Shown: positions 1 through 64,000 of the stretch, in pieces
Layout: every line of letters starts with the position of its first letter
Numbering within the stretch: the stretch's first letter is position 1
Assembly (NCBI GenBank): GCA_019186985.1
Contig: JABARQ010000008.1
Location: 920 to 64,919, forward strand
DNA from: Prosthecobacter sp.
Lineage (GTDB): Bacteria > Verrucomicrobiota > Verrucomicrobiia > Verrucomicrobiales > Verrucomicrobiaceae
DNA: 64,000 bases
Direction: 5' to 3'
Notes under the pieces: model-generated
What the model was told of the DNA's origin: nothing
What the model saw: the letters and a program-made list of their open reading frames with translations, nothing else
Database searches by the model: none
Program-made: the position numbers and the translations under genes

Positions 1-370
1 CAACCCGTGGAATCAAACCCTCCGGCCAGATCGGTTTTGATTCCATTTCCGAGGCTCAGGATGGAATCAAAGGAATCAACCGGCCCGAACTTGATTCCAA
101 ATTGGAATCAACCCGTGGAATCAAACCCTCCGGCCAGATCGGTTTTGATTCCATTTCGGGAGCTCAGGATGCAATCAAAGGAATCAACCGGCCCGAGCTT
201 GATTCCAATTTGGAATCAACCCGTGGAATCAAACCCTCCGGCCAGATCGGTTTTGATTCCATTTCCGAGGCTCAGGATGGAATCAAAGGAATCAACCGGC
301 CCGAACTTGATTCCAAATTGGAATCAACCCGTGGAATCAAACCTGCCGGCCAGACCGAGTTTGATTCCAC
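1..370. repeat. Iteron-like 108-bp tandem repeats (3.4 copies)
   Basis: Units begin at 1, 109, 217 and 325 with an exact 108-bp period; the last unit is partial and more diverged. Each full unit holds six copies of the octamer GGAATCAA in either orientation (in unit 1 at 9, 37 inverted, 63, 72, 91 inverted and 104). The 91-111 stretch is a near-perfect palindrome, TTGATTCC-5-nt-GGAATCAA. The period is a multiple of three and the repeats stay open in the frame of the downstream polymerase gene, so they may also be translated as a 36-residue repeat. Dense short repeats beside a replication gene suggest an origin or an autoregulatory site; that role is inference. Confidence 0.9.
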
Positions 371-3300
371 TCCCCGCCATGGCTGGGTGATTCCTGAGGA
401 CATTCATTCCTGGGACCGTCTGCGTGCTGCCTCCTTCTACCACCAGCAGCTCGGCTGGGCCGTGCATCCCCTCGTGCCGCCCGATCGCGGCGATGACAAA
501 GAACGGGGCAAGAAGCCCTGTTCCAAAGGCTGGCGCGACCACAAGGCTGCCGACGTGACCCCGGAGGACCTTCATGAGGTGTTCTCCTCCCGAATGCCCT
601 ACAACCTCGGTGTCGTGGTCCGCCCGCCCTTCGTCGCCGTGGACCTCGACAGCAAGCCTGACAGCGGTGCTTCGGTCCGCGCCTGGTTGGAAGCTCATCC
701 GGCCCTCGCCGCCGTGCCCCGGGAGCGCACCGGAGGAGGTGCCCACCTGCATTTCATCTGCCGCGACCTGCCTGAAGGCGTGCTCAAGTCCAGGAAAGCC
801 CTCACCTGCCAGCTCACCCCTCAGGTCAGTGCCGAGCTCTACTTTGACGGCCTCAATCTGGTGCTCAGTCCCTCCGTCCACAAAAGCGGCCACCGCTACA
901 CCTGGGAGGTGACCGGCCCGATCCCCGAGGTGAGCTGGGAGCAGCTGCGGAGGTGGTTCGGTTTTGCAACGCCGGAGGTCAGGAAGCCGGGCCGCCCTGC
1001 GAAGGAAAAGCCCTGGTGGTCCCAATGGCGGGAAGACCTGCGCACGCTGGATCTGGTGAAGGTGGCCGGGGAACTGGACATCCTAGGTGGCTGCCTGGAT
1101 CCGGACACCGGCAAGTGGGCCGTGCGCTGCCCGTGGCAGGACCAGCACAGCGAACGGGCGAAGGGCGAACCGGGATCTGATACGGTGCTCTTCAACGCGC
1201 CCGGCACACTGCCGGCCTTCCGCTGCCTGCATGCCCACTGCGACGAGCGTGGTCTGCCTGACTTCGTGCAATGGTGCGAGTCGCAGCGCCCTGGGATCAT
1301 TGCCGCTCATTGCACCGGTCTGCGCGTCTGGCAGCCGGGCGTGCGGCCTTCGGGCGCCCGTCCGAAGATTGAGCTTCCTGGCACCGGCAGGAGCCACAGC
1401 GAGTTCGCCACCGAGCTGGGGGAGGTGATCGGACCAAGGCTGGATCTGTTTCAGTTCTCCCGAAACGTCGTTGAAATCACGATGGTGAAGGAGTCCGACG
1501 CCAGGGGCGCGATCCCTGGCACCATGCTGCACACGCTCAAGGCGGCCGACCTGGTGACCGCCGCCGAGCGCTCGGTGGAAACCGGCGTGCTCAGGCAGGA
1601 TGAGGCAGGCGACAGCGTGTTCATGCAGAAGAGCATGGCTGAGTCCGACGCGCGTGTGGTGCTCTCGGCCCGGCAGTTCCTCTCGCGGCTGCCCAGGATC
1701 GTCCGCCTGCTGGACGTGCCGGTGCCGGTCCTTCACGAAGGACAGGTGGTCTATCCCAGGCCCGGCTATGACGAGCGCTTCGGGACCTGGCTGAGCCCCG
1801 ACGCACCGACGTTGCGCCCGATGGGCTTTGAGGAGGCCCTTCGCCTGCTGTTGGGCGAGCTGTTCTGCCAGCCGGAGGAGGGCGGGTTCTGGTGGCAGGA
1901 CGAACAGGCCAGGGTGCATGCCCTGGCCCGCCTCATCACGCCGTTCTGCCGGGGGCTGATGCGCTGGAAGCGCACGCCCCTCTGGATCTATGACGGCAAC
2001 CGGGAGGGCTGCGGCAAGGACACCTGCGCCGATGTGACGCACGTCCTTTACACCGGGCGCTCGATCATCTGCGCCCCGCTCTCCAAGGACGGTGACGAGG
2101 AAATGCGCAAGCGGATCACCTCCGCCCTCATGGCCGGCAGCCGGTTCTTCCACCTCGCCAACATGAAGGGGCACGTCCGTTATGCCGCCCTTGAGGCGGC
2201 CACCGACAACTCGGGCATCTGGGAGGACCGCCGCCTCGGCGTGAGCGAAACCCTGGTCCTGCCCAATGAGACGGAGTTCAGCTTTTCGGCCAACAACGCC
2301 ACCTGGGAGCCGGACATCGAGCGCCGCTGCCGCCGCATCCGGCTGAGGTTCACGCCGGAGGACATCAACGGGCATCGCTACCGTCAGCCGAACCTCCTGG
2401 ACTGGTTGCGGCAGAACCGCTCCGAGCTGCTTTCCGCGATTGCCACCCTGGTCTCCCAGTGGGTTGGCAACGGATGCCCGCCCGGACCGAGTCCGTTCAC
2501 CTCCTTTCCGGACTGGGGCAGGGTCGTTGGAGGCATCCTGGCCGCCTGTGGGCTGCCGGATCCCTGCCAGCCGCACGCCGACAGCCAGTCCTCCGGCGAC
2601 CAGGACACCCGTGCCATGCGTCAGTTCTTCGGCCTGGGACACGACCGTTTTGGCAGCGAATGGACGCCCAAGAACACGGTCTATGAGTGGGTGCGGGAGG
2701 TGGAGGAGGTTCAGGAGCTGTTCGACTGGATCGACTTCACGCAGAAGCGCGGCATGGTCGCCTTCGCCAAGCTGCTCGCCAAGTTCGACGGCCGGGAGCT
2801 CGGGGGCGTGGTCTTTGGCGTCCAGCGCACATCGGCCAACTGCTGCAAATACCGCTTTCTCCGCCCCTCGGAACCCGCCGCCCTGATTTCCTCCGGGGCA
2901 TCCCCAACAGTGAGGTGTGAGGTGGAGGGAGGTTTTTTCAGTCGTTCCGCGTGCGCGGAAAAATGCGGAGCAATTTCAGAAAATGAAAGAACATTTAATG
3001 AGTCTCTACATCACGGTCAGCCAAACCTCACTGCACCTCACACCTCACTGTCGGCGGTCTTCTGCACCGCCCGGAGTGACCTGGAGCGGATTGGTGCGGA
3101 CCTGGCCGGGGCCTCGGGCATCTCGGTGGACATCGAAACCTGCGGGGCAGGCAAGGGCGACGGCCTCGATCCCTGGAAGGGGGAAATCCGGCTGCTTTCC
3201 CTTTGCCGCGAGGGCGGTCCGATTTGGACGCTCGACCTGCGGGCCATCGGCTACGACCTTGGCGAGCTGAAGCCCATTCTCGAATCCACCGAGATCATCG

Positions 3301-4769
3301 CCCACAACGCCAAGTTCGACCTGCTGTGGCTGCGCGTGAAATGCGGCCTGCGCGCCTCCAAGGTGTTCTGCACACTCACTGCCGCACGCCTGCTGACTGC
3401 TGGCACCAAACCCGGCAACGACCTCGACAAGTGCCTGGAACGCTACCTGGGCATTGCTCCCGCCCCGGATCACAGCCGTTCGGACTGGGGTTCCATGTTC
3501 CTCACCGAGGATCAGCTCGCCTATGCCGCCCGGGATGTGTTCCACCTCCAGGCGCTTTCCAACAAGCTCTGGGGTGAACTGGAACACGAGGGTCTCGACC
3601 GGGTGGCGCGCCTGGAGTTCGATCTCGTGCCCGTCATCGTTGAGATGGAGGCGGCTGGCATTGCCGTGGACAAAGCCAGGCTCCGAGAGATCGAAACGAG
3701 GGCACGCTCCTCCGCCTCCGACCATGCCGGGATGCTGCGGCAGAAGCTCAACCAGCCTAAGCTCAACCCTGGCAGCCCTCAGCAGCTTCTTGAAGCGCTC
3801 AAGGCTGCTGGCATCGAGCTGGAGAACACCAACGAGGAAACGCTCAAGGCGGCGGACGATGGTGAGATCATCCCGCTGATCCTCGACTATCGAGGCGCTG
3901 AAAAGCTCGCCCAGCAGGCGGCATCGTTGTTGGAGTGCGTGAAGCAGGACGGACGCATCCATGGCCGTTTCGATCCGACAGGCACGGCCACAGGGCGGTT
4001 CTCATCGAAGGACCCGAACCTGCAAAACATTGGTCGAGGCGAGTTGCGAACCTGCTTTGTGCCTGAGCCTGGTCGCAAGCTCATCGTGGCCGACTACTCG
4101 CAGATCGAACTGCGAGCTGCGGCGGTGATCGCTGGTGAAACCAAGATGATCGAGGCCTACAAGCAGGGAGCCGACCTGCACAAGCAGACCGCAGCGGTGG
4201 TTCTCGGCAAGTCGGTGGGCGACATCACAAAGCAAGAGAGGCAGACTGGCAAACTAGCATCGTTCGGTTTGCTCTACGGTCAGAGCGCTCCGGGCCTCGT
4301 GCGCTACGCCGCATCGAGCTACGGCGTGCATCTGGAGCTGGAGCAGGCAGAGCAGATCCGCCGGCAGTTCTTCCGCACCTACGACCGCCTGCGGCAATGG
4401 CACGGCGTCAGCCGCAACAAGGCCGACGAGGGTGCTCGTGAAGTGCGAACCGTGCTGGGCCGCCGTCGTCTCATCCCGGAAACCGCTTCCGAATGGGAGC
4501 GCTTCACCGTCCTGGTGAACACGCCCGTTCAAGGCGGATGCGCCGATGGCATGAAGCAGGCCCTGGTGCTCATCGCGGAGCGCCTGCCCGATGGTGCCCG
4601 CCTGATCTCCACCGTGCACGACGAGGTGATCGTCGAGGCGCCAGAAGAGCAGGGGAGCACGGTCTGCGAGCTGGTCCGCCAGGCAATGATCGAGGCGATG
4701 GCCGCCCTGTTCCCGCAGGTGCCCATTGAGGTGGAAGCGGGAGTCTGCGCCCACTGGGGCGAAAAATGA
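102..4769 (+). CDS. Primase-polymerase / helicase / 3'-5' exonuclease / family A DNA polymerase fusion
   Basis: About 1555 residues if read from TTG 102; the frame is open to the window edge, so the true start may lie upstream or as late as GTG 387. Domains in order: AEP Prim-Pol (about 110-300; metal motif VDLDSK near 180, GGAHLHF near 212), a Cys/His cluster that may bind zinc (about 341-375), a helicase-like P-loop GNREGCGKDT near 632 with arginine-rich ERRCRRIR near 741, a DnaQ-like exonuclease (DIET near 1010, HNAKFD near 1068, YAARD near 1141), and a PolA polymerase (DYSQIELR near 1330, K-x3-FG-x2-YG near 1380-1391, HDE near 1506). No 5'-3' exonuclease is present. The family knowledge implies priming, unwinding and proofreading synthesis in one chain, acting as an element-encoded replicase. 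The low-complexity joint at 936-984 coincides with an 18-bp inverted repeat, so two ancestral genes may have fused here. Confidence 0.9.
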   Translation: MESTRGIKPSGQIGFDSISGAQDAIKGINRPELDSNLESTRGIKPSGQIGFDSISEAQDGIKGINRPELDSKLESTRGIKPAGQTEFDSTPRHGWVIPEDIHSWDRLRAASFYHQQLGWAVHPLVPPDRGDDKERGKKPCSKGWRDHKAADVTPEDLHEVFSSRMPYNLGVVVRPPFVAVDLDSKPDSGASVRAWLEAHPALAAVPRERTGGGAHLHFICRDLPEGVLKSRKALTCQLTPQVSAELYFDGLNLVLSPSVHKSGHRYTWEVTGPIPEVSWEQLRRWFGFATPEVRKPGRPAKEKPWWSQWREDLRTLDLVKVAGELDILGGCLDPDTGKWAVRCPWQDQHSERAKGEPGSDTVLFNAPGTLPAFRCLHAHCDERGLPDFVQWCESQRPGIIAAHCTGLRVWQPGVRPSGARPKIELPGTGRSHSEFATELGEVIGPRLDLFQFSRNVVEITMVKESDARGAIPGTMLHTLKAADLVTAAERSVETGVLRQDEAGDSVFMQKSMAESDARVVLSARQFLSRLPRIVRLLDVPVPVLHEGQVVYPRPGYDERFGTWLSPDAPTLRPMGFEEALRLLLGELFCQPEEGGFWWQDEQARVHALARLITPFCRGLMRWKRTPLWIYDGNREGCGKDTCADVTHVLYTGRSIICAPLSKDGDEEMRKRITSALMAGSRFFHLANMKGHVRYAALEAATDNSGIWEDRRLGVSETLVLPNETEFSFSANNATWEPDIERRCRRIRLRFTPEDINGHRYRQPNLLDWLRQNRSELLSAIATLVSQWVGNGCPPGPSPFTSFPDWGRVVGGILAACGLPDPCQPHADSQSSGDQDTRAMRQFFGLGHDRFGSEWTPKNTVYEWVREVEEVQELFDWIDFTQKRGMVAFAKLLAKFDGRELGGVVFGVQRTSANCCKYRFLRPSEPAALISSGASPTVRCEVEGGFFSRSACAEKCGAISENERTFNESLHHGQPNLTAPHTSLSAVFCTARSDLERIGADLAGASGISVDIETCGAGKGDGLDPWKGEIRLLSLCREGGPIWTLDLRAIGYDLGELKPILESTEIIAHNAKFDLLWLRVKCGLRASKVFCTLTAARLLTAGTKPGNDLDKCLERYLGIAPAPDHSRSDWGSMFLTEDQLAYAARDVFHLQALSNKLWGELEHEGLDRVARLEFDLVPVIVEMEAAGIAVDKARLREIETRARSSASDHAGMLRQKLNQPKLNPGSPQQLLEALKAAGIELENTNEETLKAADDGEIIPLILDYRGAEKLAQQAASLLECVKQDGRIHGRFDPTGTATGRFSSKDPNLQNIGRGELRTCFVPEPGRKLIVADYSQIELRAAAVIAGETKMIEAYKQGADLHKQTAAVVLGKSVGDITKQERQTGKLASFGLLYGQSAPGLVRYAASSYGVHLELEQAEQIRRQFFRTYDRLRQWHGVSRNKADEGAREVRTVLGRRRLIPETASEWERFTVLVNTPVQGGCADGMKQALVLIAERLPDGARLISTVHDEVIVEAPEEQGSTVCELVRQAMIEAMAALFPQVPIEVEAGVCAHWGEK
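2907..3051. repeat. 18-bp perfect inverted repeat inside the polymerase gene
   Basis: ACAGTGAGGTGTGAGGTG at 2907-2924 is matched exactly in inverse at 3034-3051, with 109 bp between. The right arm belongs to a run of three ACCTCAC motifs. The enclosed DNA is richer in A/T than its surroundings and codes for a low-complexity linker between the helicase and exonuclease domains. Confidence 0.85.
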
Positions 4770-4837
4770 GATCGGCCTGTCGCCAGGCCTACCTTTGCCT
4801 GCCTGAAGACACCCGCTTTTGACAGCAGGCACAGGGC

Positions 4838-5059
4838 ATGCACCGCCCGGCCACTGAACACGACTGCTTCGTCTCTCTTAATCGTTTCGCTCAACTGACG
4901 GGACGCAACCGTGCCACCCTGCTCATTCGGGTGAAGGACGGCCGCGTGGTTCCGGATGCGTGGCTGGCAATCGGCCCCGGGCGGCAGTTGCCGCTCTTTC
5001 TGGCGTCCTCCGCTCCACCGCTGCGCCAGACGCCGACTCGCTCTCACCCGCTTCTCTGA
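4838..5059 (+). CDS. Small putative DNA-binding protein
   Basis: A 73-residue product. Residues 11-40 read as a possible helix-turn-helix of the excisionase/MerR-like sort (SLNRFAQLTGRNRATLL), followed by a Pro/Arg-rich tail. It begins 68 bp after the replication gene and ends 5 bp before the next gene, so the three probably form one transcript. I do not recognise a named family; a role in controlling replication or excision is only a guess from position. Confidence 0.55.
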   Translation: MHRPATEHDCFVSLNRFAQLTGRNRATLLIRVKDGRVVPDAWLAIGPGRQLPLFLASSAPPLRQTPTRSHPLL

Positions 5060-5064
5060 TCCCA

Positions 5065-5628
5065 ATGAAAACCCTCACATCCAAACAAGAACTCCCGCCT
5101 CTGAGCAAAGCCGACGTCGCTGCCCTCAAAGCCCTGCATCAGCAATGGTGTGTCCACACGCAGCGGATGGCCCAACTGACGCCAGAGCAGGTGTTGGCCG
5201 ATCAGGCCGCAGCTCTGAAGGTCTTTCTCGCCTCGCCGACTCTGGAAAACGAACAGCGGCTGGGCGTGGTGGCAGACGAACGGCTGACCAGGCAGCGTTA
5301 TCGCGTGCTGCACGACGCCTACCTTGAGCTCGCTTTGCAGGCAAAGACGAAGGCGGTAGCCATCATCCGCCGTCACCTGGATCACCTGCTGGAGGCTGCC
5401 CGGCAGGGCTTGAGGCACCATGAAAACGAAGCCATCAAACAGGGGCAATCGCATCTCCTGGATGAGCCGAGCACGGAAATGCGGCAGTGGGTGGCTCGGT
5501 TGGAGCAGAGCCTGAAGGTGCTGGACGAGGCGGCCTCTCATCCGGATGAGTGGTCTGAGGAACTGCTGCGCTGGGGGGAACAGACTGCCTCGACAACCTT
5601 GTTGCGCAACGATGCTGAGCAAAGCTGA
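5065..5628 (+). CDS. Hypothetical helical protein
   Basis: 187 residues, start ATG chosen because it directly follows the upstream stop (5-bp gap). The sequence is rich in Ala, Leu, Glu, Gln and Arg and predicted almost wholly helical, with heptad-like stretches at about 70-120 and 145-170. There is no signal peptide or membrane segment. It appears co-transcribed with the replication gene. Function unknown. Confidence 0.65.
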   Translation: MKTLTSKQELPPLSKADVAALKALHQQWCVHTQRMAQLTPEQVLADQAAALKVFLASPTLENEQRLGVVADERLTRQRYRVLHDAYLELALQAKTKAVAIIRRHLDHLLEAARQGLRHHENEAIKQGQSHLLDEPSTEMRQWVARLEQSLKVLDEAASHPDEWSEELLRWGEQTASTTLLRNDAEQS

Positions 5629-6213
5629 ACGGGCAGGGACAAGCCGGGCAGCCGGCAGCGGGGGCTGGTAGCCTGCCTACAGGCATGTCGAGCAGGGTTG
5701 TGCAGCACGATTGTTCAGGGTCGTTGCGCAGGAGCCGGGCCGGAGACTGAATGGCCCCAAGAGAGCAGCAAAGTGGTGTTCAGGCAGGTGGGAAAAATGA
5801 CATCGGGAGACGGTAGCTTTACACTGCACGGAAACGGCTCAGGAGCGAGGAGCGTGGGGGATGATGAAATGCAAACCGTTGGAAAAGAGGTATTTGCGTT
5901 GCTGGCGAAAGCCGTTGAGAGCGGGGATCGAGTGGGCAGTCAGTGAAAAAAGTGGGAAGTGCGAAAATTGCGTTCGCATGGAATTTGCGTGGTGGGGCGC
6001 AAACCCAAGGACACGGACGATCTCGGAAAGAGATTTCCTTACACGGGTCGCCTACAAACACTTAATCACAATCTACTCGGGTCGATGTCGGCGGGCGACA
6101 CCGTGCGGAGCAACAGAGAATGCATCCAGGTTTCCACGCTCAATGCAGGTTGGAATAACATCGCACCTTGACCATCCCATGATGTCGGCGAGTCTTATCG
6201 CCGCTTCCCTCTA
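5629..6213. other. Gene-free spacer between the replication and metal-resistance regions
   Basis: 585 bp with only short, overlapping and uncharacteristic frames. Composition is less GC-rich than both neighbours. A short inverted repeat, TGCGAA-7-TTCGCA, lies at 5960-5978 and could be an operator. I see no RNA gene, convincing promoter or insertion sequence. It probably marks the join between the replication module and the resistance cargo. Confidence 0.5.
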
Positions 6214-6609
6214 ATGAAACGCTTCTCGCAAATCCTCGCACTTCTGATGCTGACCTTGATGGTCCCGGCTTCGATGTGCTGCTATGGGGCGGATGGATGC
6301 GTGGTGGAGGCTTGCTGCTCCGAATGCCATGACGGGCAGCATGATGGCGATGAGCCTCACGCGCCCGTCTCCTGCCCGAGCGATACGATTTCCCATAGCC
6401 AGGTTCCCGCGCCGGTCATGCTTCCTGCGATGCAGATGGTGGAGCTGGCGGAGTTGATTCAGGCGATGATCCGTCTACAAGACGAACTCGCCATGGCCAC
6501 GGAGTCTTCCGGGCTACCGATGACCACCGCGCCGCCGGAGATGCGAGGGACGTGGCATTTCAGGCACCGCACGGCGCTGCCCGTGCGTGCGCCTTCGATC
6601 CAGGCTTAA
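6214..6609 (+). CDS. Exported Cys/His-rich protein at the head of the first RND operon
   Basis: 131 residues. A signal peptide (MKRF then a hydrophobic core to about residue 20) precedes a segment dense in Cys and His (CC, CC-x2-C, several H), suitable for binding soft metals in the periplasm; the second half is proline-rich. The first gene after the spacer, it precedes the outer-membrane factor gene by 125 bp. The two other RND operons have a comparable Cys/His-rich exported gene in the same place (12819 and 32816), though sequences are only loosely alike. No known family recognised. Confidence 0.7.
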   Translation: MKRFSQILALLMLTLMVPASMCCYGADGCVVEACCSECHDGQHDGDEPHAPVSCPSDTISHSQVPAPVMLPAMQMVELAELIQAMIRLQDELAMATESSGLPMTTAPPEMRGTWHFRHRTALPVRAPSIQA

Positions 6610-6734
6610 AGTTCCGTGCGTTGGTCCGCCCATGTAGGCGGTGACATCCACGCAGGGGCTTCCCACCGCGACCGCTCGCACAGCAGCATCGTGGCTTTGT
6701 CGTGCCTCCATCGAAAACCGAATCCTTTCTCATC

Positions 6735-8006
6735 ATGCGCTCATTCATCCTTTCATCTCTGCTGCTCGCCATCGTGCCGCAGCTTCTCGCGGCGGATTCC
6801 AAGCCTGCCGCCTCGTCCATCGCTGAACTCGTGGGCCGCACGCTCGCGGGGAATCCTGAAATCCGCTTCTATGAGGCGGAGGTCGCGGCGGCAAAGGCCG
6901 CCCGCAGCACGGCAGGCAGGCAATCGAATCCCGAGTTGAGCCTGCAAGTCGGCAACAACCGCATATCCAATGCGGACAGCCGCTCGAACGGCCTGGCCTT
7001 CTCCGCCGAACTGGCGCAGCCCATCGAGTGGCCGGGGCGCTTAGGTTTGCGCAAGGCCATCGCGAACCGTGACATCGCCATGGCGGAGCTGGGGCTGGAG
7101 CGGTTTCGCTTTCACCTCGCGGCTCGTGTCCGTGTGCTGGCCTTCACGCTGGCCGCGCAGCAAGACCTCGCCAATGCTGCGAACGAAGTCGCCGCGCGTT
7201 ATGCCTCGTTGCGTGAGGTCATGGTGCAGCGTGAGCCAGCAGGCATCGCGCCTCAATTGGAGATAGCCACCATCGAAGCGGCGGCGCTCGTGGCGGAGTC
7301 ACGGGCAGCGAAAGCGGGGGTTGTGGTGCAAAAAGCGCTTCTCGAATTGAACCAGCTCATGGGCCGCCGTGCCGATGCGCCGCTCATCGTGAAGCGCGGC
7401 CCGCTGGATGCCAAGCCTGCGCCTGCGTTGCTCTCCCTGCTCGGCTCCGCGATGAAGAACCACTATGAACTCCGCCTGCGCCGTGCTGAGCTGGAGCAGC
7501 AGGGCTTCAAGGTCGAGCTGGCAAAGAACGAGCGTTATCCTGCCTTCACCATCGGCCCCTTCGTGCAGGTGCAAAACACGCGCACGCTCGATGACCAGAC
7601 CACCGCAGGCATCGGCATCTCCTTCCCGCTGCCGTTTTGGAAGAATGGTAAAGCGGAGGTCACCACCGCCGAGGCACGCCAAGTGCAGGCGCAGGCCACG
7701 CTCGCCGCCGCGCAGCGCGAGGTGGAGCGGCAGGTCACAGAGAGCATGCTCATCTATCAAACGCAGCAGGCGCGGCTCGCCGTGTGGAAGAGCGATGCCG
7801 TCGCGAAGTTCAGCGAGGCCGCCACGCTTGCAGACAGGCATTTCAGGCTCGGTGCCGTGCCCATGAGCACCTTCGTGGAGCTTCAGGACAAGTATCTCGA
7901 AGCCGTCGAGGCCATTCACAGCACGCAGACCGAAGCTCTCGAAGCCGCGCTCACACTTGAAGAACTCACCGGCGCACCCGGCAGCCTCATCACCGCCAAA
8001 AACTAA
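6735..8006 (+). CDS. Outer-membrane efflux protein, CzcC/TolC family
   Basis: 423 residues from ATG 6735, chosen because a signal peptide follows at once (MRSFILSSLLLAIVPQLLA). The rest is the alternating helix-rich pattern of outer-membrane efflux proteins (OEP repeats), including the usual strand turn GISFPLPFWKNGKAE near residue 300. It forms the trimeric exit duct of a metal RND pump. The adaptor gene follows after 12 bp and the pump gene after that, a C-B-A order. Confidence 0.88.
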   Translation: MRSFILSSLLLAIVPQLLAADSKPAASSIAELVGRTLAGNPEIRFYEAEVAAAKAARSTAGRQSNPELSLQVGNNRISNADSRSNGLAFSAELAQPIEWPGRLGLRKAIANRDIAMAELGLERFRFHLAARVRVLAFTLAAQQDLANAANEVAARYASLREVMVQREPAGIAPQLEIATIEAAALVAESRAAKAGVVVQKALLELNQLMGRRADAPLIVKRGPLDAKPAPALLSLLGSAMKNHYELRLRRAELEQQGFKVELAKNERYPAFTIGPFVQVQNTRTLDDQTTAGIGISFPLPFWKNGKAEVTTAEARQVQAQATLAAAQREVERQVTESMLIYQTQQARLAVWKSDAVAKFSEAATLADRHFRLGAVPMSTFVELQDKYLEAVEAIHSTQTEALEAALTLEELTGAPGSLITAKN

Positions 8007-8018
8007 CTTCATCTCTTT

Positions 8019-8717
8019 ATGAAACTCTTGCTCATCCTGTCACTCATCGTCACCGCCGCCGCGCTCACCAGTTGCAGCGAATCGACCGCCAGCCCTTCCA
8101 CCGAGCACACCACCGCGCCGGAGAACGGCGCTCAGTTCAAAGAAGGCAAAGGCGTGGCGCTCACCGCGCTCATGGCCGAGTCCATTCGTCTGCAAACCGC
8201 CGAGGTGCAGGAGGAAAAGATCGCTCCTGCCTTCGCCGTCAGCTTGCAGGCCATGCAGCGTGGCACCGAGGCCAGCGGATGGCTCACCGCCGATCAAGCC
8301 GCGCGTGTGCAGCCCGGCATGGAGGTCGGGCTTGGCACCGCGAAAGGCAGCGTGCTCTGCATCGAGAAGGCAGCGTATGCCACGCTCGGCGACTTTGAAG
8401 TCACCGTGCAGACCGCCGCGCCCATTGAGGCGGGTAGCGCCATCACCGCCACCTTCCGCTTCCCTGCTGGCGATGCTGTGACCGCTATTCCAAAGGCCGC
8501 GCTGCTCACCACCGCCGAGGGCACCTTCGTCTATGCCAGGAACGACGAGTTCTTCCTCCGCACGCCGGTCAAAGTCGGCGCACGCAGCGGCGATCACGTC
8601 GAGATCACCGATGGCCTCTACAACGGCGATGAGATCGTCACCACGCCCGTCATGGCCCTCTGGCTCGCCGAACTCCAAGTGCTGCGCGGCGGCAAAGCCT
8701 GCACCTGCGGCCACTAA
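8019..8717 (+). CDS. Short RND periplasmic adaptor-like lipoprotein
   Basis: 232 residues, well short of the 350-500 usual for CzcB/CusB adaptors. It has a lipobox (AALTSC, Cys about residue 19) and then sequence matching the distal beta-barrel and membrane-proximal part of adaptors (TAIPKAALLTTAEGTFVY; GDHVEITDGLYNGDEIVT). The lipoyl and alpha-hairpin halves that normally reach the outer-membrane duct are not evident. It ends in CTCGH, a possible metal site. It lies between the CzcC-like and RND genes, so it should be the adaptor of that pump. Whether it bridges to the duct without a hairpin is unclear. Confidence 0.75.
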   Translation: MKLLLILSLIVTAAALTSCSESTASPSTEHTTAPENGAQFKEGKGVALTALMAESIRLQTAEVQEEKIAPAFAVSLQAMQRGTEASGWLTADQAARVQPGMEVGLGTAKGSVLCIEKAAYATLGDFEVTVQTAAPIEAGSAITATFRFPAGDAVTAIPKAALLTTAEGTFVYARNDEFFLRTPVKVGARSGDHVEITDGLYNGDEIVTTPVMALWLAELQVLRGGKACTCGH

Positions 8718-8726
8718 CAGCGCACC

Positions 8727-11700
8727 ATGCTCACCCATCTCATCACGCTCGCCATGCGGCACCGGGCCGCTGTGCCGCTCGCGACGCTCATCTTGATCGG
8801 CGTTGGCACTTGGTCGGCCATTCATCTGCCGATTGATGCCGTGCCGGACATCACGAACCCGCAGGTGCAGATCAACACCGCCGTCAATGCGCTGGCACCC
8901 GAGGAGATCGAAAAACTCGTCTCCTTCCCGATTGAGAGCGAGATGGCGGGCCTGCCGCAGATGGTGGAGCTGCGCTCGCTGTCCAAGTTCGGCCTCTCGC
9001 AGGTCACGATGGTCTTTGCGGACGACGTGGACATCTACCGCACGCGCCAGCTCGTCACCGAGCGCCTGCAAAGCGTGCTCGATGAACTCCCGCCCGGCCT
9101 CACGCCCAAGCTCGCGCCTGTCGCCACCGGCCTCGGCGAAATCTTCTACTACAGTCTCGATTACACCGCAGACGCCGCGAACAAGCCCGCCACCCGCGAG
9201 GAGCAGCTCATGGCCCTCGCGCAAATCCAAGAATACCAAGTGAAGCCGCTGCTGCGAGGCACGCCCGGTGTCGCGGAGGTCAATACGAGCGGCGGTTATC
9301 AGCGGCAGATCGTCATCCAGCCTGATCCCGCACGCCTCGCCGCACGCGGCATGTCGCTCGACATTCTGGCGGAGATCATCGAGCAAAACACCCGCAACGC
9401 GGGCGGCGGCTACGTCGAGATCGGCGGCGAGCAGCTCATCATCCGCGCCACCAGCCGCGTGAATGACATCGGGCAAATCCTCGCCATCCCGCTCAAGTTC
9501 GCAGGCGGTGTGAAGCCCATCCTGCTCAGCGAAGTCGCCACCGTCAGCATCGGCAGCGCCTTCCGCACCGGCGCATCGACGGATGATGGCAGCGAAGCCC
9601 TCATCGGAGCCACCATCATGCTCGCAGGTGAAAATTCGCGCCTCGTCGCCCAGGCCGTGCGGGCAAAGCTCGCCGAGATACAGCCGAAGCTCCCGCAAGG
9701 TATCGTGATCCGTGCTTTGTATGATCGCAGTGATCTTGTCAGCCGCACCATCGCCACGGTGGAGAAAAATTTGGCTGAGGGTGCCTTGCTCGTCGTCGTC
9801 GTTCTCTTTGCGCTGCTTGGCAATTTCCGCGCCGCCTTCATCGTCGCCCTCGTCATCCCCCTTTCCATGCTCTTTGCCATGACTGGCATGGTGCGCTGGC
9901 ACATCAGCGGAAACTTGATGAGCCTCGGTGCCATCGACTTCGGCCTCATCATTGATGGCGCGGTCGTCATGGTGGAAAACATCGTGCGGCATCTTGGCGA
10001 GCGACAGCACGCGCTGGGCCGCAGGCTCACCGTCAGCGAGCGCACCGAGGAAGTGCTCAAATCGGCCAAAGAAGTCGCCAACCCGATGTTTTTCGGCGTG
10101 CTCATCATCACCGTCGTCTATGTGCCCATCCTCGCGTTGCAAGGCATCGAGGGGAAAATGTTCAAGCCCATGGCGCTCGTCGTCATGCTCGCGCTCGGCG
10201 GTTCGCTCGTGCTCGCTGTCACCTTGATGCCCGTGCTGTGCTCCTACCTGCTTGGCGGGAAGATTCAGGAGAAAGACAACTGGCTCGTCACCCTCACGAA
10301 GCGCCTCTACACGCCGCTGCTGCGCTTTGGCCTGCGGTTCAAGGTGCTCATCGTGCTGCCTATGCTCGTGCTCTTTGGCTCCTCGCTCTGGGTCTTCTCA
10401 CGCCTCGGCTCCGAGTTCATCCCGCAGCTTGATGAGGGCGATTTCGCCTTCCAGCTCATCCGCAGCAGCAGCGCCGGTTTGTCCTCCTCGCTTGATTTGC
10501 AAAAGCAAAGCGAGGCCGTCATCCGCCGCGACTTCCCGGAGGTAAAAGAAATGTTCTCCCGCATCGGCACCGCCGAGATCGCCACCGATCCCATGAACCC
10601 CAACGTGGCCGACACCTACCTCATGCTCACGCCGCGTGACCAGTGGCGGCAAGAGAACGGCAAGCCCATCAGCAAGGAGCACCTCGGCGAACTCATGCGG
10701 AAAGCGCTGCTCGATCAAGTCCCCGGCCAAAACATTCTCGTCACCCAGCCCATCCAGATGCGCTTCAACGAGATCATGGCCGGAGCACGCGCCGACCTGG
10801 TATGCAAAATCTTTGGCGACAGCTACGACGAACTCGAACGCCTCGCTGGCGAAGTGCGCACCGCGATCACCGCCATCCCCGGCGGCGGTGAAACCGAGTT
10901 CGACAGCATCGGCAAAAATCCCATGATCGAAATCCAGCCCGACCGCGAGGCCATGCGCAAGTTCAACGTCCACGCCGATGAATTGAACCGCCTCATTGAA
11001 ACCGCCCTCGCTGGAACGGAGGTCGGCCTCGTCATCGAAGGCAACCGGCGCAGCCCCATCGTCGTCCGCCTCGGCGAAGACCGCCGCAGCGACCTCGAAG
11101 GCATCAAACGCCTCGCCTTGCGCACCGAAGACGGCGGAATGCTCGCCCTCGGCCAAGTCGCCAAAATCGTCCTCGTGCCGCAGCCCGTGCAGATCGCCCG
11201 TGAGGATGCCCAGCGCCGCGTCAGCATCCTCATCAACGTGCGAGGCCGCGACACCGAAGGCTTCGTGCAGGAGGCCACCCAGGCCATCCATGACAAAGTA
11301 AAATTCCCCGACGGCTACTACTTCGAGTTCGGCGGCCAGTTCAAAAACCTCCAGGAAGCCAAGGCCCGGCTCATGATCGTCGTCCCGCTCGCGCTCGCCT
11401 TGATCTTCGTGCTCATCTTCCTCAGCTTCGGCTCATTCAGGCAAGCCACGCTCATCTTCATGTGTGTCCCGCTCGCCGTCACCGGCGGCATCTTTGCGCT
11501 CTATCTGCGCGGCATGCCCTTCACCATCAGCGCCGCTGTCGGCTTCATCGCCTTGAGCGGCATCGCTGTCCTCAACGGCATCATGCTCATTAGCTACATC
11601 AACCAACTGCGCACCGAAGGCCGCGAAGTGCGCGAAGCAGTCGTCGAAGGCACCCTCACTCGATTGCGCCCCAAGCTCATGACCGCCCTCGTCGCCAGTC

Positions 11701-11858
11701 TCGGCTTCGTCCCGATGGCGATTGCCACTGGCGCGGGTGCCGAAGTCCAGCGCCCCATTGCCACCGTCGTCATCGGCGGCATCCTCACCTCCACTTTCCT
11801 CACCCTGCTCGTCGTGCCTGTGCTCTACGACTGGATTGAACGAAAAACCAAAACCTGA
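8727..11858 (+). CDS. czcA: Heavy-metal RND pump, CzcA-like
   Basis: 1043 residues, the normal size of CzcA/CusA inner-membrane pumps. TM1 is near residues 12-30, two large periplasmic loops follow, and TM2-6 and TM8-12 flank them. The TM4 motif reads DFG-x3-DGA-x4-EN near residue 407, the arrangement reported for divalent-cation (Zn/Co/Cd) exporters. It uses the proton gradient to move metal from the periplasm or cytoplasm to the outer-membrane duct. It is 9 bp from the adaptor gene. Its last 66 bp are repeated at 12201-12266 beyond an inserted ynfA. Confidence 0.9.
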   Translation: MLTHLITLAMRHRAAVPLATLILIGVGTWSAIHLPIDAVPDITNPQVQINTAVNALAPEEIEKLVSFPIESEMAGLPQMVELRSLSKFGLSQVTMVFADDVDIYRTRQLVTERLQSVLDELPPGLTPKLAPVATGLGEIFYYSLDYTADAANKPATREEQLMALAQIQEYQVKPLLRGTPGVAEVNTSGGYQRQIVIQPDPARLAARGMSLDILAEIIEQNTRNAGGGYVEIGGEQLIIRATSRVNDIGQILAIPLKFAGGVKPILLSEVATVSIGSAFRTGASTDDGSEALIGATIMLAGENSRLVAQAVRAKLAEIQPKLPQGIVIRALYDRSDLVSRTIATVEKNLAEGALLVVVVLFALLGNFRAAFIVALVIPLSMLFAMTGMVRWHISGNLMSLGAIDFGLIIDGAVVMVENIVRHLGERQHALGRRLTVSERTEEVLKSAKEVANPMFFGVLIITVVYVPILALQGIEGKMFKPMALVVMLALGGSLVLAVTLMPVLCSYLLGGKIQEKDNWLVTLTKRLYTPLLRFGLRFKVLIVLPMLVLFGSSLWVFSRLGSEFIPQLDEGDFAFQLIRSSSAGLSSSLDLQKQSEAVIRRDFPEVKEMFSRIGTAEIATDPMNPNVADTYLMLTPRDQWRQENGKPISKEHLGELMRKALLDQVPGQNILVTQPIQMRFNEIMAGARADLVCKIFGDSYDELERLAGEVRTAITAIPGGGETEFDSIGKNPMIEIQPDREAMRKFNVHADELNRLIETALAGTEVGLVIEGNRRSPIVVRLGEDRRSDLEGIKRLALRTEDGGMLALGQVAKIVLVPQPVQIAREDAQRRVSILINVRGRDTEGFVQEATQAIHDKVKFPDGYYFEFGGQFKNLQEAKARLMIVVPLALALIFVLIFLSFGSFRQATLIFMCVPLAVTGGIFALYLRGMPFTISAAVGFIALSGIAVLNGIMLISYINQLRTEGREVREAVVEGTLTRLRPKLMTALVASLGFVPMAIATGAGAEVQRPIATVVIGGILTSTFLTLLVVPVLYDWIERKTKT
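11786..11851. repeat. 66-bp direct repeat, copy 1
   Basis: The 3' end of the pump gene, repeated without mismatch at 12201-12266 (offset 415 bp). The two copies bracket the ynfA-like gene. Confidence 0.95.
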
Positions 11859-11871
11859 CTGAAACCACCGC

Positions 11872-12196
11872 GTGAAAATCTTTCTTCTATTCCTGCTCAC
11901 CGCCATTGCGGAGATTGTTGGCTGCTATGCCATGTATGCCGTGCTGAGGCTTGGACGCACATCTGCCTGGTTCACTGTGGCAGCCGTCTTCCTCGCCCTT
12001 TTCGCCTGGTTGCTTACCCTTCATCCCGTGGAGGGAGCCGGGGCGGGTCTATGCGGCCTACGGCGGCGTTTACATCGCCGCGTCGCTGCTATGGCTTTGG
12101 GCTGTTGAAGGACAGACTCCCGGTGTCTGGGACATTTCCGGTGCCTCCCTTTGTCTGCTTGGCGCGGGCATCATCATGTTGGCTCCTCGAACCTGA
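11872..12196 (+). pseudogene. ynfA: Frameshifted ynfA (UPF0060 small membrane protein)
   Basis: The first frame (GTG start, CA-rich leader) gives TM1-2 of a YnfA protein up to [11 protein letters not shown]; the conserved continuation [18 protein letters not shown] lies in the next frame and runs to the stop at 12196. Joining them needs removal of one base in the G/C run at about 12037-12048. An intact protein would have about 108 residues and four membrane segments. The family resembles small multidrug-type transporters. It may be a decayed gene, a sequencing error, or (less likely) programmed frameshifting. It is enclosed by a 66-bp direct repeat of the pump gene's tail. Confidence 0.85.
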
Positions 12197-12200
12197 CAGC

Positions 12201-12266
12201 CACCTCCACTTTCCTCACCCTGCTCGTCGTGCCTGTGCTCTACGACTGGATTGAACGAAAAACCAA
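12201..12266. repeat. 66-bp direct repeat, copy 2
   Basis: Identical to 11786-11851. It has no start codon of its own, so it is a relic of the pump gene's end. Directly after it comes the leader of the next gene, which suggests that gene originally followed the pump gene. Confidence 0.95.
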
Positions 12267-12284
12267 CGCCCCAACAAACACACC

Positions 12285-12722
12285 ATGAAAACACTGCTCC
12301 ACCTCGTCACCCTCATCGCCCTCGCCACCGGCACCCTCTTCGCCGCCGAGGCCAAAGTCAAAGCCGGCCCCCGCAAAGGCCTCATCCTCGACCTCGACGG
12401 CAAACAAGCCGAGTTCTTCGTCGAGAAAGACCGCACCATCAGCATCGCCGTCTATGACCCCGCCATGAAGCCCCAAGCCGCCACCACGGAGGTCATCACC
12501 GCCACCGCCGAGGCCCCGAGCGGCAAAGCCAAGATCGAGTTCGAGAAGAAAGGCGACCTCCTCGTCTCCAAAACCAAGCTCCCCGAAGGCGAAGGCTACC
12601 AAGTTGTCCTCCAGGCCAAGTCCACCCCCGAAGCCAAGACCAAGAACTTCCGCATCAAGCTGGAACTCCACACCTGCAAAGAGTGCGGCAACCCCGAGTA
12701 CGCCTGCACCTGCGACGAGTGA
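12285..12722 (+). CDS. Exported putative metal-binding protein with CxxC-CTC tail
   Basis: 145 residues with a cleavable signal peptide (to about AAEAK). The body is beta-rich, starting with KAGPRKGLILDLDGKQAEF. The C-terminus has CKECGNPEYACTC, a cluster of four cysteines fit for Cu, Zn or Cd. It is a clear homologue of 19781-20257, which follows the second RND pump in the same way, so both may be periplasmic metal chaperones of their pumps. The leader is CA-rich without a Shine-Dalgarno. Confidence 0.78.
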   Translation: MKTLLHLVTLIALATGTLFAAEAKVKAGPRKGLILDLDGKQAEFFVEKDRTISIAVYDPAMKPQAATTEVITATAEAPSGKAKIEFEKKGDLLVSKTKLPEGEGYQVVLQAKSTPEAKTKNFRIKLELHTCKECGNPEYACTCDE

Positions 12723-12739
12723 TTCACCCGCTCGAAAGC

Positions 12740-12766
12740 TCCTGATTCCAAGCTCTGGGATCAGGA
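12740..12766 (+). terminator. Hairpin after the first RND operon
   Basis: TCCTGATTCCA pairs with TGGGATCAGGA (11 bp with one G-T pair, 5-nt loop), starting 18 bp after the stop of the 12285 gene. Only a weak T-run follows. Confidence 0.55.
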
Positions 12767-12818
12767 ACTTCAAATTAAAATTGAATAATGCCTCCATCGG
12801 ATCATCTTAAAGCCGTTC

Positions 12819-13268
12819 ATGACCTTTCTCCGCAAACGCATCCTCACCACGCTGGCCGTTTTGGTCGTGGCGTGCGCGCAGGTGTTTGGGATGCAGCGCG
12901 GTTACATCTGTGACCATGGGGACTCATCTCTCGAAACGAAGGCTGAGCATTGCCATCGAGTGCAGGATGACGGTCACGAGCATGAGGTTCCCTGCGAGGA
13001 CTCCCCCGACAACGAGTGCGATGGCAAGGGAGAGAAAGAGCACCACCAACCCTTGGCTGTCGATCTTCAGTCTTCTACGGCGAACCAGACGCTCGCTTTT
13101 GTGCCTACCTTCGTCGCAGTGCTGATTGCCGAAGCTCCCGTATATCCTTGGGAGCTGATTCAGACTCTCGCTGAGAACGACCGATTGAAGATGCCCCTGG
13201 ACACCGGGGGAGAGAGTCCGCCATCTGCCGCTGTGCAGGTGGCACGTTGCATGGTGATTTTGGTTTGA
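12819..13268 (+). CDS. Exported His/Cys-rich protein at the head of the second RND operon
   Basis: 149 residues: signal peptide to about residue 24, then an acidic, His/Cys-rich part (ICDHGDS, HCHRVQDDGHEHEVPC, KEHHQP), then a more hydrophobic C-terminal half ending in CMVILV. Suited to binding metal in the periplasm. It lies 114 bp before the second CzcC-like gene, as 6214 does before the first and 32816 before the third. No named family recognised. Confidence 0.72.
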   Translation: MTFLRKRILTTLAVLVVACAQVFGMQRGYICDHGDSSLETKAEHCHRVQDDGHEHEVPCEDSPDNECDGKGEKEHHQPLAVDLQSSTANQTLAFVPTFVAVLIAEAPVYPWELIQTLAENDRLKMPLDTGGESPPSAAVQVARCMVILV

Positions 13269-13382
13269 GGCAGGCCGCCAGCGCCGCCGTCCACGACTGA
13301 CGGCTGAGGCGCACTGGCGACCCTTTTGCAATTCCTGGCCTGGCATGTCCACGCCTGCAAACCTCAACCCACCACCCTTCCC

Positions 13383-14666
13383 ATGCTTCGCTCCATCTCT
13401 CTGACTTTCTCACTGTTCGCGACGGCTGTTTCATCTGCCCCAGCCCTCACACTTTCCCTTTCTGACATCGGGCCGCGTGTCCGCGCAGCTCACCCCACTT
13501 TGAAAGCCGCCCGACTGGCCGTGGAGGAGGCTCGCGGTCGCCAGCTTGGTGCCGGACGGCTCTCAAATCCCACGGTCGGCTTGGATTCGCGCAATGAAAC
13601 ATTCCTCTCGCCAGGCGAGGTCATGGTTTCGCTCGATCAATCGTTCCCCATCACCAGGCGCTTGCGGCTGGAGAAGCAGCTCACCACGCAGCTCGTCACC
13701 GCAGCAGAGCTGGAGGTGAGGGATGCCGAGCGACGTTTGATTTCTGATGCGCAGACCTTGGCGGTGCAGATTCTCGCCATCGAGCAGCAACGTGGTTTGC
13801 GCCAGCAACAGACGGCGCTGGCGACGAAGCTCTCCGAGTTTGTGCAAGGCCGGGCTAAAGCAGGCGAACTCTCCGCGCTGGATGCCGCACAGGCCCAAGT
13901 GGACGCACAGCGCCTCATCGTGGAAGCCCGCAAGCTCGAAGGCGAGAGCCGCAGCTTGTTGGGCACCCTCAAGCCCATGCTGAACCTTGATCCCGATGAA
14001 TCGCTGTCGATCTCCGGTGCCCTCCCAGAGATGGGCGTGCCCGGCAAAGGTGCTAGCTGGATGATGCGGGCCGACTATCAGCTCGCAGAGGCCAAGGTCA
14101 TCGCTTCTCAAACCGACATCAGCCTCGCCAAAGCCAATAAGTGGCAGGACGTGAGCGCTGGCATCTTCGCCGGGCCAGAGTATCAAAATGCCTCGGGCGA
14201 TGATCGACGAACCAATGGCGTGATCGGTTTCCGCATCTCGCTTCCACTGCCGTTCTGGAACAAGAACGAGGGGCAGATCGCCGAGAAAACCGCCGCCGCA
14301 GAGCGGGTGCGCCTGGAGCAGGCGGCGCTCGCCAAGCAAATCCGCAGTGATGCGGAGAATGCGCGGAAAGACATGCAAAGCAGCTATGATCTCGCCCACG
14401 AGACCCGCGACAAGCTGCTGCCGCTCGTGATCGAGCAGACCGGCAAGCTGGAGAAAGCCTACGAGAGCGGCCAGACCGATCTCCTCACCATCCTCCGCGC
14501 CCGCGAGCAACGCCTGCAACTGGAAGCCGCCGCGCTGGATGCCGTGCGTGACTTTCACCTCGCCCGCATCCGCTACGAGACCGCCATCGGGAAACACGCA
14601 CCCGCCAGTGTGCCCGCCGCAACGCCTGCGCCAAAGCCCGTCACACCCACATCCACACGCCGCTAA
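13383..14666 (+). CDS. Outer-membrane efflux protein, CzcC family
   Basis: 427 residues from ATG 13383, chosen because a signal peptide starts there. Two OEP repeats are visible, with the characteristic GFRISLPLPFWNKNEGQ in the second half. It is the outer-membrane duct for the second RND pump and stands 18 bp before the adaptor gene. Family assignment is firm; the metal is not shown by the sequence. Confidence 0.88.
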   Translation: MLRSISLTFSLFATAVSSAPALTLSLSDIGPRVRAAHPTLKAARLAVEEARGRQLGAGRLSNPTVGLDSRNETFLSPGEVMVSLDQSFPITRRLRLEKQLTTQLVTAAELEVRDAERRLISDAQTLAVQILAIEQQRGLRQQQTALATKLSEFVQGRAKAGELSALDAAQAQVDAQRLIVEARKLEGESRSLLGTLKPMLNLDPDESLSISGALPEMGVPGKGASWMMRADYQLAEAKVIASQTDISLAKANKWQDVSAGIFAGPEYQNASGDDRRTNGVIGFRISLPLPFWNKNEGQIAEKTAAAERVRLEQAALAKQIRSDAENARKDMQSSYDLAHETRDKLLPLVIEQTGKLEKAYESGQTDLLTILRAREQRLQLEAAALDAVRDFHLARIRYETAIGKHAPASVPAATPAPKPVTPTSTRR

Positions 14667-14684
14667 CCCATTCCCCGATTGAAC

Positions 14685-15857
14685 ATGAAACGATCCCTTG
14701 TCCCTCTCTTTCTGCTCCTGGCCTGCTCCGGCCTCTCCCATGCCGCCGAAGACGCCAAACGCGCGGCCAACACCGTCGTGCTGGATGAAACCGGCGTGAA
14801 AAACCTCCGCATCGAAACCGTCGAGGTCGAGGAAACCGACTTCGAGGCCACCATCTTCTCGCTGGGCCGCATCGAGGCCATTCCCAGCAAAATCGCCGCT
14901 GTCAGCAGCCGCATTCCAGGCCGCATCATTGAGTTGAAAGTGTCGCCTGGAGACACCGTGAAGCTGGGCGATGAAGTCGCGAAGGTGGAAAGCCGTCAGC
15001 CCGGTGATCCACCACCCGTGATTTCTCTCAAAGCCCCGCTGGCGGGCCTCGTCACCCATGTGGATGCGCGTCTCGGCGATCCGATTGATCCTGAAAAGGC
15101 CATGCTGGAAATCACCGACCTCAGCGAAGTCTATGCCGTGGCCCGTGTGCCAGAGCACCAGGCCGGACGCATGAAGCCGGGCACGGTGGCGCACATCAAG
15201 GTGGCCGCGCTGCCGAATGAGAAGTTTGACGGCGAGCTGCTGCGTTTTGGCACCAGCGCGGACAAGGCCAGCGGCACCATTGATGCCATCTTTCGCCTGC
15301 CAAACACCGGCGGGCAGCTCCGCGCCGACATGCGGGCGGAGTTCAGCATCGTCATGAGCAAGCGCAGCAACGTGGTCAGCGTGCCGCGTGCTGCTTTGCA
15401 GGGCGAAGGCGGGAACCGCTTCGTCTATGTGAAGGACTTCGATCTGCCGAACGCCTTCGTGAAAACCCTCGTCACCGTGGGCGAGATCAATGACCGCTTT
15501 GTCGAGATCACCAACGGCCTGCTGCCTGCGGATGAGGTCGTCACTCGCGGTGCCTACTCGCTCTCCTTCGCCGGAGCCAGCAGCGTCTCGCTCAAGGAAG
15601 CGCTGGATGCCGCCCACGGCCACGAACACGCCGCCGACGGCTCCGAACTCACGCCGGAGAAGAAAGCCGCGATGGAAGGTAAAAAAGGCGGCGGAGACGG
15701 ACATGGACACGATGAGGAAGAAGGTGCCAGCCCGCTGTGGAAGTATGCCACGGGCGTTTTGTTCGTGCTCCTGCTGCTTTCCATCTTCACCAAGAAAAAC
15801 CGTGGTGACGAAGCCGAGGCTCCCGCCCCGAAACCCGCTGAAAAGGAGGCTGCGTAA
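14685..15857 (+). CDS. czcB: RND periplasmic adaptor, CzcB-like
   Basis: 390 residues from ATG 14685. Signal peptide (to about SHAA), barrel-sandwich half-motifs (AVSSRIPGRIIELKVSPGD and LKAPLAGLVTHVDARLGD), beta-barrel and membrane-proximal domains, then a His-rich acidic stretch (HGHEHA; DGHGHDEEE) and an unusual C-terminal membrane helix at about residues 350-370. The adaptor is therefore anchored at its C-terminus as well as by its normal contacts. The hairpin seems short. It links the duct (13383) with the pump (15861), which begins 3 bp after its stop. Confidence 0.87.
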   Translation: MKRSLVPLFLLLACSGLSHAAEDAKRAANTVVLDETGVKNLRIETVEVEETDFEATIFSLGRIEAIPSKIAAVSSRIPGRIIELKVSPGDTVKLGDEVAKVESRQPGDPPPVISLKAPLAGLVTHVDARLGDPIDPEKAMLEITDLSEVYAVARVPEHQAGRMKPGTVAHIKVAALPNEKFDGELLRFGTSADKASGTIDAIFRLPNTGGQLRADMRAEFSIVMSKRSNVVSVPRAALQGEGGNRFVYVKDFDLPNAFVKTLVTVGEINDRFVEITNGLLPADEVVTRGAYSLSFAGASSVSLKEALDAAHGHEHAADGSELTPEKKAAMEGKKGGGDGHGHDEEEGASPLWKYATGVLFVLLLLSIFTKKNRGDEAEAPAPKPAEKEAA

Positions 15858-15860
15858 CCC

Positions 15861-18800
15861 ATGCTCAACAAAATGATCCATTGGGCGCTCGCCAGCCGGG
15901 CGCTCATCATCGGAGCCGCGCTCATCCTCATGGTGATGGGCTTGAAGACGGCCACGGAACTGCCCGTGGAGGTGCTGCCAGACCTCACCAAGCCCACCGT
16001 CATCATCCTGACGGAAGCCCCCGGCCTTGCGCCGGAGGAAGTCGAGACGCGCGTCACTCAACCCATTGAAACCGCCTTGATGGGCGTGGCGGGCCTCACA
16101 CGACTGCGCTCGAACTCCGACGTGGCGCTCTCGCTCGTCTATGCCGAGTTCGGCTGGGACATGGACATCTATCGGGCGCGTATGTTTGTGCAGGAGCGCT
16201 TGCAGGCTGCCCGTGGTCAGCTTCCTGACGGAGTTCAGCCGTTCATGACGCCCGTGGCCTCGCTGATGGGCGAGATTCTTCTCGTCGGCGTGCGCTCCAC
16301 CATCAAAGAAGGAGAGCCGGGCTACCTCCCGCCACGCGAGGTGCGTTCGCTGGCAGACTGGACGATCATGCGCCGGTTGAAAAGCGTTCCAGGCATCGCT
16401 GAAATCCTCAACATGGGCGGCGGGGTGAAGCGCATTGAGATTCAGCCCGACCCCTACAAGATGCAGGCCAATGGCGTCAGCTTTGACGAGCTGGAACAGG
16501 CCGCCACAGAGGCCGCCAACACCACGACAGGCGGCTTCATCAACACCGGCCCGACGGAGATCATGGTGCGCAATCTCGCCATGACCGTCGAACTCGACGA
16601 CATCGCCCGCACCGTCATCAAGAAGGTCAATGACCGCCCCATCTCTATCGGCGACGTGGCGGAAGTCGTCTGGGGCATCGAACCCATGCGCGGCGATGCC
16701 ACCGTGAGCGTTGCTCCGGAAAAATCCGCCACCTACGGCGTCATCATGTCCATCACCAAGGCTCCCGGCTTCGACACACGAAAGCTCACCGAGCAGATCA
16801 AAGCCGCGCTGGATGAACTCAAGCCCACCTTCCCGCAAGGCGTGGAAACCACGCTGCTGTTCCAGCAAAAGGACTTCATCGACAATGCCATCGGCAATCT
16901 CACCGAAGCCATTCGTGATGGGGCCATCATGGTCACGATCATTCTGTTTCTGTTCCTGCTGAACTTCCGCACGACCTTCATCACCCTCATGGCCATGCCG
17001 CTCTCCTTCGGCATCACCATGCTGGTCTTCAAGGGGTTCGACATTAGCGTGAACTCCATGACCCTCGGCGGCCTCGCCGTCGCCATCGGCATGGTCGTGG
17101 ATGATGCCATCGTGGATGTGGAAAACGTTTTCCGCCGACTGCGAGAAAACGCGGCGCTCGCTCAGCCGCAGCCACGCCTGCAAGTCATCGCCAGAGCCTC
17201 CGGCGAAGTGCGAAACTCCATCCTCTACGCCACGGTGCTCATCATCCTGGTGTTCCTGCCTCTGCTCGGCCTCACCGGAGTCGAGGGCAAGCTCTTCGCC
17301 CCCATCGCCATCGCCACGATCATTTCGATGATGGCGTCGTTCGTCGTCTCCCTCACCGCCATCCCGGTGCTGTGCTCCTTTTTGCTGAATCCAAAGGCAG
17401 GTCATGAGCACAAAGACGGCTTCGTCGCCCGGCTGATGAAGAAAACACTGGAGCACACCTTGCTACGCTTTGCTCTGAGTCAGCCGCTGCTGGTTCTTGC
17501 AATCGCACTCACCCTGCTAGTCGGGGCGTTCTCGTTGTATCCGAAAATGAACAAGGACTTCCTGCCCAAGTTCCAGGAGGAGACCGCCCTCGTCGCCGCC
17601 ACCGCTGCGCCAGGCACCTCGCTGGAGGAGATGAATAAAATCTCCGATGTCATCGAGCAGCAGATCCTCTCCGTGCCAGAGGTGCGCAAAGTGGGCCGTC
17701 GTCTCGGTCGTGCCGAGCGTGGTGATCACGTCGTTCCTGTGAGCACCGCCGAGTTTGACGTGGACTTCCGCGATCCCGCTGAAGAAGGCTCGCACGGAGG
17801 AGGCAAAGGCCGCAATCGCAAAGACATCCTGGCCGACATTTCTGCCAAGCTCAAAACCGTGCCCGGCGTCTTCGCCGTCGTCAGCGGCCCACTGGCCGAC
17901 CGCATCGGCCACATGATGAGCGGCGTGTCTGCCCCTGTCGCCATAAAGATTTTCGGCCCTGATCTCGACAAGCTGCGCCAGATCGGCATCGAAATCCAAA
18001 CCATCGCCAAGAGCATTCCTGGCTTTGAAGACTGCAAGCTCGACCAAACCTCATCCATCCCGCAGCTCCGCATTGAGGCCGACCGTGATCGCGCCAAAGC
18101 CTACGGTATCGCACCTGGCAAGCTCAACGATCAGCTCTCCGCTTTGATCGGCGGCAAAGAGGTCGCCGAGTTGCGTGAAGGGCAGCGAGCCGTAAATCTC
18201 GTCACGCGGCTGCCCATCGAGTGGCGCGACTCGCCAGACAAAATCGCCGAGCTGCCCATCGAGGCTGGTGACGGCCAGCACATCCCGCTTTCCCTCGTCG
18301 CTGATGTGCGTGAGGCCAAGGGGCCGAACGTCATCTTCCGCGAGGCATCTCAGCGCCGCTTTGCCCTCGCCATCAAGCCCACCGTGCAGGACGTGTCTAA
18401 CCTCGTCGTCAAGCTGCGGGATGAAGTCACCGAGAAGGTGAAAATGCCCGAAGGCTACTTCATCACCTTCGAGGGCGAGTTTCAGGCGCAAAAAGAAGCC
18501 ACCGAACGCATCGCCATTTTCTCGAGCATGATCTTCGTCGTCATCTTCTTCATGCTCTTCAGCTACTTCAAGAGCGCCTCCCTGGCCCTGCAAGTGCTGG
18601 TGAACATTCCGCTCGCCCTCATGGGCGGCCTTGCCTTCACCTACTTGAAGCTGAACAACATCAGCATCGCCACCTTGGTCGGCTTCATCGCCGTAGGCGG
18701 AGTCGCTGCGCGAAACGGCATCATGATGATCAGCCACTACCTGCACCTCATGCGGCATGAAGGAGAAGGCTTTAACCGCAAGATGATCGTGCGCGGCACC

Positions 18801-19040
18801 CTGGAGCGACTCGTGCCTGTGCTCATGACCGCACTCGCCGCAGGCATTGGTTTGATCCCCCTCGTGCTCGCCGCTGATCAGCCGGGCAAAGAAATCCTGC
18901 ATCCCGTGGCCGTCGTCATCGTCGGCGGCCTCATCTCCTCCACCTTCCTCGATATGGCCGTCACACCCGCCATGTTCTGGCTGCTCGGCCGCAAAGCCGC
19001 CGCCAAAGCCATCGCACTCGACGCTCCTGCATCACACTAA
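15861..19040 (+). CDS. Heavy-metal RND pump (second)
   Basis: 1059 residues with the full HME-RND layout of 12 membrane segments and two periplasmic loops. The TM4 motif reads AIG-x3-DDA-x4-EN near residue 408, which differs from the DFG-DGA form of the first pump and the AIG-DAA form of the third, so the metal range is probably different and cannot be named from sequence. An acidic and Gly/His-containing insertion near residues 635-645 (GSHGGGKGRN) lies in the second periplasmic loop. Operon: 12819, 13383, 14685, 15861. Confidence 0.88.
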   Translation: MLNKMIHWALASRALIIGAALILMVMGLKTATELPVEVLPDLTKPTVIILTEAPGLAPEEVETRVTQPIETALMGVAGLTRLRSNSDVALSLVYAEFGWDMDIYRARMFVQERLQAARGQLPDGVQPFMTPVASLMGEILLVGVRSTIKEGEPGYLPPREVRSLADWTIMRRLKSVPGIAEILNMGGGVKRIEIQPDPYKMQANGVSFDELEQAATEAANTTTGGFINTGPTEIMVRNLAMTVELDDIARTVIKKVNDRPISIGDVAEVVWGIEPMRGDATVSVAPEKSATYGVIMSITKAPGFDTRKLTEQIKAALDELKPTFPQGVETTLLFQQKDFIDNAIGNLTEAIRDGAIMVTIILFLFLLNFRTTFITLMAMPLSFGITMLVFKGFDISVNSMTLGGLAVAIGMVVDDAIVDVENVFRRLRENAALAQPQPRLQVIARASGEVRNSILYATVLIILVFLPLLGLTGVEGKLFAPIAIATIISMMASFVVSLTAIPVLCSFLLNPKAGHEHKDGFVARLMKKTLEHTLLRFALSQPLLVLAIALTLLVGAFSLYPKMNKDFLPKFQEETALVAATAAPGTSLEEMNKISDVIEQQILSVPEVRKVGRRLGRAERGDHVVPVSTAEFDVDFRDPAEEGSHGGGKGRNRKDILADISAKLKTVPGVFAVVSGPLADRIGHMMSGVSAPVAIKIFGPDLDKLRQIGIEIQTIAKSIPGFEDCKLDQTSSIPQLRIEADRDRAKAYGIAPGKLNDQLSALIGGKEVAELREGQRAVNLVTRLPIEWRDSPDKIAELPIEAGDGQHIPLSLVADVREAKGPNVIFREASQRRFALAIKPTVQDVSNLVVKLRDEVTEKVKMPEGYFITFEGEFQAQKEATERIAIFSSMIFVVIFFMLFSYFKSASLALQVLVNIPLALMGGLAFTYLKLNNISIATLVGFIAVGGVAARNGIMMISHYLHLMRHEGEGFNRKMIVRGTLERLVPVLMTALAAGIGLIPLVLAADQPGKEILHPVAVVIVGGLISSTFLDMAVTPAMFWLLGRKAAAKAIALDAPASH

Positions 19041-19058
19041 CTCGAAACACATAGGATT

Positions 19059-19694
19059 ATGAATACCCAAGACGGTTCTAATTCCGCAGCACAAGGGTGG
19101 AGAAGCATGGGGAGAATCATCGTCTCGCGCCTATTAGCAGTTTTATTTGTTGCTATATTGCTGCTCACCGAACACACGTCTGACGTGCATGGTCTAAATG
19201 ATTTGTTCATGGGCGCAGTTGGACTTCTCCTGGTTCACTTTGGAGTGCGCGGGCGGATCTGGGCCACGCTTTTCATTGGCGGTCGGAAGGATAGTTCCTT
19301 AGTTACCTGTGGCCCGTATTCCTTGTGCCGCAACCCCTTGTATTTTTACAGCGGCCTTGCGGTTATGGGAGTAGCCGCAGCATCTGGCAGCTACGTAGTC
19401 ACTCTGATTGTTACTTCGATTTATTGGGTGATCTGCCACTTCACAATTGCTGCGGAAGAAAGAAAGTTGCGTGTTCTGTATGGCAAAGCTTTTGAAGACT
19501 ACTTCGCCAGGGTTCCCAGGCTTTTTCCTTTGTTAGGGCCTGCTCAAGAAGTGAACGAGGTCAGCTTTTCGCCAAAACGTTTCCACCACACTTACCGTGA
19601 CGCTACCTGGTTCATTGTGGCGTGGCTCGCAGTCACTGCCATCCATATACTGAAGGCCAGGGGTGCATTGACGTACCTGTTAGAGCTACCGTGA
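19059..19694 (+). CDS. Membrane methyltransferase, isoprenylcysteine carboxyl methyltransferase-like
   Basis: 211 residues with about four to five hydrophobic helices. The motif CGPYSLCRNPLYF near residues 86-98 and the later AAEERKLRVLYG match the SAM-binding end of the ICMT/PEMT family. Substrate unknown. Base composition is clearly more A/T-rich than its neighbours, with unlike codon use, so it is probably a late arrival between the second RND operon and its 19781 partner gene. Proteins of this family often sit near metal pumps, but a direct role is not shown. Confidence 0.7.
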   Translation: MNTQDGSNSAAQGWRSMGRIIVSRLLAVLFVAILLLTEHTSDVHGLNDLFMGAVGLLLVHFGVRGRIWATLFIGGRKDSSLVTCGPYSLCRNPLYFYSGLAVMGVAAASGSYVVTLIVTSIYWVICHFTIAAEERKLRVLYGKAFEDYFARVPRLFPLLGPAQEVNEVSFSPKRFHHTYRDATWFIVAWLAVTAIHILKARGALTYLLELP

Positions 19695-19780
19695 CCTAAC
19701 ACAAATTTCCAAAGCGACGACCTCATCCGAGCCACCGCCGCCAAGGCAAAACAGAAACCAAACCAAAGATAACTGAATCC

Positions 19781-20257
19781 ATGAAAAACAAACTGCTAAC
19801 CAGCCTCCTCACCCTCGCACTGGCTTTCACCGTCAGCGCTGCCGACAAAGACAAGCACGACCACGAACATGAAGCCAAAGCCGGCCCTACTGGTGGCAAG
19901 CTCATCACCGAAGTCGAGCCTCACGTCGAGTTCTTCGTGAACAAAGACAAGAAAGTCGAAATCCGCTTCATCGACGACGACATGAAAGCCGTCGCCCCAG
20001 GCGAGCAAGTCATCAGCGTCACCCTTGGCGACCGCTCCGCTCCCACCAAGCTGAGCTTCACCAAAGACGGCGACAAGCTCATCTCCGACAAGGCCGTCCC
20101 TGAAGGCAACGACCTGCCCACCGTGGTGCAAATCCGTGAGAAGGAAGGTGCCAAGGCCGTGATCGAGAAGTTCAACCTGAACCTCAACGACTGCCCCACC
20201 TGCAAGAACAAGGAATACGCCTGCACCTGTGCGCATGGCGAGGAGGAGAAGAAGTAA
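19781..20257 (+). CDS. Exported putative metal-binding protein, paralogue of the 12285 product
   Basis: 158 residues: signal peptide to about AADKD, a His/Asp-rich opening (KHDHEHEAKAGPTGG), a beta-rich centre, and a C-terminal CPTCKNKEYACTC followed by AHGEEEKK. It shares KAGP-x-GG, EFFV-K-D and the Cys tail with the 12285 product. The leader AACCAAACCAAAG has no Shine-Dalgarno. It probably handles periplasmic metal for the second RND pump. Confidence 0.78.
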   Translation: MKNKLLTSLLTLALAFTVSAADKDKHDHEHEAKAGPTGGKLITEVEPHVEFFVNKDKKVEIRFIDDDMKAVAPGEQVISVTLGDRSAPTKLSFTKDGDKLISDKAVPEGNDLPTVVQIREKEGAKAVIEKFNLNLNDCPTCKNKEYACTCAHGEEEKK

Positions 20258-20280
20258 CCCCCACGCCTGCGTCATGCCAC

Positions 20281-20307
20281 AGCGCCGTCCCCCATGAGGG
20301 CGGCGCT
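20281..20307. repeat. Hairpin between the 19781 and 20330 genes
   Basis: A 10-bp stem (AGCGCCGTCC with GGGCGGCGCT, one G-T pair) and 7-nt loop, with no T-run after it. It may be a weak terminator or an mRNA-stability hairpin. Confidence 0.5.
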
Positions 20308-20329
20308 GCTGGCTGCGCGCACCACGACC

Positions 20330-20671
20330 ATGAAACACCGTCTTATACTTTTCACTCTAACAGTCCTCGCTTGTTTCTGGCTGCCATCCACCGCCAGCGC
20401 GATTCGCCCGATGGGCACCACGATGACTGGCATCATTCAGACTGTCGATCACTCCACACGCTGGATCACTTTCGCTCAGGATGGCGGCCCCGTGCGTCAG
20501 TTCGTTTACTCGGAATGGGCTAGGTTTTGGCACGATGAGGCGGAATCACTTCCCGCTCATTTGAAACCCGGTATGAGGGTTCAGATCAAGCTGCACAATC
20601 CCCTTTTCGGCCCGGACTATGTGCAGCAAATCGTGCTGCTGCAAGACAAGGCGTCAAAGGGCGGCAAGTGA
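20330..20671 (+). CDS. Small exported protein of unknown function
   Basis: 113 residues from ATG 20330, chosen over upstream starts because a signal peptide begins there (MKHRLILFTLTVLACFWLP, cleaved near STASA). The mature part looks like a small beta-barrel (GTTMTGIIQTVDHSTRWIT). It is followed immediately by a membrane protein gene and the RcnA-like gene, so it may be an accessory of Ni/Co export. Confidence 0.65.
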   Translation: MKHRLILFTLTVLACFWLPSTASAIRPMGTTMTGIIQTVDHSTRWITFAQDGGPVRQFVYSEWARFWHDEAESLPAHLKPGMRVQIKLHNPLFGPDYVQQIVLLQDKASKGGK

Positions 20672-20673
20672 TC

Positions 20674-21030
20674 ATGACAACCATCATGGCCGAAGAATCC
20701 CCATCCTCACTGCCCTTGCCGACTCAAGTGGCGATCTATCTCGCAGGATCGGCGCTGGTCATCTTCATCACCGGTCTGCTGACAGGGAGCCTCAGTCATC
20801 ACCGCCCTGGGGAGGAGACTGGCGACATGATTGCTTTTGTCCTCTGCCGCGTCATCAGCCCCATTCTCGCCTTTAGTAGCTGGCTTGCGGGCTTTGTCGC
20901 CGTGCTGAAACGCCCCAGCGGCCCCACCTGGAGCGCCATCACCGTCATGGTGCTCATCCTCATCTTCGTCCTGCTGGTCTGTTACAGCGCGTGGCGTGGC
21001 ACCGCTGCTTTTCACCCCATCGTACCATGA
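20674..21030 (+). CDS. Small membrane protein of unknown function
   Basis: 118 residues with three hydrophobic helices at about 18-38, 55-75 and 85-105. ATG 20674 is preferred to GTG 20668; either way it abuts the stop of the previous gene. Its stop overlaps the next start (ATGA), indicating translational coupling to the RcnA-like exporter. No family recognised. Confidence 0.65.
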   Translation: MTTIMAEESPSSLPLPTQVAIYLAGSALVIFITGLLTGSLSHHRPGEETGDMIAFVLCRVISPILAFSSWLAGFVAVLKRPSGPTWSAITVMVLILIFVLLVCYSAWRGTAAFHPIVP

Positions 21031-21782
21031 ATATCCTTGTTGATTATTTTAGCCACGCCAGCGGACTGCTGTATTTTCTGGCCCCGCTGCTGCTGGGTGT
21101 GGTTCATGGCATCGAACCGCTGCATTCCAAAACGGTTCTGGCCTCCGTCGTCGTCTCCACACGAGGCGGCTTGTGGCAGGCATCCCTGCTGGGTGTTTCC
21201 GCAGCCTTGTCGCACACTTTGACGATCTGGATGATCGCCATGCTGGCATCTCATTATGGCAGCCATTGGAACCTGGGGCGGCTTCAGCCCTACTTTGAGA
21301 TGCTCTCAGCCTTGGTGACATTGGCAGTGGCGGTTTGGATCTTCATCCGCACACGGCAAAGCGTCCGCAAGACAGAGGCACTCGCGGTCTGGGGCGGCGG
21401 TGCCGCTGATGAAAATGCCGAAACACAGGATTTCACCGAAGAGGTAAAGCGCGGGAGGCAGTCCTCCACGACGCAAATGCTTCTGCTCGGTGCTGTAACC
21501 GGGATGATGCCCTGTCCGCTGACTTTAGGCATCCTCCTGGCATGTATCCAATCGGGGCGGGTGGTTCTCGGGTTGGCCGTTGCCACCAGCTTCGGCATCG
21601 GGCTGGCCCTTACCATGGTGCTCGCGGCGGCGCTCGGTGCCTGGGGATTTCGCATGGTTTGGCGTTTCAAGGCGACTGCCTCGGCGCTGCGCATCCGTGC
21701 GGCCTATCTCACCTGCATTTTACTGGCCGCACTGGCCGCACTCATCGCCAGCCAGGCCTGGCCGAAATTTTCCCAACCCTAA
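21027..21782 (+). CDS. rcnA: Nickel/cobalt exporter, RcnA/NicO family
   Basis: 251 residues and six predicted membrane helices. The NicO/RcnA signature is near the N-terminus (VVHGIEPLHSKTVLAS, residues about 25-40) and ALSHTLTIW follows near 65; the second half has TGMMPCPLTLGILLAC. The central loop is acidic and short, unlike the long His-rich loop of E. coli RcnA. Known members export Ni and Co from the cytoplasm. The start overlaps the previous stop by 4 bp. Confidence 0.82.
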   Translation: MNILVDYFSHASGLLYFLAPLLLGVVHGIEPLHSKTVLASVVVSTRGGLWQASLLGVSAALSHTLTIWMIAMLASHYGSHWNLGRLQPYFEMLSALVTLAVAVWIFIRTRQSVRKTEALAVWGGGAADENAETQDFTEEVKRGRQSSTTQMLLLGAVTGMMPCPLTLGILLACIQSGRVVLGLAVATSFGIGLALTMVLAAALGAWGFRMVWRFKATASALRIRAAYLTCILLAALAALIASQAWPKFSQP

Positions 21783-21790
21783 ACAACACC

Positions 21791-22339
21791 ATGAACACTC
21801 GACCCACATCCACCAAACGCCGGCGGACCTCGCTCCGCCGGATTTCCGCCCATATCGTCTGCATCTTGCTCACCACCACCGGGGCAGCGCTCGCTGACAA
21901 CAGCATCAAGCTCCAGGTCGCCCCCAAGAGCGAACACAACGACCCCAAGGGGAACAATCCGCAGGAGGTGCAAAACCGCTGGCTCGAAATCTCCGCCACC
22001 GCCTTTCACCTCGAAAAGCCTGCCGCCGTGCGCCTCGAATGGGCGTTCTTTGGTGACAATCTCGACACGGACAAAGTGGTCAAGCATGGCAGCGGCACCG
22101 AAACCGTGGAGCTGGCCCAAAGCAAGCAGGCCGTCGCCAAGACCAAGCCCGTCAATTTCACCTTCACACCGCGTCACTCTGTCCGTACCGGCAGCGGCAA
22201 ACGGGCACGTTCAAAGGTTATCGAAGCCACCGGCGTCCGCTACCACGCCTGGGGTGTGCGGGCCTTTGTGGACGGCAAGCTCGCTGGTGAGGCTTACAGC
22301 TCGCCAAGCATCCAAAAACTCATGGGCGGCACGGATTGA
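21791..22339 (+). CDS. Exported protein of unknown function
   Basis: 182 residues with an Arg-rich start and signal peptide ending near ALADN. The mature protein is beta-rich with no Cys pattern. It follows the exporter gene by 8 bp, so it is probably in the same transcript, and a bidirectional terminator follows. No family recognised. Confidence 0.65.
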   Translation: MNTRPTSTKRRRTSLRRISAHIVCILLTTTGAALADNSIKLQVAPKSEHNDPKGNNPQEVQNRWLEISATAFHLEKPAAVRLEWAFFGDNLDTDKVVKHGSGTETVELAQSKQAVAKTKPVNFTFTPRHSVRTGSGKRARSKVIEATGVRYHAWGVRAFVDGKLAGEAYSSPSIQKLMGGTD

Positions 22340-22374
22340 CCTAATGAACCAGATTTCCCATCAAACGCAAAAAA

Positions 22375-22404
22375 CCCGCCGGAGCTCTCTCTTTCTCCGG
22401 CGGG
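22375..22404. terminator. Bidirectional rho-independent terminator
   Basis: CCCGCCGGAG pairs perfectly with CTCCGGCGGG over a 10-nt loop, flanked by A-run on the left and T-rich DNA on the right. It serves the converging genes ending at 22339 (+) and 22437 (-). Confidence 0.85.
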
Positions 22405-22436
22405 CTTGTTTGGAAACAGGGATTCCACTCCCTGGC

Positions 22437-22811
22437 TTAGTGACGGCCACGGCCGCCAAAATCAAAATGGAATCCAGGCAGACTGATGTGGCCTCCGCTG
22501 CTGCTGCGATGGCCGGAGCCGTGCCCCGGATTCGGCACATAATACCGGTTGCCGCTGTGCCCGCCGTAGCTGCCGTGACTTGGGGTGTAGTGGCTGGAGC
22601 CGTGGCTCGGCGTGTAGTGTCCGCTGCCATGGCCGGAGCCGTGACTTGGCGTGTAATACCCGCTGCCGTGGCTGGAGCCATGACCGGAATGGTGTCCCCC
22701 GCCGTGGCTGGAACCATGACCGGAGGAATGATGATCTCCCGCCTGCACAGCGGCAGGAGTGAGGACGGCGAAGCTGGCAGTGACCGCCAGGAGGGTGATG
22801 AGCTTTTTCAT
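22437..22811 (-). CDS. Exported Gly/His/Ser-repeat metal-binding protein
   Basis: 124 residues from the ATG at 22811 that opens a signal peptide (MKKLITLLAVTASFAVL). Mature sequence is low complexity: repeats of SHGSGH and YYTPSHGSGHG, with about 20 His, then a short C-terminal GGHISLPGF. Such repeats bind Ni, Zn or Cu. It diverges from the P-type ATPase gene, with which it shares a 101-bp promoter region. Confidence 0.78.
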   Translation of the reverse strand: MKKLITLLAVTASFAVLTPAAVQAGDHHSSGHGSSHGGGHHSGHGSSHGSGYYTPSHGSGHGSGHYTPSHGSSHYTPSHGSYGGHSGNRYYVPNPGHGSGHRSSSGGHISLPGFHFDFGGRGRH

Positions 22812-22912
22812 GTTGCGTTGGGTTTGAGTGTTCGCCGCCAAAGTGCGGCATGTCAGTCGGACGCAGCGCCAGCGCGGCTATTCAGCCACACACCATTTTA
22901 TTTTCTTGAATC

Positions 22913-24889
22913 ATGAGCACTGAAAATCTCCCCGCTGAATCCAAGCCCTGCGGCTCTTGCGAGCACGGGCATGATGACACACCGCTGCCGCGCAATGCGC
23001 TCGTCATTGCCTCCGGCGTGACGCTCACGCTCGGGATGGCGTTGCGCTTCCTTGATGTCGGAGCCGCCGCGCTGCACACGGCGCTGTTTGCGCTCGCCAC
23101 CTTGTCCGGCGGCCTGCTGGTCTTTCCCGCCGCATTCAAAGCACTGCAAAAAGCAAAGCTCGACATGAACGTGCTCATGACCGTGGCCGTCACCGGCGCA
23201 TGGCTCGTCAGCGAAGGCGCGGAAGGTGCCGCCGTCGTCTTCTTGTTCGCCCTTTCAGAGTTGCTGGAGTCCTGGAGCGTCGGCAGGGCCAGGCGTGCCA
23301 TTGCGTCATTGCTCAAGCTCGCCCCCGAGACGGCCTTGATGCGATCTAAGGATGGCAGTCTGATCGAAACGGACGTGAAGGAGGTGCCTGTGGGCGCGGA
23401 GATCAGCATCCGCAGCGGCGCACGCATTCCGCTCGATGGAAAAGTGCTCGATGGCAGCTCCAGCGTGAACCAGGCACCCATCACAGGTGAATCCGTGCCC
23501 GTGGACAAAAAGCCGGGCGACACCGTGTTTGCAGGCACCATCAATGGCGAAGGCTCGCTCACCGTGCAGGTGACGAAAGCCGCCGCAGACTCCACCCTCG
23601 CCCGCATCATCAAGCTGGTCGAGGAGGCCGAGGAGCAGAAAGCGCCCACCCAGCGCTTCGTGGACAAGTTCGCCACGATCTACACGCCTGCTGTGTTTAT
23701 TGTCGCGCTCCTCGTTGCCCTGCTGCCGCCGCTGCTCATGGGCGGCGCATGGTCGGAGTGGACGTATCGCGCCCTCGTGCTGCTCGTCATCGCCTGTCCT
23801 TGTGCGCTCGTCATCGCCACACCCGTCTCCATCGTCTCCGGCCTCACCGCACTGGCACGGCGCGGCGTGCTCATCAAAGGCGGCGCTTATCTTGAGGCCG
23901 TGGGCAGGCTGCGTGCCCTCGCGGTCGATAAAACAGGCACCATCACGCAGGGGAAACCTCGGGTCACCGGGGTCATCGCCCTGGCAGGACTCAACGCAGA
24001 CGAAGTGCTGCGCCGTGCCGCTGCCATCGACATCCATTCCACACACCCGCTCGCCCAGGCCGTGGTGGAGGCCGCGCTGGAGCGTGGCATCACACCCGAA
24101 CCTGCTGCGGATTATCGCTCCATCACTGGACGCGGTGCCAGCGCCGCCATCGAAGGTCATCCGCACTTCATCGGCAATCACAAGCTCGCCCACGAACTCG
24201 GCGTCTGCTCGCCCGAAATCGAGGCACGTCTCGCGGAAATCGAAAACCGTGGGGAATCCCTCGCCATTCTCGGCCACACGCCGCATGAAGGCTGCGCAGG
24301 TGCAGCGCTCGGCATCCTCAGCATCGGCGACACCCTGCGCCCGGAAGCCGCTGACGCGCTCACCCTGTTGCATGAGGCAGGCATCGAAAACATCGTCATG
24401 CTCAGCGGGGACAACCAGCGCACCGTGGATGCCATCGCCCGTCTTGCCGGCATAGATGAAGCCCACGGCGACCTCATGCCCGAGCAAAAGATCGAGCACA
24501 TCCGCCGCCTCATGGCCGCGCATCACCACGTCGGCATGATCGGCGACGGCGTGAACGACGCCCCCGCGCTCGCCCTCGCGAGCGTCGGCATCGCCATGGG
24601 AGCCATCGGCAGCGACACCGCCATCGAGACTGCCGACATGGCCCTCATGCAGGACGACCTCACCCGCGTGGCCGAAGCCATCCAACTCGGCCGCCGCACC
24701 CTGCGCATCATCCAGTTCAACATCGCCTTCGCCCTCGTCGTGAAGGCCATCTTCCTCATCCTCGCCTTCACCGGCCACACCAGCCTGTGGCTCGCCATCC
24801 TCGCCGACACCGGCGCGACGCTGCTCGTCATCATGAACGCGCTGCGGCTCCTCGGAGGAACGCCAAACCTCAACTCAAGCGCCCCATGA
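22913..24889 (+). CDS. zntA: P1B-type metal ATPase, probably Zn/Cd/Pb
   Basis: 658 residues. There is no N-terminal HMA domain, only a short CGSCEHGH metal motif at residues 13-20. Ordered signatures: TGES near 190, CPC near 294 in TM6, phosphorylation site DKTGT near 339, GDGVNDAP near 543, and a TM8 with LADTGATLLVIMNALRL, where the D-x-G form is typical of the Zn/Cd/Pb group (P1B-2). It pumps metal from the cytoplasm into the periplasm, where RND systems can take over. The next gene overlaps it by 4 bp. Confidence 0.9.
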   Translation: MSTENLPAESKPCGSCEHGHDDTPLPRNALVIASGVTLTLGMALRFLDVGAAALHTALFALATLSGGLLVFPAAFKALQKAKLDMNVLMTVAVTGAWLVSEGAEGAAVVFLFALSELLESWSVGRARRAIASLLKLAPETALMRSKDGSLIETDVKEVPVGAEISIRSGARIPLDGKVLDGSSSVNQAPITGESVPVDKKPGDTVFAGTINGEGSLTVQVTKAAADSTLARIIKLVEEAEEQKAPTQRFVDKFATIYTPAVFIVALLVALLPPLLMGGAWSEWTYRALVLLVIACPCALVIATPVSIVSGLTALARRGVLIKGGAYLEAVGRLRALAVDKTGTITQGKPRVTGVIALAGLNADEVLRRAAAIDIHSTHPLAQAVVEAALERGITPEPAADYRSITGRGASAAIEGHPHFIGNHKLAHELGVCSPEIEARLAEIENRGESLAILGHTPHEGCAGAALGILSIGDTLRPEAADALTLLHEAGIENIVMLSGDNQRTVDAIARLAGIDEAHGDLMPEQKIEHIRRLMAAHHHVGMIGDGVNDAPALALASVGIAMGAIGSDTAIETADMALMQDDLTRVAEAIQLGRRTLRIIQFNIAFALVVKAIFLILAFTGHTSLWLAILADTGATLLVIMNALRLLGGTPNLNSSAP

Positions 24890-25272
24890 GCAAAGCATCA
24901 CGCAAAAACAAAAACGCCGCCAAGCCGACCACCTTGGCCCCGCGTGACAAGGCCATGCTCATCGGCGTGCCGATCCTGCTCCTGGCGGTTCCGGCTCTTG
25001 TCCTGCATTTTTCTTCCATCCGCCAGCAACGCGCCTCCATCTCCAAAACCGTTGAAGGCTGGAGATCGATTTATCATCTCAGCGACGAGCAGGTGGAAAG
25101 CATCAAGAAGATCGAGATCGACTTTCACGGCACCGGCAGCCCCTTTTCCTTCCGGCCTGTCCACAAGAAGGAAGAAACGCACCGCCACCACCAGGAGATC
25201 GGCGGCCTCATGGCACCCGAGGATGGCGCTCGATTCATCAAGGTGATGGAAAAGAGCGAGGGCAAGCACTGA
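24886..25272 (+). CDS. Membrane-anchored possible metal sensor
   Basis: 128 residues: basic N-terminus, one membrane helix at about 25-45, then a helical, charged periplasmic part with HRHHQEIGGLMAPEDGARF near its end. The layout recalls CnrX/ZraP-type small periplasmic sensors but the match is weak. ATGA overlap couples it to the ATPase gene. Confidence 0.6.
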   Translation: MSKASRKNKNAAKPTTLAPRDKAMLIGVPILLLAVPALVLHFSSIRQQRASISKTVEGWRSIYHLSDEQVESIKKIEIDFHGTGSPFSFRPVHKKEETHRHHQEIGGLMAPEDGARFIKVMEKSEGKH

Positions 25273-25280
25273 TCACCACC

Positions 25281-25520
25281 TCAATGCCCAGGGCACCAGT
25301 AGTCCTCCCCATGACCGCACCAACGGTGGCCGTGATGATGATGATGGTGATTGCCGCAAAACCGCGTGCAGAGGTGCATGACGGCAGCGCGGGCGGTTGA
25401 GGCCGCCTTTTGCGCCACATGAGCCGCCTGAGCGGGCATGGCGGCAGAGACGATGAGAACAATCGCGAGCGCGATGCCCGTGACGGTGGCTTTGGTGGAG
25501 AAGCGAGGTGTGGATTTCAT
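25281..25520 (-). CDS. Small exported His-cluster protein
   Basis: 79 residues from the ATG at 25520, where a signal peptide begins (MKSTPRFSTK, core to PAQAAH). It ends in a His cluster with cysteines (CTRFCGNHHHHHHGHRWC), a likely Ni/Zn/Cu site. A longer reading from further upstream adds only non-signal sequence and was not used. It converges on the 24886 gene, 8 bp apart. Confidence 0.7.
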   Translation of the reverse strand: MKSTPRFSTKATVTGIALAIVLIVSAAMPAQAAHVAQKAASTARAAVMHLCTRFCGNHHHHHHGHRWCGHGEDYWCPGH

Positions 25521-25599
25521 GGATGGATCGGATGGAGCCTTCTCGGACGAGCCATCTTCCCCTCTATTCATCGCCTCCGCGTTTTTGATCAAAAAGCGT

Positions 25600-25625
25600 G
25601 AGGGGTTCACGCGCAGGCGGAGTTG
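25600..25625 (+). promoter_or_regulatory. Proposed ECF promoter, copy 1
   Basis: GAGGGGTT, 11 bp, GGAGTTG. The same blocks with the same spacing occur at 27476, 27969 and 32764. It lies 54 bp before the start of the 25680 gene. Assignment to the sigma factor at 26867 is inferred. Confidence 0.75.
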
Positions 25626-25679
25626 CACCCCATGAACGCCACTCAAAGCGTCCCCAACCAAACCAAAGCAAACCCAACC

Positions 25680-25967
25680 ATGAAAACGAAACTCACCCTC
25701 CTCGCCGCCACGATCCTCGTCGGCTTCAGTTCCACCAGTGCCAGCGCCAATCCTTGGAAAGGCCTGCCTCCTGGATTCAACACCCCCGCCCGCTCCTCCT
25801 CCGTCCCAGCCTTCAAATCCTGCTGTGACAGCAAAACCCGCTACACCAGCAACGGCATCAAAGGCGGCATCGTGGTGAACAAGAGCATCGTGTGCAACAC
25901 CGGCTGCGCCGTTCCTCATGCTGGCAAAAGCTGCACTGCCGCCGAACGCAAGCAGTGCACGAACTAA
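25680..25967 (+). CDS. Exported Cys-rich small protein
   Basis: 95 residues from ATG 25680, preceded by the leader AACCAAACC and the proposed ECF promoter. Signal peptide to about SASAN; mature part has six Cys (SCCDS, VCNTGCAV, SCTAAE, QCTN). Probably binds metal or forms disulfides in the periplasm. Not recognised as a known family. Confidence 0.72.
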   Translation: MKTKLTLLAATILVGFSSTSASANPWKGLPPGFNTPARSSSVPAFKSCCDSKTRYTSNGIKGGIVVNKSIVCNTGCAVPHAGKSCTAAERKQCTN

Positions 25968-25985
25968 ACCGCCCGCACACCCGCG

Positions 25986-26014
25986 ACCCGCCAGGAACGG
26001 ATGACCTGGCGGGT
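25986..26014 (+). terminator. Hairpin terminator
   Basis: ACCCGCCAGG pairs perfectly with CCTGGCGGGT around a 9-nt loop, 19 bp after the 25680 gene, followed by TTGATCTT. It separates that gene from the sigma module. Confidence 0.75.
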
Positions 26015-26050
26015 TGATCTTCCACTCATCATCCGACACCTTTCCGCGTC

Positions 26051-26374
26051 ATGAACGATCACGAACTCGACTCCCTCATCCGCCAGTCTCATCCCAAAAT
26101 GGAACTGCCTGCCTCCTTCAACCGCGAGGTCTGGGAACGTGTCTCCGTGGCTTCCCCGGCGTCCGCTCTTGGCGGATGGCGCGAGATTGCGGATGCGTTG
26201 TTCCTCTGGATTTCCAGGCCCGCGCCTGCGGTCGCCGTCATCGCGGTGATGCTGGTCTTTGGCGCGAGTCTTGGCGGTCTTACCGTGAGAGAGAGCAGCG
26301 CATCCGCCCAGCGCACCGCCTACTTCGCCTCCATCAATCCGCTGCATCCAGCGCATCTCGCCACCCAGCAATGA
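26051..26374 (+). CDS. Anti-sigma factor-like membrane protein (CnrY-like position)
   Basis: 107 residues: a cytoplasmic N-terminal part of about 60 residues (DHELDSLIRQSHPKMELP), one membrane helix at about 62-80, and a short periplasmic tail. This is the shape of CnrY-type anti-sigma factors, which hold the ECF sigma factor at the membrane. The next gene overlaps by 4 bp and the sigma gene follows, the same Y-X-H order as cnrYXH in Cupriavidus. The sequence itself is too short for firm homology. Confidence 0.72.
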   Translation: MNDHELDSLIRQSHPKMELPASFNREVWERVSVASPASALGGWREIADALFLWISRPAPAVAVIAVMLVFGASLGGLTVRESSASAQRTAYFASINPLHPAHLATQQ

Positions 26375-26850
26375 AACGCGGCCTCATCATTCTCCTGCTT
26401 GCCGTGGCAGCCGCCACGGCGGCTTTTTTCATCACGCGCAACCAATGCCAGTGCGGCACCCGTCTGGACGCCACTTCCCATGATGGCGAGACGATGCTGC
26501 CCGAGCTGGAATGGCTGCACCAGGAACTCAAGCTCGACGACACTCAGTTTGCGAAGGTCAAAGCCCAGCACCTCGCCTACAAGCCCACCTGCGAGGCCTT
26601 GTGCATGAAAGTGATGACAGCCAGGAAGAAGCTCAGCCAGCTTGCTGCTCAAGGAAACCTGTCCTCGCCGGAGCTTGATGCCGCCTTGCAGGAGCAGGCC
26701 GCCGTTCACGTCGAATGTCAGAAGGCACTCCTGCGGCACCTTCACCAAACAGCAGGACTCATGTCCGAGTCCCAGGCACGCCAGTATCTCGATGCCATGC
26801 TGCCGCAGGTCATCGGCGCGGCGGCAGAACCCGTCAGCCACGGGCATTAA
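26371..26850 (+). CDS. Periplasmic metal-sensor-like protein (CnrX/ZraP type)
   Basis: 159 residues: N-terminal membrane anchor (MKRGLIILLLAVAAATAAFF), then a four-helix periplasmic part with candidate ligands (NQCQCGT, WLHQEL, CEALCMK, HVECQK, HLHQ). Spacing of helices fits the heavy-metal-resistance sensor family. Its product would transmit metal binding to the anti-sigma protein encoded by the overlapping gene. Confidence 0.75.
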   Translation: MKRGLIILLLAVAAATAAFFITRNQCQCGTRLDATSHDGETMLPELEWLHQELKLDDTQFAKVKAQHLAYKPTCEALCMKVMTARKKLSQLAAQGNLSSPELDAALQEQAAVHVECQKALLRHLHQTAGLMSESQARQYLDAMLPQVIGAAAEPVSHGH

Positions 26851-26866
26851 ACCACGCGTGCCGCTC

Positions 26867-27433
26867 ATGAGCTATCAAGACGAGGAAGACATCCCGCTCA
26901 TGCAGAAGCTCGCCGCTGGCGAGGATCTGGCTTTGAACGAGCTGATGCACCGTTGGCGGGATCGAGTGGCCTCCTTCCTCCTCCGCATGGTCGGAGATCA
27001 TGCCACGGCCACCGATCTTGCGCAGGAAACCTTTGTGCGCCTCTACACCAGTCGAAAGAGCTACAAGCCCGCCGCCGCCTTCTCGACCTACCTCTTTCAC
27101 ATCGCCTCGAATCTCGCCCGCAGTCATGCCCGCTGGAAAGGCAGGCATCCCACCGTGCCGATGGAGGATGAAGACGGTAATCTCACGCATGATCCGGTCG
27201 ATGCACAACCCACGCCGGACGAGGCCGCCACGCTCAACGAAAAGGCGGCGCTGGTGAACAAGGCCATCGAGCGGCTGCCCGCTGAACTGCGGGAGGCATT
27301 GCTGCTGTTCGCCGTCGAGCAGATGAGCCAGGCCGAGATCGCCACGGCGTTGCGATGCTCAGTCAAAGCGGTGGAAGTGCGGGTTTATCGGGCACGTCAG
27401 ATGCTTCGTCAGATGCTCGATGCCAGCCTGTGA
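26867..27433 (+). CDS. ECF RNA polymerase sigma factor (CnrH-like)
   Basis: 188 residues from ATG 26867, 16 bp after the sensor gene. Sigma region 2 covers about 20-90 (DLAQETFVRLYTSRKSY), an acidic linker follows, and region 4 covers about 125-185 (LPAELREALLLFAVEQMSQAEIA, then a helix-turn-helix). Cytoplasmic, directing RNA polymerase to its own promoters. With the two genes before it this forms a metal-responsive signalling set. The proposed promoter at 27476 starts 42 bp after its stop. The cnr name describes the arrangement, not proven orthology. Confidence 0.88.
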   Translation: MSYQDEEDIPLMQKLAAGEDLALNELMHRWRDRVASFLLRMVGDHATATDLAQETFVRLYTSRKSYKPAAAFSTYLFHIASNLARSHARWKGRHPTVPMEDEDGNLTHDPVDAQPTPDEAATLNEKAALVNKAIERLPAELREALLLFAVEQMSQAEIATALRCSVKAVEVRVYRARQMLRQMLDASL

Positions 27434-27475
27434 CGCGCTGATCTTGCGCTGCATGAGGCGCGGATTGTGAAGCTG

Positions 27476-27501
27476 GAGGGGTTCTCACGGAGGTGGAGTT
27501 G
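27476..27501 (+). promoter_or_regulatory. Proposed ECF promoter, copy 2
   Basis: GAGGGGTT, 11 bp, GGAGTTG; 65 bp before the start of the 27567 gene. Confidence 0.75.
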
Positions 27502-27566
27502 CAAACGATGAGGGCGGGTCAGTCGCTCGCTCCGAAAACCAAACACAAACCAAACGCATCCATACC

Positions 27567-27881
27567 ATGAAAATCAAACTCATCCGCACCTCGCTCCTCG
27601 GACTTGCTGCCATCGGCACGCTGCTCCTCGCGTCCTGCCAGGCCCCATCCTCCGCCCCCACAGCCGCCGTGAGCTGTGACAAGTGCGGCACCGTCCACTT
27701 CAAAGCGCCGTCCTCGGGTTACGGGCCGGGGAACAAAGGCATCGTCACCCTGCGTGACGCCAGCCGCATGTCCTGCCCGGATTGTGAGAACCAGGTCATC
27801 GCCATGATGAAGACCGGCAGCCTCACCAAGCATGTGTGCAAATCCTGCGGCGGCGCACTGCGCCACTGCACGCAGCACTAA
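27567..27881 (+). CDS. Exported lipoprotein with three Cys pairs
   Basis: 104 residues: lipobox LLASC at about residue 23, then CDKCG, CPDCE and CKSCGG, ending RHCTQH. The paired cysteines look like a zinc-ribbon-like or soft-metal site anchored to a membrane. Proposed ECF promoter upstream and terminator downstream make it a single-gene unit. Confidence 0.75.
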   Translation: MKIKLIRTSLLGLAAIGTLLLASCQAPSSAPTAAVSCDKCGTVHFKAPSSGYGPGNKGIVTLRDASRMSCPDCENQVIAMMKTGSLTKHVCKSCGGALRHCTQH

Positions 27882-27901
27882 GCACGCTGAAAGCCTACCG
27901 G

Positions 27902-27931
27902 AGCCGCCTGTGATTCACCTCGCAGACGGCT
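27902..27931 (+). terminator. Hairpin terminator
   Basis: AGCCGCCTG pairs with CAGACGGCT (one mismatch), followed by TCTTCATTTT, 20 bp after the 27567 gene. Confidence 0.7.
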
Positions 27932-27968
27932 TCTTCATTTTCAGCCGTCGCTTCATTTAAAAAATGTT

Positions 27969-27994
27969 GAGGGGTTGGTCCGGCGGTGGAGTTG
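27969..27994 (+). promoter_or_regulatory. Proposed ECF promoter, copy 3
   Basis: GAGGGGTT, 11 bp, GGAGTTG, with an A-rich stretch just upstream; 52 bp before the 28047 gene. Confidence 0.75.
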
Positions 27995-28046
27995 CACCCT
28001 CCGTCCGCACCTTTGGACAACCACAAAGCCAAACTCTGAATCCATC

Positions 28047-28304
28047 ATGAAACTCACCCTTGCCCTCCTTTCCAGCCTGCTGCTCGGCACTGGACTCGCT
28101 TCTGCCGCTGATACTGGCGTGCCCGCCACCTATCCCCTCAAAAAGTGCGTCGTTTCCGACGAAGACCTCGGCACCATGGGCAAGGCCGTCAAAGTCACCC
28201 ACGAAGGCACCGACGTGTATCTCTGCTGCAAATCCTGCACGAAGGACTTCAACAAAGAGCCTGCCAAGTTCGTCGCCAAAGTGAAAGCGGCGGAGAAGAA
28301 ATAA
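28047..28304 (+). CDS. Small exported YHS/TRASH-like protein
   Basis: 85 residues: signal peptide to about ASAAD, then CVVSDEDLG, and YLCCKSCTKDFNKEPAKF near the end, the Cys spacing and aromatic context of YHS/TRASH metal-binding domains. Likely a periplasmic metal carrier. A 39-residue lipoprotein gene follows. Confidence 0.75.
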   Translation: MKLTLALLSSLLLGTGLASAADTGVPATYPLKKCVVSDEDLGTMGKAVKVTHEGTDVYLCCKSCTKDFNKEPAKFVAKVKAAEKK

Positions 28305-28340
28305 GCGCCGCCCGCCACTCACCCACGACTTCATCCAGCC

Positions 28341-28460
28341 ATGAAACAGCTCCTTCTTTCAATCCTGATCCTCGGCGGTGCCGCCATCGCCCTCAGCAGT
28401 TGCACCAGCAAGGCTCCTGCAACGCCAAAACCCCACTGCGCGAGCTGCGAGCAGCACTGA
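28341..28460 (+). CDS. Tiny lipoprotein
   Basis: 39 residues. Lipobox-like ALSSC at about residues 17-21, then a short Pro/Ala spacer and a C-terminal HCASCEQH, a minimal metal-binding motif. It is 36 bp after the 28047 gene and directly before a terminator, so it is probably expressed with that gene. Confidence 0.6.
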   Translation: MKQLLLSILILGGAAIALSSCTSKAPATPKPHCASCEQH

Positions 28461-28484
28461 TCGGCCTCGTCTCTTGTGTGTGCC

Positions 28485-28523
28485 AGACTGGTCGGATTCA
28501 CCTCCGGCCAGTCTGTGGTTTTT
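28485..28523 (+). terminator. Rho-independent terminator
   Basis: AGACTGGTCGG pairs with CCGGCCAGTCT (one G-T pair) over an 8-nt loop, followed by GTGG and five Ts. Confidence 0.85.
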
Positions 28524-28558
28524 ATCGAATCCAGCCCAACCTCTCATCCTCCCTCACC

Positions 28559-29668
28559 ATGAAGCATCTTTGCGCTCTCGTTCTCCTGCTTACCTCATCC
28601 TTGAATGCCCAGGTGCAGGTGGAAGCCCTGCCTGAGTCCGGCATCCAGCCGCAGGTCGTCATGACCGGCTCCGGGCTGGTGCATGTGGTTTATTTGAAGG
28701 GCGACCCGAAAGGCTGCGACATCCGCCATGCCACCCGCAAGGCCGCTGGTGGCGCATGGTCGGCACCGGTGACGGTGAACAGCGTGCCGCGCTCCGCCAT
28801 CGCCGCCGGAACGATCCGAGGGGCGCAGATCGCTCTCGGCAAGGATGACAGCCTCCAGGTGATCTGGAACGGCAGCACGAGCGGAAAAGGCGCGAAGCAA
28901 GGCCAGGCTCCGCTGCTCCACGCCCGGCTGCTGCCAGGAGCACGCGAGTTCACGCCGCAGCAAGACCTGCTGGGTGAAACCACCGCGCTCGATGGCGGGG
29001 CTTCCATCGCAGCGAATGACAAGGGCCATGTCGCCGTCGTCTGGCACGCCTCACCCGCCGGTGCGTCCGAGGAGCGGAGCCGTCTCGTTTGGGTGCGCTA
29101 TTCCGCCGACGATGGCGGCATCTTTTCCCCTCCGGCCTCGCTCAATCCAAGCCAGCATGGCGTTTGCGCCTGCTGCTCGCTCCGAGCACATCTAGCCAGT
29201 GACGACACGCTCAGCGTGCTCTACCGCGCCGCCACAGCGCCGAAGGAACGTGGGATGCACCTCATCACCAGCAAGTCTGGCCGTGCGACGCTGAGAAAAC
29301 TGGATGACTGGAATGTCGCCATGTGCCCGATGAGCAGCGCCAGCCTCGTTCCCGAGGCACGGGGACTGCGTGCCGCATGGGAAAATCAAGGCCGCATCAT
29401 CACCGCCCTGCTCAGTGAAACGGCCAGCAAGAACGACAAAACCGGCGCGGACGATGCCAAGCATCCCGTGCTGGCGCAAAACAACCGAGGGCAGACCCTC
29501 ATCGCCAGCGTGACCGGCTCCGGCTGGGCCAAGGCAGGCCGTCTCCATTGGGAACTGCTCGACGCCAAAGGAAAGAGCATGGACTCCGGTGATGGCGAAA
29601 AACTTCCCGTCTGGAGCTACGCCGCCGCCTACGCCCGGCCTGACGGCAGCTTTGTGATTTTGCAATAA
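28559..29668 (+). CDS. Exported beta-propeller-like protein with CACC motif
   Basis: 369 residues: signal peptide (MKHLCALVLLLTSSLNAQ), then repeated beta-rich segments of the sialidase/BNR sort (VHVVYLKGD; LQVIWNG; VAVVWHAS; LVWVRYSADDGGIFS). A striking HGVCACCSLRAHL near residue 205 and MCPM near 260 give clustered soft-metal ligands inside the propeller. No catalytic sialidase residues are evident. Its last 26 bp are repeated at 30851-30876. Confidence 0.68.
   Translation: MKHLCALVLLLTSSLNAQVQVEALPESGIQPQVVMTGSGLVHVVYLKGDPKGCDIRHATRKAAGGAWSAPVTVNSVPRSAIAAGTIRGAQIALGKDDSLQVIWNGSTSGKGAKQGQAPLLHARLLPGAREFTPQQDLLGETTALDGGASIAANDKGHVAVVWHASPAGASEERSRLVWVRYSADDGGIFSPPASLNPSQHGVCACCSLRAHLASDDTLSVLYRAATAPKERGMHLITSKSGRATLRKLDDWNVAMCPMSSASLVPEARGLRAAWENQGRIITALLSETASKNDKTGADDAKHPVLAQNNRGQTLIASVTGSGWAKAGRLHWELLDAKGKSMDSGDGEKLPVWSYAAAYARPDGSFVILQ
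29639..29664. repeat. 26-bp direct repeat, copy 1
   Basis: The 3' end of the 28559 gene; repeated exactly at 30851-30876, on the far side of the acyltransferase gene. Confidence 0.95.
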
Positions 29669-29718
29669 CGGCTTCCATGCTCATCCGAATCCTCAACTGA
29701 CGAGTCAATTCGCCCTCC

Positions 29719-30855
29719 ATGTCACATCAGCTCGACGAAGACAGCGAAGCATTCATCAATGTCTTGCGTGGCTTCGCAGCTCTGGCGGTGCTTATCACCC
29801 ACTCATTGGATTTCGGTATTCGAGGCGTCTATGGGCATAGCCTCCAAGAGGCACCTGCATTCTGGCGATGGATGGGAGCGAGTGTAGGTCACGGCAGCTT
29901 TATGGTATGGTGTTTCTTCGTTGTCTCCGGTCTTTGCATCCATTTGTCGATCATGCGCAGCACCAAGCTGGGCGCTTTTAATTGGCGTAGCTATGCCGTG
30001 GCCCGAATCACCCGGATTTACCCTCTGTTTTTACTTGGGCTGGTGCTCGCCATTCTTGTCTGGTGGTTCACAGACGATCTCAGTGGCACACATGCCACAC
30101 GACCCTGGCCGCAGTTTTTCGCGAGCTTGCTGTCACTGCACATTTTCACCAGCAACTTCCCGAACTTCATGACTTCGTGGAGTCTGAGCAATGAGATGAT
30201 CTATTATGCAGCTTGGCCGCTGCTGTTGTGCCTTGTGGGATGGCAGGCTTCTAAAGCCGTTGTTCTGGGTGGAATGGCATCCTTGCTAGTTTGCTTGTTG
30301 ATTGGGGTGCTCTGGGCCGTGCTGCGCCGGTTCGAGACCAGCACTGCCATCAACGGCCTTTGGTCAGTTTGTGTCCTGTTCCCATTGTGGTTGGGCGGGG
30401 CTTGGCTGGCGGAAAATTGGCAGCGCGTTAGCCAGCATGTCACCCGGCGACTCTGGTATATGTCATTTCCTCTGTGTCTCGCGGCTGAACTCAGCCTGGC
30501 CTGGGCCAAGTTCAATGAAAGGTCACAGGCCGTGATTGATTCCACGGCCCTTCTGGCTCTGCCTGGACTTGTATTGCTGCTGGCAGGATCACGCCATGCC
30601 CGGCTGAGCTCGCCCGTTTGGCTGCAACCGTGGATACGCTGGTGCGGCCAGTTCAGTTACCCATGCTATATACTGCAAATGCCGTTGCTCGTTTTACAGT
30701 TGCGGCTTGTGATCCCGTATTTGCCTGAGCCAGTTGTCGCGCATCCATTCTCGCGCGCAGCGGTGTTACTGCTGCCCACGCTGCTGCTGTTGGCATGTAT
30801 TGGCCCACGGTTGGAGCGTGGCATCATGGGTTGGCGCTCGAAACTCCTTGCCTGA
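29719..30855 (+). CDS. Membrane acyltransferase, acyltransferase-3 (OafA) family
   Basis: 378 residues with ten or so hydrophobic helices. The opening LRGFAALAVLITHS near residues 14-27 carries the family R/H site, and RITRIYPLFL follows near 96. Members transfer acyl groups to sugars or peptidoglycan at the inner membrane. It has more A/T, different codon use and no metal-related feature; with the flanking 26-bp repeat it looks like an inserted gene. Confidence 0.82.
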   Translation: MSHQLDEDSEAFINVLRGFAALAVLITHSLDFGIRGVYGHSLQEAPAFWRWMGASVGHGSFMVWCFFVVSGLCIHLSIMRSTKLGAFNWRSYAVARITRIYPLFLLGLVLAILVWWFTDDLSGTHATRPWPQFFASLLSLHIFTSNFPNFMTSWSLSNEMIYYAAWPLLLCLVGWQASKAVVLGGMASLLVCLLIGVLWAVLRRFETSTAINGLWSVCVLFPLWLGGAWLAENWQRVSQHVTRRLWYMSFPLCLAAELSLAWAKFNERSQAVIDSTALLALPGLVLLLAGSRHARLSSPVWLQPWIRWCGQFSYPCYILQMPLLVLQLRLVIPYLPEPVVAHPFSRAAVLLLPTLLLLACIGPRLERGIMGWRSKLLA

Positions 30856-30876
30856 CGGCAGCTTTGTGATTTTGCA
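30851..30876. repeat. 26-bp direct repeat, copy 2
   Basis: Identical to 29639-29664, starting within the last codons of the acyltransferase gene (30851-30855). Confidence 0.95.
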
Positions 30877-30902
30877 CTGAAACGGCAGACACATCTTTCG
30901 TG

Positions 30903-31727
30903 TCATTTACCTTCCCGCCATTCCTGAAACGTGCTGCACAGACTCATTCCATTTCGGACGTGCTTTTGCCCGACCGGAGTTTTCGCCAGCTTTTCATAAA
31001 CCAGGAACTCAACCAGTTTGGGGAACTTCTCGGCGGGAATGTGGCCCCGGCTACGTTTGACGAGCCGGAACTTTGTTTTGATGTGCTTGCCGATCTTGCC
31101 CCACAAAGCGGCTTCATCTCGCTCAATGGGTGACATGAACTTCACATACAGGTCACAGAGGTAATCGACATAGCCGGAGAGGTTGGCGTCAGCGCCGATG
31201 CTGTTCGCCGGGTATCTGCCAGTCTCTTTTTTGGGTTTGCTGCCGACGTGAATATTGATCTTGCCTTGGTTGTGACCGCCGATGGCGACGGCAACACCAC
31301 CAGATGACGCCCGCGCATCCGCATTCCCGTGAACGGGGCTGCTTTTGATGCTGTTGGTGGTCTTCTTCGACTGTTTGGCGTGAATGAGCGCGGCTTGCTC
31401 AGCCATGCGCGGCGTGATCTCCTTCTGAGACTCACGCTCGTGCATCTCCTTGATCTCAGTGAGAATATCGACGGAGTATTTAACCGGCGATTTATCGACC
31501 TCTGTGTGATGAGTCGGGCACAGCAGGATCAAATTCTTGAAGTCGTCCTTTTCAGCGGCGGTCAGCGCGGGGTCGTATCTCGGCCCGCCTTTGCGCCTCG
31601 CCCTGATATGGCAGATTTCCGCGATGGAATGATCCTCCACGACAAGCGGTGCATGGCACCAGGGAATGGCGCACTGGTTGCCGGATTTGGCGAACAGGCG
31701 CTTCACTACGGTTAGACTGACTGGCAT
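30903..31727 (-). CDS. HNH endonuclease with C-terminal helical domain
   Basis: 274 residues. N-terminal HNH fold: CAIPWC near 19, ICHIRARRKGG near 38, LILLCPTHH near 68. A Gly-rich stretch (VAVAIGGHNQGKINIHVG) near 145-165 resembles linkers common in bacterial conflict proteins. The C-terminal ~90 residues are helical and unrecognised. It is followed upstream (minus strand) by the CoiA-like gene 17 bp away, so the two form an operon, with possible function in DNA restriction or uptake. Not part of metal resistance by content. Confidence 0.75.
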   Translation of the reverse strand: MPVSLTVVKRLFAKSGNQCAIPWCHAPLVVEDHSIAEICHIRARRKGGPRYDPALTAAEKDDFKNLILLCPTHHTEVDKSPVKYSVDILTEIKEMHERESQKEITPRMAEQAALIHAKQSKKTTNSIKSSPVHGNADARASSGGVAVAIGGHNQGKINIHVGSKPKKETGRYPANSIGADANLSGYVDYLCDLYVKFMSPIERDEAALWGKIGKHIKTKFRLVKRSRGHIPAEKFPKLVEFLVYEKLAKTPVGQKHVRNGMSLCSTFQEWREGK

Positions 31728-31744
31728 GGTGATTTCGTATGGGG

Positions 31745-32701
31745 TTAATCTTCCTCCTCCAACTCTCCGAACGTGGATGGATAGTGATGCCGAAGAAAGG
31801 GGGCGTCATCGTCAGGCCACCAACGGCGGACGGTATCCACCCAGAGCCGCGCACGAGGCACCGGCCTGGTTTCTCCCCACGGCATGAATTCCTCGCGGTC
31901 ACGCATTCTGAAGGCGCGATGAATGGGGATGGTGCCACGGTAAGGGCGGGGGCGTCTGATGATCTTGTAAGGTTTGTCGAAGCTGCCCGCCTCCTCCCAA
32001 TAGCCATTCTCATTGGATCGAAATGTCACTGAGCGCGTCGCCGCCGCGAAATGAACGGGCAGAACCTCGCCACCCATGCCGGGCAGCCAGTAATAGACCC
32101 GCCCGAAATACATCGCATGAAGGTATCTCTCGATCAGCCTCGGGCGGAAAATCTCCTCGCCTATCTCGCGGGTCAAAGGCACCACCCAGAGGACAGCAAT
32201 GCCAAGCTCTGAGTAGTCACGGGTGCGGGCAATGAGACTGCGGATGCCCAGGGCGGACTTTTGCACTTCAATGACCACACGCCTGCCCTTGATTGTTCCC
32301 TCAATGTCTGGCTTTCGCGCTTTGCGGCGTGTTTCCCGGTTCCCTCGAATCTTTTTGGTGTCACAGAACCATTCGGAGCCAGGACAGGCCGAGCGCAGGT
32401 CTTCGTAGATGCGGCGCTTGCACTCATAATGCAGCCAGGACTCTCGCGAGGAGTCGAGAGGGGATAAACGGGCGTGATGCGCAAAATGGTCGCGCATTTT
32501 CCAGGGATGCCGGTGGATCACGTCGGAAAGGCAGCCGGGGCAGAGAAAAGGGCCGTCATCTCTGCTCACACTCGACGCATGGACTCTTTGACCGTTGCCA
32601 CGATGGACGGCGAACCCCTCCAGCAGTGCCGAGCATCCCACTTCCCGCGCATCCCGGCCGGGTGGTAAATAGGGCTGCTGTCCGTCGTCGCGCCAACTCA
32701 T
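31745..32701 (-). CDS. CoiA-like nuclease-domain protein
   Basis: 318 residues. A Cys pair (CPGCLSDV near 54) and HFAHHA come first, then a PD-(D/E)xK-like core: KPDIEG near 128 and VVIEVQKSALG near 142, followed by ELGIAVLWVV. This is the layout of the CoiA competence family, which acts on incoming DNA. First gene of the two-gene minus-strand operon with the HNH protein. Confidence 0.72.
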   Translation of the reverse strand: MSWRDDGQQPYLPPGRDAREVGCSALLEGFAVHRGNGQRVHASSVSRDDGPFLCPGCLSDVIHRHPWKMRDHFAHHARLSPLDSSRESWLHYECKRRIYEDLRSACPGSEWFCDTKKIRGNRETRRKARKPDIEGTIKGRRVVIEVQKSALGIRSLIARTRDYSELGIAVLWVVPLTREIGEEIFRPRLIERYLHAMYFGRVYYWLPGMGGEVLPVHFAAATRSVTFRSNENGYWEEAGSFDKPYKIIRRPRPYRGTIPIHRAFRMRDREEFMPWGETRPVPRARLWVDTVRRWWPDDDAPFLRHHYPSTFGELEEED

Positions 32702-32763
32702 GGTGATGAGTCAGCTATTTGTGGCAGCGTGAAGCAACCCGCAAAATATTTTCAAACATTCTT

Positions 32764-32789
32764 GAGGGGTTGTATAAGGAGCGGAGTTG
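32764..32789 (+). promoter_or_regulatory. Proposed ECF promoter, copy 4
   Basis: GAGGGGTT, 11 bp, GGAGTTG, preceded by AT-rich DNA; only 26 bp before the 32816 start, placing the third RND operon under the same control. Confidence 0.75.
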
Positions 32790-32815
32790 AACCAGCACGA
32801 ACGATTCTTTCCGTC

Positions 32816-33187
32816 ATGAACTGCCCCTGGATCAAAACCTTCATTACTGCCTTCCTATGGATGGCGGTGATCGCTGGTGCCAGGGTGGCAGTTGGAGCAG
32901 GAAACGGCAACAGCGAGGTCAAAGCCTCCCCTTGTGAGCATGGGTGCTGCATCAACGGCGAATGTGGATGCAGCATCGCTCCAGCACAGACGCCGGAGGC
33001 TCCCAAACCCGCGCTGCCTGCGCAGACATCGCCAGTGTCGAAGCTCATGCCACTGGCGCTGCCTCTGGCGGAAAAAAGTCTCCGGCCTCTGGCTGGCACG
33101 CCGGAGACTCGGGCTGTCATCATGCCCGAAGCAGCACGGCCACACCGGCCAGCGGCGCTGACGCTGCACTGCGCCCTTCTCATCTGA
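32816..33187 (+). CDS. Exported Cys-rich protein at the head of the third RND operon
   Basis: 123 residues: N-terminal hydrophobic segment, then CEHGCCINGECGCS (six Cys in 14 residues) and a long Pro/Ala-rich region ending in LHCALLI. Analogous in place and style to 6214 and 12819. Probably a periplasmic soft-metal binder, here most likely copper because the following pump is CusA-like. Confidence 0.72.
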   Translation: MNCPWIKTFITAFLWMAVIAGARVAVGAGNGNSEVKASPCEHGCCINGECGCSIAPAQTPEAPKPALPAQTSPVSKLMPLALPLAEKSLRPLAGTPETRAVIMPEAARPHRPAALTLHCALLI

Positions 33188-33271
33188 AACGGCGGACTCT
33201 GACAGGTGAATTGTGCCCGCACACCACGGGCAACGACCTCGGATGCTCCACCCCTTTTTCGATGAGAACCC

Positions 33272-34552
33272 ATGAAACGCATTTCCTTCCCCATTTTGCA
33301 GGCATTGGCCTTTGCCAGCCTCAGCCTCACGGCCTCCGCCGCTGAGGACACGCCCGCCACAGCTACTTCCATGTGGATCAGCCGACTCGCCCAGGAGGCA
33401 GTAGCCAGCCATCCCTCCATTCAAGCCGCGAGAGCGCGCTCAGAGGCCGCCACCGCAGCCATCCGTGCGATCAGGCTTTGGCAAGACCCGCAGCTCGGCC
33501 TGGGCACGCTGTTCGCCAGCCAGATGAACCGCCAGGGCAACGGCGACATCTCCGTGGGCATTGATCAGATGCTCCCCCGCCCAAAGCTCTACCAGGCGGA
33601 AAAGCGCCGTGCGGTGGCGGATGAACTGACTCTGAAAGCCTCGCGTCAGCAGACCGCGAACGAACTCGGCCTGATGGTGGCGCAGGCCGTGCTGGAACTC
33701 GCCCTCGCGGATGAGGTGGTGCGCTTGCAGGGCGAAAACGTCCGCTGGCTGCAAACCATCGTGAAGACCGCCGAGGAACGCTCCAAAAGCCCGGACGCGA
33801 CCGCCACGGAGACGCTGCGGCTGGAAAGTGAGCTGGCGGTGCAGAAACAAACCCTAGCCACCGCTGAACGTCAGCGCGGCCAGTATGCCACCACGTTGAA
33901 TTTGCTGCTCGGACGCCCGGTGGAACGTGGATGGCCTGCTCTCGCCCTCCCAGCGCAGCCTTTGCCCACTTCCACGTTCGCGGCTCTGAAAGTAAAGTTG
34001 GAGCGTCAGAATCCCAAGCTCGCCGCCATGCGTCATCAGGTGGAAGGAGCGCAAGCGGACGCGGATGCGGCCCGCGAGAAGCGCAAGCCGGCCTTCAGCG
34101 TCGGCTTGCAAGTCAATTCCTACTCGGGCGGCAACAGCCAGGATGTGATGACCATGCTGACCGTGGGCATGAACCTTCCTTGGTTCAATCGCTCCGCCTA
34201 CAAGGCAGACATCGCCAAAGCGGAGAAGCTGCGTGACGCCACCTCGAATGATCTCGCGGCTGAACAACGCCTCCTGCTCACCCAGGCCACCGCACTGCTG
34301 ACGGAGGCGGAGACGAACCGCCGCGTGGTGGAAGCCTACACGAGCGAGGTGCTGCCCAAGTCGGAGAAAACCGTGGAGACGCTGCAAAACGCATGGATCT
34401 CCTCAAAAGCCACGCTGCTCGAAGTGCTCGAAGCCCGCCGTGCGCTGCTCCAGGCACGGCAGGAGCAAAAACGTTCCCTCGCGGCGCAACACGTCGCCGC
34501 TCACTCGCTGGCATCGCTCACCGGCAGCCCCGTTTCACCCTCATCCCGATAA
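33272..34552 (+). CDS. Outer-membrane efflux protein, CusC/CzcC-like
   Basis: 426 residues with signal peptide to about TASA. OEP repeats with NLPWFNRSAYKADIA in the second half and a repeated ATLLEVLEARRALL near 385. It should form the outer-membrane duct for the CusBA pair following it; the CusB-like gene starts 4 bp after its stop. Confidence 0.87.
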   Translation: MKRISFPILQALAFASLSLTASAAEDTPATATSMWISRLAQEAVASHPSIQAARARSEAATAAIRAIRLWQDPQLGLGTLFASQMNRQGNGDISVGIDQMLPRPKLYQAEKRRAVADELTLKASRQQTANELGLMVAQAVLELALADEVVRLQGENVRWLQTIVKTAEERSKSPDATATETLRLESELAVQKQTLATAERQRGQYATTLNLLLGRPVERGWPALALPAQPLPTSTFAALKVKLERQNPKLAAMRHQVEGAQADADAAREKRKPAFSVGLQVNSYSGGNSQDVMTMLTVGMNLPWFNRSAYKADIAKAEKLRDATSNDLAAEQRLLLTQATALLTEAETNRRVVEAYTSEVLPKSEKTVETLQNAWISSKATLLEVLEARRALLQARQEQKRSLAAQHVAAHSLASLTGSPVSPSSR

Positions 34553-34556
34553 GATC

Positions 34557-36251
34557 ATGAAAAACCTCATCACATTGCTGTTCATCATCGCCGCACTCGC
34601 CGGAGGCTGGTTCCTCCGCGATCAATTCGGCGGCATGTCCATGTCCGCCTCACCCGCATCCAGCGAACGGAAGGTGCTGTTTTATCAAAGCGCCATGCAC
34701 CCATGGATCAAGAGCGATAAGCCAGGCCGCTGCACCATCTGCGGCATGGAGCTGACGCCTGTTTATGAAGGAGACAAAGGCATAGATACCTCTGGCGGTG
34801 GCGAAGTGGTCGCGCTCACACAAAATCAAATCCAGGTGCTTCATGTCGAGACAGCAGGCATCACCCGCCAGCCGATCACACGCACGCTGCAAGTGGCAGG
34901 CATGATGGATGACAACGCCACGCGGCATCGGGTGCTCTCCGCCTACATCGACGGGCGCATCGACAAGCTGTATGTGAACTTCATCGGCAAGGAAGTGGCC
35001 GAAGGAGAACCGCTGGCGGAGCTTTACAGCCCCACGCTGCTCCAGGCAGAGCGCGAGTATCGGCAGCTCACCGGCGAGCTGAAAAAGAACACCGGCCTGC
35101 GCTTGCGCCAGATGGGACTGACCCAAAAGCAGATCGAGGCTCTCGATCAAAAGCCCTCGGACGCACTCACCTCGCAGATTCTCTCGCCCATTGGCGGCAC
35201 CATGGTTTCCCAAAGCGTCTATGAAGGCCAGTATGTCACGGCTGGCGAGCGACTGATGGAAATCGCGGACTTTTCGACGATGTGGTTCATGTTCCGTGCC
35301 TATGAGCAGGACATGCCCTGGATCGAGATGGGTCAGACCGTGAGCGTCACCACGCCCTCAATGCCAGGAAAGACCTTTGAGGGGAAAGTGACCTTCATTG
35401 ATCCAAACTTCGACGAGGCCACCCGCTCCACCAAGGTGCGTGTGGAACTTCCCAATCCACTCGTGAACGGACGCCGCCTGCTGCTGCATCGGCTCTATGC
35501 CGATGGCTCGGTGAAAGTGGACATGCCCTCCACTCTCGCCCTGCCAAAGTCAGCAGTGATAGAAACCGGCCCCGAGGCGGTCGTTTATCTCGATCAAGGC
35601 GGCGGCGCGTATGCCCGCACGGTGGTGAAGCTCGGACGGCGCGGCGACAAGATGCTGGAGCTGCTTTCCGGCCTCAAGGAAGGCGACAAGGTGGTCACGA
35701 ATGGCAATCTGCTCATCGACGGCCAGGCGGAGATGAATCGCTCTTTCATGTCGCCTGTGGAGCCGCCGAAGGCCGCCTCGCAGCCCATCGCACAGGTTTC
35801 CGAGCCGGTGCAAAAAGCCGTTGTTTCCTTCGTCGAGATGGCGGATGCGATGGCAGCGGCGCTCGCGGCGGATGACCTGCCCCGGTTCAACAAAGCCAGC
35901 GAATCCGCGATGATAAAAACAGGCGATCTCGTGGAACTGCTGCGCTCCGCCGAGGGCACGAACGAAAACCTGGAAGCGCTGGACAAAGCCCGGCACTTCC
36001 ACGGCTTCGACGACCTGCAAAAAGCCCGTTTGGCCTTCCACACCTTCACCGTGGCCGCGACGGCTGTTCTTGAACCGCTGCGGTCGGTCGCCGCCATGCC
36101 AGCCTTCGACGTGTGGGAGTGCGCCATGGTCGATCAGGCCATCCCGAACGCCCCCAAGAAAGGCCGCTGGGTGCAGAAGCAGGGCCGAGCGGGTGAAAAC
36201 CCCTTCTTCGGAAAAGAAATGCTCAACTGCGCCAAGGAAATCAAACGCTGA
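34557..36251 (+). CDS. cusB: CusB-like adaptor with heavy-metal-binding and DUF3347-like domains
   Basis: 564 residues from ATG 34557. N-terminal anchor, then a heavy-metal-binding domain (MHPWIKSDKPGRCTICGMEL near 45-65), barrel-sandwich and hairpin, beta-barrel and membrane-proximal domains (about 100-400), and a C-terminal extension of about 150 residues (WECAMVDQAIPNAPKKGRWVQ; NPFFGKEMLNCAKE) matching DUF3347. The CGM and Met motifs favour Cu(I)/Ag(I). It sits between the duct and the HMA protein gene. Confidence 0.87.
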   Translation: MKNLITLLFIIAALAGGWFLRDQFGGMSMSASPASSERKVLFYQSAMHPWIKSDKPGRCTICGMELTPVYEGDKGIDTSGGGEVVALTQNQIQVLHVETAGITRQPITRTLQVAGMMDDNATRHRVLSAYIDGRIDKLYVNFIGKEVAEGEPLAELYSPTLLQAEREYRQLTGELKKNTGLRLRQMGLTQKQIEALDQKPSDALTSQILSPIGGTMVSQSVYEGQYVTAGERLMEIADFSTMWFMFRAYEQDMPWIEMGQTVSVTTPSMPGKTFEGKVTFIDPNFDEATRSTKVRVELPNPLVNGRRLLLHRLYADGSVKVDMPSTLALPKSAVIETGPEAVVYLDQGGGAYARTVVKLGRRGDKMLELLSGLKEGDKVVTNGNLLIDGQAEMNRSFMSPVEPPKAASQPIAQVSEPVQKAVVSFVEMADAMAAALAADDLPRFNKASESAMIKTGDLVELLRSAEGTNENLEALDKARHFHGFDDLQKARLAFHTFTVAATAVLEPLRSVAAMPAFDVWECAMVDQAIPNAPKKGRWVQKQGRAGENPFFGKEMLNCAKEIKR

Positions 36252-36295
36252 CCACAAGCGATCCGCATCACCTCATTCAAAACACTGAACTCACC

Positions 36296-37009
36296 ATGAA
36301 ACAAAACTTTCCCATCACCGGCATGACCTGTGGCAACTGCGTCTCCAAAATCGAGAAGCGTCTTGCCGAGCATCCCGCCATCTCATCGGCTTCCGTGACT
36401 TTGCAGCCACCGGAAGCAACATTCGAGGTCGAGAAAATGCTCTCTGCCGATGACTTGAACACCTGGCTGCAACCGCTCGGGCACTATCGCGTCCAATCCA
36501 GCGTGGCAGAGCCATCACTCCCCGCTGCGGATGCCACCACCTACCGCCCGCTGATTTTGCTTTTGATCTACCTGCTCGCCGTCACTGCGGCGGTGATGAT
36601 GGCAAGCGGAGGCTGGAGCACATCGCTTGCGATGCGACTTTTCATGGGCGGCTTTTTCATAGCATTCTCGTTCTTCAAGCTGCTCGATCCTCGCGGCTTC
36701 GCGGACGCGTATCGTGGTTATGATCTCGTGGCGAGAAAATGGCCCGCGTATGGCATCATCTATCCCTTCATCGAGCTAGGGCTGGGTCTGGCCTACCTCG
36801 CCAATGTGGCACCGATGGCCGTGAACGGCATCACGCTTGTCGTCATGGCCGTGAGTCTCGCAGGTGTGCTGCGGGCCGTGCTGTCCAAGCGGGCCATCCG
36901 CTGCGCCTGCCTCGGCACGGTCTTTCGTCTGCCCATGTCCACCGTCACCATCATCGAAGACGGCCTCATGCTCGCAATGGCGGCTCTCGCACTTGTCCTG
37001 CCACACTAA
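36296..37009 (+). CDS. HMA domain fused to a MauE/DoxX-like membrane protein
   Basis: 237 residues. Residues 1-65 are an HMA metal-carrier domain with GMTCGNC at about 9-15. After a linker come four membrane helices of the MauE/DoxX type (FFIAFSFFKLLDPRGFADAY) with CACLGTVF near 204, a second thiol motif in the membrane part. It may receive or deliver copper at the membrane. Located between cusB- and cusA-like genes, 18 bp before the latter. Confidence 0.78.
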   Translation: MKQNFPITGMTCGNCVSKIEKRLAEHPAISSASVTLQPPEATFEVEKMLSADDLNTWLQPLGHYRVQSSVAEPSLPAADATTYRPLILLLIYLLAVTAAVMMASGGWSTSLAMRLFMGGFFIAFSFFKLLDPRGFADAYRGYDLVARKWPAYGIIYPFIELGLGLAYLANVAPMAVNGITLVVMAVSLAGVLRAVLSKRAIRCACLGTVFRLPMSTVTIIEDGLMLAMAALALVLPH

Positions 37010-37027
37010 TTTCAAGATTCACCGATC

Positions 37028-40000
37028 ATGATCGAGGCCATCATCCATTGGAGCCTGAAAAATCGCTTCCTTGTCGCCTGTGCGGCCCTGCTGCTCATCG
37101 CGATGGGAGTGCGGGCCATCTACCTCACGCCGGTGGATGCCATCCCCGATCTCACGGAGAACCAGGTGCTCGTCTATGGCGAGTGGATGGGCCGCAGTCC
37201 GCAGGAGGTCGAGGATCAGGTCACGTTCCCGCTTTCTACTGGCCTGCAAGGTCTGGCAGGAGTCAAGGAGGTGCGGGCGACCTCGATGTTCGGCTTCTCA
37301 CTCATCACCATTATCTTCGAGGACAAGGTGGACACCTACTTCGCACGGGCGCGGGTGCTGGAGCGGCTGAACTACCTGCAAGCCTCCATGCCGGAAGGTG
37401 TGAAGCCGCAGCTCGGCCCGGACGCCTCCGGCCTCGGCTGGGTGTATCAATACTACTTTCATGTCGATCCCGCGCAGGCGCAGGATGGCGGCTATGACCT
37501 CGCCGCGCTGCGCTCGCTGCAAGACTGGTATGTGCGCTACCAGCTCGCCAGTGTGCAAGGCGTGGCCGAGGTGGCGAGCATCGGCGGCTTTGTGAAGCAG
37601 TATCAGGTGGAGCTGAACTCCACCAAGATGCGCGCGGTGAATGTCACGCTCATGGACGTGATGACGGCGGTGCAGAACGCGAACCTCAATGTCGGCGGCA
37701 AGGTGGTGGAGGAAAATGGCGCGGAGTTTGTGCTGCGCGGCATCGGTCTCGTCACCAGCGTGGAAGACCTCGAACTCGTGACGGTGAAAGCGATGGCGGG
37801 CACGCCGGTGTATTTGAAAGACATCGCCACCGTGCAGATCGGCGGTGATTTCAGGCGTGGAGCGCTGGACTTGAACGGTCATGAGGCCGTGGGCGGCACC
37901 GTCGTCATGCGCACCGGCGAAAACGCCAAGGCCGTGATCGAGCGCATCAAAGAAAAGATTGCCCAGATCGCCCCCAGCCTGCCACCGGGCGTCACCATCA
38001 AGTCCTTCTATGATCGCAGCCAGCTCATTGACAGCACCATCGGCACGCTCAAGCACGCGCTGTTGGAGGAGTTCATTCTCGTCACGCTCGCCCACATTCT
38101 TTTCCTCTGGCACTTCCGCAGCATCCTCATCGTCACACTGCCGCTGCCCATCTCCATTTTGATCTCCTTTCTGCTGATGAAGGAGTTCGGCATCACCAGC
38201 AACATCATGTCCCTCACCGGCATCGCCATCGCCATCGGCGTGCTCGTGGATGCAGCCATCGTGGTCACGGAAAACGTCATCCGACACTGCGAGGAGGCAG
38301 AACATAAAAAAGGCGGGCGGCTGAGCGCTCAAGAAACCTGGGATGTCACGCTCGTCGCCTGCACGCAGGTCGGCAGGCCCATCTTCTTTGCCATGGCGAT
38401 TATCATCCTCGCCTTCGTGCCGGTTTTTGCCCTCGCTGGTCAGGAGGGAAAGTTGTTCCACCCGCTCGCCTTCACCAAGACCTTCGCGATGATCGGCTCC
38501 ACGCTGCTCGCCGTCACACTGGTGCCGGTTTTGTGCTCGCTGCTCGTGCGCGGGCCTTTCCACTCGGAGGAAAACAACATCGTGATGAAGTTCCTGCTGC
38601 GTCTGTATGAACCGACGCTGAACTGGGCGCTCAATCATCGCAAAACCGTCATTGGCATGGCGATGATGATCCTCGGCGTCGCGCTGCTCACCGCCTTTGG
38701 CCTGCCACGCGCCACCGTGAAGCAGCTTCGCGATGCGGGCTATCCACGACTCGCTGAGGTCGTCACGGGCTTTGGCAAAGAGTTCATGCCACCGCTCAAT
38801 GAAGGCAGCCTGCTCTACATGCCCGTGATGATGCCGAAGACCGGCCTCAAAGAAATCCAGCGCGTCATGTCCTGGCAGGACACCGTGATCGCCGCCACGC
38901 CCGAAGTCGAGTCTGTCGCGGGCAAGCTGGGGCGTTTTGAAACCGCCACCGATCCCGCTCCCACCGAGATGCTGGAGACCACGATCATGCTCAAGCCTGA
39001 ATACATCCCCAATGGCCGCTGGAGCGTGAAACGCAATCCCGCATGGCGAGACGGCATGACGGTCGAGAAACTCAAAGCGGAGCTGACGGAAAAAATGAAG
39101 CAGGTGCCCGGTTATGTGCCCGCGTTTCTGCAACCCATCGAAAACCGGATTCTCATGCTCTACACCGGCATCCGCGCCCAAGTCGGCGTGAAGATTTATG
39201 GCGACAGCCTCGACAAGATTCAGCGCAAGGCCTTCGAGATCGAAAAGCTCATCAACAGCATCGAAGGAGCCGCCGGAGTCTCGCCCTCTCGCGTGCAGGG
39301 CAAACCTTACCTCAACGTGCAGGTGGATCGTCAGGCCATGGCCCGCTACGGCCTCAGTGCGAAGGACGTGCTCGATGCCGTGGAGGTTTCCATCGGCGGC
39401 AAGAACGTCAGCACCACCATCGAAGGCCGTCAGCGCTTCCCCATCCAAATCCGTGTGCAGCGCGGCGAGCGTGATGACATCGAAAAGCTCAGCAGCATCC
39501 TCGTCGCCACACGCCAGGGCATGAGCGCACCGAGTTCGCCTTCCATGGGCGGTGGCGGTGGCATGACTGGAGGCGCAGCCGCAGCGCCAGCTTCCAGCAC
39601 GGCATCCAGCGCCTCCAACCAGCCCGTGACCTACATCCCGCTCGGCATGGTGGCAAAAATCACCCGCGAAGTCGGCGCGAACGAAATCGCCAGCGAGAAC
39701 GGCCGCCTGCGCTCCTACGTCCAGGCCAACGTACAGGATCGTGACCTCGGCGGCTTCGTGCTGGAGGTCGAGCAGAAGCTCAAGACCATTGATTGGGAAG
39801 GCATGACCTACAAGATGACCGGCGAATACGAGAACCAGCGCCGCTTTGTGCAGACCATGCAGATCGTCTTCCCCATCGTGCTGCTCATCATCTTCGTGCT
39901 GCTCTACATCGTCTATCACAGCGCCCTGGAAGCCGCGCACGTCATGCTGGCCGTGCCCTTCGCCCTCAGCGGCGGCGTCCTGCTGCAAAAACTGCTCGGC

Positions 40001-40411
40001 TACAATTTCAACGGAGCCGTCTGGGTCGGCTACATCGCCCTCTTTGGCACCGCCGTTCAGACCGGCGTCGTCATGGTCGTGTATCTCGAAGAAACCGTGA
40101 AGGCCCGCATGGCCCAGCTCGGAGCCGCCTTCGCCTATGCCGATCTCGTGCAAGCCGTCAAAGACGGCGCACGCCTCCGTCTGCGCCCCAAAGTCATGAC
40201 CGTCGCCACCATCGTCGCCTCCCTCCTGCCCATCATGTGGAGCCACCGCCAGGGAGCCGAAGTCATGCAACCCCTCGCCACGCCCGTGATCGGCGGCATG
40301 ATCTCCAGCCTCGTCCACATCCTTATCGTCACGCCTGTGATCTTCCTCTGGCTGCGGGGGCGTGAGTTAAGCAAACATCCTTCCAGAGCACCTCGACTTT
40401 TCACGGAATGA
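37028..40411 (+). CDS. cusA: CusA-like Cu/Ag RND pump
   Basis: 1127 residues, longer than most CusA because of a Ser/Gly/Met/Ala-rich insertion near 835-865 (SMGGGGGMTGGAAA). TM4 has AIG-x3-DAA-x4-EN near 401, as in Cu(I)/Ag(I) exporters, and the pore loop shows MLYTGIRAQVGVKIYG and other Met residues where CusA has its Met relay. Pumps monovalent copper or silver from the periplasm outward. Last gene of the operon; ends 31 bp before a converging gene. Confidence 0.9.
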   Translation: MIEAIIHWSLKNRFLVACAALLLIAMGVRAIYLTPVDAIPDLTENQVLVYGEWMGRSPQEVEDQVTFPLSTGLQGLAGVKEVRATSMFGFSLITIIFEDKVDTYFARARVLERLNYLQASMPEGVKPQLGPDASGLGWVYQYYFHVDPAQAQDGGYDLAALRSLQDWYVRYQLASVQGVAEVASIGGFVKQYQVELNSTKMRAVNVTLMDVMTAVQNANLNVGGKVVEENGAEFVLRGIGLVTSVEDLELVTVKAMAGTPVYLKDIATVQIGGDFRRGALDLNGHEAVGGTVVMRTGENAKAVIERIKEKIAQIAPSLPPGVTIKSFYDRSQLIDSTIGTLKHALLEEFILVTLAHILFLWHFRSILIVTLPLPISILISFLLMKEFGITSNIMSLTGIAIAIGVLVDAAIVVTENVIRHCEEAEHKKGGRLSAQETWDVTLVACTQVGRPIFFAMAIIILAFVPVFALAGQEGKLFHPLAFTKTFAMIGSTLLAVTLVPVLCSLLVRGPFHSEENNIVMKFLLRLYEPTLNWALNHRKTVIGMAMMILGVALLTAFGLPRATVKQLRDAGYPRLAEVVTGFGKEFMPPLNEGSLLYMPVMMPKTGLKEIQRVMSWQDTVIAATPEVESVAGKLGRFETATDPAPTEMLETTIMLKPEYIPNGRWSVKRNPAWRDGMTVEKLKAELTEKMKQVPGYVPAFLQPIENRILMLYTGIRAQVGVKIYGDSLDKIQRKAFEIEKLINSIEGAAGVSPSRVQGKPYLNVQVDRQAMARYGLSAKDVLDAVEVSIGGKNVSTTIEGRQRFPIQIRVQRGERDDIEKLSSILVATRQGMSAPSSPSMGGGGGMTGGAAAAPASSTASSASNQPVTYIPLGMVAKITREVGANEIASENGRLRSYVQANVQDRDLGGFVLEVEQKLKTIDWEGMTYKMTGEYENQRRFVQTMQIVFPIVLLIIFVLLYIVYHSALEAAHVMLAVPFALSGGVLLQKLLGYNFNGAVWVGYIALFGTAVQTGVVMVVYLEETVKARMAQLGAAFAYADLVQAVKDGARLRLRPKVMTVATIVASLLPIMWSHRQGAEVMQPLATPVIGGMISSLVHILIVTPVIFLWLRGRELSKHPSRAPRLFTE

Positions 40412-40442
40412 GGAAACCATTTTATCACTGTTATATTAAATA

Positions 40443-41390
40443 TCAAACATCGAACCCAATCCTCCGCCTCACCTTCCCCGTCTCCCCCGCATGTTGCGTC
40501 CTTGCTTTCTTCACCTTGGCGATCTCGTTCGCCAGTAGTTCGTGAGTCACCAGCCACTTCTCGGGATCAGCATCCATGCTCCCCGCATGGATAGCATTCA
40601 CGCACACATTCAGAATATCCCCACCACTGAGGCCGCGTGAGAGGGCCGCGAGAACCACGTAATCAGCCTGCACCCGATCAGGATTGGGTAGATGGAGGGC
40701 AAACAGCTCCCTGCGCATGGAGGCGTCGGGATTGCGAAACTTGATGTGGCGCTGGATGCGGCGGAGCAGCGCGGGGTCGTAGTTTTCAAACAAGTTGGTG
40801 GTCACGATCACCACGCCATCGAAGCGATCCAACTCCTGCATCAGGCAGTTGCGGTTCTGGTTGATGCTGGTGGAGCAGGATTCACCGGTTGATACGCGCT
40901 TGGACAGCAGGCTGTCGGCCTCATCGAAGAACAGCACAGCGTCGTGGTCACGGGCAGCAGCAAAAGCGGCTTTGATGTGCTTGGCGGTGTCTCCGAGGTA
41001 TTTCGATATGACCGCGCTGTAATCCACTTGGTAGAGCGGCTTGCTGAGGCGCAGCGCTATGCCAAGGGCAGCACGCGTCTTGCCGGTTCCTGGCGGGCCG
41101 TAGAAGTTGAGGATGCAGCGGCCCTGCTGAGGCTGAATGGCACTCAGGTTCCAGATGCGGTCCAAGTCAGCGCGGATCTCCAATGCTCGCAGGCCAGCGT
41201 GGATGTCCGTCTTCACCTCAGGATGCAGGATCATCTTGTCGAGATCATGACGGGGCTCCGGCTGCACGAGCATCCCCACATCAGGGAGCGGTTCCTCTTC
41301 ATCACGTCTTCGGCGGCGCGGGTTGCGGTGGTCATCGGCGATGGCGGCATCGGGTGGCAGTTCAATTTCAGGGGCGGTTAGTGTGGGCAT
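40443..41390 (-). CDS. AAA+ ATPase
   Basis: 315 residues. Walker A GPPGTGKT near 97-104, Walker B VLFFDEAD near 151-158, second-region-of-homology pattern NYDPALLRRI near 205, and a small helical lid. Classic AAA (Vps4/FtsH-like) without other domains. First ATPase of the element's minus-strand module, it may remodel or unfold a protein partner. The target is unknown. Confidence 0.85.
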   Translation of the reverse strand: MPTLTAPEIELPPDAAIADDHRNPRRRRRDEEEPLPDVGMLVQPEPRHDLDKMILHPEVKTDIHAGLRALEIRADLDRIWNLSAIQPQQGRCILNFYGPPGTGKTRAALGIALRLSKPLYQVDYSAVISKYLGDTAKHIKAAFAAARDHDAVLFFDEADSLLSKRVSTGESCSTSINQNRNCLMQELDRFDGVVIVTTNLFENYDPALLRRIQRHIKFRNPDASMRRELFALHLPNPDRVQADYVVLAALSRGLSGGDILNVCVNAIHAGSMDADPEKWLVTHELLANEIAKVKKARTQHAGETGKVRRRIGFDV

Positions 41391-41412
41391 GGTGGTGGTG
41401 TGCAGTTTGGGT

Positions 41413-41763
41413 TTAGGCTACAGGCTCCGTGGGTTGCGTAGTTAAAGTGCCGCTAAGTGCGGCTTCGATTCGTGTGGTGTCGCTGCCTTGAACGATCTGG
41501 CGTGCATAGGCGGGGATGCGGCGGCGCAGGATGATCATCTGCTTGGGGCTGAGGCATCCGCGCCGCTGATACTGACGGGCGAAGCTGGTGAGGATTTCTG
41601 CGTCAGGTCCGGTGAACCCGATGCCGTTGCGCTCGATGGTGGTTTCGCGGCATTGCTCGTCGGCAGTCTGGTTCTGGTAGATGCGCATCAGGGCGCGCAG
41701 TGCCCAGCGGTCGTTGCTGGCAAGGCGGTGGCGCAATTGTTCGATCATGTCTTTCTTGCTCAT
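41413..41763 (-). CDS. Hypothetical mobile-element protein
   Basis: 116 residues, Arg/Gln-rich and helical, with NDRWALRALMRIYQNQT and ERNGIGFTGPDAEILTSFA. I associate this pattern with uncharacterised proteins of phages and integrative elements, from memory only. The repeated ~54-bp element (copy at 41802) lies upstream, overlapping the previous gene's tail. Confidence 0.65.
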   Translation of the reverse strand: MSKKDMIEQLRHRLASNDRWALRALMRIYQNQTADEQCRETTIERNGIGFTGPDAEILTSFARQYQRRGCLSPKQMIILRRRIPAYARQIVQGSDTTRIEAALSGTLTTQPTEPVA

Positions 41764-41781
41764 GGATAGGTGGGTTCGGGT

Positions 41782-42267
41782 TCATGGCCCTTGCGGGCCG
41801 TCTCCTTGCCTCGTCACCGTGCCTTCCGTTGTCGCACCAATTTGATCACCATATTGGCGCTGGAAAACCTCGATAAATCCCTGTGCTTTAAGGTTGAGAT
41901 CCCACTGGTTAGCGAAATTGCGCAGTTCGTTCATTGCCCGCGACTGCTTCACCTTGATCAGGCCATCACGGCTCGCCTCTGCCACGACTTGGTAGGTTCC
42001 GAGGTAACTGTTTTCAAAGGTGAGCGGTGTCCAGGTCGTGCCCTCTGTCGAAGGCACCACGAGGAACGTGATCTCGGGATCACGCATAGCATCGCCATTC
42101 TGTTCCCCATAGTGAGCCACGCTCACCTCATACGCGCCGTTCGGATACGGCCCGCCAATCACCTCGATTACCAGCCGCATGAACGGCGGGTTCTCCAGCC
42201 TCAGATAGTCTTTCCGCACGGCCTCATAGCCGCCTCGCTCCTCGATCATTTTCTGGATGTTCTTCAT
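41782..42267 (-). CDS. Hypothetical mobile-element protein
   Basis: 161 residues, alpha/beta, with MRLVIEVIGGPYPNGAYEVS and HYGEQNGDAMRDPEITFLV. Similar proteins occur on integrative elements but I know no function. Its C-terminal codons overlap the repeated 54-bp element. In line with the AAA+ and other minus-strand genes. Confidence 0.65.
   Translation of the reverse strand: MKNIQKMIEERGGYEAVRKDYLRLENPPFMRLVIEVIGGPYPNGAYEVSVAHYGEQNGDAMRDPEITFLVVPSTEGTTWTPLTFENSYLGTYQVVAEASRDGLIKVKQSRAMNELRNFANQWDLNLKAQGFIEVFQRQYGDQIGATTEGTVTRQGDGPQGP
41802..41855 (-). promoter_or_regulatory. Repeated ~54-bp element, copy C
   Basis: Read on the minus strand: TGGTGATCAAA, then about 21 bp later CACGGTGACGAGG. 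Upstream of the 41413 gene. Overlaps the coding end of the 41782 gene. Confidence 0.65.
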
Positions 42268-42293
42268 CGGTCGTTTTCTTTGTTGAGTTGATT

Positions 42294-42956
42294 TTAGGGT
42301 TGCTGGTCCAGGTAAGACTCCAGATCTGCCAGCGCGGCCCGGACGCAGCCGCCGCTGCCCACCGCGATCTGGCTGGCCGTCACCGCTGGCACGGCCCAGT
42401 GCGTGCTCAGGAACGCCGCCAGTTCCTCCGTTGTCGGTGGCAGTAGCTTGATGGCTTGGAACCGTGTCTGGAACCGCTCGGTGAGCAGGTCCAATTGCAG
42501 GTTGCTCGTGCCGAGGAACGCCCGGCCCGGTGGCAATCGGTCCAGGTAGGTCAGCAACAAGTCCTGCGCTTCACGAGAACAGCGATCTAGCTCATTAACG
42601 ATCTTGACCGACCACGATCCGAACAGGCTGCCATAGGGAAGCTGTCGCATCCACTCGCGCACGAGGTCCACCGTTACCTCGCGCCCATTGTAGTCCTCGA
42701 TGGCGAGTGGACTGCCGGCCAGTTGAAGCGCCACCAACTCGACGACGCTGGTCTTGCCCACGCCGGGTGGACCGTAGAGCAGGAGCTTCATCGTGGCTGA
42801 AGGATCACGGGAGAGGCGCTTTGCCTTGGTCGCCTGCGCCATCGCTACACGTTTGGCCTGGCCGATCAGATCCTCCACTGTGGGCGGTCGCCAGTTCATC
42901 GGCGACTGTGCAGATGGAGCTTGTTTGAGGGCACGTTCACGCGGCTTGGATGTCAT
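42294..42956 (-). CDS. AAA+ clamp-loader-like ATPase
   Basis: 220 residues with LYGPPGVGKTS near 60 and VKIVNELDRCS near 118, where the usual Walker B DE pair reads NE, a possible weakening. It ends with the small helical lid (QIAVGSGGCVRAALADLESY). RuvB/RFC-like proportions. Overlaps the small 42937 gene by 20 bp. Confidence 0.78.
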   Translation of the reverse strand: MTSKPRERALKQAPSAQSPMNWRPPTVEDLIGQAKRVAMAQATKAKRLSRDPSATMKLLLYGPPGVGKTSVVELVALQLAGSPLAIEDYNGREVTVDLVREWMRQLPYGSLFGSWSVKIVNELDRCSREAQDLLLTYLDRLPPGRAFLGTSNLQLDLLTERFQTRFQAIKLLPPTTEELAAFLSTHWAVPAVTASQIAVGSGGCVRAALADLESYLDQQP

Positions 42957-43113
42957 GATGGACCTCCTTCCCGTGAGTCGTGGAGAGCGTCATAATCGCA
43001 GCCGTGATGGCGCGAGCGCCCTTCTTGTAGAGCGTGACGGCCAGCAGTTCGCCGTCGAGCCACACGGCCCAATACCGCTGGCCATACTTGGTGATGGAAA
43101 GGCGATCACTCAT
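42937..43113 (-). CDS. Small conserved-looking protein
   Basis: 58 residues with SITKYGQRYWAVWLDGELL and VTLYKKGARAITAAI, typical of a compact beta-hairpin plus helix seen in element-borne proteins. It overlaps the 43106 gene by 8 bp at its start and the 42294 gene by 20 bp at its end, which supports its being real and translationally coupled. Function unknown. Confidence 0.6.
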   Translation of the reverse strand: MSDRLSITKYGQRYWAVWLDGELLAVTLYKKGARAITAAIMTLSTTHGKEVHHDIQAA

Positions 43114-43690
43114 GGGTCCATCCCTCCCGGCGGATGCGCGCCTTCACGGAGTTGATCGACAGTTCAAACTGCGCGGCGGTCTGCTTGATGGAACCCGTGC
43201 GGCGGTAAACCCGCTTTACAGCCTTCCAATCCACCACAGTGCCATCGGTGGTCACGCTAGTGCGCTTGCGCCCGGGCTTGGGCGTGACAGCGGCAGGTTG
43301 TTCGATGATCTGTTCAGCCACCGCGCCACCGGCAAAGGCATCGAACCGCTGCGGCGTGGCGGGTGGTGCAGTCTCCGCCGTCTGAACAGTGCGCAGGCTG
43401 GCGAGTTGTTCTCTGACTGCCTCGCTGGCGATGGGCCGCAGCATCTGCTCGACCGTGGCCGGGGCTTGACCGCCATTGAGTCGTTGCAGAGCCTCGACGA
43501 GCCGCGCATCGACGATGCTCTGAATGAGGTCCACGGGGATTTCCGTGATGGCATACACCACCCCGGTCAGGGAGTTGAGCCCCATCAGGGCTTTCATTTG
43601 CTCACGGGCTTCGCGTGGGGAGTCAGCCTCCACACGGTCATCGAACAACACTTGGCCAGCTCGGCTGGCGATCAGTTTGAAGAGTTTCAT
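43106..43690 (-). CDS. Protein with C-terminal helix-turn-helix
   Basis: 194 residues: an N-terminal alpha/beta part (residues 1-60), a Pro/Ala/Thr linker, and a basic C-terminal HTH (WKAVKRVYRRTGSIKQTAAQ, with NSVKARIRREGW) at about 150-190. Likely binds DNA, perhaps regulating this module. The leader is AAC-rich with no Shine-Dalgarno. Confidence 0.7.
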   Translation of the reverse strand: MKLFKLIASRAGQVLFDDRVEADSPREAREQMKALMGLNSLTGVVYAITEIPVDLIQSIVDARLVEALQRLNGGQAPATVEQMLRPIASEAVREQLASLRTVQTAETAPPATPQRFDAFAGGAVAEQIIEQPAAVTPKPGRKRTSVTTDGTVVDWKAVKRVYRRTGSIKQTAAQFELSINSVKARIRREGWTHE

Positions 43691-43714
43691 TTTCGTTTTG
43701 TTTTGGGTTTTGGG

Positions 43715-44347
43715 TTAGCAGGCAAAGAGGCAGGACTGGCTCAGGGGACGGTGATCGGTGGTCTTGGCGTGGTGACGCCGGGCCTGGGCGGCGCGCAGGC
43801 GTGGGACGAAGTGCGTGTTGCTTACCTGCATCCCCCGCCACTCCTCCCACGCTCCGTAGAGCCGCGTCTCCTGTGCATTCATCCACACCCAGCGCCCTGG
43901 CAGCTTGTGCAGCGCGTCAGGGCCGGTGGTGTGGACCACGAGAGCCGCTGCGCGGGTGTCGCTCATCGGCGAGGTTGGTAGTGGCTCCTTGCGGTGCTGC
44001 TCCAGACGCAGCAGGGCATCCGCATACCCACTCCAAGTGCCGTTGTGGAACAGCACCGTCTCCGCCATGCCGGTGAGGCTGACAGAGGATTTCGGGGTGA
44101 CGGGGAACGGATGGCAGAGCCGCGCATCGACTCCGCCCACACTGGCCCAGCGGAAGTGGATGACCACTTCGCCCTCCAGCTTCTTGAGCAAAGTAATGAG
44201 TTCACTGGTGCTCAGGTTCTTCTGCCAGCGCACGCGGCCACCTTCCCGCCATGCCACGCCCGCACCATGCGGGTTGGCTTCATGGCAGGCATACAGCACC
44301 TCGGGCTTCGGGCGCACGGTTTCAGGACATCTCAGGATCACACACAT
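43715..44347 (-). CDS. Class II glutamine amidotransferase-like protein
   Basis: 210 residues. Cys2 directly after the initiator Met (MCVILR) is the expected N-terminal nucleophile of this Ntn-hydrolase family. Other matches are HEANPHGAGVAW near 24, IHFRWASVGGVD near 66 and HNGTWSGYADAL near 97. It lacks a synthase domain, so it would supply ammonia or trim peptides for a partner. The amidoligase-like gene is next upstream, 81 bp away. Confidence 0.78.
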   Translation of the reverse strand: MCVILRCPETVRPKPEVLYACHEANPHGAGVAWREGGRVRWQKNLSTSELITLLKKLEGEVVIHFRWASVGGVDARLCHPFPVTPKSSVSLTGMAETVLFHNGTWSGYADALLRLEQHRKEPLPTSPMSDTRAAALVVHTTGPDALHKLPGRWVWMNAQETRLYGAWEEWRGMQVSNTHFVPRLRAAQARRHHAKTTDHRPLSQSCLFAC

Positions 44348-44428
44348 ATCAGGTTCAGTTGGGTTCAGGTTCGTTGTTCTTGGGTTTGGCCCGACTATCC
44401 GCAGACTGCGTATAGCGCGGGCAAAGGC

Positions 44429-45391
44429 TTAGAGGTTCGCGTCGGGGTAGCGGCTATCGAACTGCTGGCAGAGCCGCTGCGCGCTCTTGCGGTAGTGGCG
44501 GAACTCGGCGTGCAGCCTGCCGAAGAGCCCCAGGGCCACGGGCCGCGCGCTGCCGGTCCACCCCAGGTAGTCCCAGAGGAAGCGCAGGGCGTCCTGCGCC
44601 GTGGCGGTGCGCTTCTGCTGCACCTTGTTCTTGCCGAACCCGCCGAGGCACTGGACCTCGTGGGCTCGGCGGCACAGGCCGAGCACGCTGGCGAGGTGGT
44701 GGAGGATTTTGTCGAGGTTGAGCGTGCCGGCAAAGACGCGGAACTCGATCACGCCGACGAACCGCCCGTTGCGGTCGCGCCGGAAGGCTTTTCTGAAGTT
44801 CACCATTCCGCGCCCGCAGTGCTCGGCGCACTCGGCTTTGACGCGCTCCTCCTCGCAGGTGACGAGCTTGCGCATGTGCTGGGCGGTCTGCTCATAGAGC
44901 GGGTGGCTGTAGTGGTTCAGGTGGCGATCCGTGCCCGTCTGGCCGTAGAGGCTGCGGGCGTGCCAGCGGGCGATGTGGGCGAGCTTGCGGAGGAAGGCGC
45001 TCACCGCATTTGGGTCGGTGGTGCCGATGATCGACTCGATGCCCACGGTGATGTGACAGCCGCAGGAGCGGTCCACCGAGGCACCGACGGCGTTGAGCCA
45101 GTCCACGAAGGCGGCGAGGTGCTCCACACCGTCCTCGCCGTGGAGGATGGGCGAGACAAACTCGCAGGGCACCTGGCCGGGTTCACGGCGGATGGAGCCG
45201 TCGCGTTCAGCTTTCCAGGCTTCGGAGTGGAACACCGGGGCGCTGAGGCGCACTCCGGCGGTAGTGATGGCAGCCACCACAGGCAGGCCAGCGTGGTAGC
45301 CACCGACGGGCACGCTGGCAGCGGCAGGCAGGCGGGTTTCCAGTTCAATGCCCCACTGGATGAGGGCGGCTTGGGAGTCAGAGGGCTTCAT
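44429..45391 (-). CDS. Amidoligase-like enzyme
   Basis: 320 residues from the ATG at 45391 (a start at 45451 would take in the repeated element). Signatures of the amidoligase_2 group: GIELETRLP near 15, CGCHITVGI near 112 and GVIEFRVFAGTLNLDK near 220. This glutamine-synthetase-like fold forms amide bonds with ATP. The paired amidotransferase suggests peptide or side-chain amidation. Reported partners in other elements are of this type; target unknown here. Confidence 0.75.
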   Translation of the reverse strand: MKPSDSQAALIQWGIELETRLPAAASVPVGGYHAGLPVVAAITTAGVRLSAPVFHSEAWKAERDGSIRREPGQVPCEFVSPILHGEDGVEHLAAFVDWLNAVGASVDRSCGCHITVGIESIIGTTDPNAVSAFLRKLAHIARWHARSLYGQTGTDRHLNHYSHPLYEQTAQHMRKLVTCEEERVKAECAEHCGRGMVNFRKAFRRDRNGRFVGVIEFRVFAGTLNLDKILHHLASVLGLCRRAHEVQCLGGFGKNKVQQKRTATAQDALRFLWDYLGWTGSARPVALGLFGRLHAEFRHYRKSAQRLCQQFDSRYPDANL

Positions 45392-45431
45392 GGTCAGGGG
45401 TGGGTTCGGAGGACTGGCCCCATGCAGGGCA

Positions 45432-45486
45432 CCCCTTGGCCTCGTCACCATCCCGCGAGCCGTCGCGCCGTTTTGATCACCATTTG
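45432..45486 (-). promoter_or_regulatory. Repeated ~54-bp element, copy B
   Basis: TGGTGATCAAAACGGCGCGAC and, 32 bp after its start, TGGTGACGAGGCCAAGG, on the minus strand 41 bp before the amidoligase-like gene. Similarity to copy C continues into the CCGAACCCACC leader. Confidence 0.7.
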
Positions 45487-45556
45487 CCGGAGGTGCAGGA
45501 AGCCGTTGTCCATCCGTTTATGACACCGTGTGGCGGTGTCCCAGAATGCAGACCGG

Positions 45557-45592
45557 CAAGCGGTCTAGATCACCGGCCTGGATGACCGCTTG
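45557..45592 (-). terminator. Hairpin after the RadC-like gene
   Basis: CAAGCGGTC pairs perfectly with GACCGCTTG (9 bp, 18-nt loop) between the RadC-like and amidoligase genes. No T-run on the minus side, so function is uncertain. The rest of 45392-45711 has only the repeated element at 45432. Confidence 0.45.
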
Positions 45593-45711
45593 GGATGCGT
45601 TTTACAGGCACGAACCAGGGCAGGGGATGAGGATATTCCGACCCAGCGCGTGAGCTTGATGCGACCATCAGCAGGTCTTGTTGAGATCATCAACCGCGCT
45701 TCTCCGGCAGC

Positions 45712-46188
45712 TCAGATGAGCCCAACTTCGCGGAAGCTGAAGTAGCTGTGCGGCATCCCGGGGCGGGCACCGACAATCACATGGTCCATCAGGTTGATGC
45801 CGATGATATCGGAGGCTTCACGCACGCGGCGGGTCATGCGCCGGTCGGCATCACTCGGATCGGTGCAACCGCTCGGGTGATTGTGCATCATCGCGAACGC
45901 ATAGGCAGCTCCCACGATCACCGGCCGCAGAATTTCACGCGGATGAGCGCAGGTTTCGTTCAACGAGCCCAGGCTGACCAGGTGCCAGCCAACGGCTTCG
46001 ATCTTGGTGTTGAAAAGAACCACGGCGAACAGCTCCTTGTCGGGCTGATGCAGCGGCGAGGTTTCGATGTGGTCGATCCAATACTGCATGAGCCGGTCAG
46101 GCGAATTGCACACGACCGGATCAACAACGGGTTCACGAACCGACTGGATGGTGAACTGGCCAAAGGAATAGCGGACTTTACGGCGCAT
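45712..46188 (-). CDS. radC: RadC/JAB-domain protein
   Basis: 158 residues with the JAB metalloprotease-like motif HNHPSGCTDPSDAD near 98-111 and the preceding Glu (ETC) in the core. Full-length RadC has an added N-terminal helix-hairpin-helix; only the JAB part is here, as usual for element-borne copies. Biochemical role of such copies is not settled. Element copy A is immediately upstream. Confidence 0.85.
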   Translation of the reverse strand: MRRKVRYSFGQFTIQSVREPVVDPVVCNSPDRLMQYWIDHIETSPLHQPDKELFAVVLFNTKIEAVGWHLVSLGSLNETCAHPREILRPVIVGAAYAFAMMHNHPSGCTDPSDADRRMTRRVREASDIIGINLMDHVIVGARPGMPHSYFSFREVGLI

Positions 46189-46190
46189 AG

Positions 46191-46244
46191 CCCCTTGGCC
46201 TCATCACCGTGATTGCGTGTGTCGCGCCGTTTGATCACCATTTG
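46191..46244 (-). promoter_or_regulatory. Repeated ~54-bp element, copy A
   Basis: Minus strand: TGGTGATCAAACGGCGCGAC and, 31 bp after its start, CGGTGATGAGGCCAAGGGG, ending 2 bp before the RadC-like start; GAGG may act as the ribosome site. Confidence 0.7.
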
Positions 46245-46314
46245 ACGGAGCCGTAGCGGGTTAGAGCAACCTGCTCGGTTGAAAGTGCTTTTTTCTGGAG
46301 CAGACTCTTTCCTC

Positions 46315-46794
46315 ATGGGGATCCTTGATTTTATGCGCAAAAAGCAGCCACCGCGCGCTCCTGATAATGCCGACATGCTGGTGCTCCTTGGGCTGGTGGC
46401 CTCTGCAAAGGACTATGCGCATGCCTTTTATCAGAAGCATTATGCGGTGGTTGATGAAGCCATTCGCGTGGTCGCCATGATCGGCAATCATCACCAGGAC
46501 TTGGCTAAAACGATGCGTCTGACGAAGGCAGCCTTGCCCGAAATGACCTGCAAGGTTCGAGGTCTATTGGAGGCAGTCCTCCTTGAGGATGATGTGCGCA
46601 ATAAACTCAACCAGGAGATGGAAGTTTTTGTCTCAGGTGCAGCCAAGTTGCTGCAAGATACGAGTTGCCCCGAACTCCTCCGGCAATGTCTTTGGATGTT
46701 GAATGCAGGGGGGCTGAGTTGGACCCAAATCAGCCAACCAGATGATCAAACAACCCCGGCTGGAACGGCTCCAATGCGGCCTGCTCCGCCTTGA
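46315..46794 (+). CDS. Hypothetical helical protein
   Basis: 159 residues from ATG 46315 (a TTG start 36 bp earlier is less likely). Helical, with charged and Leu-rich stretches (VLLGLVASAKDYAHAFY; LLEAVLLEDDVRNKLNQEME) and a Pro/Thr tail. The only plus-strand gene in the module, with lower GC. Its end overlaps the 46730 gene by 65 bp, tail to tail. Unrecognised. Confidence 0.6.
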   Translation: MGILDFMRKKQPPRAPDNADMLVLLGLVASAKDYAHAFYQKHYAVVDEAIRVVAMIGNHHQDLAKTMRLTKAALPEMTCKVRGLLEAVLLEDDVRNKLNQEMEVFVSGAAKLLQDTSCPELLRQCLWMLNAGGLSWTQISQPDDQTTPAGTAPMRPAPP

Positions 46795-47311
46795 AGAAGT
46801 CCGCCTTCGTCTTCCCGCGCTTCTTGCCCTCGCGCGTGTGGCAGTCATACGCATACTCAGGGATGGCGACGTACTCACCACTGCTGCGCAACTCTAGCGC
46901 AAGCGTGTCAGGATCAAGCCCCGCCTGCTGGTCATACACCATGTTCTGCAAGTGATCGGGGTCACGGCTCTTTTTGGACAGGCACAGCAGGATGACTGCC
47001 TTGCTGATGAAGATGCGGCCCTTCGCCTGCTTCGGCGGCACACCCTCGTTGATGACAAGGTAGGCATCATGCAGCGCTTTCACTTCCTGGGTGAGGATGC
47101 CCCAGCAGTCTTCCGCGCTGACGGTTAAGAGGCGCTTCCACACATACTTGCCAAAACCGCTGCTCCAGAGCTCCAAGGCCCAGTACCCGGCCAGGGCGGC
47201 ATCACCCCTGCGGATGGCCTTCTGCATGGCCGAGGAGACTTCGGAAAAGTTGTAACCGCGAAGCGTGCGCAACTGCATGGGGTTGGCGGGGAAAAGGTCA
47301 GGAAGGTCCAT
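46730..47311 (-). CDS. MgsA/RarA C-terminal-like protein
   Basis: 193 residues from the ATG at 47311, preferred because element copy D lies directly upstream. SSAMQKAIRRGDAALAGYWA near 26 and VWKRLLTVSAEDCWG near 57 recall the C-terminal domain of MgsA/RarA ATPases, without the ATPase part. It may act with one of the AAA+ proteins nearby in replication repair. Match is by eye. Confidence 0.65.
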   Translation of the reverse strand: MDLPDLFPANPMQLRTLRGYNFSEVSSAMQKAIRRGDAALAGYWALELWSSGFGKYVWKRLLTVSAEDCWGILTQEVKALHDAYLVINEGVPPKQAKGRIFISKAVILLCLSKKSRDPDHLQNMVYDQQAGLDPDTLALELRSSGEYVAIPEYAYDCHTREGKKRGKTKADFFKAEQAALEPFQPGLFDHLVG

Positions 47312-47312
47312 G

Positions 47313-47366
47313 GAGGAAGCCCTCGTCACCGTGACTTCGGGAATCCATCCGTTTGCATCACCAAAT
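47313..47366 (-). promoter_or_regulatory. Repeated ~54-bp element, copy D
   Basis: The most diverged copy: TGGTGATGCAAACGG and, 32 bp later, CGGTGACGAGG, ending 2 bp before the 47311 start. Confidence 0.55.
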
Positions 47367-47460
47367 GCTGGCAGGTGAGGGGCTTGAGTCGCGGTCAATG
47401 GGGGGTGCCTGGAGGTGCTGCCGCTGCCTGCACTTCGTTGCGCAACAAGGTGACTCGCAG

Positions 47461-47670
47461 CTACATCTCCCGAGGCTCCACTCCGAAGCGCTTCTGCAGT
47501 GCCTCCTTCACCGCCTCCACATCAAAGAGGTGCATTCTCGGACTCGTCGCCAGATACGGGATCATTCGCTGTGCCACCCAGTTGTCGATGGTTCGTGAAC
47601 TCACCCCCAGCAGGGCGGCGAGCGGTTTTTTCTTGATGAAAGGGGAGTGTGTCGGGGGTGTTGGGTTCAT
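47461..47670 (-). CDS. Excisionase-like HTH protein
   Basis: 69 residues with a winged-HTH of the excisionase/MerR kind: KKKPLAALLGVSSRTIDNWV near 12-31, then a wing and a recognition segment (MHLFDVEAVKEAL). It is 36 bp downstream of the integrase stop on the same strand, a usual place for a directionality factor. Confidence 0.75.
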   Translation of the reverse strand: MNPTPPTHSPFIKKKPLAALLGVSSRTIDNWVAQRMIPYLATSPRMHLFDVEAVKEALQKRFGVEPREM

Positions 47671-47706
47671 ACAGGAATTCGCATGTCAATCGGGGATGCC
47701 ACAGGT

Positions 47707-48936
47707 TCATGGCAGGATGCCGAACCACTGGTCGGCCGCCTCCCTCGTCACCAGTTCCCGGTAGTGCTTGAAGATGATCGCCGGGGAGTTCCCTGCCTCC
47801 AGGGCCACCTGGGCCGCACTCTGCACCACCGCGATCCGGTAGCTGATGTAGGAATGCCTCAGGGCGTTGTGCGGCCATGCCAGCCCCAAGCTCCTGGCCA
47901 GACGTCGTGCCTTCATGAAAAGGGCAGCGTCAGGAACCACCGGTCCGCGCCTCTCCACCTTCTCCAGCCAGCTGGCGAGGTTGTCGCTGACCGGCACGAT
48001 CCGGCGTGAGGCCGTCTTGGCCTGACCGGCTCGCAGCTCGATGATCTTGCGGCCCAGGTCCACGGCATTCCAGTTAAGGCGTGCGATTTCCGCCCCCCGC
48101 AGGCCCGAGAATCCGCCAATGGCCAGGATGGGTATCAGGTCCGCTGAGGCAGCCCGCATGAGCTTCTCCATCTGCTCGGGGGTGAAGATGCCGACGTCTG
48201 TGTCCACCTGCTTGCCGCGCTTGAGCTCCTCGGCGACCGTGGGTTCGTTCTTGGGCAGATAGCCTCGCCGCTTGGCGAAGGAGAACAGCTCCTTCACGCG
48301 CTTGAGCCAGTTGTTGCGTGTGACCATGGAATGATCGCCACGGCGCAGCCAGCTGTCGATCATAGCTCCCGTGACCTTCATGATCTCACCCGGGTAAGTC
48401 CTGGAGAAGTTGCGCAGGTAGGTAGATAGGTGGCTGAGGTAATGCTCATTCAAGCCGTCCTGCCTCTTGAGCAGGAGGAGCTCCTCGACCACCTGGGGCA
48501 CGGTGATGCCGGGCTGGTAGCTGCGTGACCGGGCAAGGAAGTCCTCGACGGCGGTCAGCAGGGGGACATCGCCGAGCTTGCGTCGGCACTGGAGATATTC
48601 CTCGACCACGGACACGAGGGGCAGGCTGAGGGGGCTGAGCATGTCCTGAACCGTTCGGAGAGTTTCCCGGTCCTGGGGGCGCAGATCGTTGTCGTTGCTC
48701 ATGCCGCGCTGGATGTTGAGGGCTACCTTACGTGCCTCGTTCTTGGCGGCGTCGAGCGAGCCGAAGGTGAGTCTGCGTCGTTGCTGGTTGAGATAGAAGG
48801 CGATGGTGAACCTGGGGGCACCCCGGCAGGAGCCGCAGTAGATGGGGACGGCAGCTGAACCTTGTTTGATGACGGCCACGGGCTTGCCTTTGGCCCTGGG
48901 GGAAGAGGGCCGAGTTGTCATGCTTTTGTCATGCAT
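47707..48936 (-). CDS. Tyrosine recombinase (integrase)
   Basis: 409 residues. An N-terminal SAM-like DNA-binding domain (about 150-235) precedes the catalytic domain, with R in SGLRGAEIARLNW near 280, H-x-LRH in NALRHSY near 357 and the Tyr of HYRELV near 392. It would integrate and excise the element by strand exchange. ATG 48921 is an alternative start. It reads away from the chromosomal genes at 49,289 onward, so the attachment site is likely between. Confidence 0.88.
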   Translation of the reverse strand: MHDKSMTTRPSSPRAKGKPVAVIKQGSAAVPIYCGSCRGAPRFTIAFYLNQQRRRLTFGSLDAAKNEARKVALNIQRGMSNDNDLRPQDRETLRTVQDMLSPLSLPLVSVVEEYLQCRRKLGDVPLLTAVEDFLARSRSYQPGITVPQVVEELLLLKRQDGLNEHYLSHLSTYLRNFSRTYPGEIMKVTGAMIDSWLRRGDHSMVTRNNWLKRVKELFSFAKRRGYLPKNEPTVAEELKRGKQVDTDVGIFTPEQMEKLMRAASADLIPILAIGGFSGLRGAEIARLNWNAVDLGRKIIELRAGQAKTASRRIVPVSDNLASWLEKVERRGPVVPDAALFMKARRLARSLGLAWPHNALRHSYISYRIAVVQSAAQVALEAGNSPAIIFKHYRELVTREAADQWFGILP

Positions 48937-49288
48937 GACGTGGGGAGAGGTGTCAAAAGAGAGGCTGGGCTTAGCGCTGGAAGCCGATGGAATAAGGGTT
49001 CCAGCGTCATTTTGAGGCTGAATTGGAGGCCTCTTTTTGTAAGCCCGTTGGGGTCGGGGGCAGGTGGAACAAAGTCGTCATGAGCCTGAGCTCGTGAGGG
49101 CGTGGGAGGACTTCAATGCGGCATGGTTCGACCGGGGCTGCGATGGGAATGAACAATGACCAAGGAATGAGCCAAGGCCCGAATGACCTGGGGACATGTC
49201 GGTGGTTGAATGTTCTCATGCCTGGGAGCTTGGGGCTTCCAGGGTCATTGGAGCCTGGTCATTGGGTGTTGATCCCCAGGGGCCTGGC
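48937..49288. other. Gene-free boundary region, candidate attachment site
   Basis: No convincing gene. Contains two hairpins (CGCTGGAA at 48975 with TTCCAGCG to 49006; GAGGC at 49014 with GCCTC and a T5 run to 49038) and, at 49155-49293, a group of six short inverted and direct motifs. It separates the integrase from the nitrilase-family gene and is the most likely place for the right-hand attachment site. Confidence 0.5.
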
Positions 49289-49293
49289 TCATT
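49155..49293. repeat. Six AATGAC/GCC motifs in two opposed groups
   Basis: AATGACC at 49155, AATGAGCC at 49166, AATGACC at 49182 face GGTCATT at 49243 and 49257 and GGCTCATT at 49286, the last overlapping the stop of the next gene. Forms an imperfect large inverted repeat. Confidence 0.75.
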
Positions 49294-50059
49294 CAAACGC
49301 ATCCCGCAGGGCGGGGAACTGGGCGCGCCAGTCGCGGACGACACTGCCTTCCAGGCGGGCACAGAGTTCGTGTTCACGTTCGCCGGCGTCGGCGATGATG
49401 ATGCCGTGGGGATCGGCCACGAGGCTGCGGCCGTTGTAGTGGAACTGCGGGTCGGAGCCGGTGCGGTTCACGCCGATGACATAGGCCTGGTTTTCGATGG
49501 CGCGGGCCTGCAGCAGGGTGATCCAGTGATGGTAGCGTTTCAAGGGCCAGGCGGCCATGTAGGCCAGCACCTCGGCTCCCTGGCGCACGGCTTCGCGGGC
49601 CAGTTCAGGAAAGCGCAGGTCGTAGCAGATCAGCGGGGCGATCCGGAGGCCTCCCCATTCAAACAGGACCGGTGCCGTACCGCGTTCATGCACCTCCGCC
49701 TCGCCGCCGAGTGAAAACGGGCGCATCTTGCTGTAGCGGGCGAGTTCGCGTCCGTCCGGGGCCACGGCCAGCGCCTGGTTCAGGGCTTTGTCGCCAGGGC
49801 CGGGGACGACGAGTCCGCCAAGCACGCAGCACTGCCAGTCGGCGGCGAGTTTTTTCAGGAACTGCTCGGTTTCACCGCCCCGGGGTTCGGCCGTGATGTT
49901 CAGGGCGCAGGAGAAGCCGGTGGCGAACATCTCGGGCAGGATGAGGAGCGAGCCTGGGGAGGGTGGCGCGGCTTCCAGGAGTGCGTGAACCCTGGCGAAG
50001 CTGGCGGCCTTGTCCTCCCAGACGGAGTCCAGTTGCAGGGCGTGGATGGTCAGGCTCAT
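49289..50059 (-). CDS. Nitrilase-family amidase (carbon-nitrogen hydrolase)
   Basis: 256 residues from the ATG at 50059. The Glu-Lys-Cys triad is visible: LPEMFATGF (E near 45), YSKMRPFSLGGE (K near 115), and ICYDLRFPE (C near 149). The nearest known types are omega-amidases and YafV-like enzymes acting on small amides. Cytoplasmic. First chromosomal gene after the element; its stop lies at the element's probable right edge. Confidence 0.85.
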   Translation of the reverse strand: MSLTIHALQLDSVWEDKAASFARVHALLEAAPPSPGSLLILPEMFATGFSCALNITAEPRGGETEQFLKKLAADWQCCVLGGLVVPGPGDKALNQALAVAPDGRELARYSKMRPFSLGGEAEVHERGTAPVLFEWGGLRIAPLICYDLRFPELAREAVRQGAEVLAYMAAWPLKRYHHWITLLQARAIENQAYVIGVNRTGSDPQFHYNGRSLVADPHGIIIADAGEREHELCARLEGSVVRDWRAQFPALRDAFE

Positions 50060-50142
50060 GAGTCCCGCCACTATGACCGCTCCGTTCCTGCCTGCCAGCA
50101 AATGCGGCTGGCTATTCTGCGGGCCTTTTTTACACTGGCCCC

Positions 50143-50787
50143 ATGGCCCAATACACCATTCAGCCTGGCGACAATCCGAGCAAGATTGCCAAGAAGTTCG
50201 GCATGACCCTGGCGCAGTTCCAGCAGGCGAATCCGGGGCTGGTCGAATGGGGCACGGGCAGCTGGAAGGTGCTTTTCCCCGGCCAGGTCGTGAACGTCAC
50301 CGGGGCGGTGACGGGCATGCCTGCCGAACCTGCCGCAGCACCCACCAGCTTTGCCGCGCCGCCGCCCTGGATGCAGATCGCCATCATGGAGCAGGGGGTG
50401 CAGGAGTGGGCCCAGGGGGACAATCCGAGGATCCTGGAATACCTGCGCAGCTGCGGCATCAGCGGCAGCCTTCTGAAGGATGAAACCGCCTGGTGCGCCG
50501 CCTTCGTGAACTGGTGCATCCTCAAGTCGGGCTTCAGCCCTCGGGGCAGCGCCAAGGTTTCCGACTGGTGGGGCTGGGGCAGGCCGGTGGCGGCGACCTA
50601 CGGTGCCATCTGCATCCTTCAGCCCCTGACCGTGGACCAGGCCAGCAGCGGCCATATCGGGTTCCTCCATGCCATGGATGCCACCAACGTCTGGCTCCTG
50701 AGCGGGAACTCCAAAAATCAGGTGCGCATTTCGCCCTATCCCAAGGCCAAGCTGATCCATAACGCTCCCTATCGCTGGCCTTACTGA
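50143..50787 (+). CDS. LysM protein with TIGR02594-type NlpC/P60-like domain
   Basis: 214 residues. LysM repeat at about 3-50 (YTIQPGDNPSKIAKKFGMT), Ala/Pro linker, then a catalytic-like domain with WCAAFVNWCILKSGF (Cys near 119), GHIGFL near 172 and LLSGNSKNQV near 185, the Cys-His pattern of TIGR02594. Possibly cleaves peptidoglycan peptides. No clear signal peptide. Terminator at 50890. Confidence 0.82.
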   Translation: MAQYTIQPGDNPSKIAKKFGMTLAQFQQANPGLVEWGTGSWKVLFPGQVVNVTGAVTGMPAEPAAAPTSFAAPPPWMQIAIMEQGVQEWAQGDNPRILEYLRSCGISGSLLKDETAWCAAFVNWCILKSGFSPRGSAKVSDWWGWGRPVAATYGAICILQPLTVDQASSGHIGFLHAMDATNVWLLSGNSKNQVRISPYPKAKLIHNAPYRWPY

Positions 50788-51195
50788 GGGGGCGGACATG
50801 AAATCATCAATGACGGCTTGAAGTCAGGAAGTGCAGCCCTTCGGTGTCGCTGAAAGGTTGGGGCGATGCCGCCCAGGGATGATTTTGAGCGAGCCAGGAT
50901 CAGGCTCGTTTTTTGAATTCAAAGCAGGCTTCAGCTTCAAGACCAGCAGTTCGTTCTGGGCCTTCGGGCATGGATGCTGGCGTTGAGTGACGCAGCCTGT
51001 TGGATAAAAACCGATGCCTGAGTACTGTTCTAAAGAACGCATCCAAAGGCTCGGACAGGCCTCTCAAGGGTGCATAAGCAGCTGCTTAAAAGCCTGTAAA
51101 TCCATAATTTTCATAATTCTATTTGGAAATTTGGGTCGATTGAACAAAATTATTACAATTTCCAGACAATCGACCAACCCTTGCCAGCCATCGTC
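50788..51195. other. Intergenic region before the giant protein gene
   Basis: About 400 bp with no gene. Holds a strong rho-independent terminator at 50890-50914 and, near its end, an AT-rich stretch with a 9-bp inverted repeat, GGTCGATTG at 51134 and CAATCGACC at 51167, plausibly the operator or promoter of the downstream gene. Confidence 0.6.
50890..50914 (+). terminator. Rho-independent terminator
   Basis: CGAGCC pairs with GGCTCG across a 7-nt loop and is followed by six Ts. Confidence 0.85.
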
Positions 51196-54100
51196 ATGTC
51201 CACCGTCATCCCTCCTTCTCCGGCCAAGGCGGCCTGCTTTTTCGGGGCGAAGCTTCTGGCCGGGTTCATGGCCTGGCTGTTTCTGATATCGGGGGTTCAG
51301 GCGCAAGTCGTTGTTCAGGAATATTATATCGCCCTGCCGGAGGCCCAGATCCGGCAGAATTTCCTGTCCCTTGCCAGCAACACAGGAACAACCCTGGACT
51401 CCGTGATTTCAGTGACGGTGGGTAATTCGGGAACCAGGGTTATTTACGATCACTGGGAGGATGGCTACGAGGTGGATCTCAACAATCCGGTCCAGACCAC
51501 GACGAAGATCTGGGGTGATGGCAGCAACGCCAACGGCATCGCCCCCGGTTTTGCCAACGATCCTTCCGGCCTGAGCGCGGGAGCGGTGCTGGCCCTGCGC
51601 AACCTCGTGACCCTGCCACGCAATGCCTCCACCATTCTTTATGATGGACGTGACCGGCTGGGGGCGACCAACGCCATCGTGGTTTCCCGGTCAGCCTGGG
51701 CCACCACCCCGGGCAGCGTGCTTGCGGACGCCACGGAGGTTTACCCGGTTGTGGACTGGGGCACGTCGTTTGTGATGCCCGTGGGTGAGGATGTCATCTA
51801 TCCCACGCCGCTGACCTCCTCGATGTTTGAGAAGGTGTCCCTGTTTGTGCAGGCGGCGGAAAACGGCACGCAGGTGCTGATCGACCTGAACGGCGACAGC
51901 ACGGTGGACAGCACGGTGACGCTGAACCGAGGCGAAGTGCATTTCACCGCCTCCGGGGTTCAGAAGGGGGCGACGGTGTCGGCCAGCAAGCCGGTGCAGG
52001 TGCATCTCATGACCGGGGATGTCGGAGCGAACTACGAGTCGCGCTGGTTTGCCATCCCGCCGCAGAGCCAGTGGGGCATCCGCTACTACTCCGCCGTCGG
52101 CACCGCCTCGAACGGCCACGAGGCCTTTGCCTTCCTCTACAACCCGAACGCCTCGGCGATCACGATCAACTACACCACGCGCACCGGCAGCGGATCGTTT
52201 TCCATTCCTGCCAGGGACACCTACCGTCACCAGCTTCCGCAGAACTCCGGCATTGATTACGACAGCATCTCGGACCAGCCGTTTTTCGGAGTCGGGGCGG
52301 TCGGTGCCAAGCCAAGCTCCAACAATGTGTATGACTGGGGCTTCACCCTGGTGCCGCAGAACAACCTGACGACCGCGCTGGTGGTCGGCTGGGGGCCGGG
52401 CACGTCCGACCTTTCACAAAACGGCAGCCCCGCCTGGGTCACCGCATTGACGGCCACCCGCATCTATGTGGACTACGACGGTGACCATGACGGCGGCCTG
52501 ACGGATCCGACAGGGCAGGATTACGATGTGCATTATGACATCGCCGGACTGGAGTCCATGCGTCTCTACGATCCGGACAAGGACCAGACGGCGATGCGCA
52601 TCTACACGCTCGACGGCACGCTGATCACCGGTGCCTGGGGACAGGATCCGGCGGTGGCCGGGGCGGGCAATCCCTACCTGGACGTGGGCACGACGATCCC
52701 CGCCTATCCGGCGCCGGTCATGGTCAAGACCTCGCGCATCGCCACGGACAACGCACCCGCCGGGCTGAGCGTCGGGGACGTGCTCGAGTACACCATCCGG
52801 CTCGACAACAAGTCGCTGGTTTCCATCACCTCCGTGCCGGTGCTCGACACCCTGCCCGGCGGCGTGAGCTATGTCACCGGCAGCACGACGAAGGACGGCA
52901 GCGCCGTGGCCGACGCCGGCACGTCGCCCTTTCCGCTGGATGAGGACGGCCTGATCGTGCCGATCGTGCGTTCACGCGAGTTCACGGAGGTGAAGTTCCT
53001 GGTCGCGATCACGGCTTCCGGCACGCTGACGAACACGGCTGATGTCCTTGGTTATCCCGGTGTCCGCGCGCTGAACACGGTGAACGTTCCGTCGGGTGGA
53101 GGCTCGACCAGCTGCGCCCTGCAGTTCACGAACAGCTCGGGCAGCCCTTCGGACTACCTTCCCGGCCAGGGCGTTTATGTCACGCTCACCGACGCGGATG
53201 CGAACACCAACTCCACCGTAGCGGAAAGCGTGCAGGTCGTGGTCACCAATGGCGGCAATGGCGACGCTGAGTTTGTCACCCTGGAGGAGACCGGCGTGAA
53301 CACCGGCGTGTTCCGCAACACTTCAGCCCTGGCCACCTCGACGACGATCGGCCTCGATCCGGATGACGGCACCCTCAATGTCCAGATCGGCAACACGCTC
53401 AGCAGCCAGTATCTCGACCCGCAGTTTGCCGACACCTGTTCGGACACGGCCACCATCAACGCCCCCGGCCTGACCAAGCAGCTCTATCTCGACACCGACG
53501 GCGCTGACGCAGACACCACGGGTGACCTGGACCGCGTTGACCCTGTCGCCACCACGGACGCCACGACCAGCACCAGCCAGTCCCTCGCCACCGGTGCCAG
53601 CGCCACGTTCACGCAGACGCCGGCGTTTGTGTCAAGCTTCACCCTGCCGTCCGGTGGAACCCTCAGCGGACGCGCCTATGTGCAGGTTCCTTCGGGCAGC
53701 CTGCCGGGCACGCCGGACATCACGGCCGCCGTGCGGAAAAACGGCACGCCCTTTGCCACGCTCAGCTCACCTTCAGCGACGCTTCTCAGCGGCGGCACGC
53801 AGACGATCAGCGTGGGAACGACCAGCAGCCTGCAGAGCGCCAGCACCTCCAGCCTGAGCTTCTCCCACAACGTCGCGGCTGGTGACAACCGGCTTCTGCT
53901 GGTGGCCGTGGCCCTGGGGGCGACGACCCAGACCGGCAATCCTCCCAGCCTGACAGGTGTGACCTATGGCGGTACTGCGATGACGCTGGTCGGCTCCCAG
54001 GGTTCAGGTTCCGGCGGCAGCAATGATGACACCGTCTCCTACATCTACCGCATGGTGGCGCCTCCGGTCGGGACGGCGAACGTGGTTGTCACCCTCGGTG

Positions 54101-57100
54101 GCAACGGTGCGGTGGCCGCCGGTGCGACAACCTTCTACAATGTCGACCAGACCACGCCGCTTGGCACCTTCGCCTCGGTGGGTGGTTTTGGCAGCACGCC
54201 TTCGGTCACGGTCAGTTCGGCCACCGGCCAGGTGGTGTTTGGAACCGTGGCGGCGGATGAGAATCCAACCCTGACCACCGGCTCCGGCCAGACTTCGCGC
54301 TGGCTCTACAACAACTATGGCCCGACCTCCGGCGCCACCAGCACGGAGGACGGCGCCAGCTCCGTCACCTTTTCCTACTCAAGCACGGATGGCTCGCAGG
54401 ACTGGGCCATCGCCGCTGTGCCGGTGCGCCCGGCCAGCAGCGACGCCATCTACCAGCTCGACTGGTCCGCGACCCTGGGCTCCGCCACCACGGCTGTCAG
54501 TGGTGATGTCATCAGCGTCGTCGTGCAGAACAACGTCGCCGCCACGCCGATGAGCCTGCTCTATGACAGCCAGACCTATCCGGCGCGCATCGACCTGCCG
54601 ACCACGACGGTCATCGACACGCTCACCGTGTCCGTTTACGACGCCGCCTATCCGGCGGGAAGCGCGGTCACCGGAGCCGCCGTGGGATCCACCGTTTATG
54701 TGCGCGTCGCAGTCACTGATCCCTTTGGCACCTATGACATCACCAGCAGCGACCTTGTCATCGACGGCACCGGAACGGCGGGCGACGTGAGCACCACGCT
54801 GGGCAGCGGCCAGGTCGTCTCCGATGACGGCACGGTGAAGGTTTATGAATACGCCTGGGCCACCACCGCGACCCAGGGCGGCTACAGCCTCACCGCCACC
54901 TCCAAGGAAGGCTACGAGAACACCATCCAGTCCTCGAAGTCCTCCTCCTTCACCCTCACCGAGCTCGACCTTGGAACGCCGAGCACGACGGTCTTCAACA
55001 AGGACGTGTATGCCGCTGATGAAACCGTCTGCATCACCACCACCGACCTCGACCAGAACCAGAATCCTGCGGCGGCTGAAACCGTGCTCGTCACCGTCCT
55101 TTCCAGCTCCGGCGACAGCGAAATCGTGATGCTGACGGAGACCGGCGTGAACACCGGCGCCTTCAGCTTCTGCGTCACCGCCAGTTCCACGACGGGCGGC
55201 ACGCCCGGCAACGGCACGCTTCACGCCCCGGTGGGCAGCGTGCTGACGGTCACTTATGTGGATCCGGACGACTCCTCCGACACCTCGGGCGACACGGCTT
55301 CCGTGCCCACGGCGGCACCTTCATTGAGCGTGGTGAAGACGCTGCTCTCACCTGCGGACGGCCAGGCGATGGTCGGTGAATCCGTGCAGTATCGCCTGCG
55401 GGTCACCAACACCGGCGGCAGCACGCTGAGCAGCATCCAGGTGACGGACAGCTTCCCGGCCCTGAACCTGGCCTATGCCTCAGCCTCCGTCACGCCTGAC
55501 AGCAGCGGTGCAGGTTCCATCGTCTGGAACAACGTGGGGCCGCTCACCTCCGGCCAGAGCACCGACATCGTGGTCACCTTCACCGCGCTGGCCTCGGCCG
55601 CACCGGCGGTCAACAGCGTGCTGGCGGACGCGGGCGGCGGCCTGACCGCAACCGACACCGAGGACGTCATCATCACCAGCCCCTCGCTTTCGATCCTCAA
55701 GACCCTGGTCAGTCCGAACCCCGGCCCGGCGGGCAAGGGTGACGAGGTGGTCTTTGACATCCTGGTTCAGAACACGGGTGACACCCTCATCACCATGGTG
55801 CCGCTTGAGGACAGCTACAGCAGCGCCCTCTTTGACTTCGTCTCCGCCACGACGACGCCCGATGGTGAGGGCGGCGGCAGCCTGGTCTGGAACGACCTCA
55901 CCGGCGCGGGCAGCCTTGGTGTCGGCGAGTCCTACCTGCTGACGGTCACCCTGCGGGCGAAGGGTGCCGCAAATCCGGCAACCAACCATGCCGCCATCCT
56001 TTATGCCGTCGATGTGAACGGCGATCCCGTCCCGCCGGTGGACAGCACCGCCAGCCTGGTGACCGAGGCCGCCAGCATCCGCGGCACGGTTTATGACGAC
56101 GATGATGACGACGACATCTTCAGCGCCGGTGACACAGCGCTTCCTGGCGTCACCGTGCGCCTCTACACCGACCCCGATGGTGACGGCGATCCCGCCGACG
56201 GCACGCTCGTGGACATGACGACCACGCTCGCCGACGGCAGCTATGAATTCCTCAACCTCGACCTGGGCGACTACGTGGTCGTCGAGGAGGACATCCTGGG
56301 CTATGTCAGCCTTCAGGACACCGAGGGCGCGCCGACCGACAACCGCATCCGCGTCGGCATCAGCAGCTTCATCGCCCACACCGGCAGGAACTTCCTCGAC
56401 GCCTTGCTCGACACCTCCACCTACGGGTCGATCAGCGGCCAGGTGCGGGATGACACGGACGGCGACGGCAGCCTGGCGGACTCCGACTCCGGCATCTCCG
56501 GCGTCACCGTCGGCCTCTACACGGATCCAAATGGCGACGGCAGCTACAACGACGGCATCCTGCTTGCCACCACCGTCACCAACGGCGGCGGTGCCTTCAG
56601 CTTCACGCTCGTGCCTCCTGGAAGTTATGTCGTGGTGGAAACCGATCCTGCGGGTTATGTCAGCACGGCGGACGCGGCGAACCCGAACGACAACCGCATC
56701 GCCCTCACCCTGCCGCCCTCCGGCAGCGTCACTGGCAATGACTACCTCGACACCAGCAACACCGCCGTGCTAGGCAGCATCGGTGACAGCGTTTGGCTGG
56801 ATGCCGACAATGATGGCATCAAGGGCCTGGGCGAAAGCGGGGTCGATGGCGTCGTGGTGGAGCTTTACACCAGCACGCAGACACCGGGGTCGGAAGCTCC
56901 CTATCTGAGCGCCACCACGGCCTCGGGCGGCGCTTATCTGTTCACTCAGGTGCCGCCGGGAGGCTATGTGCTTTATCTGTCGGCCTCGAACTTCAGCTCC
57001 GGCGGCGCGCTGCTGTCAGCGGCGCTTTCCAGCTCAGTGACCGTTACGGTCGATGACAGCACGGACAATGATGACAACGGCATCCAGGCAGGCGGCGCAG

Positions 57101-60100
57101 GCACGCCGGTCAGCAGCCCGGTGGTCCTGCTTGCCTCCGGTGAGACGGATGGAGGCAAGGACTTCGGCTTCGTGCCGGACGGCAGCTTTGGCAGCATCTC
57201 CGGCGTGGTGATGGAGGACACCACCAACGACCTCGTTGGTGACGTGGGCATCGGTTCGGTGACGGTCACGGTTTACACCGACCCTGACGGTGACGGCGAC
57301 CCATCTGACGGCGTCCTGTGGGGCAGCGCGACCACGGCCCCGGACGGCAGCTATGACTTCTTTGGTGTGCCGCCGGGGGATTATGTGGTGGAGGAAACCC
57401 AGCCTGCGGGCTTCACCAGCGTGACCGACACCGACGGTGGCACGGACAACCGGGTGGCGTTGAGCGTGGTGCCGGCCGGATCGGCGACCGCCGACTTTAT
57501 CGAACGTCAGGTCGGCCAGATCACCGGTTCGGTCTTTGCGGACCTCGACAACGATGATTTCGGAGACGTGCCGCTCTTCAACGTCACGATCACCCTGAAG
57601 GACGCCGCCGGGGATGACATCGACAGTGACTCCGGCCTGCCCGGCATTCAGCCGACGACAACGACGACGGACATCGACGGCAGCTTCACCTTCGCCGACC
57701 TGCTGCCCGGCACCTATCGCGTGATGCAGACCCAGCCCGCCGGGTTCCTGAGCGTCAGCGACACGGATGGTGGTGTGGAAAACGAGGTGGAGGTCGTGCT
57801 CACCGCCGGAGGCACCGGCACGGCGGATTTTGTTGAAGAGGAGCCTGCGATGGCGGGCAACCTTGTCTGGCATGATGCCAACAACGACGGTTTCAAGGAT
57901 GTGTCCGAGGACGGCATTGACGGCGTGATGGTTGAGCTGCTGGACATTTCCAACAACCCGGTGGATGGCGACCCGCTGGCGCCGGGCGTCCAGGCGCTCA
58001 CGGCCACCACCTCCGGTGGCGGCGCCTATGGCTTCACCAACCTGCCGCCCGGCCTCTACCGCCTGCGCATCAGCACGCCGCCCTCAGGCTTGATCCTTTC
58101 ATCCAGCATCACCAACAACACCGACGACGGCCAGGATGATGATGACAACGGCAGCCAGGTCATGCCCGGCGCGCACACCTACAGCCCCGTCTTTGAACTG
58201 GTGGCCGGTGATGTGGAAAGCACCATCGACTTCGGCTTCACGGCCGCCGCCGGCACGCTCAGAATCAGCGGCCAGGTGCGTGACGACTACGACCTGGACG
58301 GCAGCTTCTCGGACAGTGACCAGCCGGTGCCGGGCGTGACGGTGAGGCTTTACGCCGACAGCGACAGCGACGGTGTGTTTGACGCTGGCGCCGACCTGCT
58401 GCTGGCCACGACGACGACGGACGCCCTGGGCGCCTACAGCTTCGGCAGCCTGCTGGGCGGCACCTACTTCGTGCAGGAGGTCGATCCCGCCGGCGCCACC
58501 AGCACCGCAGATGTCATGACCGCCAATGACAACCTGATCCGCGTGCTTCTGGCGGGCAGCAACAGCATCGGCAACGACTTCCTCGACGCCGTCGACCCCG
58601 CCGGTTACGCCTATGACGTCACCACCGGTCAGATCATCCCCGGAGGCAGCATCGCGGTGGGCGGACCTGGTGCGGTCACCCTCGTCATGGACGGCAGCAG
58701 CGGCCAGTACAGCTTCATCACCGACGGCACGGCCGGCACCTACACGATCACCTACACGCCGCCCTCCGGTTACATCATTGATCCGGCGCGTCCGGTGGCG
58801 GGCTCCAGCTTTGATCCGACCGGCGGCAGCAATCCGACGGTGCTTGGGGCGGGAGAGGATGGATTGAACCCCGGCTATCTCACCGATGCCACCGCAGGCG
58901 CCAATCCCTGGTACCTGAGCTTCGACCTGGCCTCGGGAGATCCCCTGGTCATCAACAACAACATCCCGCTGCGCCTCGCCACCCCGAAGAAGTATCAATA
59001 CTGGAAGCTCGTGACGCCCGGCGGCGGGCCTGATCCGGACTCCAACGGAGACGGTGACTGCTACATCGACCTCGTTGAGTATGCTCTGAACCTGAACCCC
59101 GCCAGCGGCGTGCAGACGGCCCCGGTCTTCCGAGGCGTTCACAACACGCTCACTGGCAGGATCGACGTGTCCTTTGACCGTGTGGAAGGCGGCCTCGACG
59201 ACGTCTCCTACACGCTCATGGGGTTGAACGCCCTCAGCGCCTCGCCGGCGGGATGGACGGCGCTTTCCCTTGTGCCCACCGTCACCAGCAACGGCGACGG
59301 CACCGAGACGGTCACCTATGAGGATGTCGAGAGCGATCCTTACTTCACGGGCCTTCAGCAGGGCTTCGTGCGCCTGAAGGTGGACCTGGATGAGGACGGC
59401 AACATGGTCCCCGAGGAGACGGCGGACACGCCAACCTTTGGCTGGACGCGCCGGACCTTTGATCCCGAATGCGTCATGACGGGGCATCCCTACCTGAAGG
59501 ACAAGCTCTTCTGCGGCACGGTGGACGCCGTCGTCGGCAACATGCTCGATGTCACCACCAGCGCCGGCTCGGAAAGCATCGCCGCACAGTTCGTGCCCGA
59601 CAGGCAGTATTTCATCGAGGTGTACTCGGGTGACAACGCCGGCCACCGGTTTGACATCGACGAGGCCGCCGCCACCGCCACGGCCATCGCGCTGGATGCC
59701 GCGAGCAGCCGCAACACCCAGGCGTCGGTTCCCGCCAGCCTTGCGGGAGACAAGGTGGTCATCCGCGAGCATCACACGCTCAACGACCTCTTCCCGAGCA
59801 CTGAATTCACCGCCACCAACAACGCCGCCACGGCCGACCGCCTGATGTTCATGAACCGCGGCGTCGGCACCTACAGCATCTACTGGCTGCTCTTCAACGG
59901 CGGCAGTCCGAAGTGGGTGCTCAACGGTGACGGCACGGCCGCCGACCAGGGCGGACGCGTCGTGGATCCGACCGAAGGCTGGTACACGCATCCGCGCGGC
60001 ACCGCCCATGAAGTTGTCTGGCACGGCATGGTGCGCGCCAATGCCTTCGCCTGCCCGCTCGTCGCCGGCCCCACCTTTGTCGGCAGCGGCTATCCCATGG

Positions 60101-60393
60101 ATCAAAGCCCCGCCATGCGCGGCATGACCGCCGGCGCCGGCTTCATCGGCACCCGCGACCCGTCCACGGCGGACCAGCTGCTCTTCTGGAAGGGCTACAC
60201 CAGCACGCAGGCCATGGCCTACTACAACCATTTCCTGCTGAGCTCGGGTCCGCTCCAGCAGTGGACGGAGCAGGGCAATGCGCTGCTTACGGATGAGAAC
60301 AACCTGATGCTCTTCAAGCCCACCACGGGCGTCATCTACCGCATGCGCAGCGGCCTGCCCAGTTATGTGATGCCGCTGCCCTGGACGCCATGA
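51196..60393 (+). CDS. Giant exported repeat protein (IgGFc-binding-like, DUF11-like, SdrD/Cna-B-like repeats)
   Basis: 3065 residues from ATG 51196 (TTG 51181 is less likely). Signal peptide to about GVQAQ, then an IgGFc-binding-like domain to about 500 (VLIDLNGDSTVDS; SRWFAIPPQSQWG), DUF11-like conserved repeats (LEYTIRLDNKS; VQYRLRVTNTGGST), and at least seven SdrD_B/Cna-B-like modules from about 1630 to 2480 (ISGQVRDD; GVTVRLYTDPDGDGD; GSYEF). The C-terminal ~480 residues recall TIGR02597 proteins of Verrucomicrobia. The Asp-rich modules suggest calcium binding. Likely a secreted or surface adhesin. The adjacent PEP-CTERM gene is 40 bp away. Confidence 0.85.
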   Translation: MSTVIPPSPAKAACFFGAKLLAGFMAWLFLISGVQAQVVVQEYYIALPEAQIRQNFLSLASNTGTTLDSVISVTVGNSGTRVIYDHWEDGYEVDLNNPVQTTTKIWGDGSNANGIAPGFANDPSGLSAGAVLALRNLVTLPRNASTILYDGRDRLGATNAIVVSRSAWATTPGSVLADATEVYPVVDWGTSFVMPVGEDVIYPTPLTSSMFEKVSLFVQAAENGTQVLIDLNGDSTVDSTVTLNRGEVHFTASGVQKGATVSASKPVQVHLMTGDVGANYESRWFAIPPQSQWGIRYYSAVGTASNGHEAFAFLYNPNASAITINYTTRTGSGSFSIPARDTYRHQLPQNSGIDYDSISDQPFFGVGAVGAKPSSNNVYDWGFTLVPQNNLTTALVVGWGPGTSDLSQNGSPAWVTALTATRIYVDYDGDHDGGLTDPTGQDYDVHYDIAGLESMRLYDPDKDQTAMRIYTLDGTLITGAWGQDPAVAGAGNPYLDVGTTIPAYPAPVMVKTSRIATDNAPAGLSVGDVLEYTIRLDNKSLVSITSVPVLDTLPGGVSYVTGSTTKDGSAVADAGTSPFPLDEDGLIVPIVRSREFTEVKFLVAITASGTLTNTADVLGYPGVRALNTVNVPSGGGSTSCALQFTNSSGSPSDYLPGQGVYVTLTDADANTNSTVAESVQVVVTNGGNGDAEFVTLEETGVNTGVFRNTSALATSTTIGLDPDDGTLNVQIGNTLSSQYLDPQFADTCSDTATINAPGLTKQLYLDTDGADADTTGDLDRVDPVATTDATTSTSQSLATGASATFTQTPAFVSSFTLPSGGTLSGRAYVQVPSGSLPGTPDITAAVRKNGTPFATLSSPSATLLSGGTQTISVGTTSSLQSASTSSLSFSHNVAAGDNRLLLVAVALGATTQTGNPPSLTGVTYGGTAMTLVGSQGSGSGGSNDDTVSYIYRMVAPPVGTANVVVTLGGNGAVAAGATTFYNVDQTTPLGTFASVGGFGSTPSVTVSSATGQVVFGTVAADENPTLTTGSGQTSRWLYNNYGPTSGATSTEDGASSVTFSYSSTDGSQDWAIAAVPVRPASSDAIYQLDWSATLGSATTAVSGDVISVVVQNNVAATPMSLLYDSQTYPARIDLPTTTVIDTLTVSVYDAAYPAGSAVTGAAVGSTVYVRVAVTDPFGTYDITSSDLVIDGTGTAGDVSTTLGSGQVVSDDGTVKVYEYAWATTATQGGYSLTATSKEGYENTIQSSKSSSFTLTELDLGTPSTTVFNKDVYAADETVCITTTDLDQNQNPAAAETVLVTVLSSSGDSEIVMLTETGVNTGAFSFCVTASSTTGGTPGNGTLHAPVGSVLTVTYVDPDDSSDTSGDTASVPTAAPSLSVVKTLLSPADGQAMVGESVQYRLRVTNTGGSTLSSIQVTDSFPALNLAYASASVTPDSSGAGSIVWNNVGPLTSGQSTDIVVTFTALASAAPAVNSVLADAGGGLTATDTEDVIITSPSLSILKTLVSPNPGPAGKGDEVVFDILVQNTGDTLITMVPLEDSYSSALFDFVSATTTPDGEGGGSLVWNDLTGAGSLGVGESYLLTVTLRAKGAANPATNHAAILYAVDVNGDPVPPVDSTASLVTEAASIRGTVYDDDDDDDIFSAGDTALPGVTVRLYTDPDGDGDPADGTLVDMTTTLADGSYEFLNLDLGDYVVVEEDILGYVSLQDTEGAPTDNRIRVGISSFIAHTGRNFLDALLDTSTYGSISGQVRDDTDGDGSLADSDSGISGVTVGLYTDPNGDGSYNDGILLATTVTNGGGAFSFTLVPPGSYVVVETDPAGYVSTADAANPNDNRIALTLPPSGSVTGNDYLDTSNTAVLGSIGDSVWLDADNDGIKGLGESGVDGVVVELYTSTQTPGSEAPYLSATTASGGAYLFTQVPPGGYVLYLSASNFSSGGALLSAALSSSVTVTVDDSTDNDDNGIQAGGAGTPVSSPVVLLASGETDGGKDFGFVPDGSFGSISGVVMEDTTNDLVGDVGIGSVTVTVYTDPDGDGDPSDGVLWGSATTAPDGSYDFFGVPPGDYVVEETQPAGFTSVTDTDGGTDNRVALSVVPAGSATADFIERQVGQITGSVFADLDNDDFGDVPLFNVTITLKDAAGDDIDSDSGLPGIQPTTTTTDIDGSFTFADLLPGTYRVMQTQPAGFLSVSDTDGGVENEVEVVLTAGGTGTADFVEEEPAMAGNLVWHDANNDGFKDVSEDGIDGVMVELLDISNNPVDGDPLAPGVQALTATTSGGGAYGFTNLPPGLYRLRISTPPSGLILSSSITNNTDDGQDDDDNGSQVMPGAHTYSPVFELVAGDVESTIDFGFTAAAGTLRISGQVRDDYDLDGSFSDSDQPVPGVTVRLYADSDSDGVFDAGADLLLATTTTDALGAYSFGSLLGGTYFVQEVDPAGATSTADVMTANDNLIRVLLAGSNSIGNDFLDAVDPAGYAYDVTTGQIIPGGSIAVGGPGAVTLVMDGSSGQYSFITDGTAGTYTITYTPPSGYIIDPARPVAGSSFDPTGGSNPTVLGAGEDGLNPGYLTDATAGANPWYLSFDLASGDPLVINNNIPLRLATPKKYQYWKLVTPGGGPDPDSNGDGDCYIDLVEYALNLNPASGVQTAPVFRGVHNTLTGRIDVSFDRVEGGLDDVSYTLMGLNALSASPAGWTALSLVPTVTSNGDGTETVTYEDVESDPYFTGLQQGFVRLKVDLDEDGNMVPEETADTPTFGWTRRTFDPECVMTGHPYLKDKLFCGTVDAVVGNMLDVTTSAGSESIAAQFVPDRQYFIEVYSGDNAGHRFDIDEAAATATAIALDAASSRNTQASVPASLAGDKVVIREHHTLNDLFPSTEFTATNNAATADRLMFMNRGVGTYSIYWLLFNGGSPKWVLNGDGTAADQGGRVVDPTEGWYTHPRGTAHEVVWHGMVRANAFACPLVAGPTFVGSGYPMDQSPAMRGMTAGAGFIGTRDPSTADQLLFWKGYTSTQAMAYYNHFLLSSGPLQQWTEQGNALLTDENNLMLFKPTTGVIYRMRSGLPSYVMPLPWTP

Positions 60394-60433
60394 TCCACCC
60401 GCCCGCCCGCCCTTTCAACACCGCCCCCGGCCT

Positions 60434-61120
60434 ATGAAACCGTCCGCCCTTCTCGCCGCCCTGCTCCTCTCCGCGCTGCCCGCCGCCGCGCGCACGATCG
60501 ACTGGGGCAATGCCGTCGCCGACACGCTGGTCAACAGCGCCGGCCTGGTCCTCGACGACACCTTCACCTTCGAGCTCGGCACCTTCGGCAGCTTCACGCC
60601 GACAGCCTCCAACATCGCCGACTGGGCCTCCCACTGGAAGGTCTTTGACCGCGCCGAGGCGCCTGCCGGAAGCGGCTGGAACTCCACCTTCAGCTTCTTC
60701 AACTCCACCGCCACGCTCCTCGCCGGCGGCCAGTCCAGCGAATCGCCCCCGCTCCTGCCCTACACCTTCCTTGCCGGTGAGCAGGCCTTCATCTGGGTCT
60801 ACAACGTCCTCAACATCGACCCCGCCCAGACACAGTGGGCGCTGGTCACCAATGACTCGAGCGACAGCAATGCCGCCGATGACTGGCTCATGCCGGTGCC
60901 GGGTGACAAGACGGACCTGCCTCTGGAGTGGCGGCTTTCAGGCGCGAGCGCCGTCGTTTTCGGCGGCCTGCATGATCAGCAGGGGCCGGGTGACTACACC
61001 GGCAATCCCGGTGTGTTTGACCTGCAGACCGCCGCAGTGCCCGAGCCTTCCGGCGCCGTGCTGCTGCTGCTCGGTGCAGGCTTCATGCGCCGTCGCCGCC
61101 GAATCCAGGGCGGACGCTGA
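60434..61120 (+). CDS. Exported PEP-CTERM protein
   Basis: 228 residues: signal peptide to about PAAAR, beta-rich middle (DDTFTFELGTFGSFTPTAS), and a C-terminal VPEPSGAVLLLLGAGFMRRRRR, the PEP-CTERM sorting signal (PEP motif, hydrophobic run, Arg tail). An exosortase should process it; none is in this window. It follows the giant protein gene by 40 bp. Confidence 0.85.
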   Translation: MKPSALLAALLLSALPAAARTIDWGNAVADTLVNSAGLVLDDTFTFELGTFGSFTPTASNIADWASHWKVFDRAEAPAGSGWNSTFSFFNSTATLLAGGQSSESPPLLPYTFLAGEQAFIWVYNVLNIDPAQTQWALVTNDSSDSNAADDWLMPVPGDKTDLPLEWRLSGASAVVFGGLHDQQGPGDYTGNPGVFDLQTAAVPEPSGAVLLLLGAGFMRRRRRIQGGR

Positions 61121-61195
61121 GGCGGTAGTCTACCGCCCGGCCTTGCCGAGCTTCTGCTTGCCAGCCGCTGGCTTTCAAGCCTGACTGGCGGGGCC

Positions 61196-62515
61196 ATGAA
61201 GAAGCCTCTCCGCCTTGCCGTTCTTCTCCTCGCCAGCCTGTCCGCCGCCTTCGCCGAGGACGCGTTGCCAAGGGATTCCCTCTTCACCAGGAGCGTGACG
61301 GAGATGTTTCCAAAGCTGGTCGAGATCCGGCGCGACATCCACAGGCATCCGGAGCTTTCCAACGAGGAGGTGCGCACGGCAGGGCTGGTCGCGGATCATC
61401 TGCGGAAGCTGGGGCTGGAGGTGAAGACCGGCGTGGCGAAGCATGGCGTGGTCGGATTTCTCAAGGGGACAGGGGAGGGACCCTGCGTGGCGGTGCGGGC
61501 GGACATGGATGCGCTGCCCATCAAGGAGCTGCGCAGCACGCCCTACCGCTCACAGAACCCCGGGGTGATGCATGCCTGCGGCCATGATGTGCACACGACC
61601 TGCGCCCTGGGGCTGGCGGAGCTGCTTTCGCGGCACAAGGACCAGGTCCGGGGCAGCGTGAAGTTTCTCTTCCAACCGGCGGAGGAGGCCATGCCCGCGA
61701 CCTTCAAGGGCGACTGGGGCGCCAAGCTCATGGTGGCGGAGGGCGTGATGGATCACCCGAGGCCGGTGGCGGTCTTTGGCCTGCATACCACCGCCCTGGT
61801 TCAGCCCGCCGGCACCACCGATGACGGCGTGCATTACCTGACGGCGGGCCAGGTCGGCTTCACGCCCGGCATCGACAACGCCAACAGCGACCGCTTTCAC
61901 ATCACCATCCAAGGGAAAATGGCCCACGGCTCCGCCCCGCACAAGGGGGTGGACGCCATCGCCGTCGCCGCCGAGGCGGTGATGGCGCTGCAGATGATCA
62001 AAAGCCGGCAGACCAACACGCGGCAGCCCCTGGTCATCAGCATCGGCACCATCAGGGGTGGCGACCGCGAAAACATCATTGCTGAAAAGGTCGAGCTTGG
62101 CGGCACGGTGCGGACTTATGATGCGGCCTTTCGGGACGGCGTCATCGAGCAGATGCACCGGATCCTCAAGGGCATCACGGAGGCGCACGGCGCGTCCTAC
62201 CAGATGGATTACCGGAAGACCTACCCCAGCATCATCAATGACCGGAAGCTGGTGGAGGCCACGCTGCCCGCCTTCCGGCGGCTTTTCGGGGCCGGCAACG
62301 TGAAGGAGCTCATCCCGGGCATGGGCGGGGAGGATTTTTCCTTTTTTGCCCAGGTGGTGCCGGGATTTTACTTCCGGCTGGGGGTGGCCAATGAGGAAAA
62401 AGGCATCACCGCAGGTGGGCACACCCCCCTTTATGACTGCGATGAAGAGGCCATCAAAACAGGCGTCCTGGCCCTTGCGGCCGCCGTTTGTGACCGGCTG
62501 AATGCGGCTGAATGA
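61196..62515 (+). CDS. M20 amidohydrolase, exported
   Basis: 439 residues with a signal peptide (MKKPLRLAVLLLASLSAAFA). M20D signatures: RRDIHRHPELSNEEV near 43, VRADMDALP near 100, MHACGHDVHT near 122, and PGMGGEDFSFF near 376. These carry the metal and catalytic residues of amidohydrolases such as IAA-amino acid or hippurate hydrolases. It cleaves amide bonds of acyl-amino acids; the substrate is not shown. Confidence 0.88.
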   Translation: MKKPLRLAVLLLASLSAAFAEDALPRDSLFTRSVTEMFPKLVEIRRDIHRHPELSNEEVRTAGLVADHLRKLGLEVKTGVAKHGVVGFLKGTGEGPCVAVRADMDALPIKELRSTPYRSQNPGVMHACGHDVHTTCALGLAELLSRHKDQVRGSVKFLFQPAEEAMPATFKGDWGAKLMVAEGVMDHPRPVAVFGLHTTALVQPAGTTDDGVHYLTAGQVGFTPGIDNANSDRFHITIQGKMAHGSAPHKGVDAIAVAAEAVMALQMIKSRQTNTRQPLVISIGTIRGGDRENIIAEKVELGGTVRTYDAAFRDGVIEQMHRILKGITEAHGASYQMDYRKTYPSIINDRKLVEATLPAFRRLFGAGNVKELIPGMGGEDFSFFAQVVPGFYFRLGVANEEKGITAGGHTPLYDCDEEAIKTGVLALAAAVCDRLNAAE

Positions 62516-62760
62516 CGGGGTTCATCTCTTCAGGCCGGAAGGGACGGACACCGGCATGACCGGGCTGAGGGATGCTGGCAGGAGCAGGGCGGGGAAGCCG
62601 CTTTCCAGCGGCGCAGCAGGGCGGAGTTATTCACAGGGAAACCCGGTTTTTTGACGCTGACAAAAGTCGAAATCGTCCTTGCAATCCCGGCGGCTGTTTT
62701 TACTCTGCGGTTCCTTGTGAAATTTTTCACAAGCTCCTGAACGGCCATTGCCGACCTGCC

Positions 62761-63429
62761 ATGTTGAAATACTTCTTCCTCAGTTACGCCTTTGTCGCCG
62801 CCATCGTCGTGGCGGCCTTCGGCACACGCGGCAGCAAAAGTGAGCTGCCCCCGATCGAGCTTTTCCCGGACATGGACCATCAGGCCAAGGTGAAATACCA
62901 GGTGAAGAGTGACTTTTTTGCCGATGGTCACGCCGCCCGCCTGCCGGTGAAAAACACGGTGCCCATGGGCTTTGAAGTGCCCGCCCAGCCCGCCTCGAAC
63001 CCTGGTGCCAAGCCTGTCGCCTATGGGTTCACCAATGGTCTCGACTATTACAACACCGGCAAGATCGGTGACTTTTATGGCGACGGACTGCCTGAGGAGC
63101 TGAAGGCGGACAAGTCCCTGCTGGAGCGTGGTGAACGCCAGTACAACATCTACTGCGCAGTCTGCCATGGTGCCTCCGGCAACGGCAAGGGTGTCACCTC
63201 CAAGTACGGCATCCTCACGGCCTTCAACTTCCACCAGGCTGGCAGCCTGGATCCGGCCAATGCCGGCGCCTACAGGGCGGATGGAGCCATTTATGACGTC
63301 ATCACCAACGGCAAGGGCCTGATGGGCTCCTATGGCGGCAACCTGACCGTGCGTGACCGCTGGGCCATCGTGGCCTACATCCGCGCCCTCCAGGTCGCCG
63401 TGAAAGAGGGCAACGTCTCCGTCCAGTAA
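62761..63429 (+). CDS. actE: Alternative complex III monoheme cytochrome c (ActE-like)
   Basis: 222 residues. N-terminal membrane anchor (MLKYFFLSYAFVAAIVVAAF), a long spacer (KNTVPMGFEVPAQ), then a cytochrome c domain with CAVCH near 135-139 and a Met ligand candidate (GKGLMGSYGG) near 187. Matches the ActE subunit of quinol:cytochrome c/oxidase oxidoreductase. Its start is 245 bp after the M20 gene; the usual partners ActA-D are not upstream in this window. Confidence 0.82.
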   Translation: MLKYFFLSYAFVAAIVVAAFGTRGSKSELPPIELFPDMDHQAKVKYQVKSDFFADGHAARLPVKNTVPMGFEVPAQPASNPGAKPVAYGFTNGLDYYNTGKIGDFYGDGLPEELKADKSLLERGERQYNIYCAVCHGASGNGKGVTSKYGILTAFNFHQAGSLDPANAGAYRADGAIYDVITNGKGLMGSYGGNLTVRDRWAIVAYIRALQVAVKEGNVSVQ

Positions 63430-63449
63430 CCCGCGCGCTTTTCCAAAAC

Positions 63450-64000
63450 ATGGGTCATCACCACGTCACATTTGAAGATCTGCCGCAGGGCGGAGAAAAG
63501 TTTGAGCCGGCCAAGGGCGGCAAGCTCATCAATGCCCTCGGGGGGCTTGGCGCCCTGGGTTTGCTGGGTTCCGCCGTGCTCTTCTTCACGAAGACGGACA
63601 CCTTCGCCTACTCCTGGCTGTTCGCGATCTTCTTCGCCTTCACCATCATCTGCGGCGGCGTCTTCTGGGTGATGCTCCACAACGCCTCAAACTCCGGCTG
63701 GGGCGTGGCCATCCGCCGCCTCTGGGAGCAGCTTGCCAACATGGTGCTTCCCCTCGCCGTGCTCAGCATTCCGCTGCTTTTTCCGGCGGTGCAGAAGCCC
63801 CTCTACGAATGGATGAACCACCATCGTGAGGCCGCTCATCACGCCCATGAGGCCGGCACCAGCGTTTACGACGCCCTGCATCACATGGCGGAGTCCAACA
63901 GCCACCTGCACGTCCTGACCAGCAAGTTCGGCTACCTGAACATCTCCTCCTGGTTCAGCTGGTACACCCGCTTCGCCTTCTACTTCTTCGTCCTGTGGTT
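63450..64000 (+). CDS. actF: Alternative complex III subunit ActF-like, 3' truncated by the window
   Basis: At least 183 residues. A His-rich start (MGHHHVTFEDLPQGG), then membrane helices at about 28-46, 53-75, 93-112 and 165 to the edge, with VFWVMLHNASNSGW near 71 in the style of ActF/ActC quinone-binding subunits. It begins 20 bp after actE. The rest lies outside the window. Confidence 0.75.
   Translation, partial: MGHHHVTFEDLPQGGEKFEPAKGGKLINALGGLGALGLLGSAVLFFTKTDTFAYSWLFAIFFAFTIICGGVFWVMLHNASNSGWGVAIRRLWEQLANMVLPLAVLSIPLLFPAVQKPLYEWMNHHREAAHHAHEAGTSVYDALHHMAESNSHLHVLTSKFGYLNISSWFSWYTRFAFYFFVLW

What the first reader, a model, noticed from the sequence alone, without database searches (positions are those of the whole stretch)
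25600..32789. Four identical two-block promoters beside an ECF sigma gene
GAGGGGTT-N11-GGAGTTG occurs at 25600, 27476, 27969 and 32764 with exactly the same spacing, always 26-65 bp before a small exported Cys-rich gene, one of them opening the Cu pump operon. The sigma factor at 26867 lies among them. Together they look like a compact metal-stress regulon with an undescribed promoter consensus.
Basis: partly seen in the sequence, partly recalled or inferred. Interest (0 to 1): 0.8.

Follow-up and report, generated by a model that had tools for sequence, protein, structure and literature searches.

The report
Promoters of a metal-sensing sigma factor
Four near-identical DNA switches in this bacterium very probably turn on metal-detoxification genes when a CnrH-type sigma factor is released by a membrane metal sensor; it is a new dialect of a known kind of control, and it suggests which DNA letters this sigma family reads.

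Summary
The motif is real. GAGGGGTT-N11-GGAGTTG occurs exactly four times in the 5.9-Mb genome, all within 7.2 kb. It is very probably the promoter of the neighbouring ECF sigma factor. In 48 genus genomes, all 16 with the sigma ortholog carry the motif (R/M-relaxed letters), against 2 of 32 without it. Promoter letters change with the sigma: a sister clade, with a paralog in this genome, uses AGGG[T/A]TT-N11-GG[T/G]GTT.

The 159-aa protein before the sigma has a CnrX fold. Two mapped CnrH promoters carry the same AGGG block at -35, as do CnrH-like loci on the alphaproteobacterial plasmids read. The consensus is therefore a variant of a CnrH-type promoter: AGGG at -35 instead of the usual AAC, and MGTT at -10 where CnrH-type loci have CGTA.

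Predicted targets are small Cys-rich proteins with hydrophobic N-termini and a Cus-type pump. Copper or silver is the likelier signal, by inference. Transcription starts, metal response and sigma binding are untested.

The parts
25600..25625 (+). Promoter P1 (-35 GAGGGGTT, -10 GGAGTTG), predicted to drive the Cys-rich gene and the Y-X-H genes; start of transcription predicted near 25633
   Evidence: start predicted by register with the mapped cnrCp
25680..25967 (+). Small Cys-rich protein with hydrophobic N-terminus (95 aa, 6 Cys), first gene after P1
   Evidence: no Pfam match
26051..26374 (+). Y: 107-aa protein with one hydrophobic segment, candidate anti-sigma (CnrY position; kinship to CnrY by sequence not shown)
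26371..26850 (+). X: membrane-anchored CnrX-fold metal sensor (PF13801); H67, C74, C78, E115, H123 invariant in 25 of 25 aligned
26867..27433 (+). H: ECF sigma factor, recognition helix KAVEVR
27476..27501 (+). Promoter P2; start of transcription predicted near 27509
27567..27881 (+). Lipoprotein-like protein, 8 Cys in 104 aa
   Evidence: lipoprotein by reading only
27969..27994 (+). Promoter P3; start of transcription predicted near 28002
28047..28304 (+). TRASH/YHS-like metal-binding protein (85 aa, 4 Cys); family scores below cut-off
32764..32789 (+). Promoter P4 in front of the Cus-type efflux genes; start of transcription predicted near 32797
32816..33187 (+). Small Cys-rich protein with hydrophobic N-terminus (123 aa, 7 Cys), first gene after P4
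33272..34552 (+). Outer-membrane factor (CusC/TolC type)
   Evidence: reading frame; related frame beside the cluster in 9 of 25 named loci; name by position and recall, no family search run
37028..40411 (+). RND pump, CusA type

Best explanation
The four sites are -35/-10 promoters of the ECF sigma factor H (26867-27433). H belongs to a CnrYXH-type module: without metal, the membrane protein Y holds H at the membrane. Metal bound by the periplasmic CnrX-like sensor X loosens Y, and H joins RNA polymerase. The holoenzyme reads AGGG(R)T at -35 and MGTT at -10, turns up its own operon from P1, and switches on small Cys-rich metal binders (P1-P3) and a Cus-type efflux pump (P4). Shown here: the sites, their exclusivity, conservation, spacing, co-occurrence with the sigma, clade-specific letters, the CnrX fold (model), the CusA kinship of the pump, and the -35 shared with mapped CnrH promoters. 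Inferred: that H binds the sites, that Y is the anti-sigma, that transcription starts about 33 nt after the motif start, and that the signal is Cu(I) or Ag(I).
For: Exact sites only in this cluster. The genomes are related, so the p-values are only a guide. In 45 non-redundant sites the 11-nt spacer is close to random between the two blocks (the block letters were largely fixed by the search pattern). Upstream of Y 35 of 37 clade-A loci have the core motif, the two misses having only 338 nt of DNA (several loci are the same genome seen in two collections). Letters follow sigma clade: position 22 is A/C in 44 of 44 distinct clade-A sites and T/G in 21 of 21 clade-B sites, with that position left free in the search; the clades part at 98/97 support. 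A core drawn up after reading clade-B loci of other genomes found two sites flanking the paralog sigma on contig C27 of this genome. The stretches before the mapped cnrYp and cnrCp starts carry AAGGGG and GAGGGG, and the CnrH helix is SVKAVEGR against SVKAVEVR here. X gives CnrX/NccX as the first 15 structure matches, 5 of them at E 0.001 or better. The pump is nearer CusA (3.3e-236) than ZneA (5.5e-139).
Against: No transcript or binding data. Most sites lie beside the sigma gene, so co-occurrence across genomes partly reflects one inherited cluster; the change of letters with clade is the stronger test. Y shows no significant sequence kinship to CnrY (z 2.8, hhalign none; no CnrY among solved-structure matches) and its model is poor. 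The -10 differs from that of CnrH. Five clade-B loci (L042-L046) lack the core upstream of Y; by eye they have CGGGATA (L042-L045) or AGGGAGA (L046) at the same spacing. After the sigma, 6 of 36 clade-A loci and 1 of 14 clade-B loci with enough DNA lack the core within 220 nt. CnrH is not the sigma's best solved relative: RpoE-type and SigW-type factors score higher.
Confidence: 0.88

Rival explanations
1. The two blocks are an operator (direct repeat GGGGTT/GGAGTT, 19 nt apart) for another regulator, such as a metal response regulator; the sigma is only a neighbour.
For: The two blocks resemble each other; metal genes are often under two-component control (recalled).
Against: Letters co-vary with sigma clade; a GAGGG -35 and CGTA-type -10 at nearly the same register occur at mapped CnrH promoters and CnrH-like loci; an A/T-rich stretch lies about 4-17 nt upstream, as is common at promoters.
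Confidence: 0.06
2. The motif is a conserved mRNA leader element and the promoter lies elsewhere upstream.
For: Weak stem-loops follow the motif more often than chance (mean z -1.70 for 44 leaders of 48 nt against -0.16 for 40-nt upstream controls; mean stem score 11.7 against 8.7 for 200 single-base shuffles, largest 9.8).
Against: The stem-loop lies after the motif, not in it; no consensus fold was found on 34 of the 44 leaders; the register matches mapped CnrH starts.
Confidence: 0.03
3. The module senses nickel and cobalt like cnr rather than copper or silver.
For: Y-X-H layout and CnrX fold.
Against: By the alignment the CnrX positions E63 and M123 (numbered from the M123C mutant chain; ligand roles recalled) are His and Thr here, with two invariant and one nearly invariant added Cys; the target pump is CusA-like with Met kept in three stretches (roles recalled); three related plasmid modules sit beside copC/copD and copper oxidase/copB.
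Confidence: 0.15
4. Chance recurrence of a short pattern.
For: With 3 mismatches the window count is within the shuffles.
Against: Four exact copies where about 0.016 is expected genome-wide, all in 7.2 kb, and conservation in relatives.
Confidence: 0.001

Closest known systems
cnrYXH-CBAT nickel/cobalt resistance of Cupriavidus metallidurans pMOL28 (CnrH promoters cnrYp, cnrCp)
   Same: Gene order Y-X-H then efflux genes; promoter before Y and another just after H; CnrX-fold sensor; sigma helix SVKAVE-x-R; -35 RAGGGG
   Different: -10 is CCGTATA there and GGMGTTGCAC here, one base further from -35 there; Cys/His set in the sensor, small Cys-rich targets and Cus-type pump here; an extra Cys-rich gene comes first; Y not alignable to CnrY
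CnrH-like modules on alphaproteobacterial plasmids, several beside copC/copD and copper oxidase/copB
   Same: Y-X-H order; helix KAVETR or similar; [GA]AGGG then 16 nt then CGTA, the same register as AGGG-16-MGTT here
   Different: -10 CGTA instead of MGTT; different copper genes
Canonical ECF promoters (AAC at -35, CGT at -10; stated in PMC8103513, passages read)
   Same: Two-block promoter with a GT-containing -10; predicted autoregulation
   Different: No AAC at -35; sigma-E has PVGTVRSR where H has SVKAVEVR
CorE copper-dependent ECF of Myxococcus (PMC3107203 and PMC10141476, passages read)
   Same: ECF sigma controlling copper genes
   Different: CorE is described as regulated by its own Cys-rich C-terminal extension rather than an anti-sigma; H ends soon after region 4 and has a Y-X pair beside it

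Membership tests
CnrYXH-type ECF module | Y-X-H gene order with overlapping Y and X | tested here: met
   Window 26051-26374, 26371-26850, 26867-27433; Y found beside H in 37 clade-A and 14 clade-B loci; L026, L054 (cut contigs) show only H; pMOL28 layout
CnrYXH-type ECF module | X is a CnrX-fold periplasmic sensor | tested here: met
   Profile hit NccX 4.7e-5; first 15 structure matches CnrX/NccX for the model
CnrYXH-type ECF module | H is a two-domain ECF sigma related to CnrH | tested here: met
   Pfam sigma2 and sigma4; CnrH 3.8e-21 by profile, though RpoE- and SigW-type factors score higher; z 22 pairwise
CnrYXH-type ECF module | Y is a CnrY-class anti-sigma | tested here: inconclusive
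   Right position and one hydrophobic segment; no significant sequence match, poor model
CnrYXH-type ECF module | Sites before Y and after H with -35 AGGG | tested here: met
   (with the misses counted there)
CnrYXH-type ECF module | -10 CCGTATA as in cnrYp/cnrCp | tested here: not met
   GGMGTTG here
CnrYXH-type ECF module | Metal-induced, sigma-dependent transcription | not testable with these tools
   needs experiment
cnr nickel/cobalt determinant (strict) | CnrX metal ligand positions E63, H119, M123 (roles recalled) | tested here: not met
   His, His, Thr here by the alignment; only H119 is kept
Canonical ECF promoter | AAC at -35 | tested here: not met
   The four window sites have GGGGTT there; relatives have AGGG (where the search pattern required it)
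Canonical ECF promoter | CGT at -10 | tested here: inconclusive
   C at that position in 8 of 44 clade-A sites, A in 36

The most novel reading that the evidence does not exclude
ECF sigma factors of the CnrH type read a second -35 code: the recognition helix KAVE-x-R reads AGGG in place of AAC, from Proteobacteria to Verrucomicrobiota. Three paralogous metal modules in this one cell (contigs C11, C27, C35) are kept apart by small promoter dialects (GGAGTTG, GGTGTTTG, GGGGTAG), so that each sensor drives only its own cluster.
Probability: 0.6. Interest if true: 0.65.

Novelty: new variant of a known kind. Interest (0 to 1): 0.56.

Why it matters
It gives a testable promoter code for CnrH-type sigma factors: which helix residues go with AGGG at -35, and which -10 letter separates sister systems in one cell. 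It lets the regulon be read from sequence in Verrucomicrobiota, where the listings of my searches showed no worked-out metal ECF promoter (partial library, capped lists), and it offers matched sets of sigma, anti-sigma and promoter as candidate orthogonal metal switches.

Tried and rejected
Chance origin of the motif: rejected by whole-genome counts. RNA element: leader stem-loops are enriched, but RNAalifold gave no consensus pairs on 34 of the 44 leaders, so only a weak secondary observation remains. Structure of Y: poor model, mean pLDDT 67.7, and no CnrY link by sequence or hhalign. Distant ECF loci (34-41% identity, L075-L092): 17 of 18 scanned on the sigma strand, none with the motif. 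The helix region was printed for 15 of them: 14 are readable and none has KAVE; L092 was read out of frame. The fourth related sigma of this genome (contig C16, helix RSVEGR) showed no comparable site before its Y. Literature on CnrH promoter boxes: the legend of Figure 5 in PMC4803752 says the -35 and -10 boxes of cnrC are marked, but figures are not held, so I cannot say whether AGGGG was named there. The ECF reclassification paper was not among the 10 listed of 24 papers, and a review on metal-responsive ECFs (PMC6851896) is not held, so a group-specific motif may be in print there.
Full report
Observation. GAGGGGTT-N11-GGAGTTG is present exactly at 25600, 27476, 27969 and 32764. In the whole genome (5,875,079 bases, 55 contigs; the window lies on contig C11) these are the only exact sites; none has one mismatch and 12 have two, against 12 for the backwards control at up to two mismatches. 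Window base composition predicts about 0.016 exact sites genome-wide. Motif end to ATG is 54, 65, 52 and 26 nt.

What surrounds it. P1 precedes a Cys-rich gene followed by three genes: Y (107 aa, one hydrophobic segment), X (PF13801 Metal_resist, 1.6e-7) and H, an ECF sigma. P2 and P3 precede a lipoprotein-like Cys protein and a TRASH/YHS-like protein (matches below cut-off). P4 precedes a Cys-rich gene and efflux genes whose pump is nearest to E. coli CusA (3.3e-236; ZneA 5.5e-139), keeping Met in the LLYMP, APxEM and NRIxML stretches (their role in metal binding is recalled).

Conservation. Sigma relatives were found in the genus (43 of 48 genomes at E 1e-20, of which 16 hold the ortholog) and in named contigs labelled, among others, Prosthecobacter, Verrucomicrobiaceae, Akkermansiaceae and one Opitutaceae; the genus name Prosthecobacter for the window is inferred from these. 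Before Y, 35 of 37 clade-A loci have the core motif, and within 220 nt after the sigma 30 of 36. Over 45 non-redundant sites the consensus is GAGGGRTT-N10-Y-GGMGTTGCAC, with A/T-rich sequence about 4-17 nt upstream, a near-random spacer and a C/A-rich leader (the extraction pattern fixed most block letters, so spacer, flanks and constant distance are the informative part). A CusC-like frame was found in 9 of 25 named loci: in L051, L052, L062, L063, L064, L070 and L073 the efflux genes have a motif of their own in front, in L060 and L061 they follow P3 without one. The other 16 have no CusC match in the DNA held.

Sigma dependence. The 16 ortholog genomes have 69% or more identity, or 81% over a partial stretch in G427. 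All 16 have GAGGGRTT-N11-GGMGTTG, against 2 of 32 others (G396, G421, one site each). The backwards control hits once in 48 genomes.

Dialects. Sigma relatives at 57-62% identity (clade B, same Y-X-H layout) have AGGGTTT or AGGGATT, N11, GGTGTT or GGGGTT at the same places. Position 22 is A/C in 44 of 44 distinct clade-A sites and T/G in 21 of 21 clade-B sites (p 1.6e-17 on sites that are not independent by descent). Five clade-B loci lack the core before Y and show variants of its -35 by eye. The clades part at 98/97. In this genome the core AGGGNTT-N11-GGNGTT gives nine sites: the four, two flanking the paralog sigma on C27, and three others; the backwards control gives none. A third paralog on C35 has GAGGGGTC-N11-GGGGTAGCACC before its cluster. 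In the genus the pattern AGGGTTT-N11-GGTGTT gives 37 sites in 22 of 48 genomes against 5 control sites; 29 of the 37 lie within 2 kb of a sigma of this family.

Kinship with CnrH. On pMOL28 the order is cnrY-X-H-C-B-A-T. Starts of cnrYp and cnrCp lie 24 and 25 nt before the genes (PMC9045368, passages read). The sequences there are AAGGGGGAG-N12-CCGTATAAG and GAGGGGAAG-N12-CCGTATAG; which letters are the boxes is my reading. CnrH has SVKAVEGRIGRAR where H has SVKAVEVRVYRAR and sigma-E has PVGTVRSRIFRAR. I read eight Proteobacterial records: pMOL28, one Cupriavidus relative and six alphaproteobacterial plasmids. In them NAGGG-N16/17-CGTA occurs 22 times, 15 within 100 nt before an annotated same-strand start; 3 of the 22 are in the unannotated record L138. 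The backwards control gives 3. L135 has no site of this form before Y; L136 has none before Y, one before the divergent copper-binding gene and one elsewhere. At the sites before Y, after H and before copC in L134, L137 and L139, and in L138, the gap is 16, the register of the window motif; in the two Cupriavidus records it is 17 at the promoters.

Sensor. X models as a TM helix plus four further helices (pLDDT 80.6) and its first 15 structure matches are CnrX/NccX, 5 at E 0.001 or better. H67, C74, C78, E115 and H123 are invariant in 25 of 25; C116 is nearly so. By the alignment H67 falls on CnrX E63, H123 on H119 and T127 on M123. A change from Ni/Co ligands towards Cys/His fits Cu(I) or Ag(I), as does the pump, but this is inference.

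Mechanism and limits. The most likely working is sequestration of H by Y, release on metal binding to X, autoregulation from P1 and output from P1-P4. No step of this was measured. Starts are predicted about 33 nt after the motif start by register with cnrCp. Y is assigned by position only. A short stem-loop tends to follow the start without a consensus fold.

Print. Seen as listings only: Prosthecobacter with sigma factor and promoter (0 papers); ECF with Verrucomicrobia, target promoter or heavy metal (16 of 16 listed); ECF with GAGGG (3 papers); Verrucomicrobia with ECF, anti-sigma, promoter and copper (10 of 66 listed); CnrH searches (all listed, 15 of 422 listed). None of the listed titles or abstract starts describes this motif. 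Passages were read of PMC9045368, PMC4803752, PMC8103513, PMC3107203, PMC7406223, PMC8999054, PMC10141476 and PMC12153292; no paper was read whole. The library is partial, and the cnrC boxes are in print in a figure I could not see. I therefore call it a new variant of a known kind.

Noticed in passing
29638-29664 and 30850-30876: A 27-bp exact direct repeat flanks the acyltransferase-like gene at 29719-30855 (named by reading), at the 3' end of the 369-aa gene 28559-29668: looks like an insertion with target duplication or a recombination scar. A 17-nt core of it is absent from the six related loci checked, which divergence alone might explain.
   Followed up: partly
29719-32701: Between P3 and the Cus genes lie an acyltransferase-like gene and, on the minus strand, 30903-31727 (HNH-like) and 31745-32701, names from reading only; in L052 P3 and P4 are only about 2.1 kb apart, so this may be cargo.
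   Followed up: no
Clade-B loci in G399, G402, G406, G409, G414, G419: Back-to-back clade-B sites on opposite strands 75-76 bp apart upstream of Y, suggesting a divergent second target.
   Followed up: no
Leaders after the motif in the window and relatives: A short stem-loop right after the predicted start, followed by a C/A-rich stretch up to the ATG, in many but not all sites; possibly an mRNA-stabilising 5' end.
   Followed up: partly
22913-24889: Heavy-metal P1B ATPase gene upstream of the cluster (TIGR01525; nearest equivalogs Zn/Cd type but below cut-off), with a relative (64-99% identity) at a like place in L051, L052, L060, L061 and L066; none of the four sites lies before it.
   Followed up: partly
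L056 (11074-13101), the same contig as G393:C82: A clade-A module and a second Y-X-H module lie in tandem, and both promoter dialects are found there.
   Followed up: partly
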